Positions 1-64,000 of a DNA stretch of 64,000 bases are shown piece after piece. The translations under genes and the position numbers were made by a program. The notes under the pieces are model-generated. The model made no database searches, was not told where the DNA came from, and saw nothing but the letters and a program-made list of their open reading frames with translations. How positions within the stretch are numbered: the stretch's first letter is position 1; every line of letters begins with the position of its first letter. The stretch is from Prauserella isguenensis (lineage in GTDB: Bacteria > Actinomycetota > Actinomycetes > Mycobacteriales > Pseudonocardiaceae): the NCBI RefSeq assembly GCF_014191605.1, contig NZ_JACHWU010000001.1, positions 1,426,001 through 1,490,000 on the forward strand, in the 5' to 3' direction.

Positions 1-218
1 GTCGCGTGTCCGCATAGCGACACCTCGGTCGTCGGCGTGAACCAGCGGAGCGGTTTCGGCTCCTGCGTGGTGACGACGAACGCCGTCTCGGCGTGCTTCA
101 TCTCCGCGGCCACATGCTGCATCCAGTGCTCGTCGGCGGGCTCGCTGAGCAGCACGATCGCGGCGGGGTTTCCTCGGAAGGCGGTGTCGGTGAAGGCGTC
201 GACGACGTAGAGGCGCAT
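1..218 (-). CDS. PhzF family isomerase/epimerase-like protein (3' part outside window)
   Basis: The reverse strand from ATG at 218 reads MRLYVVDAFTDTAFRGNPAA and continues with a typical PhzF N-terminus: a Gly-Asn-Pro-Ala loop, a conserved Glu after KHA (KHAETAFV) that matches the catalytic Glu of the family, then RWFTPTTEVSLCGHAT. PhzF proteins have a diaminopimelate-epimerase-like fold and isomerise dihydroanthranilate-type substrates, but most chromosomal members have unknown substrates. Only about 72 residues of a usual 260-300 are present because the gene runs off the left edge. It is divergent from the acyl-CoA ligase at 363. The family call is firm; the substrate cannot be told. Confidence 0.85.
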   Translation of the reverse strand, partial: MRLYVVDAFTDTAFRGNPAAIVLLSEPADEHWMQHVAAEMKHAETAFVVTTQEPKPLRWFTPTTEVSLCGHA

Positions 219-362
219 GGCCACACAGTAGAACGCGCGGCCGGCGCCGCGGCCCGTCGTCGACTCCTGCCACTCGACCCCCTTGCGAGTCATGGCCTGC
301 CGGCGCTCAGGTCCCTAGACTGACCGGCGGAAACGTCAATGCTGACGCCCGAGGAGCACACC

Positions 363-2024
363 ATGACTTCGCCCGCCACCGCGCCCGCCCTGCCCAGTTA
401 CGCGTCCGGAACGTCGGACGTCCCGCTGCTCGGCGACACGATCGGCGACAACTTCGACCGGACGGTGGCGGCCCACGGGGATCGCGACGCGCTGGTCGAC
501 CTGCCCTCGGGGCGGCGGTGGACGTATCGCGAGTTGCAGGCCGACGTCGATGCGCTGGCGCTCGGACTGCTCGCGAAGGGCGTGTCGAAGGGCGACCGGG
601 TCGGTATCTGGGCACCGAACTGTCCGGAATGGACGTTGACGCAATACGCGACGGCCAAGATCGGTGCGGTCCTGGTCAACATAAACCCGGCATACCGCGC
701 GCACGAGCTCGAGTACGTGCTCAACCAGTCGGGTATTCGCATGCTCGTCGCGGCGGAGAGCTTCAAGACCTCCGACTACGCCGCGATGATCGACGAGGTG
801 CGCCCGCGTTGCGATGCGCTGTCGGATGTCGTGCTGCTGGGCCGTCCGGAGTGGACGGAACTGTTCGAATCGGGCGGTGACGCGGCGACACTCGCCGCCG
901 TGTCGAAGGGACTGTCCGCCGACGACCCGATCAACATCCAGTACACGTCCGGCACGACGGGATTCCCCAAGGGTGCGACGCTGTCGCACCACAACATCCT
1001 CAACAACGGATTCTTCGTCGGCGAACTCTGCAACTACACCGAGCAGGACCGGATCTGCATCCCGGTGCCGTTCTACCACTGCTTCGGCATGGTGATGGGA
1101 AACCTCGCCGCGACGAGTCACGGTGCGTGCATGGTGATCCCGGCGCCGGGGTTCGACCCGAAGTCCTCGCTGCAGGCGGTGCAGGCCGAGCGCTGCACCT
1201 CCCTCTACGGCGTGCCGACGATGTTCATCGCCGAGCTCGCCGAGGACGATTTCGACGACTACGACCTGTCGACGTTGCGCACCGGCATCATGGCCGGCTC
1301 GCCGTGCCCGGTCGAGGTCATGAAACAGGTCATCGAGCGGATGGGCATGGCCGAGGTGTCGATCTGCTACGGCATGACCGAGACGTCACCGGTCTCCACG
1401 CAGACGCGGGCCGACGACACCATCGAACGTCGAGTGTCGACCGTGGGCCGGGTCGGTCCGCACCTCGAGGTGAAGGTCGTCGACCCGGCCACCGGCCTGA
1501 CCGTGCCACGCGGTGAACCCGGCGAGCTGTGCACCCGCGGTTACTCGGTGATGCTCGGCTACTGGAACCAGCCCGACAAGACCGCCGAGGCCATCGATTC
1601 GGCGCGGTGGATGCACACCGGCGACCTCGCCGTGATGGACGACGACGGCTACGTCAACATCACCGGCAGGATCAAGGACATGGTCATCCGCGGCGGCGAG
1701 AACATCTATCCCCGCGAGATCGAGGAGTTCCTCTACACCCACCCCGACATCCTCGACGCCCAGGTGATCGGCGTGCCCGACGCCAAGTACGGCGAGGAGC
1801 TCATGGCGTGGGTGCGGATGCGTGAGGGCGCGGAGCCGCTGACGGCCGAGTCGCTACGGGAGTTCTGCCAGGGCAAGTTGGCGCACTACAAGATTCCGCG
1901 CTACGTCCAGGTCGTCGACGACTTCCCCATGACGGTCACCGGGAAGGTGCGCAAGGTCGAGATGCGACAGCAGGCTGTCGAGCTGCTGGGCCTGAAGGAC
2001 CTGGCCGGGTCCGGCCACGCCTGA
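363..2024 (+). CDS. Fatty acyl-CoA ligase (AMP-forming), FadD-type
   Basis: A 553-residue member of the ANL superfamily that activates a carboxylic acid as acyl-AMP and transfers it to CoA. Visible motifs are the P-loop [11 protein letters not shown] near residue 195, YGMTETSP near 336, the hinge segment [17 protein letters not shown] near 420, [12 protein letters not shown], and the catalytic lysine in GKVRK near 527. I chose ATG 363 because GAGGAG lies 6 nt before it; an upstream in-frame ATG at 339 has no ribosome site. A TAGACT box at 316-321 could be a -10 element. Sequence character suggests medium- or long-chain acids, but the chain length is inference. It stands alone, divergent from the PhzF gene. 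Confidence 0.93.
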
Positions 2025-2047
2025 GCACCGGGGCCGCCGTGGCTCCG

Positions 2048-2126
2048 GAACCTGCAACACGGGCCCGGGATCTGCAACACGGGCCCTGGGATCCGCAACA
2101 CGGGCCCCGGGATCCGCAACACGGGC
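2048..2126. repeat. Four-copy 21-bp intergenic tandem repeat (locus 1)
   Basis: Units begin at 2048, 2069, 2090 and 2111 with core GAACCTGCAACACGG (variants GATCTGCAACACGG and GATCCGCAACACGG) and a GGCCCCG-like spacer, giving an exact 21-bp period. The array fills most of the gap between the acyl-CoA ligase and the HAD gene. The same unit occurs six times at 51886-52005. Confidence 0.9.
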
Positions 2127-2133
2127 GATTACC

Positions 2134-2751
2134 GTGGGTCGGGTGCTGACCTGCGTGGGATTCGACCTGGACATGACGCTGATCGATCCGCGGCCCGGGA
2201 TGGTCGCGGCGATGAACCGCCTCGGCGAGGACAACGACCTGCCGCTGGACGGGGAACACTTCGCCGCCCATCTCGGGCCGCCGCTCGACCACTCGCTGCG
2301 CGGGTTCGGCACACCCGAGGAGAAGATCCCCGACCTGATCACCCAGTTCCGCGCGACCTACCCCGAGATCGTGATCCCGCGCACGGTGGCGCTGCCCGGT
2401 GCGGTGGAATCACTGCGGGCCGTCCGTGATCTGGGCGCGACGGCACTCGTGGTCACCGGCAAGTACGGGCCGAACGCCGACCTGCACGTCAAGGCGCTGG
2501 ACCTGCCGGTGGACCGTCTCGTCGGCGACCTGTGGTCGGCGAGCAAGGCCGAGGCGCTGATCGAACACGGCGCGACGGTCTATGTGGGTGACCACATCGG
2601 CGACATGGTGGGCGCCAGGGCAGCCGGCGCGGTCGCCGTGGGCGTGCTGAGCGGGCCGTGTTCGAGGGACGAGCTCGTCGAGGCGGGCGCTGAGGTGGTG
2701 CTCGACGCGCTGACCGAGTTCCCGGAGTGGCTGCGGCGCACGTTCCCGTAA
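2134..2751 (+). CDS. HAD family hydrolase (phosphatase-like)
   Basis: A 205-residue haloacid dehalogenase-type hydrolase, probably a small-molecule phosphatase of the phosphoglycolate-phosphatase-like group. Motif I is DLDMT (residues 11-15, nucleophile Asp plus acid/base Asp), motif II is the VVTGK segment near residue 109, and the metal-binding motif IV is GDHIGDM near 152. A helical cap lies between motif I and II, as expected. The start is GTG 2134, or GTG 2143 directly before LTCVGFD; neither has a strong ribosome site because the 21-bp repeat array ends only 8 bp upstream. The specific substrate cannot be told. Confidence 0.88.
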   Translation: MGRVLTCVGFDLDMTLIDPRPGMVAAMNRLGEDNDLPLDGEHFAAHLGPPLDHSLRGFGTPEEKIPDLITQFRATYPEIVIPRTVALPGAVESLRAVRDLGATALVVTGKYGPNADLHVKALDLPVDRLVGDLWSASKAEALIEHGATVYVGDHIGDMVGARAAGAVAVGVLSGPCSRDELVEAGAEVVLDALTEFPEWLRRTFP

Positions 2752-2815
2752 CCGGCTCGCAGGCCGCCGGCCGCGGCGTGCGGCGCCGGGAACGGCGGTT
2801 CGCGATCCCTGTGCG

Positions 2816-3049
2816 TCAGGAGCCCTTGTGTTCGCGGACGAGGGCGATGAGCCCGAGCCCGAGGCCGAGCGGCGTGATGACGCCCGCCGCGACCGACAGC
2901 CACACCGGGAGGTCTTCCATCCCGGCCGCGAACAGGACGAACACGACGATCACGGCGAGCATGCCGATGGCGAACAGTCCGATGCCGAGGCGCATCAGCA
3001 GGGGCTTTCGGTTGCCGGTCGCCTGCTCGTCCGAGGTGCTGGTCGTCAT
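2816..3049 (-). CDS. Small conserved two-TM membrane protein
   Basis: A 77-residue protein with a polar N-terminus (MTTSTSDEQATGNRKP), a hydrophobic helix around residues 20-43 (LGIGLFAIGMLAVIVVFVLF) and a second around 50-70, ending REHKGS. The frame is open for much longer upstream, but that part overlaps the cold-shock gene on the other strand and has no membrane character; ATG 3049 is the natural start. It is divergent from the cold-shock gene with about 165 bp between them. It looks like a small actinobacterial integral membrane protein; no function can be given. Confidence 0.75.
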   Translation of the reverse strand: MTTSTSDEQATGNRKPLLMRLGIGLFAIGMLAVIVVFVLFAAGMEDLPVWLSVAAGVITPLGLGLGLIALVREHKGS

Positions 3050-3214
3050 GGTGCTCAATAGTAGAGCGTGCAATGTCCTGGAACGCACCGTGTGTGGCGA
3101 GATAAGCTTGTCGGTACGCGCGTCCTGGGTACGCAGACCTGGGGCGCGTTCGTCATGCGGGACGGGCACAGCCGCCCGCACCGCGGTCAGAGCAGCGAAG
3201 GAACGGTGAGGGAA

Positions 3215-3601
3215 GTGCCGACCGGCAAGGTCAAGTGGTACGACGCGGATAAGGGGTTCGGCTTCGTCACGCAGGACGGCGGCGAGGACGTCTTTGTTCG
3301 GAAGGCCGCGTTGCCGCAGGGTGTGGAGTCCCTCAAGTCCGGTCAGCGACTCGAGTTCGGCGTGGCCGACGGCCGCCGCGGCCCGCAGGCGCTGTCGATC
3401 CGGCTGCTCGACGCGCCGCCGTCGGTCGCCGAGGCGCGCCGCCGTCCCGCGGAGGAGCTGCACGGCATGGTCGACGACATGATCAAGCTCCTGGAGGCGA
3501 CGGTGCAGCCGGAGCTGCGCCGCGGCCGGTACCCGGAGCGGAAGAAGACGAAGAAGATCGCCGAGGTCATGCGGGCCGTCGCCCGCGACCTCGACCCGTA
3601 A
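3215..3601 (+). CDS. Cold-shock domain protein (CspB-like, with C-terminal helical extension)
   Basis: A 128-residue protein starting (V)[17 protein letters not shown]. The cold-shock domain carries RNP1 (KGFGFVT) and RNP2-like ([10 protein letters not shown]) motifs at residues 12-35, so it should bind single-stranded RNA or DNA. After the 67-residue domain there is a basic helical tail ([21 protein letters not shown], then an Arg/Lys-rich end) as in the longer mycobacterial CspB type, not the 67-aa CspA type. GTG 3215 is chosen because PTGKVKW is the family N-terminus and AAGGAA lies 11 nt upstream; GTG 3206 is possible. Confidence 0.9.
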
Positions 3602-3647
3602 CGACACAGGTCGACCGGTCACGACGCCGCGTCATGGAAGTACGCAG

Positions 3648-3687
3648 GCCCCGGCGCCCGAACACGGCGCCGGGGCTTTGCTCTTTT
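3648..3687 (+). terminator. Rho-independent terminator after the cold-shock gene
   Basis: Perfect 11-bp stem GCCCCGGCGCC / GGCGCCGGGGC (3648-3658 with 3666-3676), 7-nt loop, followed by TTTGCTCTTTT. It lies between the convergent cold-shock and DUF2771 genes; the T-tract favours + strand transcripts. Confidence 0.88.
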
Positions 3688-3722
3688 CGGAGCCCGTTTC
3701 GAGCCCGTTTCGGAGCGGCCGG

Positions 3723-4217
3723 TCAGGACGCGGAGTTCTGCAGCGACCAGATGCCGCGGGTGACGAGCTGGGGCTGGCCGTTCTCGTCGACGATAGGGTT
3801 GCCCTGCTGGTCGACGCCGTAGGCGGCGCCGATCTGCTGCACCTCGATCACGGCGACGCGGTCCTGCGGCGTCGGCGGCGTGGCGGTGTAGGCGTGCTGC
3901 GAGCCGTCGGTGAACGCCTGCTGCTCGACCGATTCCTTGCCGGTCTCGGTGTTGAGGTACTGGACGATGATCACCCACGGGGTGTCTGCGACGCTGCCCG
4001 GCACCGACACCTGCACGGGCATGCCGGGCCGGACGTCGAGGTTCACGGGACGATGCTCGTCGCCGCACTTCTTCAGGACCTCATCGCAGTAGATCAGGGG
4101 AGCGGCGACGGTCGCGTCGCCGTCGCCGTAGAACGTGACCTCCGGGTCGGGTGCCGCCGAGCAGCCCGTCACGAACAATGCCGCGCAGGCCAGCAAGGCT
4201 CCTACCGCTCGTCGCAT
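3723..4217 (-). CDS. DUF2771 family lipoprotein
   Basis: A 164-residue exported protein. MRRAVGALLACAALFVTGC is a clear lipobox signal peptide (VTGC, Cys19), so the mature part should be tethered to the outer face of the cytoplasmic membrane. The mature domain contains paired Cys (IYCDEVLKKCGDE) and a beta-rich Ig-like pattern typical of DUF2771. Its partner is the MFS gene upstream on the same strand (10-nt gap), matching the Rv0875c-Rv0876c pair of mycobacteria as I recall it. Function is unknown; a role as an accessory subunit of the transporter is inference from the pairing. Confidence 0.9.
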   Translation of the reverse strand: MRRAVGALLACAALFVTGCSAAPDPEVTFYGDGDATVAAPLIYCDEVLKKCGDEHRPVNLDVRPGMPVQVSVPGSVADTPWVIIVQYLNTETGKESVEQQAFTDGSQHAYTATPPTPQDRVAVIEVQQIGAAYGVDQQGNPIVDENGQPQLVTRGIWSLQNSAS

Positions 4218-4227
4218 GCGGTTCAGG

Positions 4228-6321
4228 TTACGGCTCGCGTGCGGGTTCGGCGGCTGTGGGTCCTCCGGCAGACCCTCCTGCGCCTGCGGACGGGCCGTCC
4301 GCGCCGCCGGTGCCCGAGCCGCCGCCCGGACCGCTCGCGCCGCCGTGGGACCTGCCGGTCCGGGAGCCTCGTGTGCCGCCCTTCGCCGGCCCGGTCGAGG
4401 CCGTTCGCGTGGCCGGTGAGCCGGCCTTGCGGCTCGTCGCGGACCGCAGCTTCCGGCCGACGTTCGCCGCTCCGACCTTCGGCACCAGGGACTTGCCGCC
4501 GCGGGCGAACCAGGTCTGCGTCAGGCCCAGTGCCAGCAGCACGGACACCACGAGGAAGCCGATCCAGTACGTGGGCGGCAGCAGCAGGCCGACGGCACCG
4601 CCGAACACCCACGCCAGCTGCAGCACGGTCTCCGACCGGCCGAACGCCGACGCTCGAGACTCCTCCGGCATGTCCTGCTGGATCACGGCGTCGAGGGAGT
4701 TCTTCGCAAGCGCGCTCGCGGTGGCGCCGGCGAGCCCGACGATCGCCGCGGTGATCAGGCCCGCGGCGACGGCGGCGAGGACCGTCGAGGCCAGCGCCGA
4801 GGCCACGCACACCAGGATGACCTGGTCGGGCTTGCCGAAGTGCATGCGCGAGCCGATCGCGTTACCGATGAACCCGCCCGCACCCGCGGCGGCACCGATC
4901 ACACCGAGCATGATCAGCTGCATGAACGGGCTGTAGTCGCCCGCTTCCGTCTGCTCCTTCACGGCGAACGCCGCGAACATCATCAGGAACCCGGTGAGAA
5001 GGCGGATCGACCCGTTGCCCCACAGCGCCACCGTCGTGTGGTGGCTCATGGGCGTGCGTTTCGGTCTCGCCTGCTTGTCGGCTCCGGTGGGGTGGTGGTC
5101 GGTCAGCGACGCCGGGACCTCGCCCTCGGTGACCTCGACCCACGACGGGATGCGCATCGCCTGGAACGCCCCGACGCCGCAGATGACGGCCGTGTACCAG
5201 AGCGCGGCCGACGAGCCCAGCAACGAGTTCAGCCCTGCCGCCACCGCGCCGAACGCACCGCCCGCGGCCAGGCCGAACACGGTCAGCCGCGCGTTGGTCT
5301 TGGACAGAGTTATCTCCGGTGGCAGGACTCTCGGGGTGACCGCCGCCTTGAGCACCATGAACGACTTCGACAGCACCATCTTCCCCAGTGCCGCCGGGTA
5401 GAGGATCCAGCTGTCGAAGTTGAGCGCCATCAGCACGCACATCAGCAACTGGCCCGCGCTGGCGATACACATGGCGAGCCTGCGACCGCGCTGGATGCGG
5501 TCCAGTGCGGGCCCGATCACGGGCGCGACCAGCGCGAAGGGCGCGATGGTGATGAGCAGGTAGAGCGCGACCTTGCCGCGGCTCTCGCCGCTGCTGGCCG
5601 CGAAGAACAGCGTGTTGGCCAGCGCGACGGCCATCGCCGCGTCGCTGGCGTAGTTCAGCATGACCGCGTACGTGAGCGAGGTCAGCCCGGACTTCTCCGC
5701 GCCGTCGGCCTTCGCGGCCCGCTGGAACGCGCCGACGGCCTTGCCCGACAGCTCCCTGCTGCGCAGCGCGGCCACGCGGGTGACGGTCAGCTTGCGCGGC
5801 GTCTTCTGGCCCGCGTCGAGGCCGTGCTCGGCATCGTCCGGATGCTGCGGACCCTGCGGCCCGCCCGGAGGCTCCGCGGGACCACCGGGACGTTCCGGTG
5901 CGGGGCCGTCGGCAGGTGGGTAGCCGCCCGTGTCGTAGTAGTCGCCGAAGTCACCCCGGGCCCCGGGCGGTTGCGGCGCCTGTTCCCACGGTCGCGGCGG
6001 GTAGGGCCGCGACCCGCGGGGCGGCGTGGGGATCGCGCCGGTCGGGGCGTTGTCGGCCGTCACGCTCGGCGGCTGGGGTGGTTGTGGAGGCCGGGGCGGC
6101 TGCTGCGGGGGCGGCGGTGACTGCGGGTGTTGGTGTTGCTGCGGGTGTTGGCGCGCCTGCGGCTGTTGCGGAGGTGGTTGCGGCCGCCCGCGGCGATCCT
6201 GAGGGGCCGGGCCTCGGTCCTGCGGCCTGCGGGCGTCCCGGGTAGGGGTGTTCTCCGCGGGCGGTTGCGGTGCACCCGGTTCGGGTGTCCACCTCCGCTT
6301 GCCCCGCTTGTTCGACCCCAT
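4228..6321 (-). CDS. MFS transporter with long disordered N- and C-terminal tails
   Basis: A 697-residue protein. Residues 1-175 are low complexity, rich in Pro, Gln and Arg (several runs of PPQQP type); residues about 200-610 hold the MFS core with around 12 hydrophobic segments (for example MLNYASDAAMAVALANTLFF and ALYLLITIAPFALVAPVIGP, followed by DRIQRGRR as the loop 2-3 motif); the last 90 residues are Gly/Ser/Arg-rich. It corresponds in position to Rv0876c. The long tails should both be cytoplasmic. Substrate unknown. The gene is followed by the DUF2771 lipoprotein after 10 nt, so they are probably cotranscribed. Confidence 0.88.
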   Translation of the reverse strand: MGSNKRGKRRWTPEPGAPQPPAENTPTRDARRPQDRGPAPQDRRGRPQPPPQQPQARQHPQQHQHPQSPPPPQQPPRPPQPPQPPSVTADNAPTGAIPTPPRGSRPYPPRPWEQAPQPPGARGDFGDYYDTGGYPPADGPAPERPGGPAEPPGGPQGPQHPDDAEHGLDAGQKTPRKLTVTRVAALRSRELSGKAVGAFQRAAKADGAEKSGLTSLTYAVMLNYASDAAMAVALANTLFFAASSGESRGKVALYLLITIAPFALVAPVIGPALDRIQRGRRLAMCIASAGQLLMCVLMALNFDSWILYPAALGKMVLSKSFMVLKAAVTPRVLPPEITLSKTNARLTVFGLAAGGAFGAVAAGLNSLLGSSAALWYTAVICGVGAFQAMRIPSWVEVTEGEVPASLTDHHPTGADKQARPKRTPMSHHTTVALWGNGSIRLLTGFLMMFAAFAVKEQTEAGDYSPFMQLIMLGVIGAAAGAGGFIGNAIGSRMHFGKPDQVILVCVASALASTVLAAVAAGLITAAIVGLAGATASALAKNSLDAVIQQDMPEESRASAFGRSETVLQLAWVFGGAVGLLLPPTYWIGFLVVSVLLALGLTQTWFARGGKSLVPKVGAANVGRKLRSATSRKAGSPATRTASTGPAKGGTRGSRTGRSHGGASGPGGGSGTGGADGPSAGAGGSAGGPTAAEPAREP

Positions 6322-6465
6322 GCGCTCAATCCTGCCGTACTCGTCCTCGGCCCGTCCGGGTGATGCGTCACTCGGCCCGCGCGGGCTGTGCTCGGACCCG
6401 CTGCGACTGCCCTGCTGTGCCCCGCGCGCGGCGACTGCCCCCGCTGCGACCGGCCCGGGGACCGC

Positions 6466-7266
6466 TCAGTCCGCCGGAACGAACGCCACCCTGAACATTT
6501 TCGGCCACAGCTTGCCCGTGATCAAAAAGCGGTCCGACCCGGGATAGGCGGCGATGCCGTTGAGCACGGCCTCCGGTGACGTGACCTCACCCTCGTCGAG
6601 CAGTCCGGAGGCGTCGATGCGTGCGGTGACGCGCCCACTGCCGGGGTCGATCCGCACGATGTCCTCGGTCTGCCACACGTTGGCGTAGACGTCGCCGCCG
6701 ACGCATTCGAGCTCATTGAGGTTCTCGACCGGCTGCCCGGCCTCGGTGACGTCGATCGACCCCTGCGGCTCGAACGTCCCGGGGTCGCGGAACGTCAGCG
6801 TCGCCGAACCGTCGCTCATCACCAGCCGGTCGTCCTGGTCGCAGAGGCCCCAGCCCTCGCCGTCGTAGGACACGCGGCGGCGCTCGGCGAGCGTGTCCGG
6901 ATCGCGCTCGATGGCGACGCCGCTCGTCCACGTGAGCTGCCACACGCCGGAGTCGGTGACGGTGATGCCCTCGCCGAAGAACTCCTCCGGCAGGGAGACA
7001 CTGCGCTCCGGCGGTCCGCCTGCGGGGCCGGCCGTCAGTTTCGACTGGCCGTTGCGTCCCGTGCCCTCGTAGAGCGTGTCGCCCGAGAACTCGAGGCCCT
7101 GCGTGAACGCGGTCTCGTCGTGCGGCAGCTCCTGCTCGACCTGCACGCGCAGCCGTTCGACTCCCTGTCCCGAGCCCGTCCGCGCGCCCTGGCCGTGCTC
7201 GGCGTCGCCGGGAGCGCACGCGGTGACGACCGCGGCGGCCACGAGGAGGGTCGATGCGTGTTTCAC
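6466..7266 (-). CDS. Glutaminyl-peptide cyclotransferase (bacterial beta-propeller type), lipoprotein
   Basis: A 266-residue secreted enzyme that should convert N-terminal glutamine to pyroglutamate. The signal peptide (V)KHASTLLVAAAVVTAC has a lipobox with Cys near residue 16. The mature part has the glutamine-cyclotransferase repeats: FTQGLEF, YEGTGRNG, NLNELECV, ANVWQTEDIVRIDP, VLNGIAAYPGSDRFLITGK, the last being the family C-terminal motif. The longer open frame upstream overlaps the DUF3027 gene on the other strand; GTG 7266 with a GAGG about 10 nt upstream is the sensible start. It is divergent from DUF3027. Confidence 0.88.
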   Translation of the reverse strand: MKHASTLLVAAAVVTACAPGDAEHGQGARTGSGQGVERLRVQVEQELPHDETAFTQGLEFSGDTLYEGTGRNGQSKLTAGPAGGPPERSVSLPEEFFGEGITVTDSGVWQLTWTSGVAIERDPDTLAERRRVSYDGEGWGLCDQDDRLVMSDGSATLTFRDPGTFEPQGSIDVTEAGQPVENLNELECVGGDVYANVWQTEDIVRIDPGSGRVTARIDASGLLDEGEVTSPEAVLNGIAAYPGSDRFLITGKLWPKMFRVAFVPAD

Positions 7267-7366
7267 GCCGTCGAGCCTCGCACAGGCGGGCTCCCGCCGT
7301 CCGTTCGCCGTGGTCGTGGTCGCCGTTTCGGCGGCCGCCCCAGCGAGGGACGGCCCGTGCGGCACA

Positions 7367-8158
7367 ATGGCGACCATGACGTTGCCTCTCACCCTCGACG
7401 ACGGTGCGAACCGGCAGAAGCTGGTCGACGCGGTGGAGACGGCGCGCGAAGCGGCCGTCCTCGACGCGGGCGAGGAGCGTGTGGGTGCGCACGTGGGCGT
7501 CGAGCACGAGGACGCCGTGTCCGTCAGCCACCTGTTCGACGCCCTGCTGCCCGGATACCGGGGCTGGCGCTGGTCGGTGACCGTGGCCGTCGCCGACGCG
7601 GATGCCGATGCGCCGGTGACGGTGAGCGAGGTCGTGCTGCGGCCCGGCCCGGACGCGCTCGTCGCGCCGAGCTGGGTGCCGTGGGAGCGGCGGGTGCGGC
7701 CTGGCGACCTCGGCGTGGGCGATCTCTTCCCGCCCGAGGCCGGTGACGACCGCCTGGTGCCCGCGTACCTGGACGTCGACGAACCCGAGGTGGCCGACAC
7801 CGCCCACGAGCTCGGTCTCGGCAGGCAGCGGGTGATGTCGCGCGCGGGTCGCGAGGACTCGGCCAGGCGCTGGAAGGGCGGCGAGTTCGGCCCGCGCGCC
7901 GACATGGCCCGCAGCGCCCCCGCGACGTGCGGCACCTGCGGTTTCTACCTGCAGCTCGGCGGTGCGCTGAAGGCGGCGTTCGGTGTGTGTGGCAACGAGT
8001 ACGCGCCCGCCGACGGGCACGTCGTGCACGCCGAGTACGGCTGCGGTGCGCACTCGGAGATCACGGTCGAGACGGCGCCGTCGGTGCCGGTCGCCGAGCT
8101 GGTCTACGACGACTCGCTGCTCGACACGGAGTCCGCGACGGGTGAGCGGCCTGCCTGA
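7367..8158 (+). CDS. DUF3027 domain-containing protein
   Basis: A 263-residue protein starting MATMTLPLTLDDGANRQKLV. It matches the actinobacterial DUF3027 family: an acidic N-terminal half, the segment PSWVPWERRVRPGDLGVGDL, then a Cys-rich C-terminal part with CGTCGF, a Cys in VCGNEYAPADG and GCGAHSE that looks like a zinc-binding ribbon. Start could be ATG 7367 or ATG 7376. The positional equivalent in M. tuberculosis is Rv0877. The stop overlaps the start of the sacsin-type ATPase gene by 17 nt, so the two are translationally linked. No biochemical role is known to me. Confidence 0.85.
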   Translation: MATMTLPLTLDDGANRQKLVDAVETAREAAVLDAGEERVGAHVGVEHEDAVSVSHLFDALLPGYRGWRWSVTVAVADADADAPVTVSEVVLRPGPDALVAPSWVPWERRVRPGDLGVGDLFPPEAGDDRLVPAYLDVDEPEVADTAHELGLGRQRVMSRAGREDSARRWKGGEFGPRADMARSAPATCGTCGFYLQLGGALKAAFGVCGNEYAPADGHVVHAEYGCGAHSEITVETAPSVPVAELVYDDSLLDTESATGERPA

Positions 8159-11156
8159 CGCCTTCGGTCTCGACCGGCTGCGCGCCGCCGTACTGCGCGC
8201 GTGGCGGGACTCGCCGACCAGGCTGACCGAGGACACCAACGCCGAACGTGATCTGCGCGCGGGCGGCTACCGCGACCGGCTGCTGGTCGAACTGGCCCAG
8301 AACGCCGCCGACGCCGCCGCGCTGGCCGGCCAGCCGGGCCACCTGCGCGTCACGGTGACCGGCGGTGAACTGCGCGTGGCCAACACCGGCGCGCCGCTCG
8401 ACGAGGCGGGCGTCGCCGCACTGGCGTCGCTGCGGGCGTCGGCCAAACCGGCAGGCACGGTCGGCCGGTTCGGGGTCGGCTTCGCCGCGGTGCTGGCCGT
8501 GACGTCGGAGCCGCGCATCGTGTCGCGCACGGGCGGCGTGGTGTTCTCGGAACAGCGCACGAAGGACGAGGCCGGCGCCGCCGACGTGCCGGTGTTGCGG
8601 CTGCCGTGGGAGCCCGGTGACGACGAGCCGCCGGTGCCCGACGGTTTCGATACCGAGGTGCGACTTCCGTTGGCCGTGCCCGCGGGCGACGTGCTGGACA
8701 CGATCGCGGCCGAGGTGCCGGACCTGCTGCTGGCGCTGCCGTGGCTGGCGCGGGTGGACGTCGAGGGCCGCACCTGGTCGCGTGCGGCGGACTCCGGCAC
8801 CGGCGTCGTCACACTGACCATGCCGGAGGGGACGGCCAGGTGGTCGACCCACGTCGACGACGGCGTGGTGTGGGCGCTGCCGGTCGACGACGGTGGGACG
8901 CCGCTGCCGTTGACCGAGGATGTGCTGCACACGCCGACGCCGACGGACGAGCGGTTGTCGCTGCCCGCACGGCTGTTCGCACCCGTTCCCGTCGAACCCT
9001 CGCGCAGGCGCGTGCTGACCGGCGAGGCGGCTCGTCCCGTGCTCGCCGCGGCGGCCAGGGCGTATCCGGGCCTGGCGCGGAGCCTCGCGTCCGACGACCG
9101 TCGGGTACTCGTACCGTCGGCGCGGTTCCCGTTGTCCGAAGTGGACTCGGAGCTGCGCGATCTCGTGGCCGCCGAACTGTCCGAACAGGACTGGATTCCC
9201 GCGGTGGCGGGCGGCGACCTCGCGGGGAACGCGGCCCGGGTGCTGCCGGTGGACGCGCCGGAGCTGGTTCGCCTGCTCGCCGACGTGGTTCCCGGCCTGG
9301 CTACCGCGTGCGGACACGGCCCTGCTCGGCTGCTCGAGACCGTGGGTGCGCGCGCGATCGGCGTGGCCGACGTCGTCGAGGCGCTCACCGGGATCGACCG
9401 GGAACCGGTGTGGTGGCACGGGCTCTACGACACGCTGCTGGCGGCACTCGATGCGCGGCAGCTCGACGCCGCCGAGCTCGGTGCGCTCCCGGTGCCGCTC
9501 GCCGACGGCCGCACCGTGCCCGGTCCGCGGGGAGCGCTGTTACCGGAGTCCGCACCGGAGGAGTCCGGTCTGCTGGAGCTCGCCGGACTCGACGTGGTGG
9601 GTCTGCACCTGGTGCACCCCGACGCGGCGCATCCGCTGCTCGAACGGCTCGGCGCGCACCGTGCGGGCCCCGCGGAGTTGCTGAAGGCGCCTGCGCTGCG
9701 TGAGGCCGTGGAGCGCAGCGTCGAGGACGCCGTGTCCGGAGTGGACGTCCGACCGCTCGTCGACGCGGTGCTGCGGCTGGCCCGCGACAGCGACGCGAGC
9801 GGCCTGAGCGCCCTCGCGCTGCCCGCGCGGTCCGGGTGGCGCAGGGCCGACGAGCTGGTGCTGCCCGGCGCGCCGGTGCTCGACGTGTTCGACCCGGAGG
9901 CCGTCGGCGAGGACGGCGCGCTCGACGTGCTCGACGACGCGTTCGCCGAATCCCACGACCCGGCCGTGCTGACCGCACTCGGCGTGCTGGACTCGTTCGC
10001 GCTCATCGTCGACGACGAACCCGCCGATGCCGATCACGAGTTGCCCGATGAAACAGCGTGGTGGGAAGCGGCCGCGCCGGCGCGGGTGTATGCGGTGCGT
10101 GACCTCGACCTGATCGCCGACGACGCGTGGCCCGCGGCGATCCGGCTGTTGGCGCAGCGGCCGGAGACGTGGCGCGCGCTGATCGAACCCGGCGGCCACA
10201 CGTCGTGGTGGCTCGCCCGGTTCGCACTCCTCGACGGCCGCGCCCCTGCGGACTGGCGGATGCCCGCCGCCCGTGACCTCGCCGGGCTGTTCGACCCGGT
10301 GCCGGACGTCGGACTGTCGCCGGAGCAGCTCACGGCGGTGGGCGTCCGCACCGCGCTGCCGGATGCGGCCACTGTGGACACCGACGACGCCGCGGAACTG
10401 TGCGACCGGCTGGCTGATCCCGAGCGGGAGGTGCCGCTCGGTCTGACGCTGCGGGTGCATCGACTGCTGGCCGAGCATCAGCGAGCGGCCACGGGCCACG
10501 TCGATCCGCCGGACAGCGTGCGCGCGCTCGACGGGACCGTCGCCGACGCGGGCGACGTCGTCGTGCTCGACGGGCCGTGGCTGCTCGGCGCGCTTCCGTC
10601 CGCGCGGTTCGTGGCCTGCGAGGGCACTGCGCCCGATCGCGGGCCGGGAGGGTCCGCGATGCCCGGGTCCGCTGCCGGGGGCGCTGCGACCGGGGGAACA
10701 GCCACGGCGGCTGCACTGGCCGAGGCGTTCGACCTGCCGCTCGCCGGTGCCGTGGTCGATGCCGAGGTGAGCAGCGACGGGGAGTTCGCTCCCTGGACGG
10801 AGCTGCCCGCGGTCGCCGAGGTGGCCGAACTGCTGGGCGTGGCGCTGCCCGACGGCGGCGTCGTCGTGCACGAGCGGCTGACGGTCGCGGGTGCCGACGT
10901 CGGCGGGGCCGACGTCGACGTGCCGTGGTGGTGCAGCGTCGATCCGTACGGCGACGACCGTCACGAGGCAGGTCAGGGAGGTGTCGGGCCGGCCGGGGTC
11001 GACGCGGGAGGCGTCGACGTGGGCGGGGTGCTGCACGCATCCGACACGTCCGACGGGCTGGCCAGGGCTTTCGCGTGGGCTGGAGGGCTGTGGGCACGCC
11101 GGTGGGAGATCGCCGCGCTGCTCGACGAACCGGACCCGCGCACGCTCCTCGGCTGA
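8142..11156 (+). CDS. Sacsin-type GHKL/HATPase protein, 1004 aa
   Basis: A large cytosolic protein starting (V)SGLPDAFGLDRLRAA. The first 200 residues carry a Hsp90/GHKL-like nucleotide fold: N-box ELAQNAADA (residue 49 onward), RVANTG in the position of the D-x-G-x-G box, and the G2 box VGRFGVGFAA near residue 107. This matches the sacsin N-terminal ATP-binding-like domain. The remaining 800 residues are Leu/Ala/Asp-rich without obvious motif, with a low-complexity Gly/Ala stretch near residue 840-860. GTG 8142 is preceded by GGAG at 9 nt and overlaps DUF3027. A chaperone-like or DNA/protein-remodelling role is inference. Confidence 0.85.
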   Translation: MSGLPDAFGLDRLRAAVLRAWRDSPTRLTEDTNAERDLRAGGYRDRLLVELAQNAADAAALAGQPGHLRVTVTGGELRVANTGAPLDEAGVAALASLRASAKPAGTVGRFGVGFAAVLAVTSEPRIVSRTGGVVFSEQRTKDEAGAADVPVLRLPWEPGDDEPPVPDGFDTEVRLPLAVPAGDVLDTIAAEVPDLLLALPWLARVDVEGRTWSRAADSGTGVVTLTMPEGTARWSTHVDDGVVWALPVDDGGTPLPLTEDVLHTPTPTDERLSLPARLFAPVPVEPSRRRVLTGEAARPVLAAAARAYPGLARSLASDDRRVLVPSARFPLSEVDSELRDLVAAELSEQDWIPAVAGGDLAGNAARVLPVDAPELVRLLADVVPGLATACGHGPARLLETVGARAIGVADVVEALTGIDREPVWWHGLYDTLLAALDARQLDAAELGALPVPLADGRTVPGPRGALLPESAPEESGLLELAGLDVVGLHLVHPDAAHPLLERLGAHRAGPAELLKAPALREAVERSVEDAVSGVDVRPLVDAVLRLARDSDASGLSALALPARSGWRRADELVLPGAPVLDVFDPEAVGEDGALDVLDDAFAESHDPAVLTALGVLDSFALIVDDEPADADHELPDETAWWEAAAPARVYAVRDLDLIADDAWPAAIRLLAQRPETWRALIEPGGHTSWWLARFALLDGRAPADWRMPAARDLAGLFDPVPDVGLSPEQLTAVGVRTALPDAATVDTDDAAELCDRLADPEREVPLGLTLRVHRLLAEHQRAATGHVDPPDSVRALDGTVADAGDVVVLDGPWLLGALPSARFVACEGTAPDRGPGGSAMPGSAAGGAATGGTATAAALAEAFDLPLAGAVVDAEVSSDGEFAPWTELPAVAEVAELLGVALPDGGVVVHERLTVAGADVGGADVDVPWWCSVDPYGDDRHEAGQGGVGPAGVDAGGVDVGGVLHASDTSDGLARAFAWAGGLWARRWEIAALLDEPDPRTLLG

Positions 11157-11221
11157 GTCCGCTTGCCGCCCGGGATCGGCGCCGGTGCGCCCGCTGCCGG
11201 AATCCGGTGACCCGGTGGAGG

Positions 11222-11260
11222 GGCGGGCCCCGAACGAGGGGGAGGTGTGCGGGGCCCGCC
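11222..11260 (+). terminator. GC-rich hairpin in the 306-bp gap after the sacsin-type gene
   Basis: Perfect 10-bp inverted repeat GGCGGGCCCC / GGGGCCCGCC (11222-11231 and 11251-11260) with a 19-nt loop, about 65 bp after the stop, no T-tract. In the rest of 11157-11462 I see no supported gene or other element. Confidence 0.5.
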
Positions 11261-11462
11261 ACTCCCAGACTACGGAGTGATCGGCGGTCTGTCCCGTGGT
11301 CTAGAGCAGGAGTTGTGGACTCGCGTGTTCCGCCCGGTCGACGGGGCGGATCCGTCGGTCGACCGGCTCACCTCGGACGAGCCGTTGGGGTCTCGGGGTT
11401 CGGCGGACGGTGCGTATCCGGCGCGGCGCACGCGCGTCACGCGGGCTGTGGTGGGACGGTCG

Positions 11463-11735
11463 TCAGAGGTCGCGCTGGGCGCCGCGGGAGCCGTGGCGCG
11501 ACGCCGTGGTCTGCCATGCAATGATTCCGAAGCCGACGCACCCGAGTCCCCCACCGGCCAGCGCCGTCCAGGTCCACGTGCTGTCGGCGCCGGTGACGAG
11601 CAGGACGACCAGGGCGACCAGCCATGCAGTCGTTCCCACGATGGCCGGCGCCCACAGTCCGACGACGGGTTTGGGCAGGGCGGGAACCGGTCGAAACGGT
11701 CCTGTAACTCGTCGGGTATTGCCGGGTGTGTCCAC
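11463..11735 (-). CDS. DUF2530 family small membrane protein
   Basis: A 90-residue protein with a polar N-terminus (residues 1-25), the conserved stretch PKPVVGLWAPAIVGT, and two transmembrane helices (about 27-48 and 54-74), ending with a basic tail. This is the DUF2530 layout; the mycobacterial counterpart is Rv0879c. Start is GTG 11735. It is divergent from the NCS2 permease (GTG 11781), leaving only 45 bp for both promoters. Function unknown. Confidence 0.82.
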   Translation of the reverse strand: MDTPGNTRRVTGPFRPVPALPKPVVGLWAPAIVGTTAWLVALVVLLVTGADSTWTWTALAGGGLGCVGFGIIAWQTTASRHGSRGAQRDL

Positions 11736-11780
11736 GTGGGACAGGCTACCGCTGCCGTGTGTGAAGCGAGGTGGGTGACA

Positions 11781-13241
11781 GTGGCTCAGGAGAGCACCGA
11801 AGAGGGCAGGGGGAGCCCGAAGGGCGGGTTCGACCGCTTCTTCAAGGTCAGCGAGCGAGGCTCGTCGGTCGGCCGCGAGGTGCGTGGCGGGCTCGTCACC
11901 TTCGTCGCGATGGCCTACATCATCGTGCTGAACCCGCTGATCCTCGGCAGTTTCTCGCCGGACGATCCGGCGGCGAAGACCGACGCGACGGGCGCGATCC
12001 TGGGCGTGCCGCAGGTCGCGGCCGTCACGGCGCTGGTCGCGGGCGTGATGACGATCCTGATGGGGTTGGTGGCGAACTTCCCGTTCGCGCTGGCCGCGGG
12101 CCTGGGCATCAACGCCCTCGTCGCCTACACGATCGCCCCGCAGATGAGCTGGGGCGCCGCGATGGGCCTGGTGGTCGTCAACGGCATCATCGTGCTGATC
12201 CTGGTGCTCACGGGTGTACGCACGATCATCTTCAAGGCGGTGCCGCCCGCATTGAAGGCGGCGATCGCCGTCGGCATCGGGCTGTTCATCTCGCTGATCG
12301 GCCTGGTCGACGCCGGGTTCGTCACCCCGGGCGACGGCACGCCGGTGCAGCTGGGCGTCGGCGGTTCGATCGCGACGTGGCCGACCGCGGTGTTCGTCGC
12401 GACGCTGATCGTCATGGCGATCCTCGTCGCGCGGGGGATCAAGGGCGGCATTCTGATCGGTGTCGTGATCGGCACCGTGCTGGCGCTCGTGGTCGAGGCG
12501 ATCGCCGGTGCGGGCCCGTCCGGGCCGGACAATCCGAACGGCTGGGCGTACGGCTATCCGGCTTTGCCCGACAGCGTGCTCGGCGTGCCCGATCTATCCC
12601 TGTTGGGCAGTTTCAACTTCGACGCGTGGGTCCAGATCCCGGCGATCTCGGCGGCGCTGCTGGTGTTCAGCCTCGTGCTGACGGACTTCTTCGACACCAT
12701 CGGCACGATGACCGGCCTCGGTAGGCAGGCGGGTCTCGAGAAGGACGGCAAGCTGCCGAACACGAGCAGGGCGCTGTTCGTCGACTCGGTCGGCGCCGTC
12801 GCCGGTGGTGCGGGTTCGGCCAGCTCGAACACGGTGTACGTCGAGTCGGCGGCCGGTATCGCGGAGGGTGCACGCACGGGCCTGGCGAACATCGTCACGG
12901 GCGGGCTGTTCCTCATCGCGATGTTCTTCACCCCGCTCTACGAGATCGTCCCGATCGAGGCGGCGGCGCCCGCGCTGGTCATCGTGGGTGCGCTGATGAT
13001 CAGGCAGGTCGCCGACATCGACTTCTCGGACCTCACGGTCGCGCTGCCCGCCTTCCTGACGATCGTGGTCATGCCGTTCACGTACTCGATCACCAACGGC
13101 ATCGGTGCGGGCTTCGTCAGCTACGTCGTGCTGCAGGCCGCCACGGGCAAGGCCCGTAACGTGCACCCGCTCATGTGGGTCGTCGCCGTCGCGTTCGTCA
13201 TCTACTTCGGGATCGGCCCGATCCAGTCACTGTTCGCCTGA
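11781..13241 (+). CDS. NCS2 family purine permease (AzgA/COG2252-type)
   Basis: A 486-residue membrane protein with about 12-14 hydrophobic segments. The N-terminus (FFKVSERGSSVGREVRGGL followed by TFVAMAYIIVLNPLIL) is the hallmark of the AzgA-like branch of the NCS2 family, which imports hypoxanthine, guanine or adenine with protons. Other family features are FALAAGLGINA, the LTDFFDTIGTMTGLGRQAG segment near residue 300 and SSNTVYVESAAGIAEGARTGL. GTG 11781 is chosen because GAGGTGG sits 6 nt upstream; the open frame extends far upstream but antisense to DUF2530. Purine specificity within the family is inference. Confidence 0.92.
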   Translation: MAQESTEEGRGSPKGGFDRFFKVSERGSSVGREVRGGLVTFVAMAYIIVLNPLILGSFSPDDPAAKTDATGAILGVPQVAAVTALVAGVMTILMGLVANFPFALAAGLGINALVAYTIAPQMSWGAAMGLVVVNGIIVLILVLTGVRTIIFKAVPPALKAAIAVGIGLFISLIGLVDAGFVTPGDGTPVQLGVGGSIATWPTAVFVATLIVMAILVARGIKGGILIGVVIGTVLALVVEAIAGAGPSGPDNPNGWAYGYPALPDSVLGVPDLSLLGSFNFDAWVQIPAISAALLVFSLVLTDFFDTIGTMTGLGRQAGLEKDGKLPNTSRALFVDSVGAVAGGAGSASSNTVYVESAAGIAEGARTGLANIVTGGLFLIAMFFTPLYEIVPIEAAAPALVIVGALMIRQVADIDFSDLTVALPAFLTIVVMPFTYSITNGIGAGFVSYVVLQAATGKARNVHPLMWVVAVAFVIYFGIGPIQSLFA

Positions 13242-13265
13242 TTCGCCGATTCGTCCCCCTCGTGC

Positions 13266-13301
13266 GCTGTGGGCGTCACCGGTTCGGGTGTCGCCCACAG
13301 C
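13266..13301 (+). terminator. Hairpin terminator after the NCS2 permease
   Basis: Stem GCTGTGGGCGTCAC / GTGTCGCCCACAGC (13266-13279 with 13288-13301), 13 of 14 positions paired, 8-nt loop. It lies 25 bp after the permease stop and before the MarR gene. Confidence 0.75.
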
Positions 13302-13344
13302 ACCATCTGTGCAGGTCGCAGAGATCGTGAGCTAAACTAATCAA

Positions 13345-13824
13345 GTGTCCGAGCCTGTAGACGGCCTGACCGCCTCGGTTCCATCCGAACCCGGCGGCCG
13401 GTCCGAGAACCCTTCGCTGGCGAGCCGGTTGCGGCTCTCGGTGGTGCGGCTCAACCGCAGGCTCCGGGCACAACGGACCGACACCGACCTGTCGTTGACT
13501 CAGGTGGCCGCGCTGTCGACGCTCCACAAGCACGGCGCGATGACACCGGGGCGGCTCGCCGCGCACGAGGGTGTTCAACCGCCGTCGATGACGCGGGTGA
13601 TCGCTGCACTCGAACTGGTCGGCTATGTCGAGCGGGCTCCGCATCCGACCGATGGCAGGCAGGCCATCGTGGAGATCACGGAGTCGGGCACGGCTTACGT
13701 CCACGAGAGCATCTCGGTTCGTGAGGCGTGGCTGGACGAACGGTTGCAGGAACTGAGCGGCGATGAGCGCGAAGTGCTCTCCAGGGCCGCCACGATCATC
13801 GAACGCATGGCGGGACATAGCTGA
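13345..13824 (+). CDS. MarR family transcriptional regulator
   Basis: A 159-residue winged-helix regulator. The core is RLRLSVVRLNRRLR (helix 1), then LTQVAALSTLHKHGAMTPG, the recognition region VQPPSMTRVIAALELVGYVER and the wing PTDGRQAIVEIT, ending in a dimerisation helix. GTG 13345 lies 6 nt after a TAAACT box (13333-13338) that could be a -10 element, so the transcript may be leaderless. The MFS gene follows after 39 bp, so this is probably the local regulator of that exporter. Positional equivalent of Rv0880. Confidence 0.9.
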   Translation: MSEPVDGLTASVPSEPGGRSENPSLASRLRLSVVRLNRRLRAQRTDTDLSLTQVAALSTLHKHGAMTPGRLAAHEGVQPPSMTRVIAALELVGYVERAPHPTDGRQAIVEITESGTAYVHESISVREAWLDERLQELSGDEREVLSRAATIIERMAGHS

Positions 13825-13863
13825 GTTAGCTGAGGCCCGCCTGCCAGGAGGCGACAACCCGGC

Positions 13864-15174
13864 GTGGCACTGACGGATAGCGACACCCAGGCTCGACCGA
13901 CCGCTGACGCTATTCCGGGAACCCGCCGAAAGGGCCCACCTGGCATGTTCGCATCACTGCGCGTGCGCAATTACCGCCTGTTCTTCGCGGGACAGGTCGT
14001 GTCCAACATCGGCACGTGGATGCAGCGCACCGCCCAGGACTGGCTGGTGTTCACCCTCAGTGGCAACGATCCTGTGGCGCTCGGTGTCGCCGTGGCACTG
14101 CAGTTCCTGCCCACGTTGCTGCTGTCGTTGTGGGCGGGCGTGCTGGCCGACCGGGTCGACAAGCGCAAGCTGCTGTTCGCGATCCAGGTGTGCATACTCG
14201 CGCAGGCCGCCGTGCTCGGAGGGCTCGCCGTGAGCGGCGCGGTCGAGTTGTGGCACGTCTACCTGCTGTGTTTCATCCTCGGCACGTTGTCGGCGCTGGA
14301 GGTCCCGACGCGGCAGTCGTTCGTCGCCGAGCTGGTCGGCAAGGATCAGGTGGCGAACGCCGTCGCGCTCAACTCGTCGGTCTTCAACATGGCGCGCATC
14401 GTCGGGCCCGCGATCGCCGGGTTGGCCATCGTCGCGGTCGGTGAGGGGTGGCTGTTCCTCGGCAACGCCGTGTCGACGCTCGCGGTGCTGGCCGGTCTCG
14501 CGGCGATGCGTCCGGGTGAGCTGTACCGGGGGAAGGCCGTCGCACGCGGTAAGGGGCAGTTGCGCGAGGGGCTGCGGTATGTGCGCGGCAGGCCGGATCT
14601 GATGGCGATCATGCTGCTGATGTTGTTCGTCAGCACGTTCGCGATCACGTTCTTCACCTCGCTCGCGGTGGTCGCGGGCAACGTGTTCGGCACGGAGGCC
14701 GACGGTTACGGCATGCTCTCGACGTTGCTGGCGGTGGGCACGTTCGGGGGCGCGCTGTTGTCGGCGCGGCGGGGGAGTAAGGGCAAGCCGTCGATGCGGT
14801 TGCTGCTGGGGGCGGCGATGGCGCTCGGCGTGCTGGAGTTGGCGACGTCGTTCATGCCGACTTACCTGGCGTTCGGCCTGGCGCTCGTGCCGCTGGGGCT
14901 GGCGACGATCACGTTCCTCAACACGGCGAACGCGCTGGTGCAGACGTCGGTCAGCCCGCAGATGCGCGGGCGTGTGATGGGGCTGTACGTGCTCATGGTG
15001 ATGGGTGGCAATCCGATCGGCGGGCTGCTCACCGGATGGATGGCCGAGACGTTCGGCGGGCGGTCGCCGTTCTATATCGGCGGTACCGTGGCGATGCTCG
15101 CGGCGGTGATCTGTGCAGCCGCCATGGCGAAGGCGCGCGGCGACCACTTGCGCGACTTGCTGAGGTTAGGCTAA
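13864..15174 (+). CDS. MFS exporter (DHA3 / enterobactin-exporter-like)
   Basis: A 436-residue 12-TM major facilitator. The N-terminus MFASLRVRNYRLFFAGQVVS followed by NIGTWMQRTAQDWLV is characteristic of the DHA3 subgroup that includes EntS-like exporters; LADRVDKRKLL is the loop 2-3 motif A, and TRQSFVAELVGKDQVANAVA follows the fifth helix. GTG 13864 has AGGAGG 12 nt upstream. It forms an operon with the MarR gene. An IdeR-like palindrome overlaps the stop codon, which is curious for a putative siderophore or drug exporter, but the box is at the 3' end. Substrate unknown. Confidence 0.88.
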   Translation: MALTDSDTQARPTADAIPGTRRKGPPGMFASLRVRNYRLFFAGQVVSNIGTWMQRTAQDWLVFTLSGNDPVALGVAVALQFLPTLLLSLWAGVLADRVDKRKLLFAIQVCILAQAAVLGGLAVSGAVELWHVYLLCFILGTLSALEVPTRQSFVAELVGKDQVANAVALNSSVFNMARIVGPAIAGLAIVAVGEGWLFLGNAVSTLAVLAGLAAMRPGELYRGKAVARGKGQLREGLRYVRGRPDLMAIMLLMLFVSTFAITFFTSLAVVAGNVFGTEADGYGMLSTLLAVGTFGGALLSARRGSKGKPSMRLLLGAAMALGVLELATSFMPTYLAFGLALVPLGLATITFLNTANALVQTSVSPQMRGRVMGLYVLMVMGGNPIGGLLTGWMAETFGGRSPFYIGGTVAMLAAVICAAAMAKARGDHLRDLLRLG

Positions 15175-15180
15175 CCTCAG
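15160..15180. promoter_or_regulatory. Iron-box-like palindrome (IdeR/DtxR type) overlapping a stop codon
   Basis: CTGAGGTTAGG plus CTAACCTCAG forms a 21-bp palindrome around the central G at 15170. Over the 19-bp IdeR/DtxR consensus (TTAGGTTAGSCTAACCTAA) it matches 17 positions. It covers the stop codon of the MFS gene. No + strand gene starts nearby downstream, so its target is unclear. Confidence 0.6.
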
Positions 15181-15214
15181 AGACGTCGCTTCGTGGTGGG
15201 AGCGGCAGTCAGTT

Positions 15215-15265
15215 CGGGAACGGACGAGGCCCTGGCCGCTGGAACCGGCCAGGGCCTCGTTCCCG
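15215..15265. terminator. Strong bidirectional hairpin between MFS and DUF3558 genes
   Basis: AGGCCCTGGCC pairs with GGCCAGGGCCT and the stem is extended by CGGGAACG/CGTTCCCG with a 4-nt bulge on the left arm; the loop is 9 nt (15238-15246). It separates two convergent operons. Confidence 0.85.
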
Positions 15266-15331
15266 TAAGGCCCACACTACCGCCGACGGGTGCGAGCGCC
15301 GGGAGTACCTCGAGGAGCCGCCTCGACCCCG

Positions 15332-15916
15332 TCAGCCTCGCGGGACGTTGGGCTCAGCAGCCTCTACGAGTGAGTTTGCGATTTGGCATGCTTGGTCGGC
15401 CGTCTCGGTTCCGCTCACCACTACGTCGACGCGAGAAGCGGTCGTGACGCCGATAGCGATTACGCAGCCACCGGGCCCGGGTGATCGTGCATATTTGCGC
15501 CCGTCCTCCTCGGTGTGTTGCACCCCCGAGCCCTTATCGTTCACGTCCTGGACGCCTGCATTCTGCCGGATGGCGACAGATGTGGTCGGTACCAGCGCGG
15601 CACTGTCGCCAGCATCCCCCGGCCACGTACACACGGTCGCAGTTCCAACAGTCTTATTTTCTGGAGCGCCTTCCTGGACAGCACCGTGCTTTTCGACTTC
15701 GGCCGTGGTCAGGAGGGAGCAGGGATCGATTCCCGCCAGCGGGGACGTGTCATTGGGGGCGCTTACGTCGGTCGACGGGGGCCCCGCCGCGGGTGGAGTC
15801 GAACTAGGCGACATGCCGTTGGCTTCGGGTGTTCCACTCTCACGCTCGGAACAGGCCGAGGCTGTGACGACAGCAAGGGTGACGAGCGGTAGCAGGACCG
15901 CACGTGCGGAACGCAC
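15332..15916 (-). CDS. DUF3558 family lipoprotein
   Basis: A 194-residue exported lipoprotein. The signal MRSARAVLLPLVTLAVVTASAC has a lipobox ending at Cys22; a Ser/Thr/Pro-rich linker follows, then the DUF3558 domain with DPCSLLTTAEVEKHG near residue 65, VCTWPGD and paired Cys toward the C-terminus (GGCVIAI, DQACQIAN). GTG 15916 is preceded by AGGAG that overlaps the stop of the upstream gene, showing tight coupling. DUF3558 lipoproteins often lie beside ESX-like secreted proteins in Pseudonocardiales, as they do here. Function unknown. Confidence 0.88.
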   Translation of the reverse strand: MRSARAVLLPLVTLAVVTASACSERESGTPEANGMSPSSTPPAAGPPSTDVSAPNDTSPLAGIDPCSLLTTAEVEKHGAVQEGAPENKTVGTATVCTWPGDAGDSAALVPTTSVAIRQNAGVQDVNDKGSGVQHTEEDGRKYARSPGPGGCVIAIGVTTASRVDVVVSGTETADQACQIANSLVEAAEPNVPRG

Positions 15917-15925
15917 TAGTAGCTC

Positions 15926-16384
15926 CTACTGTTTGAAGGTGTTTTTCTGTTGGTCTTCAGCTTCACGATAATTGTCCATGGCGACCTTTAGCGCTTCCTC
16001 TGACTGGCTGATGACCTTTCGAAGCTGTTCGAGCATGGGAATTACGCCCTGATCCCCATCGCCGCTCTGGCGTACGTGTTGAGCCACTTGTTGCGCGTAG
16101 GGGCCGCTTCCGAGCTTCGGCTCCTCTGACAGCACCCACGCTTCGTCCATGATCGAAGCGAGGTCCTGCTGGGCTTCAGTCAGCGCGTCTCGGATGGGTT
16201 GGGCCGCGTTCTCGCTGACGCGGAAGCCGCCGCCTTTCGCCGAGTCGAGCAGTGCGCCGGACTGTGCCTGAGCGTCACCGACCTGTTTGGCGAGCGCGCC
16301 GGCCGCGCCGGCGCCGATGCGCATGCCGGCGGCCGAGCCGACACCACCGCCGGTGGGCTCAGGGACTTCACCGAAATCAGGCAT
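15926..16384 (-). CDS. Helical protein of ESX-associated operon, unknown function
   Basis: A 152-residue protein starting MPDFGEVPEPTGGG. After a Gly/Ala-rich start (residues 10-35) it is predicted helical: ALAKQVGDAQAQSGALLDSA, then IRDALTEAQQDLASIMDEAW and a C-terminal helix ending NYREAEDQQKNTFKQ. There is no signal peptide or TM helix, and no WXG motif; size and helix pairs recall ESX-type secretion partners. It lies 45 nt after the PPE-like gene and 9 nt before the DUF3558 lipoprotein on the same strand, so the three are almost certainly one operon. I do not recognise a named family. Confidence 0.7.
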   Translation of the reverse strand: MPDFGEVPEPTGGGVGSAAGMRIGAGAAGALAKQVGDAQAQSGALLDSAKGGGFRVSENAAQPIRDALTEAQQDLASIMDEAWVLSEEPKLGSGPYAQQVAQHVRQSGDGDQGVIPMLEQLRKVISQSEEALKVAMDNYREAEDQQKNTFKQ

Positions 16385-16429
16385 GTTGTCTGTACCCCTC
16401 GTGCGTTCGTTCGCGTGTGCAGGTAGCCG

Positions 16430-17941
16430 TTATTCCCCGATGACGGGTGGTGCGGTGCGTTCGTCGGTGCCGAAGAGGCTGTCGGGGTCGGCTTCGACGA
16501 GCCAGGAGGGACGCTGGTGTTCTTCCTCGTCGCCACCCTGTTGACCTTTGCCGGCCCCGGCGCCGCCCATCATTCCCGAGCCGCCCCGGGCACCCGACCC
16601 GCCGGCTGCGGCGGCCGCGCCGGGCGCCGCACCCGTACCACCGGTCATGCCCTTCGCCGCACCCGAAGCGGCCCCGGCGCCCGCGGCCCCACCCGCGCCC
16701 GCCGCGCCCTTCGCAGCACCGGCGGCCGAGCCACCACCGGTCGGACCGAACCCGGCCGACGCGGCCCGGCCACCGAGCTTGCTGTTGTACGGCGTCGCAC
16801 GGCCCGCCTGGCCACCGCCGCTCATCGGCCCGACCGGCGCCGGACCCATACCGCCGAAGCCCGGACCCGCGCCCGTGGTCGGCACCCGCGGCCCGACCGG
16901 ACCATTACCCTGCGGACCCGTGCCCGGCACCTGCCCCGCACCCGTCGACGGGCCGCGACCGGCCACCGGCGTCGGCACAGCACCCGGGCTGTTGTTGCCT
17001 GACGGGCCGTTGTACCCGCCACCACCGGTCGGGCCACCACCCGTCACCGGAGCACCACCCGTCTGGCCACCGGTGTAACCGGACGCGCTCGTCGCATCCC
17101 CACCCGAGATGTCGATGACATCGCTGCTGCGGCCGAGGCCGGCCTTGTCGCCGGAGCCCGCGGTGAACGTGGGCGGCTCGGAGAACGCGGGCTGCTTCGA
17201 AGCGGCCTGGTACAGGTTCTGGTCGTAATCGGTCATGACCTGCACGGCCTCTTGGTGCGCGGCGTCGGCCTTCTCCCGCGTCTCCATGGCCTTGTTGAAC
17301 GCGCCGATCGGGTCCAACGGGTTGTCCTTGACGGCGGACCCGAAGTCCTTCATCAGCCCGCCCGTCTCGACCGGCTCCGGCATCGTGTTCTTCGCCGTCT
17401 CGGCCGCGCCCGACTGCGCATACGTCGCTTCCGACGCCAGCTGCGCGTTGGTGGCGTTCGAATCCGCCCACGTCGACATCTGGTTGAAGTAGCCGAAGGC
17501 GCTCTCGGCGGCGTCGCCCTCCCACTCGTGACGCGCCTTGCCCACGCTCTCGTTCGTCCGCTGCGACAGCCGGTCCAGAACGCCCTTGATCTTGCTGAAC
17601 GTCTCGGACATCTGGTTGACCTGGGCGGGGTCCAGGTTCGTGGTCACGAAGCCCTTCATCTCGGCATGCTGCCGGCCCTGGTAATTCTGGTCGGACCCGT
17701 TGAGCCCCTCGAGTACCTCCGCATCCTGCGCGAGCTTCTCGATCTGCTTGTCGTTCATGCCCGCGGCGCGTGCCTCCGCGACGAACTGGCCCAACGGCAT
17801 GCCGAACGGACCGTCCATTCCCGCAGCCTGGGCCTGATACATGGCCTCGCGCTGCTGCGGCGACAGGTCCGCACCATCGCTGCCGGTCATGGTGCCTACC
17901 GGGCCGACGGCGTTGCCGTCGCCGTTGCCGGGCTGCGACAT
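16430..17941 (-). CDS. PPE-like / ESX-secreted-type protein with Gly-Pro-Ala-rich C-terminal half
   Basis: A 503-residue protein. Residues 1-230 are helical: LSPQQREAMYQAQAAGMD, FVAEARAAGMNDKQIEKLAQ, then a WXG100/PPE-like helical hairpin around MSETFSKIKGVLDRLSQR and KARHEWEGDAAESAFGYFNQ (a Trp-Glu-Gly turn). Residues 260-480 are low complexity rich in Gly, Pro, Thr and Ala; the last 25 residues (PSWLVEADPDSLFGTDERTA) are conserved-looking and acidic. ATG 17941 with GGGGGAAG upstream is chosen. It heads an operon with the helical protein and the DUF3558 lipoprotein. Secretion by an ESX system is inference; no ESX core gene lies in this window. Confidence 0.75.
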   Translation of the reverse strand: MSQPGNGDGNAVGPVGTMTGSDGADLSPQQREAMYQAQAAGMDGPFGMPLGQFVAEARAAGMNDKQIEKLAQDAEVLEGLNGSDQNYQGRQHAEMKGFVTTNLDPAQVNQMSETFSKIKGVLDRLSQRTNESVGKARHEWEGDAAESAFGYFNQMSTWADSNATNAQLASEATYAQSGAAETAKNTMPEPVETGGLMKDFGSAVKDNPLDPIGAFNKAMETREKADAAHQEAVQVMTDYDQNLYQAASKQPAFSEPPTFTAGSGDKAGLGRSSDVIDISGGDATSASGYTGGQTGGAPVTGGGPTGGGGYNGPSGNNSPGAVPTPVAGRGPSTGAGQVPGTGPQGNGPVGPRVPTTGAGPGFGGMGPAPVGPMSGGGQAGRATPYNSKLGGRAASAGFGPTGGGSAAGAAKGAAGAGGAAGAGAASGAAKGMTGGTGAAPGAAAAAGGSGARGGSGMMGGAGAGKGQQGGDEEEHQRPSWLVEADPDSLFGTDERTAPPVIGE

Positions 17942-18181
17942 AGCTACTTCCCCCACCTGGTCATCGGGTCGTCAACGGGCGCACACTTACGGTGACAGTA
18001 GTTGGACGTGTCGAACAGTGTCAGTGGTTCCCACGAAATCACACAACCGACGTCGGCCGTCCACACCTCGGCGCACGTCCTGCTCAGCCGTGGTTCCGCG
18101 CCGCTTCCACCGCCACGAAGCTCCGCCCGCGAGGTCCCGTCCACGACAGGGCTCCTCGCACGACAGGGCCCTGCGACACGA
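17942..18181. other. Upstream region of the PPE-like operon, no supported gene
   Basis: The 319-bp gap between the PPE-like start and sodA contains the sodA terminator at its right end. The part 17947-18070 is less GC-rich than its neighbours and probably holds the operon promoter. A 40-codon reverse frame from GTG 18066 ends in a TAG two bases before the PPE-like ATG; evidence is too weak to call it a gene. Confidence 0.4.
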
Positions 18182-18222
18182 CGAAGGCCCCGCGCCGGAA
18201 CGTGTCCGATGCGGGGCCTTCG
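18182..18222 (-). terminator. sodA terminator hairpin
   Basis: Perfect 12-bp stem CGAAGGCCCCGC / GCGGGGCCTTCG (18182-18193 with 18211-18222), 17-nt loop, about 40 bp after the sodA stop. Confidence 0.8.
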
Positions 18223-18260
18223 CGTGGTGCGCCCGAGTCGACCTCGGCGGGCGTGAAACC

Positions 18261-18884
18261 TCAGGCCTGCAGCAGGCCGTTGCGGCCGGCCTTGGCGTCC
18301 TCGAAGCGCTTGCCGATCTCGGCCCAGTCGAAGACGTTCCACAGGGCGTTGATGTAGTCCGGCTTCACGTTCTTGTACTGCAGGTAGAACGCGTGCTCCC
18401 ACACGTCGACCAGCAGGATCGGAACCGTCGGCAGGACCAGGTTGTTGTGGTGGTCGCGCAGCTGCTGGGTGATCAGCGTCTTGCCGATCGGGTCCCAGGA
18501 CAGCGCGCCCCAGCCGTTGCCCTGGATCGTGGTGCAGACCGCCGTGAACTGCGCCTTGAACTTGTCGAAGGAGCCGAACGCGTCGTCGATCGCGGCCGCG
18601 AGCTCGCCGGTCGGCTTGTCGCCACCGTTCGGGGACAGGATCTTCCACCACACGACGTGGTTCGCGTGGCCGGCGAGGTTGAACGCCAGCGTGGTCTCGA
18701 GTCCGACGATCGAGCCGAAGTCGTTCGCGTCCCGCGCGGCGGCGAGCTTCTCCAACGTCTGGTTCGCACCGTTGACGTAGGTCTGGTGGTGCTTGCTGTG
18801 GTGGAGCTCGTTGATCTCACCCGAGATGTGCGGCTCGAGCGCGCCGTAGTCGTAGTCGAGGTCGGGAAGCTCGTACGTGGGCAT
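18261..18884 (-). CDS. sodA: Superoxide dismutase (Mn/Fe type)
   Basis: A 207-residue cytosolic enzyme that dismutates superoxide. Metal ligands are His28 (in LHHSKHH), His76 ([10 protein letters not shown]), Asp160 and His164 (DVWEHAFYL). GWGALSWDP near 124-132 and the Mn/Fe fold hallmarks are intact. ATG 18884 ([20 protein letters not shown]) has an AAGGAGGG site; the frame is open 22 codons further up without a ribosome site. Fe versus Mn cannot be told with certainty by eye. It is a single-gene unit with a terminator behind it. Confidence 0.97.
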
Positions 18885-19086
18885 GAGCCCTCCTTCGTCG
18901 TTGAGGTCGCTTGCGCAGTTCGTCTCGTGTGCCAACCTAGTCGCCGTCACGGCTGCTTGCTAACCGGGTAGGCGTGAGTTGACCTTGCTCCCTCGACCTC
19001 ACTGGAGGTCAACGACCTGTCAGATGGGTCACGCCACGGAGTCGTCCCTCGAACCGGTGATCTCGCGGTGGTGCCGGCCGGGACTC

Positions 19087-19115
19087 ACCGGTCCGCACCG
19101 CCCGTGCGGACCGGT
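19087..19115 (-). terminator. Hairpin after heme oxygenase
   Basis: Perfect 12-bp stem ACCGGTCCGCAC / GTGCGGACCGGT (19087-19098 with 19104-19115), 5-nt loop, 3 bp beyond the heme oxygenase stop. Confidence 0.75.
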
Positions 19116-19118
19116 TGC

Positions 19119-19835
19119 TCACGCCGCGCGGTGCGTCTCGGCGGCGTCGGCGAGATCGTCGAGCACGGCGATGTTGAGCTCGAACGCGTGCTGAGTCTCG
19201 GCCATGATCCGCTCGTGTTCGGCCTCGTCCCACGGCGCCGCGTCGAGCAGCGCCCGATATCGCGTACGGAACGCGGACGGGCTGCCGAGCGCCGCGAAGT
19301 CGTAGAACCGCGCGCCAGGACCGGTGACGCCGTACGTCCGCTCCAGCAACTTGCCGACCACCTGGCCGCCCGCGAGATCGCCGAGATAACGCGTGTAGTG
19401 GTGTGCGACGAACCCGCCCGCCCAGTCGTAGGCGACCTCGCGCAGCCGCTCGACGTAGGACCGCGTGGCAGGCGTCGGCGTGATGCGGTCGCGCCAGCCC
19501 GGCCCCGCGAGCCGCTCGAGATCCACGACGAGGGCCTGCGTGCGGTGCAGCTCCGGAACGACGAACGGTGCGCCGACCTCGTCGGAGGTCATCGCGTCGG
19601 CGGCGTCCTCGAGAGTCGAGTAGATGAAGTAGTACTGCTCCGCCAGTTTCGTGTAGCCCTCGAGCGTCAGCCGGCCGTCCAGCAGCGCGTTCATGTAGCG
19701 GGAGTGGTGCGCGCGGTCGTGCACCTCGCGTGTCGAGTGCCGGAGTACCTGCGAGAACGGGGTTTGCGGGAGCGGCTGTCCCGGCGCCTGCGACTCGGTC
19801 TCGGGCCGTCCGGGGTGCACTGCCTGGTCGGTCAC
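19119..19835 (-). CDS. Biliverdin-producing heme oxygenase (HmuO-like)
   Basis: A 238-residue enzyme that opens the heme ring to give biliverdin, CO and ferrous iron. The proximal His lies in STREVHDRAHHS (His39), and the distal helix carries HHYTRYLGDLAGGQ, the classic family signature, near residue 135. FSQVLRHSTREVH at the N-terminus and FYDF near residue 175 fit. GTG 19835 has GGGAGG at 5 nt; an in-frame TTG at 19859 lies inside a palindrome. It follows the TetR gene on the same strand with a 21-bp palindrome between them, which suggests regulation by that TetR. Confidence 0.93.
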   Translation of the reverse strand: MTDQAVHPGRPETESQAPGQPLPQTPFSQVLRHSTREVHDRAHHSRYMNALLDGRLTLEGYTKLAEQYYFIYSTLEDAADAMTSDEVGAPFVVPELHRTQALVVDLERLAGPGWRDRITPTPATRSYVERLREVAYDWAGGFVAHHYTRYLGDLAGGQVVGKLLERTYGVTGPGARFYDFAALGSPSAFRTRYRALLDAAPWDEAEHERIMAETQHAFELNIAVLDDLADAAETHRAA

Positions 19836-19849
19836 GACGCCTCCCGCGC

Positions 19850-19870
19850 TTTCTGACAACGTGTCAGAAA
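19850..19870. promoter_or_regulatory. TetR-type operator upstream of heme oxygenase
   Basis: TTTCTGACA-ACG-TGTCAGAAA is a perfect 21-bp palindrome centred at 19860. It lies 15 bp upstream of the heme oxygenase GTG and just after the TetR stop at 19876. The TGACA/TGTCA half-sites fit known TetR-family operators. Confidence 0.7.
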
Positions 19871-19875
19871 CGAGC

Positions 19876-20505
19876 CTAGCCGTGAGCGGGCGCCCCCGGC
19901 GATGCTTCGCGCGGAATTACTCCGACCGCGCGCGACACGAACGCCACCGCGAGCTCGATCGCCTGCGGCAGTTCCTCCGGCGGGACATCGACGACCTGGC
20001 GGGCACCGAGCGCGGCGCTGACCATCGGCGCGAGCACCGCGACGTCCTGCCGCGGCCAGCGGCCGCGGCTCATGCCCTTCTCGAGGATGTCGGTGAGCAT
20101 GCGGCCGATCGGGTCGGCGTGCGCGGCGATGCGGCGGTACGACGACGGCGCGAGCGCCGAGGCGAGCGTCGCGCCGGGCGGCAGGTGGTAGTCGGCGAGC
20201 GTCTCCAGCTGCAGGCGCGCGAACACGGCGAGCTTGTCGGCCGGGTCGTCGACCGCTTCGACGGCGTCGGTCAGCCGTGTGACGTAACGGGCGACCTCGT
20301 CCTCCACGAACTCGACCAGCAGGTGCTCGCGGTCGGGGAAGTGGTTGTAGATCGCGGTGCGGCCCACGCCCGCCTCCGCGGCGACCCCGGACAGCGTGAT
20401 CGCGTCGAACCCGCGCTCGTACAGCTGGTTCCGGAGGGCGTCGAACACCTTCTCGCGCACCTGCCTGCGGTGCTCGTCCAGCGAGCTTCCGATGATCTTC
20501 GGCAT
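19876..20505 (-). CDS. TetR family transcriptional regulator
   Basis: A 209-residue repressor-type protein. The N-terminal HTH is VREKVFDALRNQLYERGFDA then LSGVAAEAGVGRTAIYNHFP (residues 15-60); the rest is an all-helical ligand domain. ATG 20505. The next gene on the strand is heme oxygenase, 40 bp downstream, with a perfect palindrome in the gap. It is likely to control heme oxygenase, and possibly senses heme or an oxidant; the ligand is inference. Confidence 0.9.
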   Translation of the reverse strand: MPKIIGSSLDEHRRQVREKVFDALRNQLYERGFDAITLSGVAAEAGVGRTAIYNHFPDREHLLVEFVEDEVARYVTRLTDAVEAVDDPADKLAVFARLQLETLADYHLPPGATLASALAPSSYRRIAAHADPIGRMLTDILEKGMSRGRWPRQDVAVLAPMVSAALGARQVVDVPPEELPQAIELAVAFVSRAVGVIPREASPGAPAHG

Positions 20506-20552
20506 CGCCGCGCCTTTCGTCGCCGGGCCGGAGTGGTCGCCGGGCCGGAGTA

Positions 20553-22049
20553 TCAGCCTACCGGCCAGTCGTGCACCGGCCTGCCCTCACGCGCCAGTTC
20601 GAGGTAGTCGCCGAGCATCACGGCCAGCGCGGACTCCCGGTTCAGTCCACGGTCCTGCGCGGCGGCGACGGCCTCCCGCTGCCACACGCTGCCGTTGCGC
20701 TTGGTGACGCAGCGGCGCTCGATGATCCCGAGGTAGCGGTCGATCACGGTCGCCGACACCCCGGAACTGCGCAGTCCCTCGTGCGCCAGCGGCAACAGCA
20801 CCCGCAGTGCGAGCTCGTCGGGCGGGATCGAGCCGATGTCGGGCCAGTAGAACTGTGCGTCGAAGCCGTGCCGGGCGCCGGCGTGCAGGTTCTGCTCGGC
20901 GGCCTGGAACGACATGCGCGTCCACACGGGCCGTTCCTCCTCGGTCAATGCACGCTGGGCGCCGTAGAACAGGGCCGCGTTGGCCATCATGTCCACGACC
21001 GTCGGGCCTGCGGGCAGCACCCGGTTCTCCACCCGCAGGTGCGGCGAGCCGTCCACGACGTCGTACACCGGCCGGTTCCACCGCCACACCGTCCCGTTGT
21101 GCAGCCGCAGTTCGGTCAATCGCGGCACTCTGCCGTCGGCGAGGGCGTCCATCGGGTCCTCGTCGTCCGTCTCCGGCAGCAGGCCGGGGAAGTAGCGCAG
21201 GTTCTCCTCGAACAGGTCGAAGATCGAGGTGATCCACCGTTCGCCGAACCACACGCGCGGGCGCACGCCCTGGTTCTTGAGCTCGTCCGGGCGGGTGTCG
21301 GTGGCCTGCAGGAACAGCGGGATCCGGGTCTCGGCCCACAGCGACTTGCCGAGCAGGAACGGCGAGTTCGCCCCGAGCGCCACCTGCGGACCCGCCAGGC
21401 ACTGCGCGGCGTTCCAGTGAGGGGCGAAGTCGTCGGGCGCCACCTGCAGGTGCAGCTGCACCGAGGTGCACGCCGCTTCGGGCAGGATCGACTCGGCGTA
21501 GGTGTGCAGGTCCTCGGCCTGCCCGCCCGGCAGGCCCGCGCCCTCCAGAGACAGCAGCGGGCATTCGCCGCGGGTGGCGAGGATGCGGTCGTTGAGCAGG
21601 GCGTAGCGCGGGTTGTCGGTCAGCCACTTCTGGTCGAAGTGCTCGTTGCCGAGCGTCGGCAGGATGCCGATCATGGCCACCTGTGCGCCGTTGCCGTCCG
21701 CCTTGGCCTCCGCGCGGCCGAGGTGCGCGTTCAGGTCGCCTTCGAGCTGCAACGCCGACTCGCCGTCCAGCGGGCGCGGAGGGACGTTCAGTTCGATGTT
21801 GTGCTGGGAGAGTTCGGTGGTGAACAGTTCGTCGTCGATCGAGGCCAGCACGGCCGCGTTCGACATCGACGGGCGCATCGCCTGGTCGACGAGATTCAGC
21901 TCCACTTCGAGGCCGATGTGTTTGCGGGGGAACGTGAAGTGTTCCCCGGCGAGCATGCGGGCGAACGTGTCGAGGCAGCGTTGCATCTTGTCGCGGTACC
22001 GGCCTCGTTCGTGTGGGGGACGGCTTCTCGGAGCGACGTCCTGACCCAT
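20553..22049 (-). CDS. Glutamate-cysteine ligase family (GCS2) protein
   Basis: A 498-residue enzyme of the carboxylate-amine ligase fold. The N-terminus (MLAGEHFTFPRKHIGLEVEL) has the Glu-x-Glu metal-binding motif; other conserved parts are LSQHNIELNVPPRPL, VAMIGILPTL, SVQLHLQVAPDDFAPHWNAA and WRWNRPVYDVVDGSPHLRVE. These fit GCS2-type ligases that couple glutamate to cysteine or to another amine. Start ATG 22049 follows GGGAGG with 7-nt spacing. Actinobacteria of this group make mycothiol and not glutathione, so the product may be gamma-glutamylcysteine for another use (for example ergothioneine, as with EgtA) or another amide; no egt genes are in this window. Confidence 0.85.
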   Translation of the reverse strand: MGQDVAPRSRPPHERGRYRDKMQRCLDTFARMLAGEHFTFPRKHIGLEVELNLVDQAMRPSMSNAAVLASIDDELFTTELSQHNIELNVPPRPLDGESALQLEGDLNAHLGRAEAKADGNGAQVAMIGILPTLGNEHFDQKWLTDNPRYALLNDRILATRGECPLLSLEGAGLPGGQAEDLHTYAESILPEAACTSVQLHLQVAPDDFAPHWNAAQCLAGPQVALGANSPFLLGKSLWAETRIPLFLQATDTRPDELKNQGVRPRVWFGERWITSIFDLFEENLRYFPGLLPETDDEDPMDALADGRVPRLTELRLHNGTVWRWNRPVYDVVDGSPHLRVENRVLPAGPTVVDMMANAALFYGAQRALTEEERPVWTRMSFQAAEQNLHAGARHGFDAQFYWPDIGSIPPDELALRVLLPLAHEGLRSSGVSATVIDRYLGIIERRCVTKRNGSVWQREAVAAAQDRGLNRESALAVMLGDYLELAREGRPVHDWPVG

Positions 22050-22233
22050 CGGCACTTTCCTCCCGAGTAACCGCGACGCCTCCCGCCGCGGTGTTTCCGC
22101 GGCAGCAAGCGACGTTGGCACATGCCTCACGTGTCCGACCAGCGGCCAAACCGGTGCACTGCGGGGTGTTCACCTCACACTCTGCGAGGGGCCTTCGTTC
22201 GCACGAACGGCGTACCCGGCGTTCGGAGCACCG

Positions 22234-23136
22234 ATGCCCGCGCAACAGGTGCAATGGGACACTCTGCGGGTGGCCTGCCGATTGCAGTTGATCTACACCG
22301 AGGACGTCGGGGACCCCCGGCTCGACGAGTTCCGCGACCTCACGACCGCCGACCGCAGGCCGGACCGGCCGGGTGGGCGCGGGCTCGTGATCGCGGAGGG
22401 AACCGTCGTGGTGCGCAGGCTCGTCGAGTCGCCGTATCCGGTGCGGGCGCTGCTCGGCGTGGAGCGGCGGATCGAGGAGCTGGAACCCGACCTCGCCGGC
22501 CTCGACGTGCCCGCGTACGTCACGTCGGCCGACGTGATGGCGGGGGTCGTGGGCTTCCACCTCAACCGGGGCGTGCTCGCCACCGCGGACAAGGCGCCGC
22601 AGCCGTCGGTCGCCGACCTCGTCCGCGACGCGCGGGTGATCGCCGTGCTCGAAGGCGTCGGCGACCACGAGAACCTCGGCGCGCTGTTCCGCAACGCCGC
22701 CGCGCTCGGCGTCGACAGTGTGCTGCTCGGCCCGGGCTGTTCCGACCCGCTGTACCGCCGCAGCGTGCGCGTCTCGATGGGGCACGTGCTGCGGGTGCCG
22801 TTCGCCGTCGCGAGCGGGCCTGCCGAGTGGAAGGCCGCCCTGGACGTCGTGCGGGAGGCCGGGTTCCGGCTGGCCGCGCTGACGCCGCGGCCCGGTTCCG
22901 TGCCGCTGTGGGAGGCCGCGGGGGACGAGAAGGTGGCGCTCATGCTGGGATCGGAGGGACACGGCCTCTCCGACGAGGCGCTCGCCGCGGCCGACGTCGC
23001 CGTGTCGGTACCGATGGCCGACGGGGTCGACTCACTCAACGTCGCGACGACCGGCGCGGTGGCGTTCTACGAACTCACCCGGCGCAGAGAAGGGGCCGCG
23101 GGCTGGGAAGGAGCGGTCGCGGATGCACGGCGCTGA
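22234..23136 (+). CDS. TrmH/SpoU family RNA 2'-O-ribose methyltransferase
   Basis: A 300-residue SPOUT enzyme. Residues 35-110 form the substrate-binding domain (RGLVIAEGTVVVRRLVESP), and the C-terminal knot has motif 1 GVGDHENLGALFRNAAALG, motif 2 LMLGSEGHGLSDE and motif 3 VSVPMADGVDSLNVATTGAV. Motif 1 Arg and the motif 3 Asn are the catalytic and AdoMet-site residues. It should methylate a ribose 2'-OH in rRNA or tRNA. ATG 22234 has GGAG 5 nt upstream; GTG 22270 is an alternative. It overlaps DUF2537 by 14 nt. Positional equivalent of Rv0881. Confidence 0.92.
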   Translation: MPAQQVQWDTLRVACRLQLIYTEDVGDPRLDEFRDLTTADRRPDRPGGRGLVIAEGTVVVRRLVESPYPVRALLGVERRIEELEPDLAGLDVPAYVTSADVMAGVVGFHLNRGVLATADKAPQPSVADLVRDARVIAVLEGVGDHENLGALFRNAAALGVDSVLLGPGCSDPLYRRSVRVSMGHVLRVPFAVASGPAEWKAALDVVREAGFRLAALTPRPGSVPLWEAAGDEKVALMLGSEGHGLSDEALAAADVAVSVPMADGVDSLNVATTGAVAFYELTRRREGAAGWEGAVADARR

Positions 23137-23932
23137 GCTGCAACTCGACGTACGCGGCGATCGCGCCGTGCTGACGGGCACGGGCGGCCGCGAGGCCGAT
23201 CCCGCCGCGTTCTCCCTCGGTGACGAGCTGACCGACGCGCTGCACGAGTGGGCGCGCGTGTCCGCAGTGGTGGGCGTGGGCGGTTCCCGCGCCGTCGACC
23301 CGGGCGGCGTTGACGCGGGTGCCGTTGAACCGGGCGGCGTTAGACCGGGCGGTGTTGACCCGGACGGTGTCGACCCGGGCGCCGTAGAACCGGGCGGCGT
23401 TGACCCGGGCCGCAGGGGTGAGGGTGACGCCGGCGGCGCGGCGGTCGTCGCGCACCGTGGCAGGCAGCTCGCGGGACGTGTCGCGGCGGCTCTCGGGGTG
23501 ACGGTGAGCTACCGCGACCCGGTCGCGGCCCGGACGTTCGTCGCTGTGCCGCCCGCCGACGAGGGCGAACCCGACTCCGGCGCGGCCGAGGCCGTGGCGG
23601 GCTCGGGCCGTGAGCACGGCCGGTTCGACGCGCTCGCCGAGTGGTGGCGGGTGCAGGCGGAGCGGAACCCGGGCCCGGTCCCCTGGGGAACCGGCGTACT
23701 GGTCGCGGTGTTCTTCGCCGTCGTGATGATCGCGGCGATGCTCGCGTTGGCCGGTGCGCTGGCCTCGGCGACGCACGGGCTCGTGGCGGTCGTGGCGGCG
23801 CTCGTGGTGAGCGCGGGCCTCGCGCCGTCGTTGTGGCTGGGCAGGCACGTCCCCGTGGTGCGCTGGATCGTCGGCGGGGTGGCGACCGGCATCGCGCTCT
23901 CGTGGATCGGCGTCCTCGTCAACGTCCTCTGA
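23123..23932 (+). CDS. DUF2537 membrane protein with internal pentapeptide repeats
   Basis: A 269-residue protein. The N-terminal 50 residues (MHGAELQLDVRGDRAVLTGT) form a small soluble region; residues 57-98 are eight tandem pentapeptides of type D/E-P-G-G-V; after RRGEGDAGG comes another soluble stretch; residues 190-265 hold three to four TM helices (GVLVAVFFAVVMIAAMLALA, GLVAVVAALVVSAGLAP, WIVGGVATGIALSWIGVLV), the DUF2537 part. The gene overlaps the methyltransferase by 14 nt. It corresponds to Rv0882, which as I recall is much shorter, so the repeat insertion is a local expansion. Confidence 0.8.
   Translation: MHGAELQLDVRGDRAVLTGTGGREADPAAFSLGDELTDALHEWARVSAVVGVGGSRAVDPGGVDAGAVEPGGVRPGGVDPDGVDPGAVEPGGVDPGRRGEGDAGGAAVVAHRGRQLAGRVAAALGVTVSYRDPVAARTFVAVPPADEGEPDSGAAEAVAGSGREHGRFDALAEWWRVQAERNPGPVPWGTGVLVAVFFAVVMIAAMLALAGALASATHGLVAVVAALVVSAGLAPSLWLGRHVPVVRWIVGGVATGIALSWIGVLVNVL
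23291..23412 (+). repeat. In-frame 15-bp tandem repeat inside the DUF2537 gene
   Basis: About eight degenerate copies of a 15-nt unit resembling GTTGACCCGGGCGGC, coding for pentapeptides such as DPGGV, DAGAV, EPGGV and RPGGV. The reading frame is kept, so it is a coding expansion and not intergenic sequence. Confidence 0.85.
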
Positions 23933-24167
23933 GAGCGCATCCCCGCTGCCTACTTGAGTGTGAAACCTGTCACGAACATGGCCGGTGAGAACGGACATTC
24001 GCGCCAGTGTGGACAGTGCGCAGGCGCAGGTCAGTGGGCCGAGCTCCGGGTCCGCGGCAGCTCACGAGTCGATAACGACCAGGTCGGAGTCTTGCCGAGG
24101 GGGTCCGGCGCGGGTATTGGGGCGGTCGGCGCGGGGGACCGTTCGGGGGACCGGTACTTTACGCCCC

Positions 24168-25109
24168 ATGGCTTCGTCGAATCCTCAAGACGTGTGCAAC
24201 GTCGTCGTCACCGGTGGCAGCGGTTTCATCGGACGCGCGGTCGTCGCGAAGTTCCGCGAACGCGGCGCGCGGGTCACGGTCATCGACAGGGAACCGTCCC
24301 CGTACCCCGACGACGAGGGTGTCGTCCACGTCCAGGGTGACCTGAAGGACGCCGCCGTGCGCGAGCGGGCGATCAAGCCCGGTGTCGACGGCATCATCCA
24401 CCTCGCCGCGATCACGTCGGTGCTCAAGTCGGTCGAGATGCCGGCGGAGACGTACGCCGAGAACGTCGCGATCACCCACGAGCTGCTCGAACTCGCCCGG
24501 ATCAACGAGGTGCCGAGGTTCATCCTCGCCTCGACGAACGCCGTCGTCGGCGACGTCGGCACGGCCACGATCAACCCGGACCTGCCGCTCGCCCCGCTCA
24601 CGCCGTACGGCGCGACGAAGGCCGCCTGCGAGATGCTCATGTCGGGCTACGCGGGTGCCTACGGAGTCACGACGACGGCGCTGCGGTTCACCAACGTCTA
24701 CGGCCCGGGCATGTCGCACAAGGACAGCTTCATCCCGCGCCTGATGCGTGCCGCCCTGGCGGGTGAGGGTGTGAAGGTCTACGGCGACGGTCAGCAGAAG
24801 CGTGACCTCGTCTTCCTCGACGACATCGTCTCCGGCATCACGGGTGCGTGGGACACGCAGTACGTCGGACGTGCGATCCTCGGCGGCGGCAGGTCGGTGT
24901 CGGTGCTGGACATGATCGACGGCGTGCGGGCGGTGACGGGTGCCGAGCTCCCGGTCGAACACGTGCCGGCACCGGGCGGTGAGATGCCGGCCGTGATCGT
25001 CGACATCTCGGGTAGCGCTGACACGATCGGGTACACCCCGTCGTACGACCTCAAGTCCGGGCTCGCCGCGACCTGGGAGTACTTCCAGAAGGCCGCAGCC
25101 ACGGGCTGA
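24168..25109 (+). CDS. NAD-dependent sugar epimerase/dehydratase (extended SDR)
   Basis: A 313-residue nucleotide-sugar enzyme. The Rossmann motif is TGGSGFIGRAVV (residues 15-26); HLAAITSVLKSVEMP and the catalytic YGATK near residue 148 follow, then LRFTNVYGPGMSHKDSFIPR, which is typical of UDP-glucose 4-epimerase-like proteins. ATG 24168 is the first Met before conserved sequence. The gene is 42 bp before a giant glycosyltransferase fusion on the same strand and 3.7 kb from a UDP-sulfoquinovose synthase, so it likely supplies a UDP-sugar to the same pathway. Exact sugar product unknown. Confidence 0.9.
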   Translation: MASSNPQDVCNVVVTGGSGFIGRAVVAKFRERGARVTVIDREPSPYPDDEGVVHVQGDLKDAAVRERAIKPGVDGIIHLAAITSVLKSVEMPAETYAENVAITHELLELARINEVPRFILASTNAVVGDVGTATINPDLPLAPLTPYGATKAACEMLMSGYAGAYGVTTTALRFTNVYGPGMSHKDSFIPRLMRAALAGEGVKVYGDGQQKRDLVFLDDIVSGITGAWDTQYVGRAILGGGRSVSVLDMIDGVRAVTGAELPVEHVPAPGGEMPAVIVDISGSADTIGYTPSYDLKSGLAATWEYFQKAAATG

Positions 25110-25151
25110 GCCGCCACCCGCCGAGTCGACCGACGAGAGAGACCGCCGAGA

Positions 25152-27425
25152 GTGTCCACCTTTCTCCGCCGTCACTGGTTGCTGCTGTTGCTACTGGCCG
25201 GCGGCGTGGCCCTGCGTGTCGTGACCTGGCTGGCGTACCAGCCGGCACTGCTCTACATCGACACGTTCCGCTACCTGGGCAACCTGGAGGAACTGCGGCC
25301 GACGGATCTCAACCCGCTCGGGTACACACTCCTGCTCAAGTTCTTGCTCGAGTTCGGCGGGTTCGCGTGGGTGCAGGCCGCCCAGCACGCCATGGGCATC
25401 CTGCTGGCACTGGTGCTGTACCGGTTGGCGATGCGCTACACCGAGCGCGGCTGGCTCGCGGCGATCGTGGCCGCACCGGTGCTGCTGGACGCCTACCAGC
25501 TGCAGATCGAAGCGAATCTCATGTCCGAGATCCTCTTCCAGGCGCTGCTGGTGGGCATGCTCTGGGCCCTGCTCTCGCGCGGTGAGCTGACGTGGAAGCG
25601 GGCCGCGCTCGCAGGCGCGCTGCTCGCGGGCGCGGTGCTCACCCGCACGATCGGTCTCGTCGTCGCGGTGCCGTTCGGGCTGTTCCTGCTGTTCGCGTTC
25701 GGCGGGCTGAAGACGTGGAAGACGCGTGCCGGTCGTAGGCATGTGGCGGGCAGGACGCTAGCGGGCCTGGCCGGGCTGGTGCTCGTGATGTTCGGGTACA
25801 TGTCCTACTACGCGGTCCACGCCGGCCAGTTCGGGCTCACGGGCGCCACGAACAACGTGTTGTACGGCCGCACGGCCACGTTCGCCGACTGCAGCAAGCT
25901 GTCCGACGAGGGCCTGCGGCTGATGTGCCCGGAGGAGCCCCTCGGCGAGCGCAAGTCGGTCGACTACTACACGCACTTCCAGTACGGCTCGTCGGCCTGG
26001 CCGGAGGAGCCGCTCCCGGACGAACGCGACAAGGCGACCCTGGCGCGGCAGTTCTCCTACACGGTCATCATGAACCAGCCGCTGGATCTGCTCGGCGAGG
26101 TGCTCTACGACTTCGGCAAGAACTTCGTCCCGGTCAAGGAGACGTTCCACAACGACGTCCCCGCGGAACGATGGCATTTCCAGTCGCACTACCCGTACCA
26201 CGATGTGGGGACGGAGACGCCTCAGGTGTACCAGGCGTGGACGCTCGCTTATGATGACGAGTTGCCGCACGCCGATCGGGCGCTCGCGTCCTTTATGCGT
26301 GATTATCAACAGAACGGCGGCTACACCTGGGGCCCGCTTCTCGCGGTGTTCCTGTTGTTGGGCATCCTGGGTGCGGTCGGAGTAGGAAAGGCACGCAGAT
26401 CGCCGCTGAGATCCGGTGCGTTTCTCGGCACCGGCAGCGCGCTCATCATCCTGGCGGGTTCATCCGCGTTCGAGTTCTCCTGGAGGTATCAGTTGCCTGC
26501 GCTCGTCCTGCTGCCGATCGGCGGCGTGTTGGGTCTGGCCGCGATGTTCGGAATGGGGAAGAAGCCCGCCGGAGGCGGCCGTCGTCCCAAGATGGACGAC
26601 TATCCCGACGACGTCGACACCGCGGCCGTGTCCGAGTTCCGTAGCCGGTACGGCGAAGCACCGCTCAGCCCGCTCGTGGTGGTCATCGCGGCCTACAACG
26701 AGGCCAAGGGCATCAAGCCGGTGCTGCAGAACATGCCCACCCACTGCGGTGACATCCCGGTCTCGACGCTGGTGGTCGTCGACGGTGCGACCGACGGCAC
26801 GGCCGAGATCGCGCGAGAGGCGGGCGCGTACGTCTGCGAGGCCCCGAAGAACCGCGGTCAGGGCGGCGCGCTGCGGCTGGGCTACCACCTCGCCGCCGAG
26901 TGCGGGGCCGACTGGGTCGTCACGACCGACGCCGACGGCCAGTACGACAACAACGAGCTGCCGATGCTCATGAAGCCGCTGCTCGACGGCACCGCGGACT
27001 TCGTGACGGGCTCGCGCCGCCTCGGCTCCGGCAAGTACGACAGCAGTGTCCGCTGGCTGGGCGTGCGGGTGTTCGCGTGGCTGGCGTCGATCCTGACGAT
27101 GCAGAAGATCACCGACACGTCGTTCGGCTTCCGCGCGATGCCTGCCGACCTGGGGGCGTCCGTGACGCTGCGCGAGCCGCAGTACCAGGCCTCGGAGCTG
27201 CTGCTCGGGGTCATGGCGAAGGGTGCGCGGGTGCTCGAGGTGCCGATGACCATGGAGCTGCGGAACAACGGCGCCAGCAAGAAGGGCGGGAGCATCAAGT
27301 ACGGCGCGAACTACTCGCGCGTGATGCTTGGGACCTGGCTGCGGGAGTACGTCCTCCGCGGCGGTAAGCGCAGGCCCTACGTGCGCAGGACCGCACCGCA
27401 GACCGACGAGCGCAAACCGGCCTGA
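25152..27425 (+). CDS. Membrane GT-C (ArnT/PMT-like) domain fused to GT2 polyprenyl-phosphate glycosyltransferase domain
   Basis: A 757-residue fusion. Residues 1-470 are a polytopic membrane part (LLLLLLAGGVALRVVTWLAY, then the short acidic segment YIDTFRYLGN typical of the GT-C first loop), with about ten helices and a roughly 150-residue extracytoplasmic loop containing two Cys (ADCSK, LMCPEE). After a basic linker, residues 510-757 are a GT-A GT2 domain: VVVIAAYNEAKGI, VVVDGATDGT, TDADGQYDNNE (DxD motif) and GSRRLGSGKYD, resembling dolichol-phosphate-mannose synthase. The GT2 part should charge a polyprenyl phosphate with sugar in the cytosol and the GT-C part use it outside. Start GTG 25152. 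Confidence 0.85.
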   Translation: MSTFLRRHWLLLLLLAGGVALRVVTWLAYQPALLYIDTFRYLGNLEELRPTDLNPLGYTLLLKFLLEFGGFAWVQAAQHAMGILLALVLYRLAMRYTERGWLAAIVAAPVLLDAYQLQIEANLMSEILFQALLVGMLWALLSRGELTWKRAALAGALLAGAVLTRTIGLVVAVPFGLFLLFAFGGLKTWKTRAGRRHVAGRTLAGLAGLVLVMFGYMSYYAVHAGQFGLTGATNNVLYGRTATFADCSKLSDEGLRLMCPEEPLGERKSVDYYTHFQYGSSAWPEEPLPDERDKATLARQFSYTVIMNQPLDLLGEVLYDFGKNFVPVKETFHNDVPAERWHFQSHYPYHDVGTETPQVYQAWTLAYDDELPHADRALASFMRDYQQNGGYTWGPLLAVFLLLGILGAVGVGKARRSPLRSGAFLGTGSALIILAGSSAFEFSWRYQLPALVLLPIGGVLGLAAMFGMGKKPAGGGRRPKMDDYPDDVDTAAVSEFRSRYGEAPLSPLVVVIAAYNEAKGIKPVLQNMPTHCGDIPVSTLVVVDGATDGTAEIAREAGAYVCEAPKNRGQGGALRLGYHLAAECGADWVVTTDADGQYDNNELPMLMKPLLDGTADFVTGSRRLGSGKYDSSVRWLGVRVFAWLASILTMQKITDTSFGFRAMPADLGASVTLREPQYQASELLLGVMAKGARVLEVPMTMELRNNGASKKGGSIKYGANYSRVMLGTWLREYVLRGGKRRPYVRRTAPQTDERKPA

Positions 27426-27452
27426 ACGGCCTCTAGAGGCGACGAGAACGAC

Positions 27453-27493
27453 GAGCGGCCCCTGGGACCCGGCGACGGGCCCAGGGGCCGCTC
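27453..27493 (+). terminator. Terminator after the glycosyltransferase fusion
   Basis: Perfect 14-bp stem GAGCGGCCCCTGGG / CCCAGGGGCCGCTC (27453-27466 with 27480-27493), 13-nt loop, 27 bp after the stop. Confidence 0.88.
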
Positions 27494-27955
27494 GCTGTCT
27501 TCTGGGGCCGCGTTTCCGGTTCGGCGCCGTTCGGGGACACGCAAGATGCCTACTCGGGCGTCGGGTGTCGTCGAGACAGCGGTCGCTGCGGGACCGGCCG
27601 TCGCGGACCGGTCGCTGCCGAACGGTCATCGCGGCACCGGTCGTGGCTGCATCGGGCGTCGCCGCAGCGGGCGTTGCGGCGACGCCTGGACCAGCTCGCC
27701 GGATTGCGGCCCGTCAGTGAAAATCGGATGAAATGCCGCGGTTCGCATGGCAAAAAAGCGATGTCGATCATCGGTTTCTCTTCCCGGGCGCACGCAAATC
27801 GGCCGGTGAATTGTCCACATTTTCCGGTGGGACGGACAGCGCGGGTGAATTACGAAGCGAGTCGTTTTACCGGCGTGCGAAGACAACCCGTCCGGGGGAG
27901 GCCTGCCCCAGTAGCCCCACGGAGCGGAGCCGGCGCCGAGGAGGATTCACACAGA
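27494..27955. other. 462-bp gap bounded by two strong hairpins; no supported protein gene
   Basis: The gap between convergent genes lies between the terminators at 27453-27493 and 27956-27995. Part of it, about 27715-27890, is clearly more AT-rich than the window average (for example GTGAAAATCGGATGAAATG and GGCAAAAAAGCG). Short open frames exist on both strands but none has a ribosome site, plausible codon bias or familiar sequence. It could hold a small RNA; nothing else is seen. Confidence 0.4.
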
Positions 27956-27995
27956 GTGAGGGCCCGGCCACCGGGTGCGGTGGCCGGGCCCTCAC
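27956..27995. terminator. 17-bp hairpin downstream of gtrA
   Basis: Perfect stem GTGAGGGCCCGGCCACC / GGTGGCCGGGCCCTCAC (27956-27972 with 27979-27995), 6-nt loop. It is 23 bp past the GtrA stop on the minus strand and would also stop + strand transcripts from the AT-richer gap. Confidence 0.88.
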
Positions 27996-28018
27996 ATGCT
28001 GGTCCCTCGAGGTTCTCG

Positions 28019-28657
28019 TCAGGCGAGTTCCGTCGGTCGGGCCTGCTCCTTGGCCGGTTCCACCGGTTCGGCCGCTTCAGCCTGTTCGACCTGTTCCGCC
28101 TGTTCGACCTGTTCGGCCTTCGCGGCCTCCGGGGCGATGAGCTTGCTGAAGACGAAGCGGTCGAGCAGCGCGAACTTGATGAGAAAGACCAGCGCATAGC
28201 TGCTCAGGAAGGCCACGTCGAGCACGATGACGCGCACGAAGCCTTCGATCCGGAGCGGCTCGGTGATCCAGCCGGCAATCGTCGTGAGGGTCATCGAGGC
28301 GATGCCACCCAGGGCGATCACGAACAGGTAGGGCAGCAGCTCACGCTTGACGTCCGGCTTGCCTCGGCGGTTCCACGCCCAGCGACGGGCGACGAAGTAG
28401 TTGGGGACCGCCCCCGCCACGAACGCGATGGCGCTCGCGGACGTGGGGTTCATGTCCATCGTGAGCAGCACGATCAGTGTCACCTGGCTCGTGCAGGTGG
28501 CCAGGCCCGAGCTCATCAGCGCGCGGACCAGACGTGCGACGAACTTCGGCTGGCCCGGGCGTTGATCCGGGTCGTCAGTCGAGTCCTGCTGGTCGGCGGT
28601 GTTCTGCCCTGCGGAAACAGTCGTCACGCCCCCTATTGTGCCAACCGCCTTTCTCAT
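28019..28657 (-). CDS. GtrA family membrane protein (polyprenyl-linked sugar flippase-like)
   Basis: A 212-residue protein with a polar N-terminus of about 40 residues, then four TM helices in residues 42-165 including FVAGAVPNYFVARRWAWNRR, the typical GtrA signature, and a C-terminal Glu/Ala/Val-rich tail with VEQAEQ repeats. GtrA proteins are proposed to move polyprenyl-phosphate-linked sugars across the membrane or to assist the GT2 enzymes that make them. ATG 28657 or GTG 28627 can be the start; neither has an ideal ribosome site. It is divergent from the UDP-sulfoquinovose synthase gene (127 bp apart). Confidence 0.88.
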   Translation of the reverse strand: MRKAVGTIGGVTTVSAGQNTADQQDSTDDPDQRPGQPKFVARLVRALMSSGLATCTSQVTLIVLLTMDMNPTSASAIAFVAGAVPNYFVARRWAWNRRGKPDVKRELLPYLFVIALGGIASMTLTTIAGWITEPLRIEGFVRVIVLDVAFLSSYALVFLIKFALLDRFVFSKLIAPEAAKAEQVEQAEQVEQAEAAEPVEPAKEQARPTELA

Positions 28658-28784
28658 CCGTGCGGCGACATCCCTATTCTTGCTTCGTGGGTTGAGATCA
28701 GCCCGTTACTAAGACAATGTGAACCGGCTGGTTCGGGTGCAGTGCCGGGCCGTGTGGCTCAGGCGACAGGAGGAACGAAAACAC

Positions 28785-29984
28785 ATGCGAGTACTGGTTC
28801 TTGGCGGCGACGGCTTCTGCGGATGGCCGACCTCCCTGCACCTGTCTGCGCAGGGGCACGAGGTCGCCATTGTCGACAACCTCTCGCGGAGGAAGATCGA
28901 CATCGAGCTCGAGGCCGAGTCGCTGACGCCGATCCGCCCGATGGGCGAGCGTCTGAAGGCCTGGAAGGAGGCCACGGGCAAGGACATCGCGTTCCACAAC
29001 CTCGATGTCTCGCAGAACTACCAGCGCTTGCTCGACCTGATCCTCGAGTTCCGCCCGGACGCCATCGTGCACTTCGCCGAGCAGCGTGCCGCGCCGTACT
29101 CGATGAAGAGCAGCTGGCACAAGCGCTACACCGTGGACAACAACATGGGTGCCACGAACAACGTGTTGGCCGCGGTGGTCGAGAGCGGGCTCGACATCCA
29201 CATCGCGCACCTCGGCACGATGGGTGTCTACGGCTACGGCACGGCCGGGATGAAGATCCCGGAGGGCTACCTCAAGGTCAAGATCGACACCGGTAACGGT
29301 GAGCTGGTCGACCAGGAGATCCTGTACCCGGCCAACCCGGGCAGCATCTACCACATGACGAAGACGCAGGACCAGCTGCTCTTCTACTTCTACAACAAGA
29401 ACGACAAGATCCGGGTCACGGACCTGCACCAGGGCATCGTGTGGGGCACGCAGACCAACGACACGCAGCTGGACGAGCGCCTGATCAACCGCTTCGACTA
29501 CGACGGCGACTACGGCACGGTGCTCAACCGGTTCCTGATGCAGGCGGGCGTCGACTACCCGCTGACCGTGCACGGCACGGGCGGCCAGACGCGCGCGTTC
29601 ATCCACATCCAGGACACGGTCAAGTGCATCGAGCTGGCGATCTCCAACCCGCCCGAGAAGGGTGAGCGGGTGCAGATCCTGAACCAGATGACCGAGACCC
29701 ACCGGGTCCGGGACCTGGCTCAGATGATCGCCGACAAGACCGGCGCGAGGGTCGAGAACGTCGAGAACCCGCGTAACGAGGCCGACGAGAACGACCTCCA
29801 CGTGGTCAACGACCGCTTCCTGCACCTGGGCCTCAACCCGATCACCCTCAACGAGGGCCTGATGACCGAGGTCACCGACATCACGAAGAAGTACGCCGAG
29901 CGCTGCGACACCTCGCGCATCCCGTGTGTGTCGACGTGGACCGGCGACAAGTCGGACCGGGTCGGTACGCCGAAGAGCGTCTGA
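28785..29984 (+). CDS. sqdB: UDP-sulfoquinovose synthase (SQD1/SqdB family)
   Basis: A 399-residue extended SDR that should make UDP-sulfoquinovose from UDP-glucose and sulfite. It keeps the SQD1 signatures: GGDGFCGWPTSLHL (7-20), VDNLSRRKIDIELEAESLTP, the loop EQRAAPYSM (99-107) specific to SQD1, LGTMGVYG with the catalytic Thr at 145, Y189-x-x-x-K193 in YHMTK, DLHQGIVWG and the Q-T-R segment GGQTRAFIHI. Length fits plant and cyanobacterial enzymes. ATG 28785 has AGGAGG 11 nt upstream. No SqdX/SQD2-type glycosyltransferase is present, so the sulfosugar may go to a polyprenyl carrier or glycan and not to diacylglycerol. Agl3 of Sulfolobus is a precedent. Confidence 0.9.
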   Translation: MRVLVLGGDGFCGWPTSLHLSAQGHEVAIVDNLSRRKIDIELEAESLTPIRPMGERLKAWKEATGKDIAFHNLDVSQNYQRLLDLILEFRPDAIVHFAEQRAAPYSMKSSWHKRYTVDNNMGATNNVLAAVVESGLDIHIAHLGTMGVYGYGTAGMKIPEGYLKVKIDTGNGELVDQEILYPANPGSIYHMTKTQDQLLFYFYNKNDKIRVTDLHQGIVWGTQTNDTQLDERLINRFDYDGDYGTVLNRFLMQAGVDYPLTVHGTGGQTRAFIHIQDTVKCIELAISNPPEKGERVQILNQMTETHRVRDLAQMIADKTGARVENVENPRNEADENDLHVVNDRFLHLGLNPITLNEGLMTEVTDITKKYAERCDTSRIPCVSTWTGDKSDRVGTPKSV

Positions 29985-30001
29985 CCCGCATCGGCGGAAC
30001 G

Positions 30002-30053
30002 CGACACAGTGAGGGCGGCCCACCCGACCAGGTGGGCCGCCCTTCGTGTGTCG
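30002..30053. terminator. Bidirectional terminator between sqdB and sepH
   Basis: Perfect 13-bp stem AGGGCGGCCCACC / GGTGGGCCGCCCT (30012-30024 with 30031-30043), 6-nt loop, extended by CGACACA/TGTGTCG outer arms. The two flanking genes are convergent. Confidence 0.85.
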
Positions 30054-30098
30054 ACCGGCGGTGCGGTGCCGAGCGTCCGGCGCCCTCGGGGTGGACGC

Positions 30099-31091
30099 TC
30101 AGCCGCGTTGGCTGCGGACGCCCAGCAGGACGTCCTCCCAGGCGGGCACGGGTGTGTGGCCGCCCCGGCGTTTCGGCCTCGGCTTGCCGGGGCCCGAACC
30201 CGCGTCGGAACCGGGGGCGGCCTGGCCCGCCGCGGGAGCAGGGCGGGCGTCCTCGTCGTCGGTTCCGCGGCCGTCGATCCCGTTCCTGCCGGTGTCGGAC
30301 GCCGTGTCGTCCGCCTGCGGTTCGTCGACGGGCAGCGGTGCCTCGATGACATTGCTCGCCGTTTCGCCCTGCCCGTCGGGCTCGTCGAACTCCGGGCAGT
30401 CGAACAGCACGGGTTCGAGCTCCTCCGCGGGGACCCCGGGGCGCTCGTGCTCCGTGTGCTCCTCGGCGGCTGCTCGCTCGGTGAGGTCGGTGACGGCACG
30501 GGGCGTGCGGAACGACGTCGGGTCGAGGAGCGAGGCGGCAAGGTCGTCGATCGCGGTCACGGTGCCGCCGTGCATGCCGGGGGTGAACGTCCAGTGGGCA
30601 CGGTTGGACGAACGGCCCGCCGACCAGCGCAGGCAGACGACCCAGTTGCCGTCGTCACCGCGCCAGGCGTCCCATTCGGCCTGGGAGAAGTCGTGGCCGC
30701 GCACGCCGAAGGCGTGGGCGACGACCTCGGAGAGGGTCTGCACGTCCGGACCGTCGTCGCGCACGGGGTGCGCCTGTTGGGCCAGGTCGGCGTGCCGGGA
30801 GCGTTCGAGCAGCACGGGGTAGGCGAACCGCTCGACGCGGTCGGTCGGGACTCCCGAGGCGGTCGCGACCTGCTCGACCGTCTCGCCCGCGCGGATCCGG
30901 GCTTGGATTTCGCGTGGTCGCATCTGGGCCTCCAGCTCGATCTCGATCTGGCCGAGGCGGGTGAGATCCCCGCGGGCGGCCGCGCGCAGCCGCTCGTCCG
31001 CGGGCAGGACGAACCGCTCACGGCGCTCGGGGTCCTCGCACACGATGGACTCGCCGTCCTCGTGTAACCCGACCACCCGTAGCGTTCGCAT
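30099..31091 (-). CDS. sepH: Septation protein SepH (DUF3071)
   Basis: A 330-residue cytosolic protein. The N-terminal domain (MRTLRVVGLHEDGESIVCED, RFVLPADERLRAA) with an HTH-like segment RPREIQARIRAGETVEQVA near residue 65-83 is the conserved SepH domain, which in Streptomyces and mycobacteria binds FtsZ and stimulates its assembly. A second conserved stretch is WRGDDGNWVVCLRW near residue 155. The C-terminal half is disordered, acidic, and ends with a conserved basic/aromatic motif (RGGHTPVPAWEDVLLGVR). ATG 31091 has GGGAGG 5 nt upstream. It sits next to serC in the same context as Rv0883c-Rv0884c. Confidence 0.93.
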   Translation of the reverse strand: MRTLRVVGLHEDGESIVCEDPERRERFVLPADERLRAAARGDLTRLGQIEIELEAQMRPREIQARIRAGETVEQVATASGVPTDRVERFAYPVLLERSRHADLAQQAHPVRDDGPDVQTLSEVVAHAFGVRGHDFSQAEWDAWRGDDGNWVVCLRWSAGRSSNRAHWTFTPGMHGGTVTAIDDLAASLLDPTSFRTPRAVTDLTERAAAEEHTEHERPGVPAEELEPVLFDCPEFDEPDGQGETASNVIEAPLPVDEPQADDTASDTGRNGIDGRGTDDEDARPAPAAGQAAPGSDAGSGPGKPRPKRRGGHTPVPAWEDVLLGVRSQRG

Positions 31092-31317
31092 TCCGCCTCC
31101 CATGCGCGTTCACGTTCCTTGCCGGCCAACGTTAGAGCGGCGCGTCGACTTGACGACGCAGGCGCGCCGAGTCACGGCGAGATCACGCCCACGTCCGACC
31201 CTTGCGCACCGGAAGGCCGGCATGTTCGATGATCACTCGGTCGGACTAGTACAACTCGGAGACGAGGGCCGGCGCCCCATTGGTGCCGGTCGCTGGGGGA
31301 AGAAACGGATACGCGAG

Positions 31318-31425
31318 ATGAGCGAGACACGAGTCAGCAGGCGCCGGTTCTTCAGAGGTGCGGGCGTCGCAGGCACCGTCGCTGCGGTTCCCCTGATCAG
31401 CGGGTACGTCGGTTACCGGATTCCG
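31318..31425 (+). pseudogene. Tat signal peptide out of frame with the downstream arylsulfotransferase gene
   Basis: From ATG 31318 one frame reads MSETRVSRRRFFRGAGVAGT, then AAVPLISGYVGYR: a clear twin-arginine signal (SRRRFF) with hydrophobic core. The arylsulfotransferase domain continues in the next frame (+1) from about 31427 (QSKPEPEVLPPPK). In that frame a TGA at 31394-31396 blocks any upstream extension. Dropping one C from the CC at 31423-31424 would join GYVGYRI with RQSKPEP. Either a real frameshift, a sequencing error, or the mature protein now starts at GTG 31448 without export. Confidence 0.6.
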
Positions 31426-31447
31426 GCAGTCGAAGCCCGAGCCGGAG

Positions 31448-32857
31448 GTGCTGCCTCCGCCCAAGGCGGAGGAGGTGCACACCTTCTACTCGCGGCCCGA
31501 TCTGCGTCCGCCGAAGATCAAGATGTCGGACGCCGACCCGGACACGGCGCCGCAGGCCAGTCCGCGGCATCTGTTCCTCGGGGTGAAGGACTACCAGGGT
31601 GAGGGTGCCGGTCAGGCGGGCATGCTCATCGTCAACCGCCGCGGTGAGCCCGTGTGGTTCGCAGTACGCGACAGGGACGACCAGAAGCCGATGGACTTCC
31701 GGATGCAGACCTACCGCGGCCGGCCCGTCCTGACGACCTGGCAGGGCGTGGCACCCATCGGGTTCGGCAAGGGCAAGTGCCTGGTCTTCGACCAGAGCTA
31801 CCGGCAGATCGCCGAGGTCGACACCGGAGACGGGGTCGCGGACGCGGACCTGCACGAGTTCCTCATCACCGACCGCGACACCGCGTTGATCATGGCCTAC
31901 AACCCGGTGCAGCGGGACCTGAGCGCCGTCGGCGGACCGTCGGACGGCTGGGTGTCGGACGGCGTGATCCAGGAGATCGACATCGAGACCGGCGAGGTGC
32001 TGTTCGACTGGCACAGCCTCGACCACGTCGACCTGGCCGAGTCGCAGCTTCCCGTGGAGGGACAGGGCATGAAGGAGCACCCGTACGACTACATCCACCT
32101 GAACTCGATCGGACTGGACGACGACGGCGACCTGCTCGTCTCCGCGCGCAACACGTGGGCGATCTACAAGATCGCGAAATCCGACGGCTCCGTGCGATGG
32201 ACGCTGGGCGGCAAGAACACCGACTTCCGCCTCGGCAAGGGCGTCGAGTTCGCCTGGCAGCACGACGCGCGCAGGCAGCCCGACGGCACCCTGTCGCTGT
32301 TCGACAACGCCTCGTCGCCCCCGCAGGCCAACCGTTCGCGCGGCTTGGTCCTCCAGCTCGACGAGGACGCGATGACCGCGACCGTCGACCGGGAGTACGT
32401 GCACCCGGCCGGCCTGCTCTGCGACAACCAGGGCAACCTGCAGCTTCTCGACGACGGGCGCGCGATCGTCGGCTGGGGATGTCAGCCCTACACCTCGGAG
32501 TTCGACGCCGACGGCGAGTGGCTCACCGACTGGCGCTCCCCGGAGTTCGTCCAGTCCTACCGGGCCTACCTGGGCGACTGGGTCGGCAGGCCGGACGACA
32601 AGCCGGCGCTGGCGGTGCGGAAGAACGCCGCCCGCGGCGTGCTGGTCTACGCGAGCTGGAACGGTGCGACCGAGGTCAAGCGCTGGCGCGTGCTCGCGGG
32701 CAAGCGTGCCGACGACCTCTCGGAGGCGGTCACCGTGCCGCGGGGCGGATTCGAGACGGCGATCTCGTGCGACGCGGCGGGCCCGTTCTTCGCCGTCGAG
32801 GCCCTGGACAAGCAGGGCAACGAGCTCGGCAGGTCCGAACCGGTCCGCGGCCGCTGA
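31448..32857 (+). CDS. Arylsulfotransferase (ASST) family protein, beta-propeller
   Basis: A 469-residue open frame from GTG 31448 (LPPPKAEEVHTFYSRPDL). The body shows the arylsulfotransferase_2 pattern: MLIVNRRGEPVWFAVRDRD, VLTTWQGVAP, VIQEIDIETGEVLFDWHSLD, then YDYIHLNSIGLDDDGDLLVS with the conserved His, WTLGGKNTDF, FAWQHDARRQPDGTLSLFDN and WGCQPYTSEFDADG. Classical ASSTs transfer sulfate between phenols through a His; many actinobacterial relatives are uncharacterised. A Tat signal is present just upstream in another frame, so the intended protein is probably exported. Lies between sepH and serC; convergent with serC. Confidence 0.82.
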   Translation: MLPPPKAEEVHTFYSRPDLRPPKIKMSDADPDTAPQASPRHLFLGVKDYQGEGAGQAGMLIVNRRGEPVWFAVRDRDDQKPMDFRMQTYRGRPVLTTWQGVAPIGFGKGKCLVFDQSYRQIAEVDTGDGVADADLHEFLITDRDTALIMAYNPVQRDLSAVGGPSDGWVSDGVIQEIDIETGEVLFDWHSLDHVDLAESQLPVEGQGMKEHPYDYIHLNSIGLDDDGDLLVSARNTWAIYKIAKSDGSVRWTLGGKNTDFRLGKGVEFAWQHDARRQPDGTLSLFDNASSPPQANRSRGLVLQLDEDAMTATVDREYVHPAGLLCDNQGNLQLLDDGRAIVGWGCQPYTSEFDADGEWLTDWRSPEFVQSYRAYLGDWVGRPDDKPALAVRKNAARGVLVYASWNGATEVKRWRVLAGKRADDLSEAVTVPRGGFETAISCDAAGPFFAVEALDKQGNELGRSEPVRGR

Positions 32858-32924
32858 GCTCCTCGGGGCACAGGACGGATCCGGCACACGAACGCTCCGG
32901 CACACACGAATGCTCCGGACAGAC

Positions 32925-32959
32925 GGCGGCCCGGCACACCTCGCGTGTGCCGGGCCGCC
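32925..32959. terminator. Bidirectional terminator between ASST gene and serC
   Basis: Perfect 15-bp stem GGCGGCCCGGCACAC / GTGTGCCGGGCCGCC (32925-32939 with 32945-32959), 5-nt loop. Just before it (32881-32918) are near-repeats of CCGGCACACGAACGCT. Confidence 0.88.
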
Positions 32960-33013
32960 CGTCGTGTCCGGTGCTCGCCGCGGCCCGGGGGAGTCACCCG
33001 CCGGGCAGGCGGT

Positions 33014-34156
<1,143 letters not shown>

Positions 34157-35518
34157 TCACGCTCGCCAACCCTCGGGGTCCACTCCGCCGGGTACCGGGG
34201 CCTTCGGATCGTAGGGAGTGCGGGTGAAAACAAAGGTCGCAAGGTCGAGGTACGCCGGTGTGCCATCGCTCACTCTTCCCACGGTGAGGGTTTCTCCGGC
34301 GTAGTAGCCGTCAAGTCCGAGCCACCGGTCGTCGCCGATCGGACGGAAGCGGGAGGCCCGCCCCGCGCCGTCGGCGGGCGTGAGGTTCAACCAGCCGTCC
34401 GGCAGCGCGTACAGGTGATACGGCTTCGGGCCCCAGTGCCACAGGCCGGTGAGTTCCAGCAGCCGCGGCTCGACCGGCGACGGCGTCCACTCGGCGGGCA
34501 GCGGGGGTTCGTGGTCGTCGGCGATGGAGATCAGATCGGCGGTCAGGCCCGCGATGCCGACGCCCGACGTCGTATTGGCGAACGTGACCGCGCCCGTCTG
34601 CGTCGCCGGGTCGATCAGTGTGCAGGCGAGGAACCCCGGCATCGACCCGGTGTGCCCGCACAGGCGCTTGCCGCCGGCCTGGATGAGCTGGAAACCCAGG
34701 CCGTAGCCCGCCGTCCACGGGCCGCCGGAGTCGTCGACCGTGGCCGCCTCGCGCATCTCGGCGACGGTTCCCGGGTCGAGTACGTCGCCGGTGCGGCCGC
34801 CGGTGAACGCCGTCCACCGCACCAGGTCGTCGAGCGTCGACCACAGCTGACCGGCGGGAGCCATCGCGCCCGCGTTGTGAGCCGGTTCGGGCAGCAGGAC
34901 GTCGGCGAACGGGTGGACGGCGTAGCCCGTGGCGGCGACGAGGCCGTGCTCGCCGGGCAGGGGCGTGGTGTGACGCATGCCGAGCGGTTCGAGGATCTCG
35001 GCGCGCACCACGTCGAGCCAGTCCGTCCCGCGGACGGCGGTGACGAGCCGGCCCAGGACGCCGTAACCGACGTTGGAGTAGTGGAACCGGCGGCCGGGGC
35101 GGTGCTTCGTCGCGTCGGCCGTCAGCCTCGCCGACAGGTCGGTCCAGCCGCCGCCGGGACTGCGTTCCCACCACGCGCCCGGCGACTCCGACGTCAGCCC
35201 GCTCGTGTGCGACAGCAGCTGAGCGATCGTCGAGCTGCCGAAGGTCGTGCCCGGCACGTGCTTGTCCAGCGGGTCGCCCAGATCGAGCAGACCTTCGTCG
35301 CGCAGGCGCAGCACCGCCGCGGCGACGATCGACTTCGTGATGGAGCCGATGCGGTACTGGGTCGTCCGCTCCGGACGGGCACCGTCGACCGTGCCGCGCG
35401 ATCCCCACCACGTGATCTCGCCGTCGCGCACGACCGCGGCCGCCAGGGACGGCGCACGGCCCTCGGCCTGTTCGGTCGCGACACGGCGGTTCAGCACGAG
35501 CTCGGTCGTAGGCAGCAT
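34157..35518 (-). CDS. Serine hydrolase (class C beta-lactamase/DD-peptidase-like)
   Basis: A 453-residue penicillin-recognising fold protein. Catalytic motifs are S59-I-T-K62 (RIGSITKS), Y-S-N in RFHYSNVGYG near residue 145 and HTGS near 290. The C-terminal 110 residues form a second small beta domain (LTGLWHWGPKPYHLYALPDG, LGLDGYYAGETLTVG). No signal peptide is visible from ATG 35518, so it looks cytosolic, and esterase or peptidase activity on small substrates is more likely than beta-lactam resistance. It is 12 nt upstream of serC and divergent from the EphD-like gene. Confidence 0.88.
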   Translation of the reverse strand: MLPTTELVLNRRVATEQAEGRAPSLAAAVVRDGEITWWGSRGTVDGARPERTTQYRIGSITKSIVAAAVLRLRDEGLLDLGDPLDKHVPGTTFGSSTIAQLLSHTSGLTSESPGAWWERSPGGGWTDLSARLTADATKHRPGRRFHYSNVGYGVLGRLVTAVRGTDWLDVVRAEILEPLGMRHTTPLPGEHGLVAATGYAVHPFADVLLPEPAHNAGAMAPAGQLWSTLDDLVRWTAFTGGRTGDVLDPGTVAEMREAATVDDSGGPWTAGYGLGFQLIQAGGKRLCGHTGSMPGFLACTLIDPATQTGAVTFANTTSGVGIAGLTADLISIADDHEPPLPAEWTPSPVEPRLLELTGLWHWGPKPYHLYALPDGWLNLTPADGAGRASRFRPIGDDRWLGLDGYYAGETLTVGRVSDGTPAYLDLATFVFTRTPYDPKAPVPGGVDPEGWRA

Positions 35519-35609
35519 GGCCGAGATCGTAGACAGCTGCGGCCCCGGTGGTGTGCCTACGTCACGAACCGCATCGGCCGGGGTGCCGGCACGGGCTAGG
35601 GTGCCGGGC

Positions 35610-37355
35610 ATGGCGACGCAGCGGGTGCGGGTTGACGACGGGGTCGAGCTGGCGGTGCGGATGTTCGAGCCGTCGGGGGACGCGAAGGCCGCCGACGGCC
35701 GGATCGACGTACCGGTGCCGACGGTGGTGTGTGTGCACGGCTATCCGGACAACGCCTCGCTGTGGGACGGCGTCGCCGCCGAGCTGGCGGGCCGGTTCCG
35801 CGTCGTCACCTACGACGTCCGCGGCGCGGGTGCGTCGACTCGTCCGCGCAGCCGGGACGCCTATCTTCTCGACCGGCTCGCCGCCGACCTGGCCGCCGTC
35901 GTCGACGCCGTGAGCCCGGACGGTCCCGTCCACCTGCTCGCCCACGACTGGGGCGCGATCCAGACGTGGCACGCCGTCACCGGTGAGTGGTTGCGCGGCC
36001 GGGTCGCCTCGTTCACGTCGATCTCCGGACCCTGTCTGGACCACGCGGGGCACTGGTTCCGCGACAATCTCCGCAGGCCGTCGGCCTGGCGCGATCTCGT
36101 CCGGCAGGCCGTGCACTCGGCCTACATCGGCTTCTTCCAGCTCCCGGTCGTGCCCGAACTGGCGATCCGCAGCGGTGTGCTGGCACGCGTGTTGCGCCGC
36201 ACCGATCCCGACGAACCCGCACCCGTGAAGGCCGACGCCGTCCACGGGCTGAACCTGTACCGCGCGAACATGCTGCGCAGACTCGGCGGACCGGGCGAGC
36301 GCCGGGCCGACGTGCCCGTGCAGGTCGTGGCGCCGACCGGGGACGCCTACGTGACGGCTCCGCTGCAGTCGGGCATCGAACGCTGGGTCGACGACCTGCG
36401 CGTGCGCCGGATCTCGGGCGGCCACTGGGTCGCGCGCGCCGAACCGCGGCGGATCGCACGCGCTGCGGCCGAACTGATCGACCACGTCGAGGGCGGCGCC
36501 GAGGCCCGGTCGCTGCGCCGCAGCCGGGTCCGCCCCCGGCCCGCCGGCAGGTTCGCGGGTCACCTCGTCCTGGTGACGGGCGCGGCGAGCGGCATCGGCA
36601 GGGCGACGGCGCTGGCGTTCGCCGACGAGGGCGCCGACGTCGTACTCGCCGACATCGCGCCGCCCGCGGAGGTGGCCGACGAGGTGCGGTCCCGCGGTGG
36701 CGAGGCGTTCCCCCGCTCCGTCGACGTCTCGGACGCGGAGGCGATGGCCGAGTTCGCCACGTCGGTGGTGGCCGAGGTCGGCGTGCCGGACGTCGTGGTG
36801 AACAACGCGGGCGTGGGCGTCGCGGGGTCGGTGCTGGACACGTCGGTGGCCGACTGGACGCACGTCGTCGACGTCAACCTGTGGGGCGTGATCCACGGCA
36901 GCAGGCTGTTCGGCAGGCGGCTCGCGGAGCGGGGCGAGGGCGGCCACGTCGTGAACGTCGCGTCGATGGCGGCGTGGTTGCCGAACGCCGTGCTGCCCGC
37001 GTACTCGACGACGAAGGCCGCGGTGCTGCAGCTGACCGAGTGTCTGCGCGCGGAGCTGGCCGCTCACGGTGTCGGGGCGAGTGCGGTGTGTCCCGGGATC
37101 GTGCGGACGTCGATCGCCGCCACGACCCGGTTCGCCGGGGTCGACGAGGCCGAACAGGAGGGCCGCAGGACGCGTTCGGACCGGCTGTTCGCGCGCCGGA
37201 ACTTCGCGCCGGAGAAGGTGGCGGCCGAGATTCTCCGCGCGGTGGAACGGGACCGGCCGGTGGTGGCGCCGACCGCGGAGGCGAAGGTCACGAACGTGCT
37301 GTCGAGGTTCACCCCGGGACTGCTGCGGACGGCGGCCAGGCGGCCACCCGTGTGA
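35610..37355 (+). CDS. EphD-like fusion: alpha/beta hydrolase (epoxide hydrolase type) plus SDR
   Basis: A 581-residue two-domain protein. Residues 1-300 are an alpha/beta hydrolase: VCVHGYPDNASLWDG (oxyanion HGxP), the nucleophile Asp in LLAHDWGAIQTW near residue 114, and a C-terminal SGGHWVARAEP with the catalytic His. Residues 312-581 are an SDR: VTGAASGIGRATALA, NNAGVGVAGSV, and Y-S-T-T-K near residue 467, with PGIVRTSIA. This is the organisation of mycobacterial EphD, linked there to oxidised mycolic acid metabolism. ATG 35610 is the start that begins conserved sequence (MATQRVRVDDGVELAVRMFE). Substrate in this host unknown. Confidence 0.9.
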   Translation: MATQRVRVDDGVELAVRMFEPSGDAKAADGRIDVPVPTVVCVHGYPDNASLWDGVAAELAGRFRVVTYDVRGAGASTRPRSRDAYLLDRLAADLAAVVDAVSPDGPVHLLAHDWGAIQTWHAVTGEWLRGRVASFTSISGPCLDHAGHWFRDNLRRPSAWRDLVRQAVHSAYIGFFQLPVVPELAIRSGVLARVLRRTDPDEPAPVKADAVHGLNLYRANMLRRLGGPGERRADVPVQVVAPTGDAYVTAPLQSGIERWVDDLRVRRISGGHWVARAEPRRIARAAAELIDHVEGGAEARSLRRSRVRPRPAGRFAGHLVLVTGAASGIGRATALAFADEGADVVLADIAPPAEVADEVRSRGGEAFPRSVDVSDAEAMAEFATSVVAEVGVPDVVVNNAGVGVAGSVLDTSVADWTHVVDVNLWGVIHGSRLFGRRLAERGEGGHVVNVASMAAWLPNAVLPAYSTTKAAVLQLTECLRAELAAHGVGASAVCPGIVRTSIAATTRFAGVDEAEQEGRRTRSDRLFARRNFAPEKVAAEILRAVERDRPVVAPTAEAKVTNVLSRFTPGLLRTAARRPPV

Positions 37356-37524
37356 CGCACGGTGACGCGATGCGGACGGCGTAGCGACGTTCCTCTTCGA
37401 ACCAGAAATATCGGACAAGCTGTCGACGTCCGACGGCAATCTGCCGAAGTTGGCCCCGAGTCCGCGGGCTCATGATTACGATACGTGCATCCGTGTCCGA
37501 GACATTGCCCTGTAGGAGTGATCC

Positions 37525-37836
37525 ATGAGCGGGTACGACGTCGACCCGGAGGAGCTGCGGAGCGCGGCACGCTCGATCGACACCGCGGTGGGTAAGGCGG
37601 ACGACCTGAAACTCGAGGGCCTCGTCGGCAACAAGGAGGCCTTCGGTCACGGCGGCGTCGCGACGGCCCTCACCGAGTTCTGCACGACCTGGCAGCTCGC
37701 GGTCGGCCTGCTGCAGGAGAGCGGACGCGGAGCCGGACAGTCACTCGACGGCGCCGCGAGCGGCTACGAACAGGCCGACGAGCAGAACACGATGCGATCG
37801 GTACCCGGCCCCGGGCCGCAGGTACCGCCGATGTGA
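37525..37836 (+). CDS. ESX/type VII secretion-associated small protein (EspC/DUF2580-like)
   Basis: A 103-residue helical protein: MSGYDVDPEELRSAARSIDT, a middle hinge around GNKEAFGHGGVATAL, then a helix with FCTTWQLAVGLLQESGR and a C-terminal YEQADEQNT, a YxxxD/E-type tail just before a Pro-rich end. This helix-turn-helix plan with a C-terminal Tyr-acidic motif is typical of T7SS substrates or their partners. ATG 37525 follows AGGAG at 6 nt. It is 15 nt before a 455-aa putative T7SS-secreted protein, so they likely form a cosecreted pair. Confidence 0.8.
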   Translation: MSGYDVDPEELRSAARSIDTAVGKADDLKLEGLVGNKEAFGHGGVATALTEFCTTWQLAVGLLQESGRGAGQSLDGAASGYEQADEQNTMRSVPGPGPQVPPM

Positions 37837-37851
37837 CCGGAGCGGGCTGAC

Positions 37852-39219
37852 ATGGCTGAACTGGGGTCGACCGAGGACCCGAAGGAACTCATCCCCGGCA
37901 ACGCGGAGACCGTCAACGGTGCCGCGACCACGCTGCGGGAGCAGGCGAAGAAGTTCTCCGACGTGGCCTCCGACCTGGGCAACGTGCGGATCGACAACTG
38001 GTACGGCGCGGCGAGCAGCCGGTTCTGGGACACCTTCTCCGGCGAGAAGCCGAAGTGGCAGAAGGGCGAGGACGCGCTGAACGCGGCCGCGCAGGCGCTG
38101 GAGAACCACGCGCGGAGCATCTCGCGGGCCCAGTCCGAGGCGGAACAGGCGATCGCCAAGTACAAGGAGGGCGTGCAGGCCACCTCGACCGCGCAGCAGG
38201 GCTACATGGACGAGCACGGTGTCTCGCCCAACGCGCCCGGTGCCACCGCCACGTTCGACGACCCCGGCGAGGCCAAACGGCAGGCGGCCAGGGAGATGCT
38301 GGAGCGTGCCAGGGAACAGCTCAGGACCGCGGGCGACGAGAACGCGAAGGCCGTCAAGGAGAAGGGCGGGCACTCGCCGGACGCTCCGGGCTGGCTGACC
38401 GGCCCCGCGGACTTCGCCTCGAAGTCGCCGCAGATCAAGGGCAACGTCAACACCGACTCCATGGCGTCGAAGACGCTCATGGACCAGGCGCGTGAGGACG
38501 GCGGGCGCTGGAACGACCGCTTCGACCGGTACAACCAGTACGGCCACCAGTTCGACACGCCGGAACGGCGCGGTCCGAACGTCGACGTGACCGTCGCGCA
38601 GTCGACGGCGTCCTACGACCTGTGGAAGGCGCAGGCGGCCGGGGCGACCGAGCTCGCGGGTGGCGGCACCGCGTCGGGGTCGGCGAGCGCGAAACTCGGT
38701 GCGGACGCGAGCGCGGGCGTCGGCTTCACGCGCGACGGGCTGAAGGGCACGGCCAAGGCCTCGGTCGGTGCGACCGCGGAGGCCAAGGGGCAGGTCAACT
38801 ACGGCGTCGCCGAGGTCGGCGGTTCCGGTAAGGCGTTCGCCGGCGCGGAGGCGCAGGGCACCGTCGAGGTGGGCGCCGACGGGCTGAAGGCGGGCGCCAA
38901 CGCGTTCGCCGGCGCCCGGGCCGAAGGCGAGGTCCACGCCGACGTCGGCGGTGTCGGCGCCGGTGTGAAGGGCGAGGCGTGGGCCGGGATCGGCGCCGAG
39001 GCCGACGTGCAGGTCGGCATGGACGACGGCAAGTTCGTCGTCGGCGGCGAGGTTGGTGCCGCGCTCGGCGTGGGTGGCAAGCTGGGCGGCGAAATCACCA
39101 TCGACCCGGGCAAGGTCACCGACACCGTCGGGCAGGCCGGCGACGCCATCGGAGACTTCGCAGGCGGCGTTGGCGGCAAGGCCCGCGACATTGGTGGCGC
39201 GCTCAACCCGTTCGACTAG
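37852..39219 (+). CDS. Putative type VII-secreted protein with repetitive Gly/Ala-rich C-terminal domain
   Basis: A 455-residue protein. Residues 1-120 are a helical T7SS N-domain (MAELGSTEDPKELIPGNAET, then DNWYGAASSRFWDTF with the W-x-G-like turn, and a long helix ALENHARSISRAQSEAEQAI). Residues 120-250 are a linker with WLTGPADF. Residues 260-455 are a repetitive region with roughly 20-residue periods such as GADGLKAGANAFAGARAEGE, GVKGEAWAGIGAEADVQVG, predicted beta-rich, ending in a helix GQAGDAIGDFAGGVGGKARD. No known nuclease or toxin domain is seen. An effector or surface role is inference; the gene order with small partner and downstream protein supports a secretion module. Confidence 0.78.
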   Translation: MAELGSTEDPKELIPGNAETVNGAATTLREQAKKFSDVASDLGNVRIDNWYGAASSRFWDTFSGEKPKWQKGEDALNAAAQALENHARSISRAQSEAEQAIAKYKEGVQATSTAQQGYMDEHGVSPNAPGATATFDDPGEAKRQAAREMLERAREQLRTAGDENAKAVKEKGGHSPDAPGWLTGPADFASKSPQIKGNVNTDSMASKTLMDQAREDGGRWNDRFDRYNQYGHQFDTPERRGPNVDVTVAQSTASYDLWKAQAAGATELAGGGTASGSASAKLGADASAGVGFTRDGLKGTAKASVGATAEAKGQVNYGVAEVGGSGKAFAGAEAQGTVEVGADGLKAGANAFAGARAEGEVHADVGGVGAGVKGEAWAGIGAEADVQVGMDDGKFVVGGEVGAALGVGGKLGGEITIDPGKVTDTVGQAGDAIGDFAGGVGGKARDIGGALNPFD

Positions 39220-39267
39220 CCCGTACGCCGAAACCCGCGGCCGCGCGCTGCGTGGGAAGGAGAACGA

Positions 39268-39753
39268 ATGGCCACGCAACTTCCGGTGCCGCTGGAGCTC
39301 GAGCTCCCGGAAGGGTGGACGTCGGCGCCGCCGGACGAGGTGGACGCACCGGGTGCGGCGTTCGTCGCGCTGCACCTGCCGTCGGCCGACGGTTTCACGG
39401 CCAACATCACCGTCTCCGGGAGCATGCGCACCGGTGACAACGTGTTGGAGGAGACGGCCGAGGAATCGCTCGAGCGGCTGGCGAGCGCGACCGCGGGTGC
39501 GGCGGAACTGCGGCAGCGGCAGGGGCTCGGTTCGGACGAGGCGCCCGGACTGATGCAGCTGGTCGACCTCACCACGACGGTCGAGAACCAGCCGTTGAAG
39601 CTGATCCAGTTCCAGGTCTATCTGCTGCTGCGGGACGTCTCGGACCCGGAGAAGCAGGTCGTCGTCGAGGTCATGCTCACCTGTAAGGAATCGCAGTTCG
39701 ACACCGTGCTGCCCGACTTCCAGACCTTCGTGTCCAACATCCGCCCGGCCTGA
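39268..39753 (+). CDS. LpqN/DUF1795-like small protein next to the T7SS substrate
   Basis: A 161-residue cytosolic protein starting MATQLPVPLELELPEGWTSA. The alternation of strands and a C-terminal helix (TVLPDFQTFVSNIRPA) with LPEGW near the start is the PsbP/LpqN/DUF1795 (DcrB-type) fold pattern. In other secretion systems DUF1795 proteins act as effector chaperones; here a chaperone or immunity role for the preceding secreted protein is inference only. ATG 39268 follows AAGGAG at 5 nt. Gap to the T7SS gene is 48 nt, so probably the same operon. Confidence 0.7.
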   Translation: MATQLPVPLELELPEGWTSAPPDEVDAPGAAFVALHLPSADGFTANITVSGSMRTGDNVLEETAEESLERLASATAGAAELRQRQGLGSDEAPGLMQLVDLTTTVENQPLKLIQFQVYLLLRDVSDPEKQVVVEVMLTCKESQFDTVLPDFQTFVSNIRPA

Positions 39754-39781
39754 CCCCGCGCACACCCGGTGCCGGTGCGGG

Positions 39782-40411
39782 TCAGGGGACCGTGGGCCTG
39801 CCGAGGTCGGCGGGAAGCAGACCGGCCACCTCGGTCAGGTACGCCAGTCCGGCATCCACATCGGACTGTCCGAACGGGCCCTTCTGCTCGTACCACGTCA
39901 GCAGCACGTCGCCCTCGAACCGCACGGGCAGCCCCTGGGCGTGGACGGCCGCGCGCAGCGTCGGGTTCAGCACGGTCGCGGCGAAGTCCTCGTCACCGCG
40001 CGGCCGGACGTCCTTCTTCGTGGGTGTCACCTGCAGGGTCGGAACCTCGCGTGCGAGCCGCACCACGAACACGCGGTAGTAGCGCGAATACGTCTTTCGC
40101 TCGCCGACCGTCAGCGGCGTGGGCGTGTACGCCAGGCACGTGAACTCGCGGCCCGAGGCCACACCGTGGAGCAGGTCTCGGGAGATCCTGTTGCGGGCCG
40201 TCTGCGAGAACGGAAAGCCGGTGAACCTGTCGGCGTAGCCGGTTTCCTCCGCCTGGTAGGTCCAGCCGCGCTGCCGGGCCAGTTCGGCCAGTTCGGGGCC
40301 GGAGTCGTGGCGGTACGAGTCGTCACGCTTCCGGTTGCGCAGCATCAGGGCGACGACCACCGCGACGATGGCGGCGAGCACGACGACGAACAGGATCGGC
40401 GCGAGGACATC
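39782..40411 (-). CDS. Single-pass membrane protein of unknown function
   Basis: A 209-residue protein. MDVLAPILFVVVLAAIVAVV then ALMLRNRKRDD is an N-terminal TM helix with a basic cytosolic end; the remainder is a soluble domain with conserved-looking patterns (LAELARQRGWTYQAEETGYA, DRFTGFPFSQTARNR, YRVFVVRLAREVPTLQVTP, GLPVRFEGDVLLTWYEQKGP). This plan is common among actinobacterial hypothetical proteins. ATG 40411 starts the helix directly; the frame is open further upstream but reads poor repetitive sequence. Convergent with the T7SS module. Confidence 0.78.
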   Translation of the reverse strand, partial: DVLAPILFVVVLAAIVAVVVALMLRNRKRDDSYRHDSGPELAELARQRGWTYQAEETGYADRFTGFPFSQTARNRISRDLLHGVASGREFTCLAYTPTPLTVGERKTYSRYYRVFVVRLAREVPTLQVTPTKKDVRPRGDEDFAATVLNPTLRAAVHAQGLPVRFEGDVLLTWYEQKGPFGQSDVDAGLAYLTEVAGLLPADLGRPTVP

Positions 40412-40819
40412 CATGCCGGCTCCAACATCTCGGTAGGGGGACACCGCGCACCTTGCCATCCGCCGAGGCCGGTGGATACGGCCCGCGCCGCAGGCGGCAC
40501 CCTGCGGCGCCCGATCAGGGTGGAATGCCCGGAGGCTCGACTCGGTCCAGGTCCACGTCCAGGTCCAGGTCGACTCCCGGATGCAGCCGAGTGCGTCACG
40601 GTGCCCGATCCGATCGTCCAGCAGGCGCCACACACGCCGGGTGACCGGCGGCACGCGGGAGCCCGCAGCTGCTCGCGTGATCGTGTGGCCGTGGCGGTGG
40701 TCACCGGTCGGACGGTTTCGCGCGGGTGGCTCCAGGCTCTAACGTCACTTCTCACGGTGCGGTTCGCCCACGTTCGGGGCACCTTCGAAGGACACGGTCT
40801 GCGATCGCGGGAGGTTGGC
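40412..40819. other. 408-bp intergenic region with a GGTCCA hexamer run
   Basis: Divergent spacer between the membrane protein (minus) and pdxH (plus). It contains GGTCCA-type hexamers at about 40546-40576 (opposite strand reads Thr-Trp alternation). Near the right end GCTCCAGGCTCTAACGTCAC may belong to the pdxH promoter. No supported gene. Confidence 0.45.
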
Positions 40820-41491
40820 ATGGCGGAGCTGGACGACATCGGTGGTGCGGCGGTGCGGTTGCCGGACATGCGGGTCTCGTACGAGGCGGAGACGCTCGAC
40901 GAGGACTCGCTCGCGCCGACCTGGCACGAACAGCTGCAGCGGTGGCTGGACGTCGCCGTCGACGCGGGACTGCCGGAACCGAACGCGATGGTCCTCGCGA
41001 CCGCCGACGCCGACGGGATGCCGTCGTCGCGGACGGTGCTGTGCAAGGGTCTGGACGAGCGCGGCATCGTGTTCTACACGAACTACACCTCGGCCAAGAG
41101 CCACGACCTGACGTCGACGCGCTTCGCGTCGGTCACCTTCCCCTGGTACCCGCTGCAGCGGCAGGTGACCGTGCGCGGCGAGGTGGAGAAGGTCAGCGCC
41201 GAGGAGACGGCGGAGTACTGGCGCGGCAGGCCGCGTGGGTCGCAGCTCGGGGCGTGGGCCTCTCCCCAGTCGACGCGGGTCGAGAGCAGGGAGTCGCTGG
41301 ACAACCACCTCACGGCGGTGGAGCGGCGGTTCGCCGACGTCGAGGAGATCCCCGTGCCGCCGCACTGGGGTGGCTGGCGGGTACGCCCGGTGAGCGCCGA
41401 GTTCTGGCAGGGCCGCAAGGACCGCCTCCACGACCGTCTGCGCTTCGTGCGCACCGACGACGACTGGCGCGTCCAGCGCGTCGCCCCCTGA
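40820..41491 (+). CDS. pdxH: Pyridoxamine 5'-phosphate oxidase
   Basis: A 223-residue FMN enzyme that oxidises pyridoxine/pyridoxamine phosphate to pyridoxal phosphate. Family signatures: MRVSYEAETLDEDSL, then EPNAMVLATADADGMPSSRT, VLCKGLDERGIVFYTNYTSA, FPWYPLQRQVTVRGEVEKV, RPRGSQLGAWASPQS and the C-terminal WGGWRVRPVSAEFWQGR with LHDRLRF, which closes the active site. ATG 40820 with GGGAGG at 5 nt. In Pseudonocardiales it usually lies near citrate synthase; here it is 14 kb away. Confidence 0.96.
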   Translation: MAELDDIGGAAVRLPDMRVSYEAETLDEDSLAPTWHEQLQRWLDVAVDAGLPEPNAMVLATADADGMPSSRTVLCKGLDERGIVFYTNYTSAKSHDLTSTRFASVTFPWYPLQRQVTVRGEVEKVSAEETAEYWRGRPRGSQLGAWASPQSTRVESRESLDNHLTAVERRFADVEEIPVPPHWGGWRVRPVSAEFWQGRKDRLHDRLRFVRTDDDWRVQRVAP

Positions 41492-41575
41492 CGCTCCGGC
41501 GCCCCTGAGGCGATTCGGCCGCCCGGAGTCGGCGGTTACGGTGCCGAGGGCGTTCGACCGGGAGGGTGATCACTG

Positions 41576-41998
41576 ATGGAGGCGCTGCCCGCGGTCGTCG
41601 TGCTGATCCTGAGCGTGCTGGGTTGCGGCGTGGCGATCTACAAATCGACCGACGCGGCTGCGAGTGGTGAACTGCCCAACAACGGAAGCGTGGGCATCCG
41701 CACCCGTGCGACGCGGGAATCGCTCGAGGCCTGGCGCGCGGGACACGAGGCGGCACTGCCCGCAGCGAGGAAGGCGTTGCAGGTCGGCTACCTCGGGGCG
41801 GGATTCGGCGTGCTCGGGCTGGTGGTGTTGCTCGCCACCGACCTGCCGATCCTGCTCGGGATCATCGCGCCCGGAGTCTGCCAGCTCGTCCAGCTCGGTT
41901 ACTGCGGCTACGCCGTCTCCTTCGCCAACCGTGCCGCCCGTGCAGTCACGGCCTCGGCGGCTGATGCGGGTACCGATTCCGCGACCGGCGACGCCTGA
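41576..41998 (+). CDS. SdpI-family-like small membrane protein
   Basis: A 140-residue membrane protein with an N-terminal TM helix (ALPAVVVLILSVLGCGVAIY), a soluble loop with NNGSVGIRTRATRESLEAW then RAGHEAALPAARK, and two further TM helices (LGAGFGVLGLVVLLA, LLGIIAPGVCQLVQLGY). The G-I-R-T-x-A-T-x-x-S-x-E-A-W-x-x-G-H motif is the hallmark of the SdpI family, in which Bacillus SdpI is an immunity and signal protein for the SdpC toxin. There is no SdpC-like gene nearby. Start ATG 41576 with GGGAGG upstream. Confidence 0.75.
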   Translation: MEALPAVVVLILSVLGCGVAIYKSTDAAASGELPNNGSVGIRTRATRESLEAWRAGHEAALPAARKALQVGYLGAGFGVLGLVVLLATDLPILLGIIAPGVCQLVQLGYCGYAVSFANRAARAVTASAADAGTDSATGDA

Positions 41999-42108
41999 GC
42001 AGTCCGCCGCACCCGCTCGGAGGCTCGTGCCGTGGCGGAGGGAGCATCCGTCTCGACGTGAGCGGCACCATCGGCCACAACCAGTTAGTTGTCGTACGCT
42101 AACGAGTT

Positions 42109-43413
42109 GTGAGTGATCGGACCGACGACAAACCTCCGGCGGCAAGGAAGCGCCTCGGTTCGATCGTCATCGACAGGCGTCCGCTGAAGATCCCGGCGTT
42201 CCGCAGGCTGTGGATCTCGTCGCTGGTGACGGCCATCGGCAGTCAGCTGACGGCGGTCGCCGTGCCGAAGCAGGTCTTCGACATCACCGGGTCGTCGGCC
42301 TACGTCGGCCTGACCGGCGTGTTCGGCCTCGTCCCGCTGCTGATCTTCGGTATCTGGGGCGGCGCGATTGCCGACACCGTCGACCGCCGCAAACTCCTGG
42401 TCGTCACCAACACGGGCATCGCCGTGACGGCGTGCCTGCTGTGGGCGCAGGCCTACTTCGACGTCGGCTCCGTGTGGGTCGTGCTCAGCCTGCTCGCCGT
42501 CAACCAGGCGTTCTTCGCCGTCAACATGCCCACCCGCAACGCCGTCGTGGCACGTCTCGTGCCGACGGAGCTGCTGCCGTCCGCGTCGGCGCTCACCGGC
42601 ACGATGACCACGTTCGGTGCCGTGTTCGGTCCGCTCGCCGCGGGGGCGCTGCTGCCGATCGTCGGGTTGTCCGTCCTGTACCTCGTCGACTCGGTGGCGT
42701 TGCTCGTCGTCGTGTGGGCGGTGTGGCGACTGCCGGCGCTGCCGCCGCAGGACGGACGGGTGCGCCGCGCCGGGCTGCGGGACATCAGCGACGGTTTCCG
42801 CTACCTGGGGGCGCAGAAGATCCTGCTCGCCTCGTTCGTCGTCGACATCGTCGCGATGGTCGCCGGCATGCCGCGGGCCCTGTTCCCGGAGATGGCGGAG
42901 CGCACGTTCGGCGACCCCGCGGGCGGCGGTCTCGCGCTGGGCTGGCTGTATGCGGCGATCCCGCTCGGCGCGATGCTGTTGTCGCTCATGTCCGGCTGGG
43001 CGAGCCGGGTGAGCAGGCACGGTGTGGTGGTCGTGGTGGCGATCGCCGTGTGGGGCCTCGCCATCGCCGGATTCGGCCTGTCGCAGGCGTTGTGGCTGTC
43101 GATCCTGTTCCTCGTGGTCGCGGGTGCGGCCGACATGGCGAGTGCGATCTTCCGCATGGCGATCCTGCAGACCGCGGCGACCGACGAGATGCGCGGCCGG
43201 ACACAGGGTGTGTTCACGGTCGTCGTCGCCGGCGGGCCGCGCGTGGCCGACCTGACGCACGGCTGGGCCGCCGCCGGGGTGGGCACCGGGGCGGCGGCGA
43301 CGGGCGGCGGCCTGCTCGTCCTCGTCGGCCTGCTCGTCGCGGTACTGTTGATCCCGGCGTTCTGGCGTTATCGCGCGCCTGTGACCAGCGGGAACGTATC
43401 GGACGATTCGTAA
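42109..43413 (+). CDS. MFS exporter (DHA3 / enterobactin-exporter-like)
   Basis: A 434-residue 12-TM protein starting (V)SDRTDDKPPAARKRLGS. KIPAFRRLWISSLVTAIGSQ then LTAVAVPKQVFDITGSSAYV, and GGAIADTVDRRKLLV as motif A, put it in the DHA3 group with EntS-like exporters, as for the other MFS gene at 13864. NMPTRNAVVARLVPTELLPS follows helix 5. Start GTG 42109; the upstream region shows GTTAG (42084-42088) and CTAAC (42099-42103), a possible operator. An APC permease follows after 54 bp on the same strand. Substrate unknown. Confidence 0.88.
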   Translation: MSDRTDDKPPAARKRLGSIVIDRRPLKIPAFRRLWISSLVTAIGSQLTAVAVPKQVFDITGSSAYVGLTGVFGLVPLLIFGIWGGAIADTVDRRKLLVVTNTGIAVTACLLWAQAYFDVGSVWVVLSLLAVNQAFFAVNMPTRNAVVARLVPTELLPSASALTGTMTTFGAVFGPLAAGALLPIVGLSVLYLVDSVALLVVVWAVWRLPALPPQDGRVRRAGLRDISDGFRYLGAQKILLASFVVDIVAMVAGMPRALFPEMAERTFGDPAGGGLALGWLYAAIPLGAMLLSLMSGWASRVSRHGVVVVVAIAVWGLAIAGFGLSQALWLSILFLVVAGAADMASAIFRMAILQTAATDEMRGRTQGVFTVVVAGGPRVADLTHGWAAAGVGTGAAATGGGLLVLVGLLVAVLLIPAFWRYRAPVTSGNVSDDS

Positions 43414-43467
43414 CCGAACCGAGACCTGCCGCGTGGGGGTCGGTGGGCGTGCGGCACACTTTCCCGC

Positions 43468-44841
43468 ATGTCGAACGCGGGCGTGACGGACGAGTCCTCG
43501 CCGACCGGGCAGCCCCCGCTGAAACGGGTCCTCGGGTCGAAACTGCTGCTTTTCTTCGTGGTCGGCGACATCGTCGGCACCGGCATCTACGCCCTCACGG
43601 GGCAGGTCGCCGGACGGGTCGGCGGCGCGCTGTGGCTGCCGTTCCTGTTGGCGTTCACCGTCGCCTTCATGACGGCGTTCTCGTACCTGGAGCTCGTGGG
43701 CAAGTATCCGCGGGCGGCGGGCGCGGCGCTGTACACGCACAAGGCGTTCAACGTCCGGATGCTGACGTTCCTCGTGGCGTTCGCGGTGATGTGCTCGGGC
43801 ATCACGTCGGCGTCCTCGGCGGCCGTGGCCTTCGGCGACACGTACCTGGCCGAGTTCGTCGACCTGCCGATGCCGCTGATGGCCATCGCGTTCGTCGTGG
43901 TCCTCGCTCTGATCAACTTCCGCGGCGTGCGCGAATCGGTCACCACGAACGTCGTGCTCACGTGCATCGAGATCGCCGGGCTGCTGATCATCATCGGCGT
44001 GGGCGTCTGGGCCGTGCTGGGCGGCAACGGCGACGCGAGCAGGCTCACCGAGTTCAACACGCAGGACCAGACCATGCTCGTGGCGATCACGTCCGCGACC
44101 TCGCTCGCGTTCTTCTCCATGGTCGGCTTCGAGGACTCGGTGAACATGGCCGAGGAGACGAAGGATCCGGCGCGGGTGTTCCCGAAGGCGATGCTGTGGG
44201 GCATGGTCATCGCCGCGACGATCTACATCCTCGTGTCCGTGACGTCGTCGCTGCTGGTGCCCGCCGAAGGGCTCGAGGCGGCCGAGAGCGGCGCGCTGCT
44301 GAAGGTGATCGACATCGGCGCGCCGGGAATGCCGCGCGAGATCTTCTCGGCGATCGGCCTGTTCGCCGTCGTCAATTCGGCGCTGATCAACATGCTCATG
44401 GCCAGCAGGCTCGTGTACGGCATGGCGAACGAACGGATCATCCCGAAGGTGTTCGGCGCGGTGCACCCCGCACGCCGCAGCCCGTGGGTGGCGATCGTGT
44501 TCACGAGCGCCCTCGCGATCGCGCTGGTGTCCGCTGTGGACATCGACGTGCTCGGTGGCACGACGGCCTTGCTGTTGCTAGTGGTGTTCGCCGTCGTCAA
44601 CGTGGCCGTGCTGGTGCTGCGGCGGGATCCGGTGCCGCACAAGCATTTCCGCGCGCCGACGGTCGTCCCGGTACTGGCGGCCGTGTTCTGCCTGTACCTG
44701 GCGAGTCCGCTGTCCGGCCGTCCGCCGCGGGACTACGTGGTCGCCGCGGTCCTGCTGGCGGTCGGCCTCGTGCTGTGGGCCGTCAACCACTTCGCGATGC
44801 GCACGCTCCAGCAGAGGCGGCACACCGGCTCGTCGCGGTAG
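43468..44841 (+). CDS. APC family amino acid permease
   Basis: A 457-residue membrane protein with 12 TM helices. Helix 1 is VVGDIVGTGIYALTGQVAGR with the G-x-G-I motif, typical of APC transporters; SYLELVGKYPRAAGAALYTH is the conserved helix 2-3 loop, and FSMVGFEDSVNMAEETKDP then ARVFPKAMLWGM the helix 6 to 7 region. RLVYGMANERIIPKVFGAVH is the helix 8-9 signature. It probably imports or exchanges an amino acid; which one cannot be told. ATG 43468. Convergent with the acyl-CoA ligase at 45025; the 183-bp gap between them has no clear element. Confidence 0.92.
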   Translation: MSNAGVTDESSPTGQPPLKRVLGSKLLLFFVVGDIVGTGIYALTGQVAGRVGGALWLPFLLAFTVAFMTAFSYLELVGKYPRAAGAALYTHKAFNVRMLTFLVAFAVMCSGITSASSAAVAFGDTYLAEFVDLPMPLMAIAFVVVLALINFRGVRESVTTNVVLTCIEIAGLLIIIGVGVWAVLGGNGDASRLTEFNTQDQTMLVAITSATSLAFFSMVGFEDSVNMAEETKDPARVFPKAMLWGMVIAATIYILVSVTSSLLVPAEGLEAAESGALLKVIDIGAPGMPREIFSAIGLFAVVNSALINMLMASRLVYGMANERIIPKVFGAVHPARRSPWVAIVFTSALAIALVSAVDIDVLGGTTALLLLVVFAVVNVAVLVLRRDPVPHKHFRAPTVVPVLAAVFCLYLASPLSGRPPRDYVVAAVLLAVGLVLWAVNHFAMRTLQQRRHTGSSR

Positions 44842-45024
44842 GCAACCTCGGCGGAGGCTCGCCAGCTCCACCCGATCGTGCACGAGAACACCGTCACCTG
44901 ACCGGAACGGGCACCCTCGCCGAGTCGGCGCTGGTTGGTGACCCGCGCCGCGCGGTCGGCTTGCAGGGCGCGTTCGAACCACGACAGGCCGGGCGGGCAG
45001 TGCGGCTCGGCCGCGAGCTGGCCG

Positions 45025-46569
45025 TCATGGCTCGGTTCGCGTGGTCATGGCGTTCCTGATCTCGTGCTTGAGTACCTTGCCGATCTTCGAGCGTGGCAGG
45101 TCCGACCAGATCTCCACGTGTTTCGGAGCCTTCACGCCACCCAGTCGGTCCTTCACGAACGCGGTCAGTTCGTCGCTCGTCGCCCGCCGCGAAGGGCGCA
45201 GCTGAACGACCGCCGTGACTCGTTCGCCCCATTTCTCATCGGGGAGTCCCAGCACGGCACAGTCCTGCACGGCGGCGTGCTCCGTCAGTGCCTGCTCGAC
45301 CTCGATCGCGTAGACGTTGAAGCCGCCGGTGATGATCATGTCTTTGGCGCGGTCGACGATGAAGAGAAAGTTGTCCTGGTCTAGGTAGCCGATGTCGCCC
45401 GTGTGATGCCAACAGTGCTCGCTCACCTTCTCCGTGGCCGCCGGATCTTCGTGGTAGCCGGCCATCACCAGCGGGCCACGTACGACGATCTCTCCGTGTC
45501 GGCCTCGGGGAAGGAGCGTGCCCGTCTTGTCCATCACGGCGACCTGGACCAGCGGGGACGGCCGGCCGGCCGAGCCGAGCCGTTCGGTCGCCACCGAGCC
45601 GTCGGCGCGGAAATGGTCGGCGGGTGCCATGGTGGAGATCATGTTCGGTGCCTCGGTCTGGCCGAACAGCTGACCCATCACCGGGCCGATCCGGACCAGC
45701 GCCTCCTGCAAACGCGTCACCGACATCGGCGCGGCGCCGTACCAGAGGCAGCGCAGTGAGCTCAGTTCCGTCGAGTCGAGGTCCGGATGATCGAGCAAGC
45801 CGTAGACGACGGTCGGAGGCAGGAACGCATGCGTGATTTCGTGCCGTTCGATCAAGCGTAGGAACTCGCCGAGATCAGGCTCGGGCATGATCACGATCTC
45901 ACCTCCGCGACAGAGGATCGGGAACGTGAGCACTCCCGCGGAATGTGTGAGTGGCGCGAGGGCGAGATAGCGCGGCCGGTCGCCGAACGGGTAGCACATG
46001 AGCGTCGACGCGGTCGCTGTCGCCATGTTCTCCTCGGTCAGCCTCACGCCCTTCGGTCGCCCCGTGGTTCCGCCCGTCCCGGCGAGCATGCACAACTGAT
46101 CCCCTGAGGGATGTACCTCCTCAGGTTCACGGTCGCCGAGCGCCAGCCACTGGGCGAAGGTGACCGCGCCCTCAACCTCTCCGTCGAGACACACCAGAGT
46201 CGTCAGCTCGGGCAGGTCCTCGCGGATTCTGGCTACCAACGGCGCGAATCGTTCCTGAAAGAACAAGCAGCGGCAGCCGAACAGGTCGAGCAGTTGCCGA
46301 TTCTCCCCGGCCTCGTTGCGGGGGTTGACCGGACACCACACCGCGCCGGCGCGCGAGATAGCGAAGACACACGTCAGCGCCGTCGGGTCGTTCGCCGAAA
46401 GCACAGCTACCCGGTCGCCACGACGGATCCCTGAGTGCTGTAACGCACCGGCGATCCGTCGCGACCGGTCCACCACTTCGGAATATGTGAGTGTTTCGCC
46501 CTTCATCGTCAGGCAGGGCGATTCCCCTCCGAGAGAGGCACCTTTGTCCAAATAGTCGACCAGTCGCAC
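45025..46569 (-). CDS. Acyl-CoA ligase (AMP-forming) of a TetR-controlled catabolic module
   Basis: A 514-residue ANL enzyme: P-loop variant LAGTGGTTGRPKGV near residue 165, LFGQTEAPN, HTGDIGYLDQDNFLFIVDR, KDMIITGGFNVYAIEVE and the catalytic lysine in SKIGKVLKHE near residue 502. It should make an acyl-CoA from an unknown, perhaps cyclic or branched, acid. It is last in the minus-strand order SDR, DUF5938 protein, ligase (gaps 31 and 64 nt), all downstream of tandem operators. Codon usage is slightly less GC-extreme than in neighbours, so the module may be acquired. Confidence 0.92.
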   Translation of the reverse strand: MRLVDYLDKGASLGGESPCLTMKGETLTYSEVVDRSRRIAGALQHSGIRRGDRVAVLSANDPTALTCVFAISRAGAVWCPVNPRNEAGENRQLLDLFGCRCLFFQERFAPLVARIREDLPELTTLVCLDGEVEGAVTFAQWLALGDREPEEVHPSGDQLCMLAGTGGTTGRPKGVRLTEENMATATASTLMCYPFGDRPRYLALAPLTHSAGVLTFPILCRGGEIVIMPEPDLGEFLRLIERHEITHAFLPPTVVYGLLDHPDLDSTELSSLRCLWYGAAPMSVTRLQEALVRIGPVMGQLFGQTEAPNMISTMAPADHFRADGSVATERLGSAGRPSPLVQVAVMDKTGTLLPRGRHGEIVVRGPLVMAGYHEDPAATEKVSEHCWHHTGDIGYLDQDNFLFIVDRAKDMIITGGFNVYAIEVEQALTEHAAVQDCAVLGLPDEKWGERVTAVVQLRPSRRATSDELTAFVKDRLGGVKAPKHVEIWSDLPRSKIGKVLKHEIRNAMTTRTEP

Positions 46570-46633
46570 TGCTCACCTCCTACGAGAGCTGAAGCCCGCG
46601 CCGACCGCCGAAACCGGCGGCCGGCGCGGGAGA

Positions 46634-47761
46634 TCACCGATGGACTTCGAGAATGGGCTCGAGCACGAGTCCGAACGCACGGAGAGTGCCGAGCAGCTCG
46701 CGGTGCCCGAACGCCTGGCAGCTCGAGGCGAATCCCGTCCGCCTCGGCCGATCCTGAAGCAGGTGGGAGGTTGCGTGTGCGTTCAGTAACGCTGTCTGCT
46801 TGTAATTGCAGTTGCCGTGAATGACACAGTGTGCCCGCCCCAACGGCCCCGAGGCATGCACTGAATCCAGTGAAGTGTTGATCCGCGGGTTCTCGCGCGG
46901 TGGCATCTCGCTACGCACGGCTGCCGACTGATCGTCGATGATCTGGTACTTCTCCTCGGTCGACTTGCCTTCCATGAGTTCCAGCGCGCCCGTGACGATC
47001 TGGGGCACACCCTGCATCAGGGCCCTGTCGAAGACGCCACCGAGCGCACGCGCATTGGCCACCCGGGGATCGTTCTTGAACCACAGCGGGTGTGAGGTCC
47101 CGCCCCACGGCAGCGCAAGGCAGAGCTCGTGGCGCCCGGGCACGACCACTTCGTAGACGCCGGCGTCGGCGGGCCATTCCACGTACTCGTTCTGTTCGAG
47201 GTAGTAGGCCTTGGCGAACGCGGCGTTGGTGAGGATGGTGTTCGTCGAGGCAACCGTCGGATAGCCCTTCCAGAACACCTCGATATCCAGGGTGTCCAGA
47301 CCAGGGTTCTCCAGACAGAGGTTCGCCGCGATCTCGCCGATGGTGTACATCTGCGCGAGTCCCGGTGTGAGCACCAGCTGCTGGGCCGCGAACTCCGTCC
47401 CGTAGCGCTCCTCGGCGTCGATCATCCAGTTCTGCTCGCCGTTGGTGTCGGTGTAGTGCGCACCAATTCGCAGGCAGGCCTGCACGACCTCGTGTCCCCA
47501 CCGAGCGAACGGCCCGACAGTGTTCAGTACGACCTTTGCGCCGCGGAATGCCTCGGTCAGTGCTTCTGTGCTGTGCTCGACTTCGATCACTTCGTGCTCG
47601 ACCGTGTCGATCCCGGGAACCGCCGAGACCGCCTCGTTCACGCGTTTGAAGTCTCGACCGGCCGCGAGGAACGGGATGCCGTACTCACGCAGGTACTCGC
47701 AGATGAGCCGTCCGGTGTAGCCGGAGGCGCCGTAGACTACTACGGGCTTGTCGGTAGCCAC
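46634..47761 (-). CDS. Saccharopine dehydrogenase-like NAD(P)-binding protein (DUF5938 type)
   Basis: A 375-residue protein. N-terminal Rossmann motif VVVYGASGYTGRLICEYL (residues 7-24), VVLNTVGPFARWGHEVVQAC (with the Gly-Pro-Phe typical of the trans-acting enoyl/saccharopine reductase-like family), HYTDTNGEQNWM, then a C-terminal domain with LMEGKSTEEKYQIIDDQSAA and a Cys/His-bearing NCNYKQTALLNAHATSHLL. This resembles DUF5938 proteins. It is probably an oxidoreductase acting on the CoA or free-acid intermediate made by its neighbours; substrate unknown. Cotranscribed with the SDR upstream and ligase downstream. Confidence 0.82.
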   Translation of the reverse strand: MATDKPVVVYGASGYTGRLICEYLREYGIPFLAAGRDFKRVNEAVSAVPGIDTVEHEVIEVEHSTEALTEAFRGAKVVLNTVGPFARWGHEVVQACLRIGAHYTDTNGEQNWMIDAEERYGTEFAAQQLVLTPGLAQMYTIGEIAANLCLENPGLDTLDIEVFWKGYPTVASTNTILTNAAFAKAYYLEQNEYVEWPADAGVYEVVVPGRHELCLALPWGGTSHPLWFKNDPRVANARALGGVFDRALMQGVPQIVTGALELMEGKSTEEKYQIIDDQSAAVRSEMPPRENPRINTSLDSVHASGPLGRAHCVIHGNCNYKQTALLNAHATSHLLQDRPRRTGFASSCQAFGHRELLGTLRAFGLVLEPILEVHR

Positions 47762-47792
47762 GAATTGTTTCCTTTCGTACGAAGAAGAACGG

Positions 47793-48596
47793 TCACATGC
47801 CCATGCCGCCGTCGACCGGCAGTCCCGCGCCGGTGATGAACTTGGCGTCGTCGGAGGCGAGGAACACGACGGCGTCGGCCATGTCGTCGACCTGCCCGAG
47901 GCGGCCGCTCGGGGTCTGTTCGATGACGGCCCGAACGGCTTCGTCGGCCGAGCCGAACAACCCGATCTCCGCGCAGTCCATGGCGAGTTGATTGCCCATG
48001 GCAGTAGGCGTCAGCCCCGGGTAGACGCAGTTGACCCTGACGCCGTAGCCGAGCTTGCCCGATTCCGCGGCCGCGACTCTGGTGAGGCGGTCGATGGCGG
48101 ATTTCGTCGCCGAGTATCCCGCGATGCCTGGGAATGCGATCGTCGCCGCGACCGAGGAGATGTTGACCACCGCGCCACCGGAGCCCGCCGTGCCGCCCGG
48201 GCGCATCGCGCGAAAGGCGTGTTTCACCCCCAGGGCCGTTCCGAGCACGTTCACATCGAGCATCCGCCGTAGCTCGGCGGCCTCGATGTCGACGAGCAGG
48301 CTCGTGACCTCGAGGCCCGCGTTGTTCACGACCAGATCCAGCCCGCCGAGTGTGTTGACGATGTTCGGTATCGCCTCGGTCCACGCGGCGTCGTCGGTCA
48401 CGTCGAGCTCGACGAACTCGGCCGTAGCACCCTCATCGCGCAGCGACTGGACTGTCTCCTTGGCCGAGTCCGCCAGCACGTCGGCGACGGCGACGGCCGC
48501 GCCCGCCCGTGTCAACGCCGCAGCCATTCCGGCTCCCAGTCCCCTCGCGCCGCCCGTGACCAGCGCTTTCCGCCCAGCCAGGCTGTGACTCGTCAT
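47793..48596 (-). CDS. Short-chain dehydrogenase/reductase
   Basis: A 267-residue classical SDR. Cofactor motif TGGARGLGAGMAAAL (residues 15-29), an acidic residue at the end of strand 2 (VADVLADS) favouring NAD(H), NNAGLEVTS, and catalytic Ser in VVNISSVAAT with Y-S-A-T-K near residue 162. The C-terminus ITGAGLPVDGGMGM is typical. First gene of the minus-strand module, divergent from the TetR gene with two tandem operator copies in between. Confidence 0.93.
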   Translation of the reverse strand: MTSHSLAGRKALVTGGARGLGAGMAAALTRAGAAVAVADVLADSAKETVQSLRDEGATAEFVELDVTDDAAWTEAIPNIVNTLGGLDLVVNNAGLEVTSLLVDIEAAELRRMLDVNVLGTALGVKHAFRAMRPGGTAGSGGAVVNISSVAATIAFPGIAGYSATKSAIDRLTRVAAAESGKLGYGVRVNCVYPGLTPTAMGNQLAMDCAEIGLFGSADEAVRAVIEQTPSGRLGQVDDMADAVVFLASDDAKFITGAGLPVDGGMGM

Positions 48597-48641
48597 GCAA
48601 ACCTCCTCATTGAGATGCGTCGCAAGTCACAGTAGCAACTA

Positions 48642-48678
48642 TTGGACGGTCGTCAAGATTTTATTGGACAGATGTCAA
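48642..48678. promoter_or_regulatory. Tandem TetR-type operators between SDR module and TetR gene
   Basis: Two 15-bp sites, TTGGACGGTCGTCAA (48642-48656) and TTGGACAGATGTCAA (48664-48678), each an imperfect palindrome of TTGGAC and GTCAA, spaced 22 bp (about two helical turns). They lie 46-82 bp upstream of the SDR ATG and 78-115 bp upstream of the TetR start. Confidence 0.75.
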
Positions 48679-48756
48679 AGTAGTTCCAGTGGGAGAGCAC
48701 TAGACTGCGCTGTCGGTACCGTGGGTGTCGGAACCCGAACAGCTGGCGGAGGAGTC

Positions 48757-49404
48757 GTGACCGAGGTCGCCGAGACGAAGCAGGATCGGATCGCCCGCCG
48801 TCAGGTCGACAAGTTCGACGCGCGGCGGACCGAACTCGCCATCGCAACGCTTCACACGCTCGCCGAGTTGGGATATGCCCGCACGACTCTGCGGGAGATC
48901 GCGCAGAAGTCGGAGTTCTCGCACGGCGTTCTGCACTACTACTTCGCGGACAAGCGTGACCTGCTCACCGAGGCTGTCCGGCAGTACGAGGCGCTGTGTG
49001 TGACGCGCTACGACGACGTTGTGGCACAAGCCGTCACCGCGGAGCAGTTGTGCCGGGAATTCACCGACATGTTTGTAGCGACGCTGCGGGACGACGCTCC
49101 GCTGCATCGCCTCTGGTACGACCTGCGGAACCAAAGCCTGTTCGACGAGTCTTTCCGCAAGGACGTGCTCGAGATCGACGAGCGCCGGGAGGAGATGATC
49201 TGGCGCGTAATCGCGCGGTACGCAGAGCTGCGGAACCGTGAGCCGGCAATCTCTCGAGCAACGGCCTACTCGGTACTCGACGGCCTTTTTCAGCGAGCTC
49301 TACTGGGCGAGTTCGCCGGAGCGGGCGAGCCGGCGAGGGCATTGAAGAGGGAACTACCGCGGGTGCTCGAATTGCTGGTGACCGGTCGGCCGGAGCTCGG
49401 CTGA
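48757..49404 (+). CDS. TetR family regulator of the SDR/DUF5938/ligase module
   Basis: A 215-residue protein starting (V)TEVAETKQDRIARRQVDKF. HTH region is ATLHTLAELGYARTTLREIA then QKSEFSHGVLHYYFADKRDL (residues 30-68), followed by a helical sensor domain. The long open frame upstream runs through the operators; GTG 48757 with GGAGGAG 3-5 nt upstream is the proper start. Divergent from the module with two tandem operator copies between, so it most likely represses that module and itself. Confidence 0.9.
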   Translation: MTEVAETKQDRIARRQVDKFDARRTELAIATLHTLAELGYARTTLREIAQKSEFSHGVLHYYFADKRDLLTEAVRQYEALCVTRYDDVVAQAVTAEQLCREFTDMFVATLRDDAPLHRLWYDLRNQSLFDESFRKDVLEIDERREEMIWRVIARYAELRNREPAISRATAYSVLDGLFQRALLGEFAGAGEPARALKRELPRVLELLVTGRPELG

Positions 49405-49493
49405 GGTCATCGAGCCGCCGCTCTCCGGGCAGACCCCGGTATCGAGGGCAGCGTCATGACGGTAGCCGGCCGTACCCGACTACGGTGGCGCTC

Positions 49494-50411
49494 ATGGCCA
49501 ATCCGACCGGGGAACAGTTCGAACTCCTGCGCGGCAACGCGCGCGCCGTCATCACCGAGATCGGTGCGGGACTGCGATCGCTGACGATCGGCGGGGTGCC
49601 GTACGTCGAGACGTTCGCCGAGGATGAGCAGCCGCCGAAGGGCGCGGGCCAGGTGCTCGTGCCGTGGCCGAACCGCACCGCCGGTGCGCGGTGGACGTTC
49701 GACGGCGTGGAGCAGGAACTCGAGGTCACCGAGCCCGCTCGCGGCAACGCCATCCACGGCCTGGTGCGGCATCAGGAGTGGGAACTGGTCGAGCACGCCG
49801 AGTCGTCGATCACGTTCGGCTGCGACATCGGCGCTGCGAAGGGCTGGCCGGTTCCGCTGCGCACCGGCGTCGTCTACGACCTCGCACCGCGCGGGCTGAC
49901 CGTCACCCACACCGTGAGCAACGAGGGTGACAAACCGGTCGGTTTCGGCGTGGGGACACACCCGTACTTCCGTATCGGCGAGGTGCCCACCGACGAGCTC
50001 ACCCTGACGCTCTCCGCCACGCGCGTGCGGCCGTTCGACGACTCCGTGAACCCGCCGTTCGCCGAGGAACAGGACGTCGAGGGCACCGCCTACGACCTGC
50101 GAGGCGGCCGCATCGTCGGTGGACTGGACCTCGACACGGCGTTCACCGGGCTGGAACGCGGCGAGGACGGGCTGCACCACGTGTGGTTGAGTCACCACGA
50201 CGGTGTGCTGGACATCTGGTCCGAACCGGACTTCCGCTGGGCGCAGGTCTTCACGCCGCCGGACTTCCCCGGGCGCGGGCGGGCGATCGCGATCGAGCCG
50301 ATGACGTGTCCCGCGGACGCGCTCAACTCGGGCACGGATCTCATCACGGTCGCACCGGGAGAGACGTGGCGCGGTTCGTGGGGCATCCAGACCACAGATT
50401 CGTTAGCCTAA
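49494..50411 (+). CDS. Aldose 1-epimerase family protein
   Basis: A 305-residue mutarotase-like protein: FELLRGNARAVITEIGAGLR, VLVPWPNRTAGARWTFDG (the N-R-x-x-x-x-x-W/F sugar-binding segment), NAIHGLVRHQEWE with the catalytic His near residue 86, GVGTHPYFRIG with the second His near 165, and a C-terminal Glu in AIAIEPMTCPADALNSG. It should interconvert anomers of a sugar or sugar phosphate. ATG 49494 or GTG 49485. It ends in a palindrome 6 bp before the amidohydrolase start, so the two genes are closely linked. Confidence 0.9.
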   Translation: MANPTGEQFELLRGNARAVITEIGAGLRSLTIGGVPYVETFAEDEQPPKGAGQVLVPWPNRTAGARWTFDGVEQELEVTEPARGNAIHGLVRHQEWELVEHAESSITFGCDIGAAKGWPVPLRTGVVYDLAPRGLTVTHTVSNEGDKPVGFGVGTHPYFRIGEVPTDELTLTLSATRVRPFDDSVNPPFAEEQDVEGTAYDLRGGRIVGGLDLDTAFTGLERGEDGLHHVWLSHHDGVLDIWSEPDFRWAQVFTPPDFPGRGRAIAIEPMTCPADALNSGTDLITVAPGETWRGSWGIQTTDSLA

Positions 50412-50415
50412 CGAA
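50399..50415. promoter_or_regulatory. 17-bp perfect palindrome between aldose epimerase and amidohydrolase
   Basis: TTCGTTAG-C-CTAACGAA, centred at 50407. The core GTTAGCCTAAC equals the centre of the IdeR/DtxR box and is the complement-type variant of the core at 15160-15180. It overlaps the epimerase stop and ends 2 bp before the amidohydrolase ATG. Confidence 0.55.
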
Positions 50416-50417
50416 CT

Positions 50418-51623
50418 ATGACTACCGCAATCACGAACGGATACGTGGTCCCCGTCGACGGTGACCCGATCGACGGCGGCACGGTGTTGATGGACGGCGG
50501 CACGATCGTCGCCGTGGGAACCGACGTCGACGTGCCCGTCGACGCCCAGGTCGTCGACGCCGCGGGCCAGTGGGTGCTGCCCGGGTTCATCGACGCGCAC
50601 GCCCACCTCGGTGTGCACGAGGACGGCGAAGGCTGGTCCGGCGACGACACCAACGAGATGACCGACCCGAACGGTGCCCGCTTCCGCGCCCTCGACGGGA
50701 TCGACCCGTACGAACCCGGGTTCGACGACGCGCTGTCGGGCGGTGTCACGAGCGTGGTCATCAAGCCCGGCTCCGGCAACCCGATCGGTGGGCGCACCGT
50801 CGGAGTGAAGACGTGGGGCCGCACCGTCCTCGACATGACGTTCGCCGAGGACGTCAGCGTCAAGAGCGCGCTCGGCGAGAACCCGAAGCGCGTGTACGGC
50901 GAGAAGGACAGGACGCCGTCGACCAGGCTCGGGGTCGCTGCCACCCTGCGCGAGGCGTTCACCAAGGCGCGCAACTACGTCGCCCAGCGCGACCATGCGG
51001 CCGCCGAGGGCAAGCCGTTCGACGTCGACCTGACCATGGAGACGCTGGCCGCGGTGCTCGACGGCGACCTGTACTGGGACCAGCACACCCACCGCGCCGA
51101 CGACATCGTCACGGCCGTGCGGCTGGCCGAGGAGTTCGGCTACAAGCTCGTGGTCAACCACGGCACCGAAGGCCACCTGATCGCCGACTTCCTCGCCGAA
51201 CACGAGGTCCCGGTGATTCTCGGGCCGCTGTTCACGTCGAGGGCCAAGGTCGAACTGCGGAACCGGTCGATGCGCGCCGCCGGGATCATGGCCCGCGCGG
51301 GTGTGAAGCTGGCGATCACGACCGACCACCCCGTGGTGCCGATCCACTTTCTCGTCTACCAGGCGGCATTGGCGGTGAAGGACGGCCTGGACCGCGAGAC
51401 GGCGTTGCGCGCGCTCACGGTGCACCCGGCGGAGATGCTCGGCCTCGGCGATCGCATCGGTGCGCTCAAGCCCGGCATGGACGCCGACGTGGCCGTGTGG
51501 TCCGGCGATCCGCTCGACGTCATGAACCGCGCGCGGCGCGTGTTCGTCCGCGGTCGCGACGTGTACGAGTTCGACGGGTCCACGGGCGAAGGCGTGGTCG
51601 CCGACCGCCGCTATCGCGAATAA
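50418..51623 (+). CDS. Amidohydrolase (imidazolonepropionase-like superfamily)
   Basis: A 401-residue metal-dependent hydrolase: LPGFIDAHAHLGVHEDGEGW gives the N-terminal H-x-H metal pair near residue 60, then QHTHRADDIVTAV and VVNHGTEGHL hold further His ligands, and TTDHPVVP the conserved Asp near residue 300. PAEMLGLGDRIGALKPGMDA then ADVAVWSGDPLD is the usual C-terminal return to the small beta domain. Substrate may be a cyclic amide or peptide derivative; unknown. ATG 50418 is right after a palindrome. Confidence 0.9.
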   Translation: MTTAITNGYVVPVDGDPIDGGTVLMDGGTIVAVGTDVDVPVDAQVVDAAGQWVLPGFIDAHAHLGVHEDGEGWSGDDTNEMTDPNGARFRALDGIDPYEPGFDDALSGGVTSVVIKPGSGNPIGGRTVGVKTWGRTVLDMTFAEDVSVKSALGENPKRVYGEKDRTPSTRLGVAATLREAFTKARNYVAQRDHAAAEGKPFDVDLTMETLAAVLDGDLYWDQHTHRADDIVTAVRLAEEFGYKLVVNHGTEGHLIADFLAEHEVPVILGPLFTSRAKVELRNRSMRAAGIMARAGVKLAITTDHPVVPIHFLVYQAALAVKDGLDRETALRALTVHPAEMLGLGDRIGALKPGMDADVAVWSGDPLDVMNRARRVFVRGRDVYEFDGSTGEGVVADRRYRE

Positions 51624-51670
51624 CGCCGACGCACGCGCCGGCTGCAGCTCCCGCGTGTCCTGCCTTCGTG

Positions 51671-51731
51671 CCGTCGTGTTGCGTCCTCCGGGGCCCGTGT
51701 TGCGGTTTCCGGGGGCCGTGTTGTCGATTCG
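51671..51731. repeat. Degenerate inverted copies of the 21-bp repeat
   Basis: Three units with CCGTGTTGC-like cores (at about 51671, 51694 and 51716) separated by 21-23 bp are the reverse complement of the repeat at 51886-52005. They lie 50 bp after the amidohydrolase stop. With the direct copies they could pair into a long hairpin. The gap 51624-52025 holds no supported gene besides these repeats. Confidence 0.7.
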
Positions 51732-51885
51732 GGTCGAGAACACGGGCGCGTGGCCACATCGCGTTCCGCTGGCTCGAGGGGCGTCCTTCGGGGACGGCGG
51801 GTCCCGCAGGGGCACGGCGGTGCGGCATGGGCATGGCCGCTTTTCCGGTCTTGCTCGAAGGCCTGAGTCCAGGACACGCTCCCGT

Positions 51886-52005
51886 GAACCTGCAACACGG
51901 GCCCCGGAACCTGCAACACGGGCCCCGGAACCTGCAACACGGGCCCCGGAACCTGCAACGCGGGCCCCGGAATCCGCAACACGGGTCCCGGAACCTGCAA
52001 CACGG
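51886..52005. repeat. Six-copy 21-bp intergenic tandem repeat (locus 2)
   Basis: Units begin at 51886, 51907, 51928, 51949, 51970 and 51991 with core GAACCTGCAACACGG and spacer GCCCCG. Copies 1-3 are identical; copies 4-5 carry single changes. The array ends 21 bp before the stop of the acyl-CoA dehydrogenase gene. Same unit as at 2048-2126. Confidence 0.92.
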
Positions 52006-52025
52006 CGTTGCCGGGCACGCGGGGG

Positions 52026-53171
52026 TTACGCCTCCTTCAGGTGGCGGGCGATGACCATGCGCTGGATCTGGTTCGTGCCCTCGAAAATCTGCGGCACCTT
52101 GGCCTCGCGCATGTACCGCTCGACGGGGAAGTCCCGGGTGTAGCCCGCCCCGCCCAGGACCTGCACGGCGTCGGTCGTCACCTTCATCGCCGAATCCGTC
52201 GCGACGAGCTTGGCCACCGACGCCTGCCGCTGGAACGGCATCCCGCGGTCACGGCGCCGGGCCGCGTCGAGGTACATGGCGCGGGACGTCTCGACGGCGG
52301 CCGCCATGTCGGCGAGCAGGAACTCCAGCCCCTGGTTCTCGATGATGGGCTTGCCGAACTGCTGCCGCGCCTTGGAGTATTCGACGGCCTCGTCGAGCGC
52401 CGCCTGTGCCAGGCCGACCGAGCACGCTGCGATGCCGAGCCGGCCGGACGCGAGGGAGTCGAGCGCGATCTTCAGCCCCGCGCCTTCGCCGCCGATCAGC
52501 CGTGTCGTGGGCACGCGCGCGTCGGAGAAGATCATCTGCGCCGTCGTCGACCCGGTCAGGCCCATCTTGCGTTCGGGTGCGGCCGCTTCGAGCCCGGGCG
52601 TCGACGCGTCGACGAGCAGACAGCTGATGCCTTTGGCGCCGTCGTCGGAGGTCCGGACCATCGTCGTGTAGAAATCGGCCTGGCCGCCGGCGGTGATCCA
52701 CGCCTTGGTGCCGTTGACGACGTAGTCCTCCCCGTCGCGGCGGGCGCGGGTGGACAGTGCCGCGGCGTCGGACCCGGCGTGGGTCTCGGACAGCGCGTAG
52801 GCGCCGAGCAGCTCGCCGCCCAGCATCGCGGGCAGCCACTCGTCACGTTGCTCGTCGGTGCCGTAGTGCGCCAGCGAGAAGCAGGACATCGTGTGCACCG
52901 ACAGTCCGACGCCGACGGACATCCACGCGCTCGCGATCTCCTCGAGCGCCTGCAAGTAGGTCTCGTACGGCACGTCGCCGCCGCCCCAGTGTTCGGAGTA
53001 CGGCAGTCCGAGCAGGCCGGATTTGCCGAGCAGGCGGAACTGCTCCCTGGGGAAGCGCTCGGCCTCCTCGTACTCGGCGGCGACGGGCGCCAGTTCGTCC
53101 CGGGCGATCTCGCGGGCGAGCGCGACCAGGTCGGCGGACTCGGCGTCGGGAAGGAGGCGTTCGGCGGGCAT
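52026..53171 (-). CDS. Acyl-CoA dehydrogenase
   Basis: A 381-residue FAD enzyme. Helical N-domain with LAREIARDELAPVAAEYEEA, the flavin/substrate motif YALSETHAGSD near residue 127, WITAGGQADFY, then RKMGLTGSTTAQMIF, RLGIAACSVGLAQAALDEA, YSKARQQFGKPI and QVLGGAGYTRDFPVERYMRE, ending with the catalytic Glu in IFEGTNQIQR near residue 368. It oxidises an acyl-CoA in beta-oxidation or amino acid catabolism. ATG 53171. Divergent from a TetR gene with a perfect inverted repeat in the 110-bp gap. Confidence 0.95.
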   Translation of the reverse strand: MPAERLLPDAESADLVALAREIARDELAPVAAEYEEAERFPREQFRLLGKSGLLGLPYSEHWGGGDVPYETYLQALEEIASAWMSVGVGLSVHTMSCFSLAHYGTDEQRDEWLPAMLGGELLGAYALSETHAGSDAAALSTRARRDGEDYVVNGTKAWITAGGQADFYTTMVRTSDDGAKGISCLLVDASTPGLEAAAPERKMGLTGSTTAQMIFSDARVPTTRLIGGEGAGLKIALDSLASGRLGIAACSVGLAQAALDEAVEYSKARQQFGKPIIENQGLEFLLADMAAAVETSRAMYLDAARRRDRGMPFQRQASVAKLVATDSAMKVTTDAVQVLGGAGYTRDFPVERYMREAKVPQIFEGTNQIQRMVIARHLKEA

Positions 53172-53228
53172 GGGTGGCTCCTCGGCTGGCTGTGTTCGCC
53201 CCGAAGGCGCCCTTGGGGCAAAAATTTA

Positions 53229-53264
53229 GTACTGAGAACAGTACTGGGGTGGCGTTCTCAGTAC
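53229..53264. promoter_or_regulatory. Inverted-repeat operator between acyl-CoA dehydrogenase and TetR
   Basis: GTACTGAGAAC (53229-53239) and GTTCTCAGTAC (53254-53264) are perfect 11-bp arms with a 14-bp spacer; an overlapping AGTACT-GAGAAC-AGTACT lies at 53228-53245. It sits 17 bp before the TetR start and 58 bp before the dehydrogenase start. Confidence 0.78.
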
Positions 53265-53281
53265 CATTCTAAGCTCGACGT

Positions 53282-53986
53282 ATGCCTCAGAACCAGACCC
53301 GGCGGCGAACTCGCCCGGCCACTGCCCGACAGCAGGCGTTGCTCGCGGAGGTGGAGGAGCTGTTCCTCGCCGACGGGTTCCTCGGTTACACACTCGACGA
53401 CCTGGCGGGACGCCTCCGCTGTTCGAAGTCGACGCTGTATGCCCTCGCCTCCAGCAAGGAGCAGCTCGCCGTCACGGTCGTCACCCACTTCTTCCGCGGG
53501 GCCGCCGAGCGCATCGAGGCGCGCGTGGCCGGGGCCCCGGACGCGCGGGCGAGGATCCAGGAGTACCTGGCGGGTGTCGCCGACGAGCTGGGGCGCGCGT
53601 CGGAGGCGTTCATCGCCGACGTCGACACGTTCGAACCCACGCGCGCCACCTACGAGTTCAACTCGCACGCGGCCGCGGAACGCATCCGCGCGTTCATCGC
53701 CGAGGGCACGGCCGACGGCCTGTTCCGCGACGTCCACGGCCCGCTGGTCGCCGAGTTCGCGGAGCTGCTGATCGAGCAGATCCAGAGCGGCACCGTCCGT
53801 GCACGCACCGGATACTCGGACGCCGACGCCTTCGCCGCACTGTCCGATCTGCTGCTGGGAGGATTGCAGCGTGACGGTCGGCACCCCGGAGACGGCGACT
53901 CCGCCGGATCCACGGGTGCCGCCGTGCGGGCTCGGGCGGCCGAGCGGGACGGCGACACCGCAACGGCGGCAGGCGGCCACGGGTGA
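53282..53986 (+). CDS. TetR family regulator with extended low-complexity tail
   Basis: A 234-residue regulator: basic start MPQNQTRRRTRPATARQQAL, HTH segment VEELFLADGFLGYTLDDLAG then RLRCSKSTLYALASSKEQLA (residues 24-64), then a helical sensor domain to about residue 200. The last 35 residues are Asp/Ala/Gly-rich and disordered. Divergent from the acyl-CoA dehydrogenase, so that gene and itself are the likely targets. ATG 53282 with no strong ribosome site; the PfkB gene follows after 46 bp. Confidence 0.88.
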   Translation: MPQNQTRRRTRPATARQQALLAEVEELFLADGFLGYTLDDLAGRLRCSKSTLYALASSKEQLAVTVVTHFFRGAAERIEARVAGAPDARARIQEYLAGVADELGRASEAFIADVDTFEPTRATYEFNSHAAAERIRAFIAEGTADGLFRDVHGPLVAEFAELLIEQIQSGTVRARTGYSDADAFAALSDLLLGGLQRDGRHPGDGDSAGSTGAAVRARAAERDGDTATAAGGHG

Positions 53987-54032
53987 TCAGGCAACGGCCA
54001 CGGGAAGTCGTGGCGACGAAAGGAGTGCGCCG

Positions 54033-54962
54033 ATGATCGTGTCCGGCGGCGAGGCGCTGGTGGATCTGGTGCCCGCGGAGTCCGATCCGGACCTGCTGGC
54101 TCCGAGGCTCGGTGGCGGGCCGTACAACGTCGCGCTGGCTGCGGGCAGGCTGGGTGTGCCGACGGCGTTGTTGTCGCGCCTGTCGACGGATCGCTTCGGC
54201 GACGCGCTCGTCGCGAGGCTTGCCGCGTCCGGTGTGGACACGTCGTTGCTCCAACGCGGCCCGGAGCCGACGACGCTCGCCGTCGTCGCACTGGACGAGT
54301 CGGGCGCGGCGCGCTACAGCTTCTACACCGAGGGCACGGCCGACCGGCTCGTCGCCGACCCCGGCCTGCTGCCTGCGGGCACCAGGATTCTGTCGCTGGG
54401 CACGCTCGGCATGGTGCTGGAGCCGGGCGCGAGCGCGTACGAAGCGGTCCTGCACCGCGAGGCCGCCCGCGGCGTACTCACCGCGCTGGACCCGAACATC
54501 CGCGCCGACATGATCCGTGACGGCGACGCGTACCGGCAGCGGTTCGCGTCGTGGTTGCCGAGCGTGCGGCTGCTGAAGGTGTCCGACGACGACGCCGAGT
54601 GGCTCGCCGGTGGCGAATCCGCCGTGGCGGCGGAGACTTGGCTCGATGCCGGGGTCGACGCCGTCGTGTTGACGCGCGGCGGCGACGGCCTGTCGGTGTT
54701 CACGGTCGACGGTGAGGTCGCGCGTGTTCCGGCGGCCGACGTTCCGGTCGCGGACACGATCGGCGCGGGCGACACAGTGCACGGGGCGCTGCTGGCCTGG
54801 CTGGCGGATCGAGGGGTGACGAATCTCGCCGCGATGACGCCGGACGCATGGACGCAAGCGCTTGCGTACGCCTCGCGGGCGGCCGGCGTGACGGTGTCCC
54901 GCCACGGCGCCGAACCGCCTACCTCGGACGAGTTAACCGAGGGCCAAAACACCAGCGTGTGA
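54033..54962 (+). CDS. PfkB family carbohydrate kinase (fructokinase-like)
   Basis: A 309-residue ribokinase-fold enzyme. GGEALVDLVP at the start, GGGPYNVALAAGRLGVPTAL (signature 1 with N), DPNIRADMI near residue 150, and signature 2 DTIGAGDTVHGALL near residue 240 with catalytic Asp246-like residue. It phosphorylates a sugar, probably fructose, since the sequence fits fructokinase-like members; specificity is inference. ATG 54033 has AAAGGAG at 7 nt; the frame is open upstream but overlaps the TetR gene. It ends 191 bp before citrate synthase. Confidence 0.9.
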   Translation: MIVSGGEALVDLVPAESDPDLLAPRLGGGPYNVALAAGRLGVPTALLSRLSTDRFGDALVARLAASGVDTSLLQRGPEPTTLAVVALDESGAARYSFYTEGTADRLVADPGLLPAGTRILSLGTLGMVLEPGASAYEAVLHREAARGVLTALDPNIRADMIRDGDAYRQRFASWLPSVRLLKVSDDDAEWLAGGESAVAAETWLDAGVDAVVLTRGGDGLSVFTVDGEVARVPAADVPVADTIGAGDTVHGALLAWLADRGVTNLAAMTPDAWTQALAYASRAAGVTVSRHGAEPPTSDELTEGQNTSV

Positions 54963-55010
54963 ACCTTGTCGCAACGGGTCGCTGTGGGTAACGCCACGGC
55001 TGCGAAAAGG

Positions 55011-55034
55011 CCCTTATCTGGACTAGCGTAAGGG
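55011..55034. promoter_or_regulatory. Inverted repeat upstream of citrate synthase
   Basis: CCCTTA (55011-55016) and TAAGGG (55029-55034) flank 12 bp, about 120 bp before the citrate synthase ATG and near a TAGCGT hexamer (55024-55029) that could be a -10 box. Confidence 0.35.
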
Positions 55035-55153
55035 AGCATTCGTACCCCAGCGGGGCGGTGCGACGAGGCTGAAGGGCCTGTCGCGTACACGCGGTGACCA
55101 GCAGAACATGCGGTCGCCACCGGCCGGCCCGTGTGACCGTGAGAGGCATGTGC

Positions 55154-56467
<1,314 letters not shown>

Positions 56468-56501
56468 GTACGACAGCGCTGACTCGCGGATCGCACACGA
56501 G

Positions 56502-56531
56502 GGCCGCCGCCGGTGAACCTGGACGGCGGCC
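56502..56531. terminator. Terminator between gltA and glpD
   Basis: GGCCGCCG / CGGCGGCC (56502-56509 with 56524-56531), 14-nt loop, extended by CACGA/TCGTG; the flanking genes are convergent. A second GC-rich hairpin is possible at 56550-56580. Confidence 0.6.
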
Positions 56532-56595
56532 TTCGTCGTGTCCGAGGTGGGGGCGCACCGCCCCCACGGGCCCCGCGGGGGCACTCGGGGCACGG

Positions 56596-58140
56596 TCAGG
56601 CGAGGGTGCGGAGGCCCTCGGTGGTGCGGGCGACCAGGTCGGCGACGCGGGGGCGGGCTGCCTCGGCCTCGGCGGGCACGAGGCCGAGGCGGGTTCGCCG
56701 GTGCAGCACGTCGTCGGCGTCGAGCGCGCCCTCGTGCCGCGCGGCCCACACGACCTCGGCGCCGGTCACGTCGGTGCCCGCGAGAATCGGTTCGCCGAGC
56801 TCCGGGTCGACCTCGCCGAGGGCGGCCACGCGCGGCGCTTCGGTGCCGTACTTGGCGACCAGTCGTGGCGGTGCGTCCACAGCGGACAGCTGTTGCCGGC
56901 TCGCCGCACCGAACAGCGGCAGCCTGCTCGTCCTCGACCGGCCGACGGACAGGCCCGCCGCGCGCACGGCCGCGTCGACGGCGTCCTCGGCCATCCTGCG
57001 GTACGTCGTCAACTTGCCGCCGACCACGGTCAGCACGCCCGTGTCGGGGTCGGTGAGCACGGCGTGGTTCCGGGACAGATCCGCTGTCGCGCCGCCCGCC
57101 TCCAGCAGCGGCCGCAGGCCCGCGAACGCCCCCAGTACGTCGTCGCGCGTGAGGTTCCGTGCCAGCACCGACGACGCGACCCCGAGCAGGAAGTCCACAT
57201 CGGACTGCGGAACCGTCGGGACGTCCTCGGGTCCACTGTCGAGCGGCTCGTCGGTCAGGCCCAGGTACACGCGCCCGTCGGGCTGGGGGAGCAGGAGTAC
57301 GAAGCGATTCAGTTCTCCGGGCACCGGCACCATCACAGACGCCTCGCCCAGGCCGGTCCGCTCGGCATCGAGCACCAGGTGAGTGCCGCGCGACGGCCGC
57401 AGTCGCACCGAGGGTGCCAGTGAACCGGCCCAGACACCGGTGGCGTTGACGACCTGTTTCGCCCGCAGTTCCACAGTGGATCCGGTGAGCCGGTCGCGTG
57501 CGACCGCGCGGTCGGCGTGTAGTTCCGTGGCGGAGATCCGGGTGAGTACGCGCGCGCCGTGCGCGGCCGCCGTGCGGGCGATCGCCACGACGAGGCGCGC
57601 GTCGTCGGTGAGTGCTCCGTCGAACGACAGCAGGCCGCCCCGCAGGCCGGCGCTCCGGAGGCCCGGCGCGAGAGCGAGCGTCTCGGCCGACGGCACGGCC
57701 CGTGGCCGGGGCAGGAGGGACGACGGCGTGCGGGCGGCCCTGCGCAGCGCGTCGCCCGCGTGCAGCCCGGCTCGGGTGAGCAGATGTCCGGTCGTCGCGC
57801 CGTAGTCGGGGAACACCTGTGCCATCGGCCGGGTCAGGTGCGGCGCGGTGCGGGTCATCAGCACGCCGCGTTCGACCGCGCTCTCGTGGGCGAGACCGAA
57901 CTCGCCGTGGGCCAGGTAGCGCAACCCGCCGTGCACGAGCTTGCTCGACCAGCGTGAGGTGCCGAACGCCAGGTCGTCGGCCTCCACGAGCGCGACCGAC
58001 AGGCCGCGGGACGCCGCGTCGAGGGCGCAGCCCGCCCCGGTCACGCCGCCGCCGACGACGAGGACGTCCACCTGCCGGCCGGAGGCGAGTTCGTCGAGTT
58101 CCCGCGCGCGGCGGCGGGCTGTCAGTGAGGCGGTGATCAT
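56596..58140 (-). CDS. glpD: Glycerol-3-phosphate dehydrogenase (FAD-dependent, aerobic)
   Basis: A 514-residue membrane-associated flavoenzyme oxidising glycerol-3-phosphate to dihydroxyacetone phosphate. FAD motif VVGGGVTGAGCALDAASRGL (residues 28-47), FGTSRWSSKLVHGGLRYL near 60-77 (FAD-dependent GPDH signature 1), PSRGTHLVLD near residue 250 and VVGGKLTTYRRMAEDAVDAA (signature 2) near residue 370. Its ATG overlaps the stop of the TetR gene (ATGA), so the two are cotranscribed. The TetR/flavoprotein neighbours match the Rv2249c-Rv2251 arrangement. Confidence 0.95.
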   Translation of the reverse strand: MITASLTARRRARELDELASGRQVDVLVVGGGVTGAGCALDAASRGLSVALVEADDLAFGTSRWSSKLVHGGLRYLAHGEFGLAHESAVERGVLMTRTAPHLTRPMAQVFPDYGATTGHLLTRAGLHAGDALRRAARTPSSLLPRPRAVPSAETLALAPGLRSAGLRGGLLSFDGALTDDARLVVAIARTAAAHGARVLTRISATELHADRAVARDRLTGSTVELRAKQVVNATGVWAGSLAPSVRLRPSRGTHLVLDAERTGLGEASVMVPVPGELNRFVLLLPQPDGRVYLGLTDEPLDSGPEDVPTVPQSDVDFLLGVASSVLARNLTRDDVLGAFAGLRPLLEAGGATADLSRNHAVLTDPDTGVLTVVGGKLTTYRRMAEDAVDAAVRAAGLSVGRSRTSRLPLFGAASRQQLSAVDAPPRLVAKYGTEAPRVAALGEVDPELGEPILAGTDVTGAEVVWAARHEGALDADDVLHRRTRLGLVPAEAEAARPRVADLVARTTEGLRTLA

Positions 58141-58745
58141 GGTTTGAGGGCTCCTTCGAGGAGGTGGGCGAGTTCGGTGAGCAGGGCAGCCGGCGCCACG
58201 CCGCCGTCACCCGCGGTCGCAGGGCGGCGGGAGAGCACGAACGACTGCAGTAGCAGCAACAGGGCGCGGGACTGTGCGGCCGCGTCGCCGGGCCGCACGG
58301 AGCCGTCGGCGTGGCCCTCGGTGACGAACGTGCGCAGGCCCTCCTCGGCGAGGCGCTGTGTCGCGCCGAGGCGTTCGGTGACGTACGGCAGCAGCAGCTC
58401 GGCGTCCAGGTCCAGCACGGTGCGCAGCAGCGGATCGGTGCCGAGTCTGCCGACGCCGGCGACGGCGTGCTCGACGAGGCGTGCCCGCGCGGTGCCGTCC
58501 TCCGGAATCTCCCCGGCCACACCCTGCAGCAGTGCGGTGAACTCCCGGGTCATGAGCGCGGCGAGGATGCTGCCGACGTCGGGGTAGCGTCGGTAGACGG
58601 TCATGCGCGACACGCCGGCGGCCTGGGCGATACCGGTGAGCGTGGTGCGCCGGACACCGTCGGCGAGCACGCATTCCTTCGCCGCGTCGAGCAGAGTGTC
58701 GTCGGAGACACGGCCACCGATACGGGTGTGACATTCCGGCTTCAT
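58137..58745 (-). CDS. TetR family regulator in operon with glpD
   Basis: A 202-residue regulator with HTH LTGIAQAAGVSRMTVYRRYP (residues 36-55) and a helical C-domain. ATG 58745 is the longest start; GTG 58709 (SDDTLLDAAKECVLADG) would leave an 8+8 bp inverted repeat fully intergenic and may be the real start. The gene overlaps glpD by 4 nt and is divergent from the FAD-linked oxidase gene, so it probably controls both directions. Confidence 0.88.
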   Translation of the reverse strand: MKPECHTRIGGRVSDDTLLDAAKECVLADGVRRTTLTGIAQAAGVSRMTVYRRYPDVGSILAALMTREFTALLQGVAGEIPEDGTARARLVEHAVAGVGRLGTDPLLRTVLDLDAELLLPYVTERLGATQRLAEEGLRTFVTEGHADGSVRPGDAAAQSRALLLLLQSFVLSRRPATAGDGGVAPAALLTELAHLLEGALKP

Positions 58746-58754
58746 GTGTCACAC
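58726..58754. promoter_or_regulatory. Inverted repeat between TetR/glpD and the FAD-linked oxidase
   Basis: GTGTGACA (58726-58733) and TGTCACAC (58747-58754), 13-bp spacer, perfect arms. It overlaps the first codons of the longest TetR reading frame and ends 7 bp before the oxidase GTG. Confidence 0.65.
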
Positions 58755-58761
58755 TCTAGTC

Positions 58762-60381
58762 GTGACCGACAGCATTGACCACCGCCTGCGCGGTGCCTGG
58801 ACGCCCGACGGTGCCGACGCCGCCCATCTCACGGCCAAGGAGCTCCGCTGGCTGCGGAGCCGGATCGGCGACACCACGCCCAGCGACCCGGTGGCCCCCG
58901 ATTCCGCCATCGCGACGCCCGCGTCGCAGCTGCCGGGGAAGGCCCGGTCGGCGCTCGCCGGCATCGTCGGCGCCGGCAACGTCCTCGAGGAGTCCCGCGA
59001 ACGGCTGGAACGCAGTGGCGGACTGTCGTATCTGGACCTGCTCCGGCGCAGGCAGCCCACCTCGGGCATCCCGACGCCCGACGCGGTCGTGTTGCCCGGG
59101 AGTCCGCAACAGGTGCAGCAGGTGCTGGACGTGTGCGTCGAGAACGACGTCGGTGTCGTTCCGTTCGGTGGCGGCACGTCCGTCGTCGGTGGTGTCACGG
59201 CGTTCAAGGGCGACAAGCAGGCCGTGGTCGTGCTGGACCTCGAGCGCCTGAACCGGCTCGTGTCGGTCGACCCGATCTCGCGTACCGCCGTGCTGCAGGC
59301 CGGTGTGCGGGCGCCGGACGCCGAACGCATGCTGTCCGCGCACGGGTTCACCCTCGGTCACGTCCCGCAGTCGTTCGAACGCGCCACGATCGGCGGGTTC
59401 GCGGCCACGCGTTCGGCCGGGCAGGCCTCGTCCGGATACGGGCGCTTCGAGGACATGGTCACCGGTGTGCGGCTGGCGACGCCGCGCGGCGAGTGGGAAC
59501 TCGGCGTGGCGCCCGCGTCGGCAGCGGGCCCTGATCTGCGACAGCTCGCGATCGGCAGTGAGGGCGCGCTCGGTGTCATCACCGAGGTCGCGCTTCGTGT
59601 GCGGCCGCTGCCCGAGAACGAGCACTTCGAGGCGTTCGCCGTCGACGGCTGGGAACGGGGCAGCGGACTCGTGCGGCAGTTGGCGCAACGGGGGCTGCTG
59701 GCCGACATCACGCGGTTGTCCGATGTGGACGAGACACAGGTGCAGCTGCAGATGGCGGGCACGTGGAAGACGAGCGTGCTGCGTCGCTACCTGGGCGCCC
59801 GCAGCGTCGACGAACCGTGCCTGTTGGTGCTGAGCTGGCACGGCGACTCGGCGGAGCGTCGCAAGAGCGCGATGCGCCTGTTGCGCTCCGGTGGCGCGGT
59901 GTGGCTCACGTCGGCGCCCGCGCGGGCGTGGCTGCGGGGGCGGTTCGGCGGGCCACGGCAGCGGGATGCGTTGTTGGACGCGGGCGTCTGCGTGGAAACG
60001 CTCGAAACCGCCACGCACTGGTCCAAGCTCGGCACGCTCTACGACCGGGTCCGCACTGCGCTGCGCAGGGAACTCGGCCACCCGCTGATCATGTGCCACG
60101 TGTCGCACGCGTACGAGACGGGTGCCTCGCTGTACTTCAGCGTGCTGACGCCCCGCGATCCGGATGACCCGATCGGTCAGTGGGAGCGGGCGAAAGCCGC
60201 GGCCTGCGAGGCGATCTCCGCCGACCGGGTGGGTACGATCTCGCACCACCACGCCGTCGGCATGGACCACGCGCCGTACCTGGCGGGGGAGATCGGCGAA
60301 CTCGGCCGCGACGTCCTCGCGGCAGCGAAGCGGGCCGTCGACCCGAGCGGGATCCTCAACCCCGGCAAGCTCATCGGCTGA
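58762..60381 (+). CDS. FAD-binding oxidase (alkyl-DHAP synthase/AGPS-like)
   Basis: A 539-residue flavoprotein: the FAD-binding-4 segment PFGGGTSVVGGVTAFKGDKQ near residue 135, HVPQSFERATIGGFAATRSA, YGRFEDMVTGVRLATPRG, then IGSEGALGVITEVALRVRP near residue 270; the C-terminal linked-oxidase cap ends with ISHHHAVGMDHAPYL, where the His-rich loop matches the catalytic region of alkyl-dihydroxyacetonephosphate synthases. The nearby glpD makes dihydroxyacetone phosphate, the AGPS co-substrate backbone. GTG 58762 is chosen to leave the operator upstream. Ether-lipid synthesis is only an inference; other glycolate oxidase-like reactions are possible. Confidence 0.85.
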   Translation: MTDSIDHRLRGAWTPDGADAAHLTAKELRWLRSRIGDTTPSDPVAPDSAIATPASQLPGKARSALAGIVGAGNVLEESRERLERSGGLSYLDLLRRRQPTSGIPTPDAVVLPGSPQQVQQVLDVCVENDVGVVPFGGGTSVVGGVTAFKGDKQAVVVLDLERLNRLVSVDPISRTAVLQAGVRAPDAERMLSAHGFTLGHVPQSFERATIGGFAATRSAGQASSGYGRFEDMVTGVRLATPRGEWELGVAPASAAGPDLRQLAIGSEGALGVITEVALRVRPLPENEHFEAFAVDGWERGSGLVRQLAQRGLLADITRLSDVDETQVQLQMAGTWKTSVLRRYLGARSVDEPCLLVLSWHGDSAERRKSAMRLLRSGGAVWLTSAPARAWLRGRFGGPRQRDALLDAGVCVETLETATHWSKLGTLYDRVRTALRRELGHPLIMCHVSHAYETGASLYFSVLTPRDPDDPIGQWERAKAAACEAISADRVGTISHHHAVGMDHAPYLAGEIGELGRDVLAAAKRAVDPSGILNPGKLIG

Positions 60382-61030
60382 GGGGCATACCCTCCGGGAT
60401 GACGGTCACGTCGAGTCCGTGCGTCCCGGCCGCCTCGCCGCTCAGCCGGGCGGCCCCGTACTGGTCGAGGTGCGCCGTGCGCACGGGCTCACCGTCGATC
60501 AACAACGGCATGTTGCCACCGTCGAGGCCGACGTAGGCGTACACATCGTCCAGCACGGACCCGTCCTCGAGCGTGATCCGTCCACTGTGGATACGCGCGA
60601 GCTCGTAGGCCTTGCCCCGCGCCTCGCAGACGTCGAGTGCTTCGACCTGACCCTGCGTCGCGAACCACACGGCGTGCCACTCCGTGACACCCGGTGCGAA
60701 CGCCAGCGTCGCCGGCCGCTGGTCGTCCCGCGGGCGCAGAGCCGCCGCCCACACGGCGGCCAGGTCGCGACACTCCGCGTGGGCGGCGATCACCGGACCG
60801 GACAGCCCCAGCGTCTCCCGCAGCCATGTGATCTTCGAAGGGCACACGTTCGAGCCGTACGCCAGGACCGGGATGCGTTCGGGGTCCGCACGCGCTGCCG
60901 CGAGCGCCTCGGACGACAGCGTGTATCCCGCGCCGTCGTGGTGGACGTACGACCGTGACGGCCGGGCACCCGGATACGGGTCCTCCGGGTACGCGTCGTC
61001 GTGGAAGATCGGTTCTCCGGAAACCAGCAT
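60371..61030 (-). CDS. Gamma-glutamylcyclotransferase-like fold protein
   Basis: A 219-residue protein: MLVSGEPIFHDDAYPEDPYP, then IPVLAYGSNVCPSKITWLRE whose Y-G-S-N is the substrate-binding loop of the GGCT/AIG2 fold, EWHAVWFATQGQVEALDVCE with the position of the catalytic acid, and a C-terminal GGNMPLLIDGEPV. ATG 61030 lies 4 nt after the stop of the peptidase gene (GAGG site overlapping the stop), so both are one operon. Its 3' end overlaps the oxidase gene by 11 nt, tail to tail. Activity on gamma-glutamyl peptides is inference. Confidence 0.72.
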   Translation of the reverse strand: MLVSGEPIFHDDAYPEDPYPGARPSRSYVHHDGAGYTLSSEALAAARADPERIPVLAYGSNVCPSKITWLRETLGLSGPVIAAHAECRDLAAVWAAALRPRDDQRPATLAFAPGVTEWHAVWFATQGQVEALDVCEARGKAYELARIHSGRITLEDGSVLDDVYAYVGLDGGNMPLLIDGEPVRTAHLDQYGAARLSGEAAGTHGLDVTVIPEGMPLSR

Positions 61031-61034
61031 CGCC

Positions 61035-62300
61035 TCAGCCCTCGATGATGTACGCGACGCCGCCGCTGCCGCTCGCGACCTCGCCATCGGCGTCGTAACG
61101 CTTGGTGCGCTGCCAGATCGTTTCGAACTGCTCCCGATCGTAGACGCGGCGCACCTCGTCGTTGGACTCCGACGCCGGGTCGTTCGCGATCACGTCGCCG
61201 TCGCCGGTGAACCCGACGACCACCATGAGGTGCCCCGCCGTGCCGTAGCCCGCACCGTCGAGTTCGGATTCCAGGAACGACTGCGATGTGATCACCGGGA
61301 CGCCACGCGCGATGTAGCCCTCCAGCTCGGCCAGCGAATGCAGCCGCGTGATGTGCCCCTCGAGCCCGTACTGCGAGGCGTAGGCGGTGTTGAACGGCCA
61401 GTTGCCGGTGCCCTCGTACGCGTAGTCGTACGTGTGGCGCGCCGCGTGCGCGACGCTCTTGTCCGGGTAGTCGGCGGGCAGCCACGACAACTGTTCGTCG
61501 GTCGGCTTCGCGCCCCAGTACTCGGCGACCATCGTCGTCGACGTCGGGCTGCACCACGCCTGGCCGCCACCGCCGTACTCGGGGTAGTTGCCGCGGTGGA
61601 CGTTCTGCGCGTACGTGGGTACGTCCAGCTCGATGCCTGCGGCCTCGCCCGGCTCCGTCAGCTGCGGCTCGAATCGGTCCGGCACGTCGGAGGTCATGGC
61701 GCCGGCCTGCGCGACGACCGGCGAGGCGCCGGAGCCCTCGGCGCGGTACAGGGTGACGCGCAGTCGGTAGGCGCGGAAGGCCACGCCGTCGGCGGCCGAC
61801 AACGTGTCCGTGTAGACGGCGGCGTGCTCGTCCGACTGCCCGGTGACGCTGGTGCGTTCGATGTCGCCGTCGCCGTAGGCCCACGTGCCGAGCGTGTACC
61901 AGGACGTCTCGGCACCGCCCGCGGTACGCGCCTGCGCCTGCACCTTCAGCCACGTGCCCTGCGGAGTCCGCGCGTTCCAGGACGCGATCAGCTCCGTGGC
62001 GTCGAATCCCGGTTCGTACAGCGGCGATGTCCAAGTGCCGTACTCGTAACCGTTCTCGGTGCCCACGGGCTCGCTGATGCGCAGGCCCTCGGCGTCGGGG
62101 CGGACACCGCCGCGCTCACCCGCGGCGAAGTCGCGGGCGCCGTTCCAGCGGTGGAAGTCGATGGCTTCGTCCTTGGAGGAAGGGTGCGTGGCCTGCGCCC
62201 CGCCGAGCGACAGGGCGGGTGCCGAGGCGGTGGCCGTGGGCTGCAGGATCACCGACGCGGTGAGAGCCGCCATCAGCACCGTGGAGAGTCGTCCGCGCAT
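61035..62300 (-). CDS. Secreted C39-family (papain-like) peptidase
   Basis: A 421-residue secreted protein. Signal peptide MRGRLSTVLMAALTASVILQ then PTATASA with a likely cleavage after ASA near residue 26. Residues 40-220 form a beta-rich domain (FHRWNGARDFAAGER, TSPLYEPGFDATELIASWNA). Residues 230-421 are a cysteine-peptidase fold: DVPTYAQNVHRGNYPEYGGG then QAWCSPTSTTMVAEYWG with the catalytic Cys near 252, and GHLMVVVGFTGDGDVIANDP with His and Asp near 370-390. Function of the beta domain unknown. Followed by the GGCT-like gene with 4-nt spacing. Confidence 0.88.
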   Translation of the reverse strand: MRGRLSTVLMAALTASVILQPTATASAPALSLGGAQATHPSSKDEAIDFHRWNGARDFAAGERGGVRPDAEGLRISEPVGTENGYEYGTWTSPLYEPGFDATELIASWNARTPQGTWLKVQAQARTAGGAETSWYTLGTWAYGDGDIERTSVTGQSDEHAAVYTDTLSAADGVAFRAYRLRVTLYRAEGSGASPVVAQAGAMTSDVPDRFEPQLTEPGEAAGIELDVPTYAQNVHRGNYPEYGGGGQAWCSPTSTTMVAEYWGAKPTDEQLSWLPADYPDKSVAHAARHTYDYAYEGTGNWPFNTAYASQYGLEGHITRLHSLAELEGYIARGVPVITSQSFLESELDGAGYGTAGHLMVVVGFTGDGDVIANDPASESNDEVRRVYDREQFETIWQRTKRYDADGEVASGSGGVAYIIEG

Positions 62301-62409
62301 GGCGCGTCATTGTTATGGGCGGACAGCGGCCTGTAAACCGCGCGTGGGCCGTTCGGCCCACGTCGTGAGTCCTCCCCTCGCCCTCCGTGCGCGGCTCGGT
62401 TCCGTGGGG

Positions 62410-62464
62410 TGCCCCGCCGGGCACCTCAGTGGCGCTCAGTGCCCCCGAGGTGCCCTGCGGGGCA
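62410..62464 (-). terminator. Terminator after the right-edge acyl-CoA ligase
   Basis: TGCCCCGCCGGGCACCTC (62410-62427) pairs with GAGGTGCCCTGCGGGGCA (62447-62464) at 17 of 18 positions, 19-nt loop, 27 bp past the ligase stop on the minus strand. Confidence 0.75.
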
Positions 62465-62491
62465 TCAAGCCCTGGGTCGGGTGGTGCACGC

Positions 62492-64000
62492 TCAGAAGTG
62501 GGTGATGTCGAGCTTGCCCTCGGCGTGGGCGGCGCGAATGCGCTTCTTGTCGAACTTGCCGACGCTCGTCTTCGGCACCTCGGGCACGAACGTCCAGTGC
62601 TCGGGCAGCTGCCACTTCGCCACCTTGCCGCGCAGGAACTCCCGCAGCTCGTCGGCGGTGACGGTGTGGCCCTCCCTGACGACGACAGCCACGAGCGGAC
62701 GCTCGTCCCACTTCTCGTCCGGCACGCCCACGACCGCGGCCTCGGCGACGGCCTCGTGCGCCATGACGTCGTTCTCCAGGTCGACCGACGAGATCCACTC
62801 ACCGCCCGACTTGATGACGTCCTTCGACCGGTCGGTCAGTGTCAGGTAGCCGTTCGGGGTGATCTTGCCGACGTCGCCGGTGCGCAGCCAGCCGTCGCGG
62901 AACTTCTCGGGGTCGGAGCCCTTGTGGTACGCGCCGGCGATCCACGGGCCCGCCACTTCGAGTTCGCCGACGCTCTCACCGTCCCACGGCACCTCGTTGC
63001 CGTCGTCGTCGATGAGCCGAGCCTGCACGGAGGCGGGGAACCGGCCCTGCGTGTAGCGGTAGCGCCATGCCTCCTCACCGGACGTCCCTCGCGGCGGCCG
63101 GGCCACGCTGCCCAGCGGCGACGTCTCGGTCATGCCCCAGGCGTGCAGCACCGGCACGTCGTAGCGCTCCTCGAACGCGTGCATCATCGACGGCGGCGCG
63201 GCCGACCCGCCCACCACGACCTCGCGCAGGTGGGAGATGTCCTGCGGGTTGGCGTCGAGGTGCTGGAGCAGGCCCTGCCAGATCGTCGGCACGGCCGCGG
63301 CCTGCGTCGGCTGCTCGGCCGCCATGATCTCGGCGATCGGCCCGGGCTGGAGGAACCGGTCGGGCATGACCATCGAGGCGCCGACCATGAACGCCGCGTA
63401 CGGCACGCCCCACGACATCGCGTGGAACTGCGGCACGATGACCAGGGTCTTGTCCGTGTCGGACAGCCGCATGCTGTCCGACATGCACACCTGCATCGAG
63501 TGCAGCCAGATCGAGCGGTGCGAATAGACCACGCCCTTGGGCTCACCGGTCGTGCCGGACGTATAGCACATCGCGGCCGCCGAACGCTCGTCGATCTCGG
63601 GCCAGTCGAACTCGGTGGGCTGGGCGGCGAGCAGCTGCTCGTAGTCGTGAACCTGAACGCCCTCGGGCGCCTCGACGGCCGCCGTGTCACCGCCCGAGAC
63701 GACGACGTGACGCACCGTCTTCATCTGGGCGAGGGGCTTGTTCAGCAGCGGAACCAGCGTGCCGTCGACGATGATGACGTGGTCCTCGGCGTGGTCGGCG
63801 ACGTACACCAACTGCTCGGGGAACAGGCGGATGTTCAGGGTGTGCAGCACCGCGCCCATCGCGGGGATCGCCAGGTAGGCCTCGAGGTGCTCGGCGTTGT
63901 TCCACATGAAGGTGCCGACGCGCTGGTCGCCCGTCACGCCGAGGCCGCGGAGGGCGCCCGCCAGCTGCGCGGCACGGTCGCCCACCTCGGCGTAGCTCCG
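62492..64000 (-). CDS. Long-chain fatty acid--CoA ligase (5' end outside window)
   Basis: At least 502 residues of an ANL ligase; the frame stays open to the right edge (RSYAEVGDRAAQLAGALRGL), so the GTG at 63985 is internal and the true N-terminus lies outside. Motifs: MCYTSGTTGEPKGVVYSHRS, HAMSWGVPYAAFMVG, WGMTETSPLGSV, then WLRTGDVGKITPNGYLTLTD, RSKDVIKSGGEWISSVDLEN and the lysine in TSVGKFDKKRIR. It matches the long-chain FadD type that prefers fatty acids. End is TGA 62492. Followed by a hairpin terminator; the C39 peptidase gene follows on the same strand but behind that terminator. Confidence 0.93.
   Translation of the reverse strand, partial: RSYAEVGDRAAQLAGALRGLGVTGDQRVGTFMWNNAEHLEAYLAIPAMGAVLHTLNIRLFPEQLVYVADHAEDHVIIVDGTLVPLLNKPLAQMKTVRHVVVSGGDTAAVEAPEGVQVHDYEQLLAAQPTEFDWPEIDERSAAAMCYTSGTTGEPKGVVYSHRSIWLHSMQVCMSDSMRLSDTDKTLVIVPQFHAMSWGVPYAAFMVGASMVMPDRFLQPGPIAEIMAAEQPTQAAAVPTIWQGLLQHLDANPQDISHLREVVVGGSAAPPSMMHAFEERYDVPVLHAWGMTETSPLGSVARPPRGTSGEEAWRYRYTQGRFPASVQARLIDDDGNEVPWDGESVGELEVAGPWIAGAYHKGSDPEKFRDGWLRTGDVGKITPNGYLTLTDRSKDVIKSGGEWISSVDLENDVMAHEAVAEAAVVGVPDEKWDERPLVAVVVREGHTVTADELREFLRGKVAKWQLPEHWTFVPEVPKTSVGKFDKKRIRAAHAEGKLDITHF

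Follow-up and report, generated by a model that had tools for sequence, protein, structure and literature searches.

A candidate cassette for making sulfoquinovose and delivering it to the cell envelope in Prauserella isguenensis and other Pseudonocardiaceae

Sulfoquinovose (SQ) is known chiefly as the headgroup of a photosynthetic membrane lipid and as a component of certain archaeal N-glycans. SqdB genes were already known in some heterotrophs, and in this analysis they were found widely among them. According to a 2026 review, the making and the breakdown of SQ are typically segregated, phototrophs and certain archaea being the makers and heterotrophic bacteria the degraders (PMC12890257). 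Among the matches listed from the open-licence literature (titles and abstract starts), none described SQ in the envelope of an actinomycete. The gene cassette described below, conserved in many soil actinomycetes, looks suited to producing this sugar and carrying it on a lipid to the envelope, a use that would not be expected of such bacteria.

Two described systems are among those closest to the locus considered here. Among the mycobacterial proteins, Rv3632 is GtrA-like. Rv3634c, PpgS (Rv3631), Rv3632 and Rv3779 carry out the GalN decoration of arabinogalactan, as stated in PMC9671496 and PMC5389812. On the archaeal side, PMC4388408 reports that His95, Arg101 and Met145 of the Agl3 protein are required for activity, and that loss of the Glu in its E147/Y148 loop strongly impairs the enzyme. 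The UDP-SQ synthases share an [ST]MG motif, and their acid and base are listed as unknown (PMC8987622).

The window analysed is a stretch of 64,000 nucleotides from Prauserella isguenensis. The original prediction placed in it an epimerase, a GT-C/GT2 fusion, a GtrA protein and a UDP-SQ synthase, and all four genes were recovered, with the families and coordinates claimed for them, between DUF2537 and sepH by profile and structure-sequence matches (Table 1). An arylsulfotransferase gene following sepH was dropped as a cassette member because its occurrence among the scanned loci is limited to the window, L031, L032 and L041; it was not found in L042, L161, L162 or L181.

Table 1. Features of the cassette and its flanks (positions in the window)
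Feature	Positions	Strand	Evidence
EPI, 313-aa nucleotide-sugar epimerase (extended SDR, NAD-dependent)	24168..25109	+	PF01370 E 1.1e-54
GT-C/GT2 fusion, single ORF, 757 aa	25152..27425	+	GT2 PF00535 residues 510-632
PMT-like GT-C part of the fusion, in the membrane	25152..26582	+	24-member alignment, relatives' PMT/PMT_2 matches, hydropathy
GT2 domain and linker, dolichyl/polyprenyl-phosphate sugar synthase type	26583..27425	+	PF00535 E 2.4e-16
GtrA/DPMS transmembrane-domain protein	28019..28657	-	PF04138 E 1e-11
Type II SqdB, 399 aa, UDP-sulfoquinovose synthase resembling SQD1	28785..29984	+	1qrr/1i24 E 2e-95
Type II active-site loop LGTMGVYGYGT, residues 143-153	29211..29243	+	alignments, motif counts
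DUF2537, left flank, outside the cassette	23123..23932	+	PF10801 E 2.9e-21
SepH septation protein, right flank, outside the cassette	30099..31103	-	NF040712 335 bits (cut-off 40)

The SqdB protein of the window matches the SQD1 structure 1qrr with E 2.3e-95, and its model has SQD1 as first match (TM 0.87, E 5e-38; next family E 3e-18). Its score against the NCBIfam equivalog NF041015 (E 1.7e-103, 346.5 bits) is under the cut-off of 575, as are those of the four type I SqdB proteins examined (452-489 bits). The catalytic Thr, the Tyr-xxx-Lys and the [ST]MG motif are present, T145, M146, G147, Y189 and K193 being invariant. H96, R101 and M146, invariant too, correspond to Agl3 His95, Arg101 and Met145, and the Agl3-critical His, Arg, Met, Tyr and Lys are all kept. 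The homology behind the earlier description of a convincing SQD1-type enzyme is thus upheld, but the enzyme belongs to a divergent type whose loop lacks the Glu that matters in Agl3: where Agl3 has Glu-Tyr after TMG, type II reads TMGVYGY, with no acid but with a Tyr kept. Judged by its sequence it is a "type II" SqdB, a distinction that is new here. The type II loop (LGTMGVYGYGT, against LGTMGEYGT in type I) occurs in 100 of the 135 SqdB loci; the two types share 43-47% identity and are separated in the tree by a branch of about 4 changes per column, type I grouping with Arabidopsis SQD1.

The N-terminal, GT-C part of the fusion has about 8 hydrophobic segments by hydropathy and no Pfam match, and a profile search against PDB sequences gave nothing beyond a single match at E 2.1. 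In an alignment of 24 members (window included), 12 match PMT (PF02366) and 8 match PMT_2, the window protein matching neither; the invariant residues include Asp37, placed by prediction in the first outer loop, Glu120, and Cys247 and Cys259 of a large outer loop, also predicted. An AlphaFold model of the fusion made without alignment (pLDDT 45) was set aside. The GT2 domain carries its DAD motif at fusion residue 593 and has as PDB relative a dolichol-phosphate-mannose synthase (5mlz, E 5e-9); its best NCBIfam relatives, DPhHxTase_Halo, PpgS and AglJ, are all under cut-off, and it does not qualify as PpgS itself, reaching 78 bits where the PpgS model (NF058614) asks for 370. Of the 29 loci holding GT-C and GT2, 23 have them in a single open frame, and GtrA is opposite in strand to GT2 in all 23 family loci that have the two. 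The GtrA family assignment stands (Pfam GtrA/DPMS transmembrane domain); as to its role, the protein may be the membrane partner of GT2 rather than the flippase first proposed. At the level of family, with GT-C assigned through its relatives, the polyprenyl-phosphate-sugar set (DPM/PpgS-type GT2, GtrA/DPMS transmembrane partner, GT-C) is complete.

These genes are linked to SqdB, or co-occur with it, across the family and the phylum, as the proposed association of sqdB with the GT genes supposes. In 60 family genomes, 27 have both SqdB and GT-C, 1 has SqdB only, 2 have GT-C only and 30 have neither. At the level of the order (150 genomes), each gene is found in 11 and both in 8; in the phylum, SqdB is present in 13 of the 15 genomes with GT-C, compared with 80 of 296 overall, and 67 of those 80 have no GT-C at E 1e-20. 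The neighbours of the 28 family SqdB loci include GT2 (23), GtrA (23), EPI (22) and GT-C (21). Four of the five family genomes without GT2 and GtrA beside SqdB have the rest of the cassette elsewhere, a lone SqdB being accompanied by EPI-GTC-GT2-GtrA at another place in the genome (G535, G566, G521, G559).

Related to the genomic site, the block had been described as a lineage-specific insertion interrupting a conserved order from DUF2537 to SepH. The sepH surroundings were read in 20 of the 60 family genomes, using the first 215 residues of SepH as query. In 9 of them the DUF2537 and sepH matches are no more than about 1.3 kb apart; in 2 the cassette stands between the two, in 6 they have 2-7 kb of other DNA between them, and in 3 no DUF2537 was found. 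The interrupted order therefore holds in part, other arrangements existing in the rest, and the restriction to one lineage is not borne out: the cassette is widespread beyond the genus of the window, with SqdB adjoining sepH in 12 examined loci and further cassettes at other sites. None of the five cassette parts is found at any of 18 cassette-free sepH loci. One cassette (L036) lies between flhB and flhA; the flagellar role that this might hint at is set aside as a single case.

In two sister genera (L161 and L162) the cassette occupies the same sepH site but carries a canonical type I SqdB. Identity with the window is 43% for SqdB, compared with 75-79% for GT2, 62% for GT-C and 76-77% for EPI, and forcing the SqdB proteins of the window group and of these two loci into one clade costs 331.6 lnL (AU p 6e-172). 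Since the site is the same and the rest of the cassette is homologous, the two SqdB types appear, from these comparisons, to be interchangeable within it. The type II SqdB is inverted in G553, and the tree prefers two independent replacements, in the window group and in G553, but it does not reject a single origin (AU p 0.126), and two replacements are not claimed.

Conceivably, the product of type II SqdB is a different nucleotide sugar, e.g. some other adduct or a 5,6-dehydration product without the sulfonate, which the cassette would then export; the missing loop Glu and the low identity and long branch between the types would agree with such a product. We regard it as improbable, however, given that type II takes the place of type I in the cassette just described, and given the sulfur genes found beside it. 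The product of cysH is a sulfite maker. Of the 135 loci, 12 have PAPS_reduct no more than 500 bp from SqdB, and all but one of these are type II, so that cysH is in frame with, or at most 500 bp from, SqdB in 11 of the 100 type II loci; in the other 89, window included, there is no cysH within 500 bp. The domain shares one open frame with SqdB in four loci (L131, L133, L043, L044), scoring above the NCBIfam reductase cut-off in both of those tested, and in G567 SqdB is beside two PAPS_reduct-domain genes and a CysN-type GTPase.

Besides, UDP-SQ could serve SQDG sulfolipid synthesis through a GT4 of the SqdX/SQD2 type encoded elsewhere, with the GT genes as bystanders. Outside this lineage, SqdB of either type can indeed have a lipid-type GT4 no more than 131 bp away; this is so at 12 of 135 loci, of which 9 are type II and 2 type I, with 1 unassigned, and a GT4 of the window genome is 38% identical to one of these. 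The Pfam scan found no GT4 within the cassette, and the best-matching GT4 of the genome occurs in 19 of the 28 family genomes that have SqdB and in 23 of the 32 that lack it (Fisher p 0.78). As its distribution is independent of SqdB, this GT4 is not an sqdB partner; it was dropped as a hidden SqdX, and the earlier statement that no SqdX is present is in agreement with the nearest GT4 of the genome not tracking sqdB. SqdB is tracked by the GT-C, GT2 and GtrA genes instead, and the sulfolipid explanation is accordingly held to be unlikely.

A further explanation is that the sugar attached by the cassette is an ordinary one, like the GalN of PpgS, Rv3632 and Rv3779 in mycobacteria, while SqdB serves a separate purpose and is co-inherited by chance. 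EPI resembles UDP-sugar 4-epimerases, and the same four protein kinds make up the mycobacterial GalN pathway (PMC9671496, PMC5389812). GT-C paralogues without SqdB also exist, one of them in the window genome, and the GT-C family is therefore not SQ-specific. Nevertheless, this explanation is very unlikely: within the family, SqdB and the cassette are found together almost one to one, even where SqdB is apart from the cassette, and the SqdB-GT-C association recurs in the wider phylum.

EPI has the active site STNAV...PYGATK, with no Asp-Glu dehydratase pair after the Thr. MoeE5 and 4-epimerases, including UGAepi of Bacillus cereus (6zl6 series), are its nearest solved relatives, which likens it to the UDP-glucuronate 4-epimerases. 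It has Thr-Asn-Ala where UGAepi has Thr126-Ser-Ser, and a basic His-Lys (HK) at the position of UGAepi Arg185, the residue binding the acid; the Lys is invariant in 37 cassette copies. Of the 23 family loci holding GT2, 22 also have EPI (the remaining locus is on a short contig, with EPI on another contig), as do all four cassettes standing apart from SqdB. Because of this near-constancy, the C6-carboxylate-sugar epimerases among its relatives and the His-Lys, a tentative idea, rather doubtful at present, is that EPI inverts C4 of UDP-sulfoquinovose, in which case the exported sugar would be 6-deoxy-6-sulfo-galactose on a wall polymer of Pseudonocardiaceae.

It is probable that the cassette makes SQ, or its C4 epimer, and delivers it to the cell exterior. 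Linkage, co-occurrence and the GT4 result support the combined polyprenyl-linked sulfosugar pathway of the original prediction, whose enzyme activities, carrier and acceptor we infer. SqdB would convert UDP-glucose and sulfite into UDP-sulfoquinovose, as suggested by its family, the swap with type I and the cysH neighbours of its relatives, and EPI would adjust the UDP-sugar pool or invert C4 of UDP-SQ. The families and the fusion suggest that GT2, with GtrA as membrane partner or flippase, would load SQ onto a polyprenyl-phosphate carrier. After flipping of the carrier, the fusion protein would use its other, PMT-like GT-C domain to transfer SQ to an envelope acceptor, for which arabinogalactan, lipoglycan or surface proteins are candidates.

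If this is true, a conserved cassette in heterotrophic actinomycetes would represent a new source of SQ, a new fate for it and a permanently anionic surface sugar. The natural swap from a loop-Glu enzyme to one without it bears on the acid/base question of UDP-SQ synthases; because both SqdB types occur inside the same pathway, comparing them could settle the role of the loop Glu.

Compared with known systems, the first enzyme is homologous to SQD1 (E 2e-95) of the SQD1/SqdB-SQD2/SqdX sulfolipid pathway, whereas the cassette has GT2, GtrA and GT-C and a type II loop, no SqdX partner having been found. In Sulfolobus acidocaldarius, according to PMC4388408, the UDP-SQ synthase Agl3 feeds a lipid-carrier glycosylation and not a sulfolipid, as proposed here, but that system builds an archaeal N-glycan, and Agl3 shares the Glu-Tyr loop with type I. 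The mycobacterial GalN system resembles the cassette in the kinds of protein it uses (SDR 4-epimerase, polyprenyl-phosphate-loading GT2, assisting partner and outside-acting GT-C; PMC9671496, PMC5389812); the cassette differs in adding a UDP-SQ synthase and in having GT2 and GT-C fused.

The cassette lies on one of the 15 contigs of a 4.9 Mb genome that contains a single SqdB match, which is 94% identical to that of Saccharomonospora sp. CUA-673 and 93% to that of Prauserella rugosa. The G+C content of the cassette genes is 64-68%, against 76% for DUF2537 and 73% for sepH. The DUF2537-sepH interval carries 2-7 kb of other DNA in six further loci (L167, L169, L172, L173, L179 and L180), so that in the family Pseudonocardiaceae it may be a hotspot for insertions. 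Past sepH (31318-32857), a Tat-type signal (SRRRFF) is out of frame with an arylsulfotransferase body (PF14269), while the two share one frame in loci L031, L032 and L041; the split is either an assembly error or a broken gene.

Genes of the cassette and its flanks in the window
Feature	Position	Strand	Place
DUF2537	23123-23932		flank left of cassette
EPI (SDR epimerase)	24168-25109	+	
GT-C/GT2 fusion, 757 aa	25152-27425	+	
GtrA/DPMS-TM protein	28019-28657	-	
SQD1 homologue (SqdB)	28785-29984	+	
sepH	30099-31103		flank right of cassette

The AlphaFold model of the window SqdB (pLDDT 78, pTM 0.83) is unsure in the loop of residues 147-160, and its best match is SQD1 (E 5e-38 vs 3e-18 for the next family). 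The protein falls below the NCBIfam cut-off, and so did each of the four type I proteins scored against it. For the window enzyme and related sequences (type II) the loop is LGTMGVYGYG[TS] where SQD1 (type I) has LGTMGEYGT, a Tyr being kept and the Glu lost. The available portion of PMC4388408 reports that, in the UDP-sulfoquinovose (UDP-SQ) synthase Agl3 of Sulfolobus acidocaldarius, Ala mutants of the loop Glu and Tyr are strongly impaired and the triad mutant T144A keeps full activity. Among 135 SqdB loci, a set that is not random because a type II query supplied 80 of them and in which one species may occur twice, 100 are type II, 32 type I and 3 unassigned; the 28 SqdB of the family sample comprise 22 of type I and six of type II. 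A long branch of the SqdB tree parts the two types, Arabidopsis SQD1 falling with type I, and the type I SqdB found in cassettes are 43-46% identical to that of the window.

Both types occupy the same seat. In two other genera (L161, L162) the cassette stands at the sepH site with a type I SqdB, and identity to the window is 43% for SqdB, 75-79% for GT2, 62% for GT-C, 76-77% for EPI and 52-59% for GtrA. Trees of GT2 and of GT-C place the window group within the type I cassettes; an SqdB tree constrained to join this group with L161/L162 is worse by 331.6 log units (AU p 6e-172). The SqdB of a proteobacterial MAG bearing cysH, the sulfite maker (L043), is 83% identical to that of the window, and genome G553 (L181) has a type II SqdB at the sepH site in reversed orientation. 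This swap of types within an otherwise unchanged pathway is the strongest evidence at hand that the two enzymes yield one and the same product.

The linkage of sqdB with the glycosyltransferase genes, part of the original prediction, was borne out. In 60 family genomes, drawn evenly, SqdB is present in 28 (22 of 46 genera) and GT-C in 29, both in 27 and neither in 30 (p 1.6e-13, a descriptive value because genomes share ancestry); G567 has SqdB without GT-C, and G520 and G558 (weak, about 300 bits) the reverse. Among 150 genomes of the order Mycobacteriales (SqdB threshold, E below 1e-90) SqdB and GT-C occur in 11 each and together in eight (Fisher p 5e-9), and among 296 of the phylum Actinomycetota SqdB occurs in 80 and GT-C in 15, 13 of them with SqdB (p 1.2e-6). 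Therefore, GT-C nearly implies SqdB, but the reverse fails outside the family. At the 28 family SqdB loci, all read, the neighbours are GT2 (23), GtrA (23), EPI (22) and GT-C (21); GtrA and GT2 lie on opposite strands in 23/23. None of the four adjoins SqdB in L182, L183, L198, L201 and L203; L196, a short contig, is without EPI and GT-C, and L197 has no GT-C nearby, a piece of one lying at a contig end in the same genome. Four genomes with SqdB alone (G535, G566, G521, G559) have EPI-GTC-GT2-GtrA at another site (L204-L207), where no SqdB was found within the 18-19 kb read. As a control, 18 cassette-free sepH loci, originally read for a synteny question, gave 0 of the five cassette genes at the same thresholds; in six of the genomes concerned, SqdB lies at another place.

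A lipid-type GT4 lies within 131 bp of SqdB in a second group of 12/135 loci, which is the pattern expected of a sulfolipid route; we infer that this GT4 is the sulfolipid synthase SqdX, and none of the family models run on the SqdB-adjoining GT4 names it. The best GT4 match of the window genome (C1:288443-289555) was rejected as a hidden SqdX: it is found in 42/60 family genomes, 19/28 with SqdB and 23/32 without, and the claim that SqdX is missing stood. In an order-level relative (G472, L149) the SqdB homologue, matched only from about residue 158 on, looks truncated and is directly followed by a lipid-type GT4.

PAPS_reduct genes within 500 bp of SqdB occur at 12/135 loci (11 type II, one unassigned; Pfam domain confirmed in 12/12), and at neither the 32 type I loci nor the window. 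In L131, L133, L043 and L044 (actinobacteria and the proteobacterial MAG, type II) a PAPS_reduct domain and then SqdB share one open frame, a possible sulfite-to-sugar fusion enzyme or else two genes with no stop codon between them; the two domains tested (L133, L043) score 232.9 and 245.3 bits against the phosphoadenylyl-sulfate reductase NCBIfam cut-off of 154. These four and the window fall in one starred clade of 15 in the SqdB tree. In G567, a CysN-like GTPase and two genes with a PAPS_reduct domain stand next to the type II SqdB, neighbours of the CysN and CysD kinds.

In EPI the Tyr-xxx-Lys pair is present, and the Thr is not followed by an Asp-Glu pair; among solved structures, MoeE5 and 4-epimerases are the closest to it. 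In UGAepi of Bacillus cereus several residues, numbered by counting along the alignment, presumably contact the carboxylate besides Arg185. The latter holds the product's carboxylate, according to the accessible part of PMC12338863, whereas EPI has His-Lys at the aligned position, the Lys being invariant in 37 copies. This raises the possibility that EPI inverts C4 of UDP-SQ. No EPI match was found in the stretch read at three cassettes outside the family (L034, L132, L134).

In the proposed pathway, SqdB would convert UDP-glucose and sulfite to UDP-SQ, GT2 with GtrA would load polyprenyl phosphate, and GT-C would transfer SQ to an outer acceptor. GT-C and GT2 form one open frame in 23/29 loci with both, which ties the cytosolic step physically to the outer one. 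The window GT-C itself has no family match; of its predicted outer loops, the first contains the invariant Asp37 and the large one Cys247 and Cys259. Its family has members without SqdB, one of them in the window genome: the paralogue at C2:20119-21537 (L150), 43% identical and present in two congeners as well, adjoins a different GT2 and probably serves another polyprenyl-linked sugar. Outside Pseudonocardiaceae the GT-C neighbour is sometimes another membrane protein, such as the DUF2142 protein of L036, where an SqdB-GtrA-GT2 cassette sits within a flagellar export cluster, with flhB/flhA on either side. In the Rubrobacter group (L059, L069, L082) type II SqdB is followed by a cassette-type GT2, to which L069 adds a protein without Pfam match; these loci may represent a deep form of the cassette.

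The single parts are of known kinds; no earlier report of the combination, of type II in the type I seat or of the cysH link was found in the open-licence literature searched, among the matches listed. Arabinogalactan is a constituent of Pseudonocardiaceae. The nearest worked-out analogue, as far as the available parts of PMC9671496 and PMC5389812 describe it, is the addition of GalN to mycobacterial arabinogalactan, in which Rv3632 assists PpgS. The cassette counterpart of this helper is GtrA which, by analogy, may be a partner of GT2 and not a flippase.
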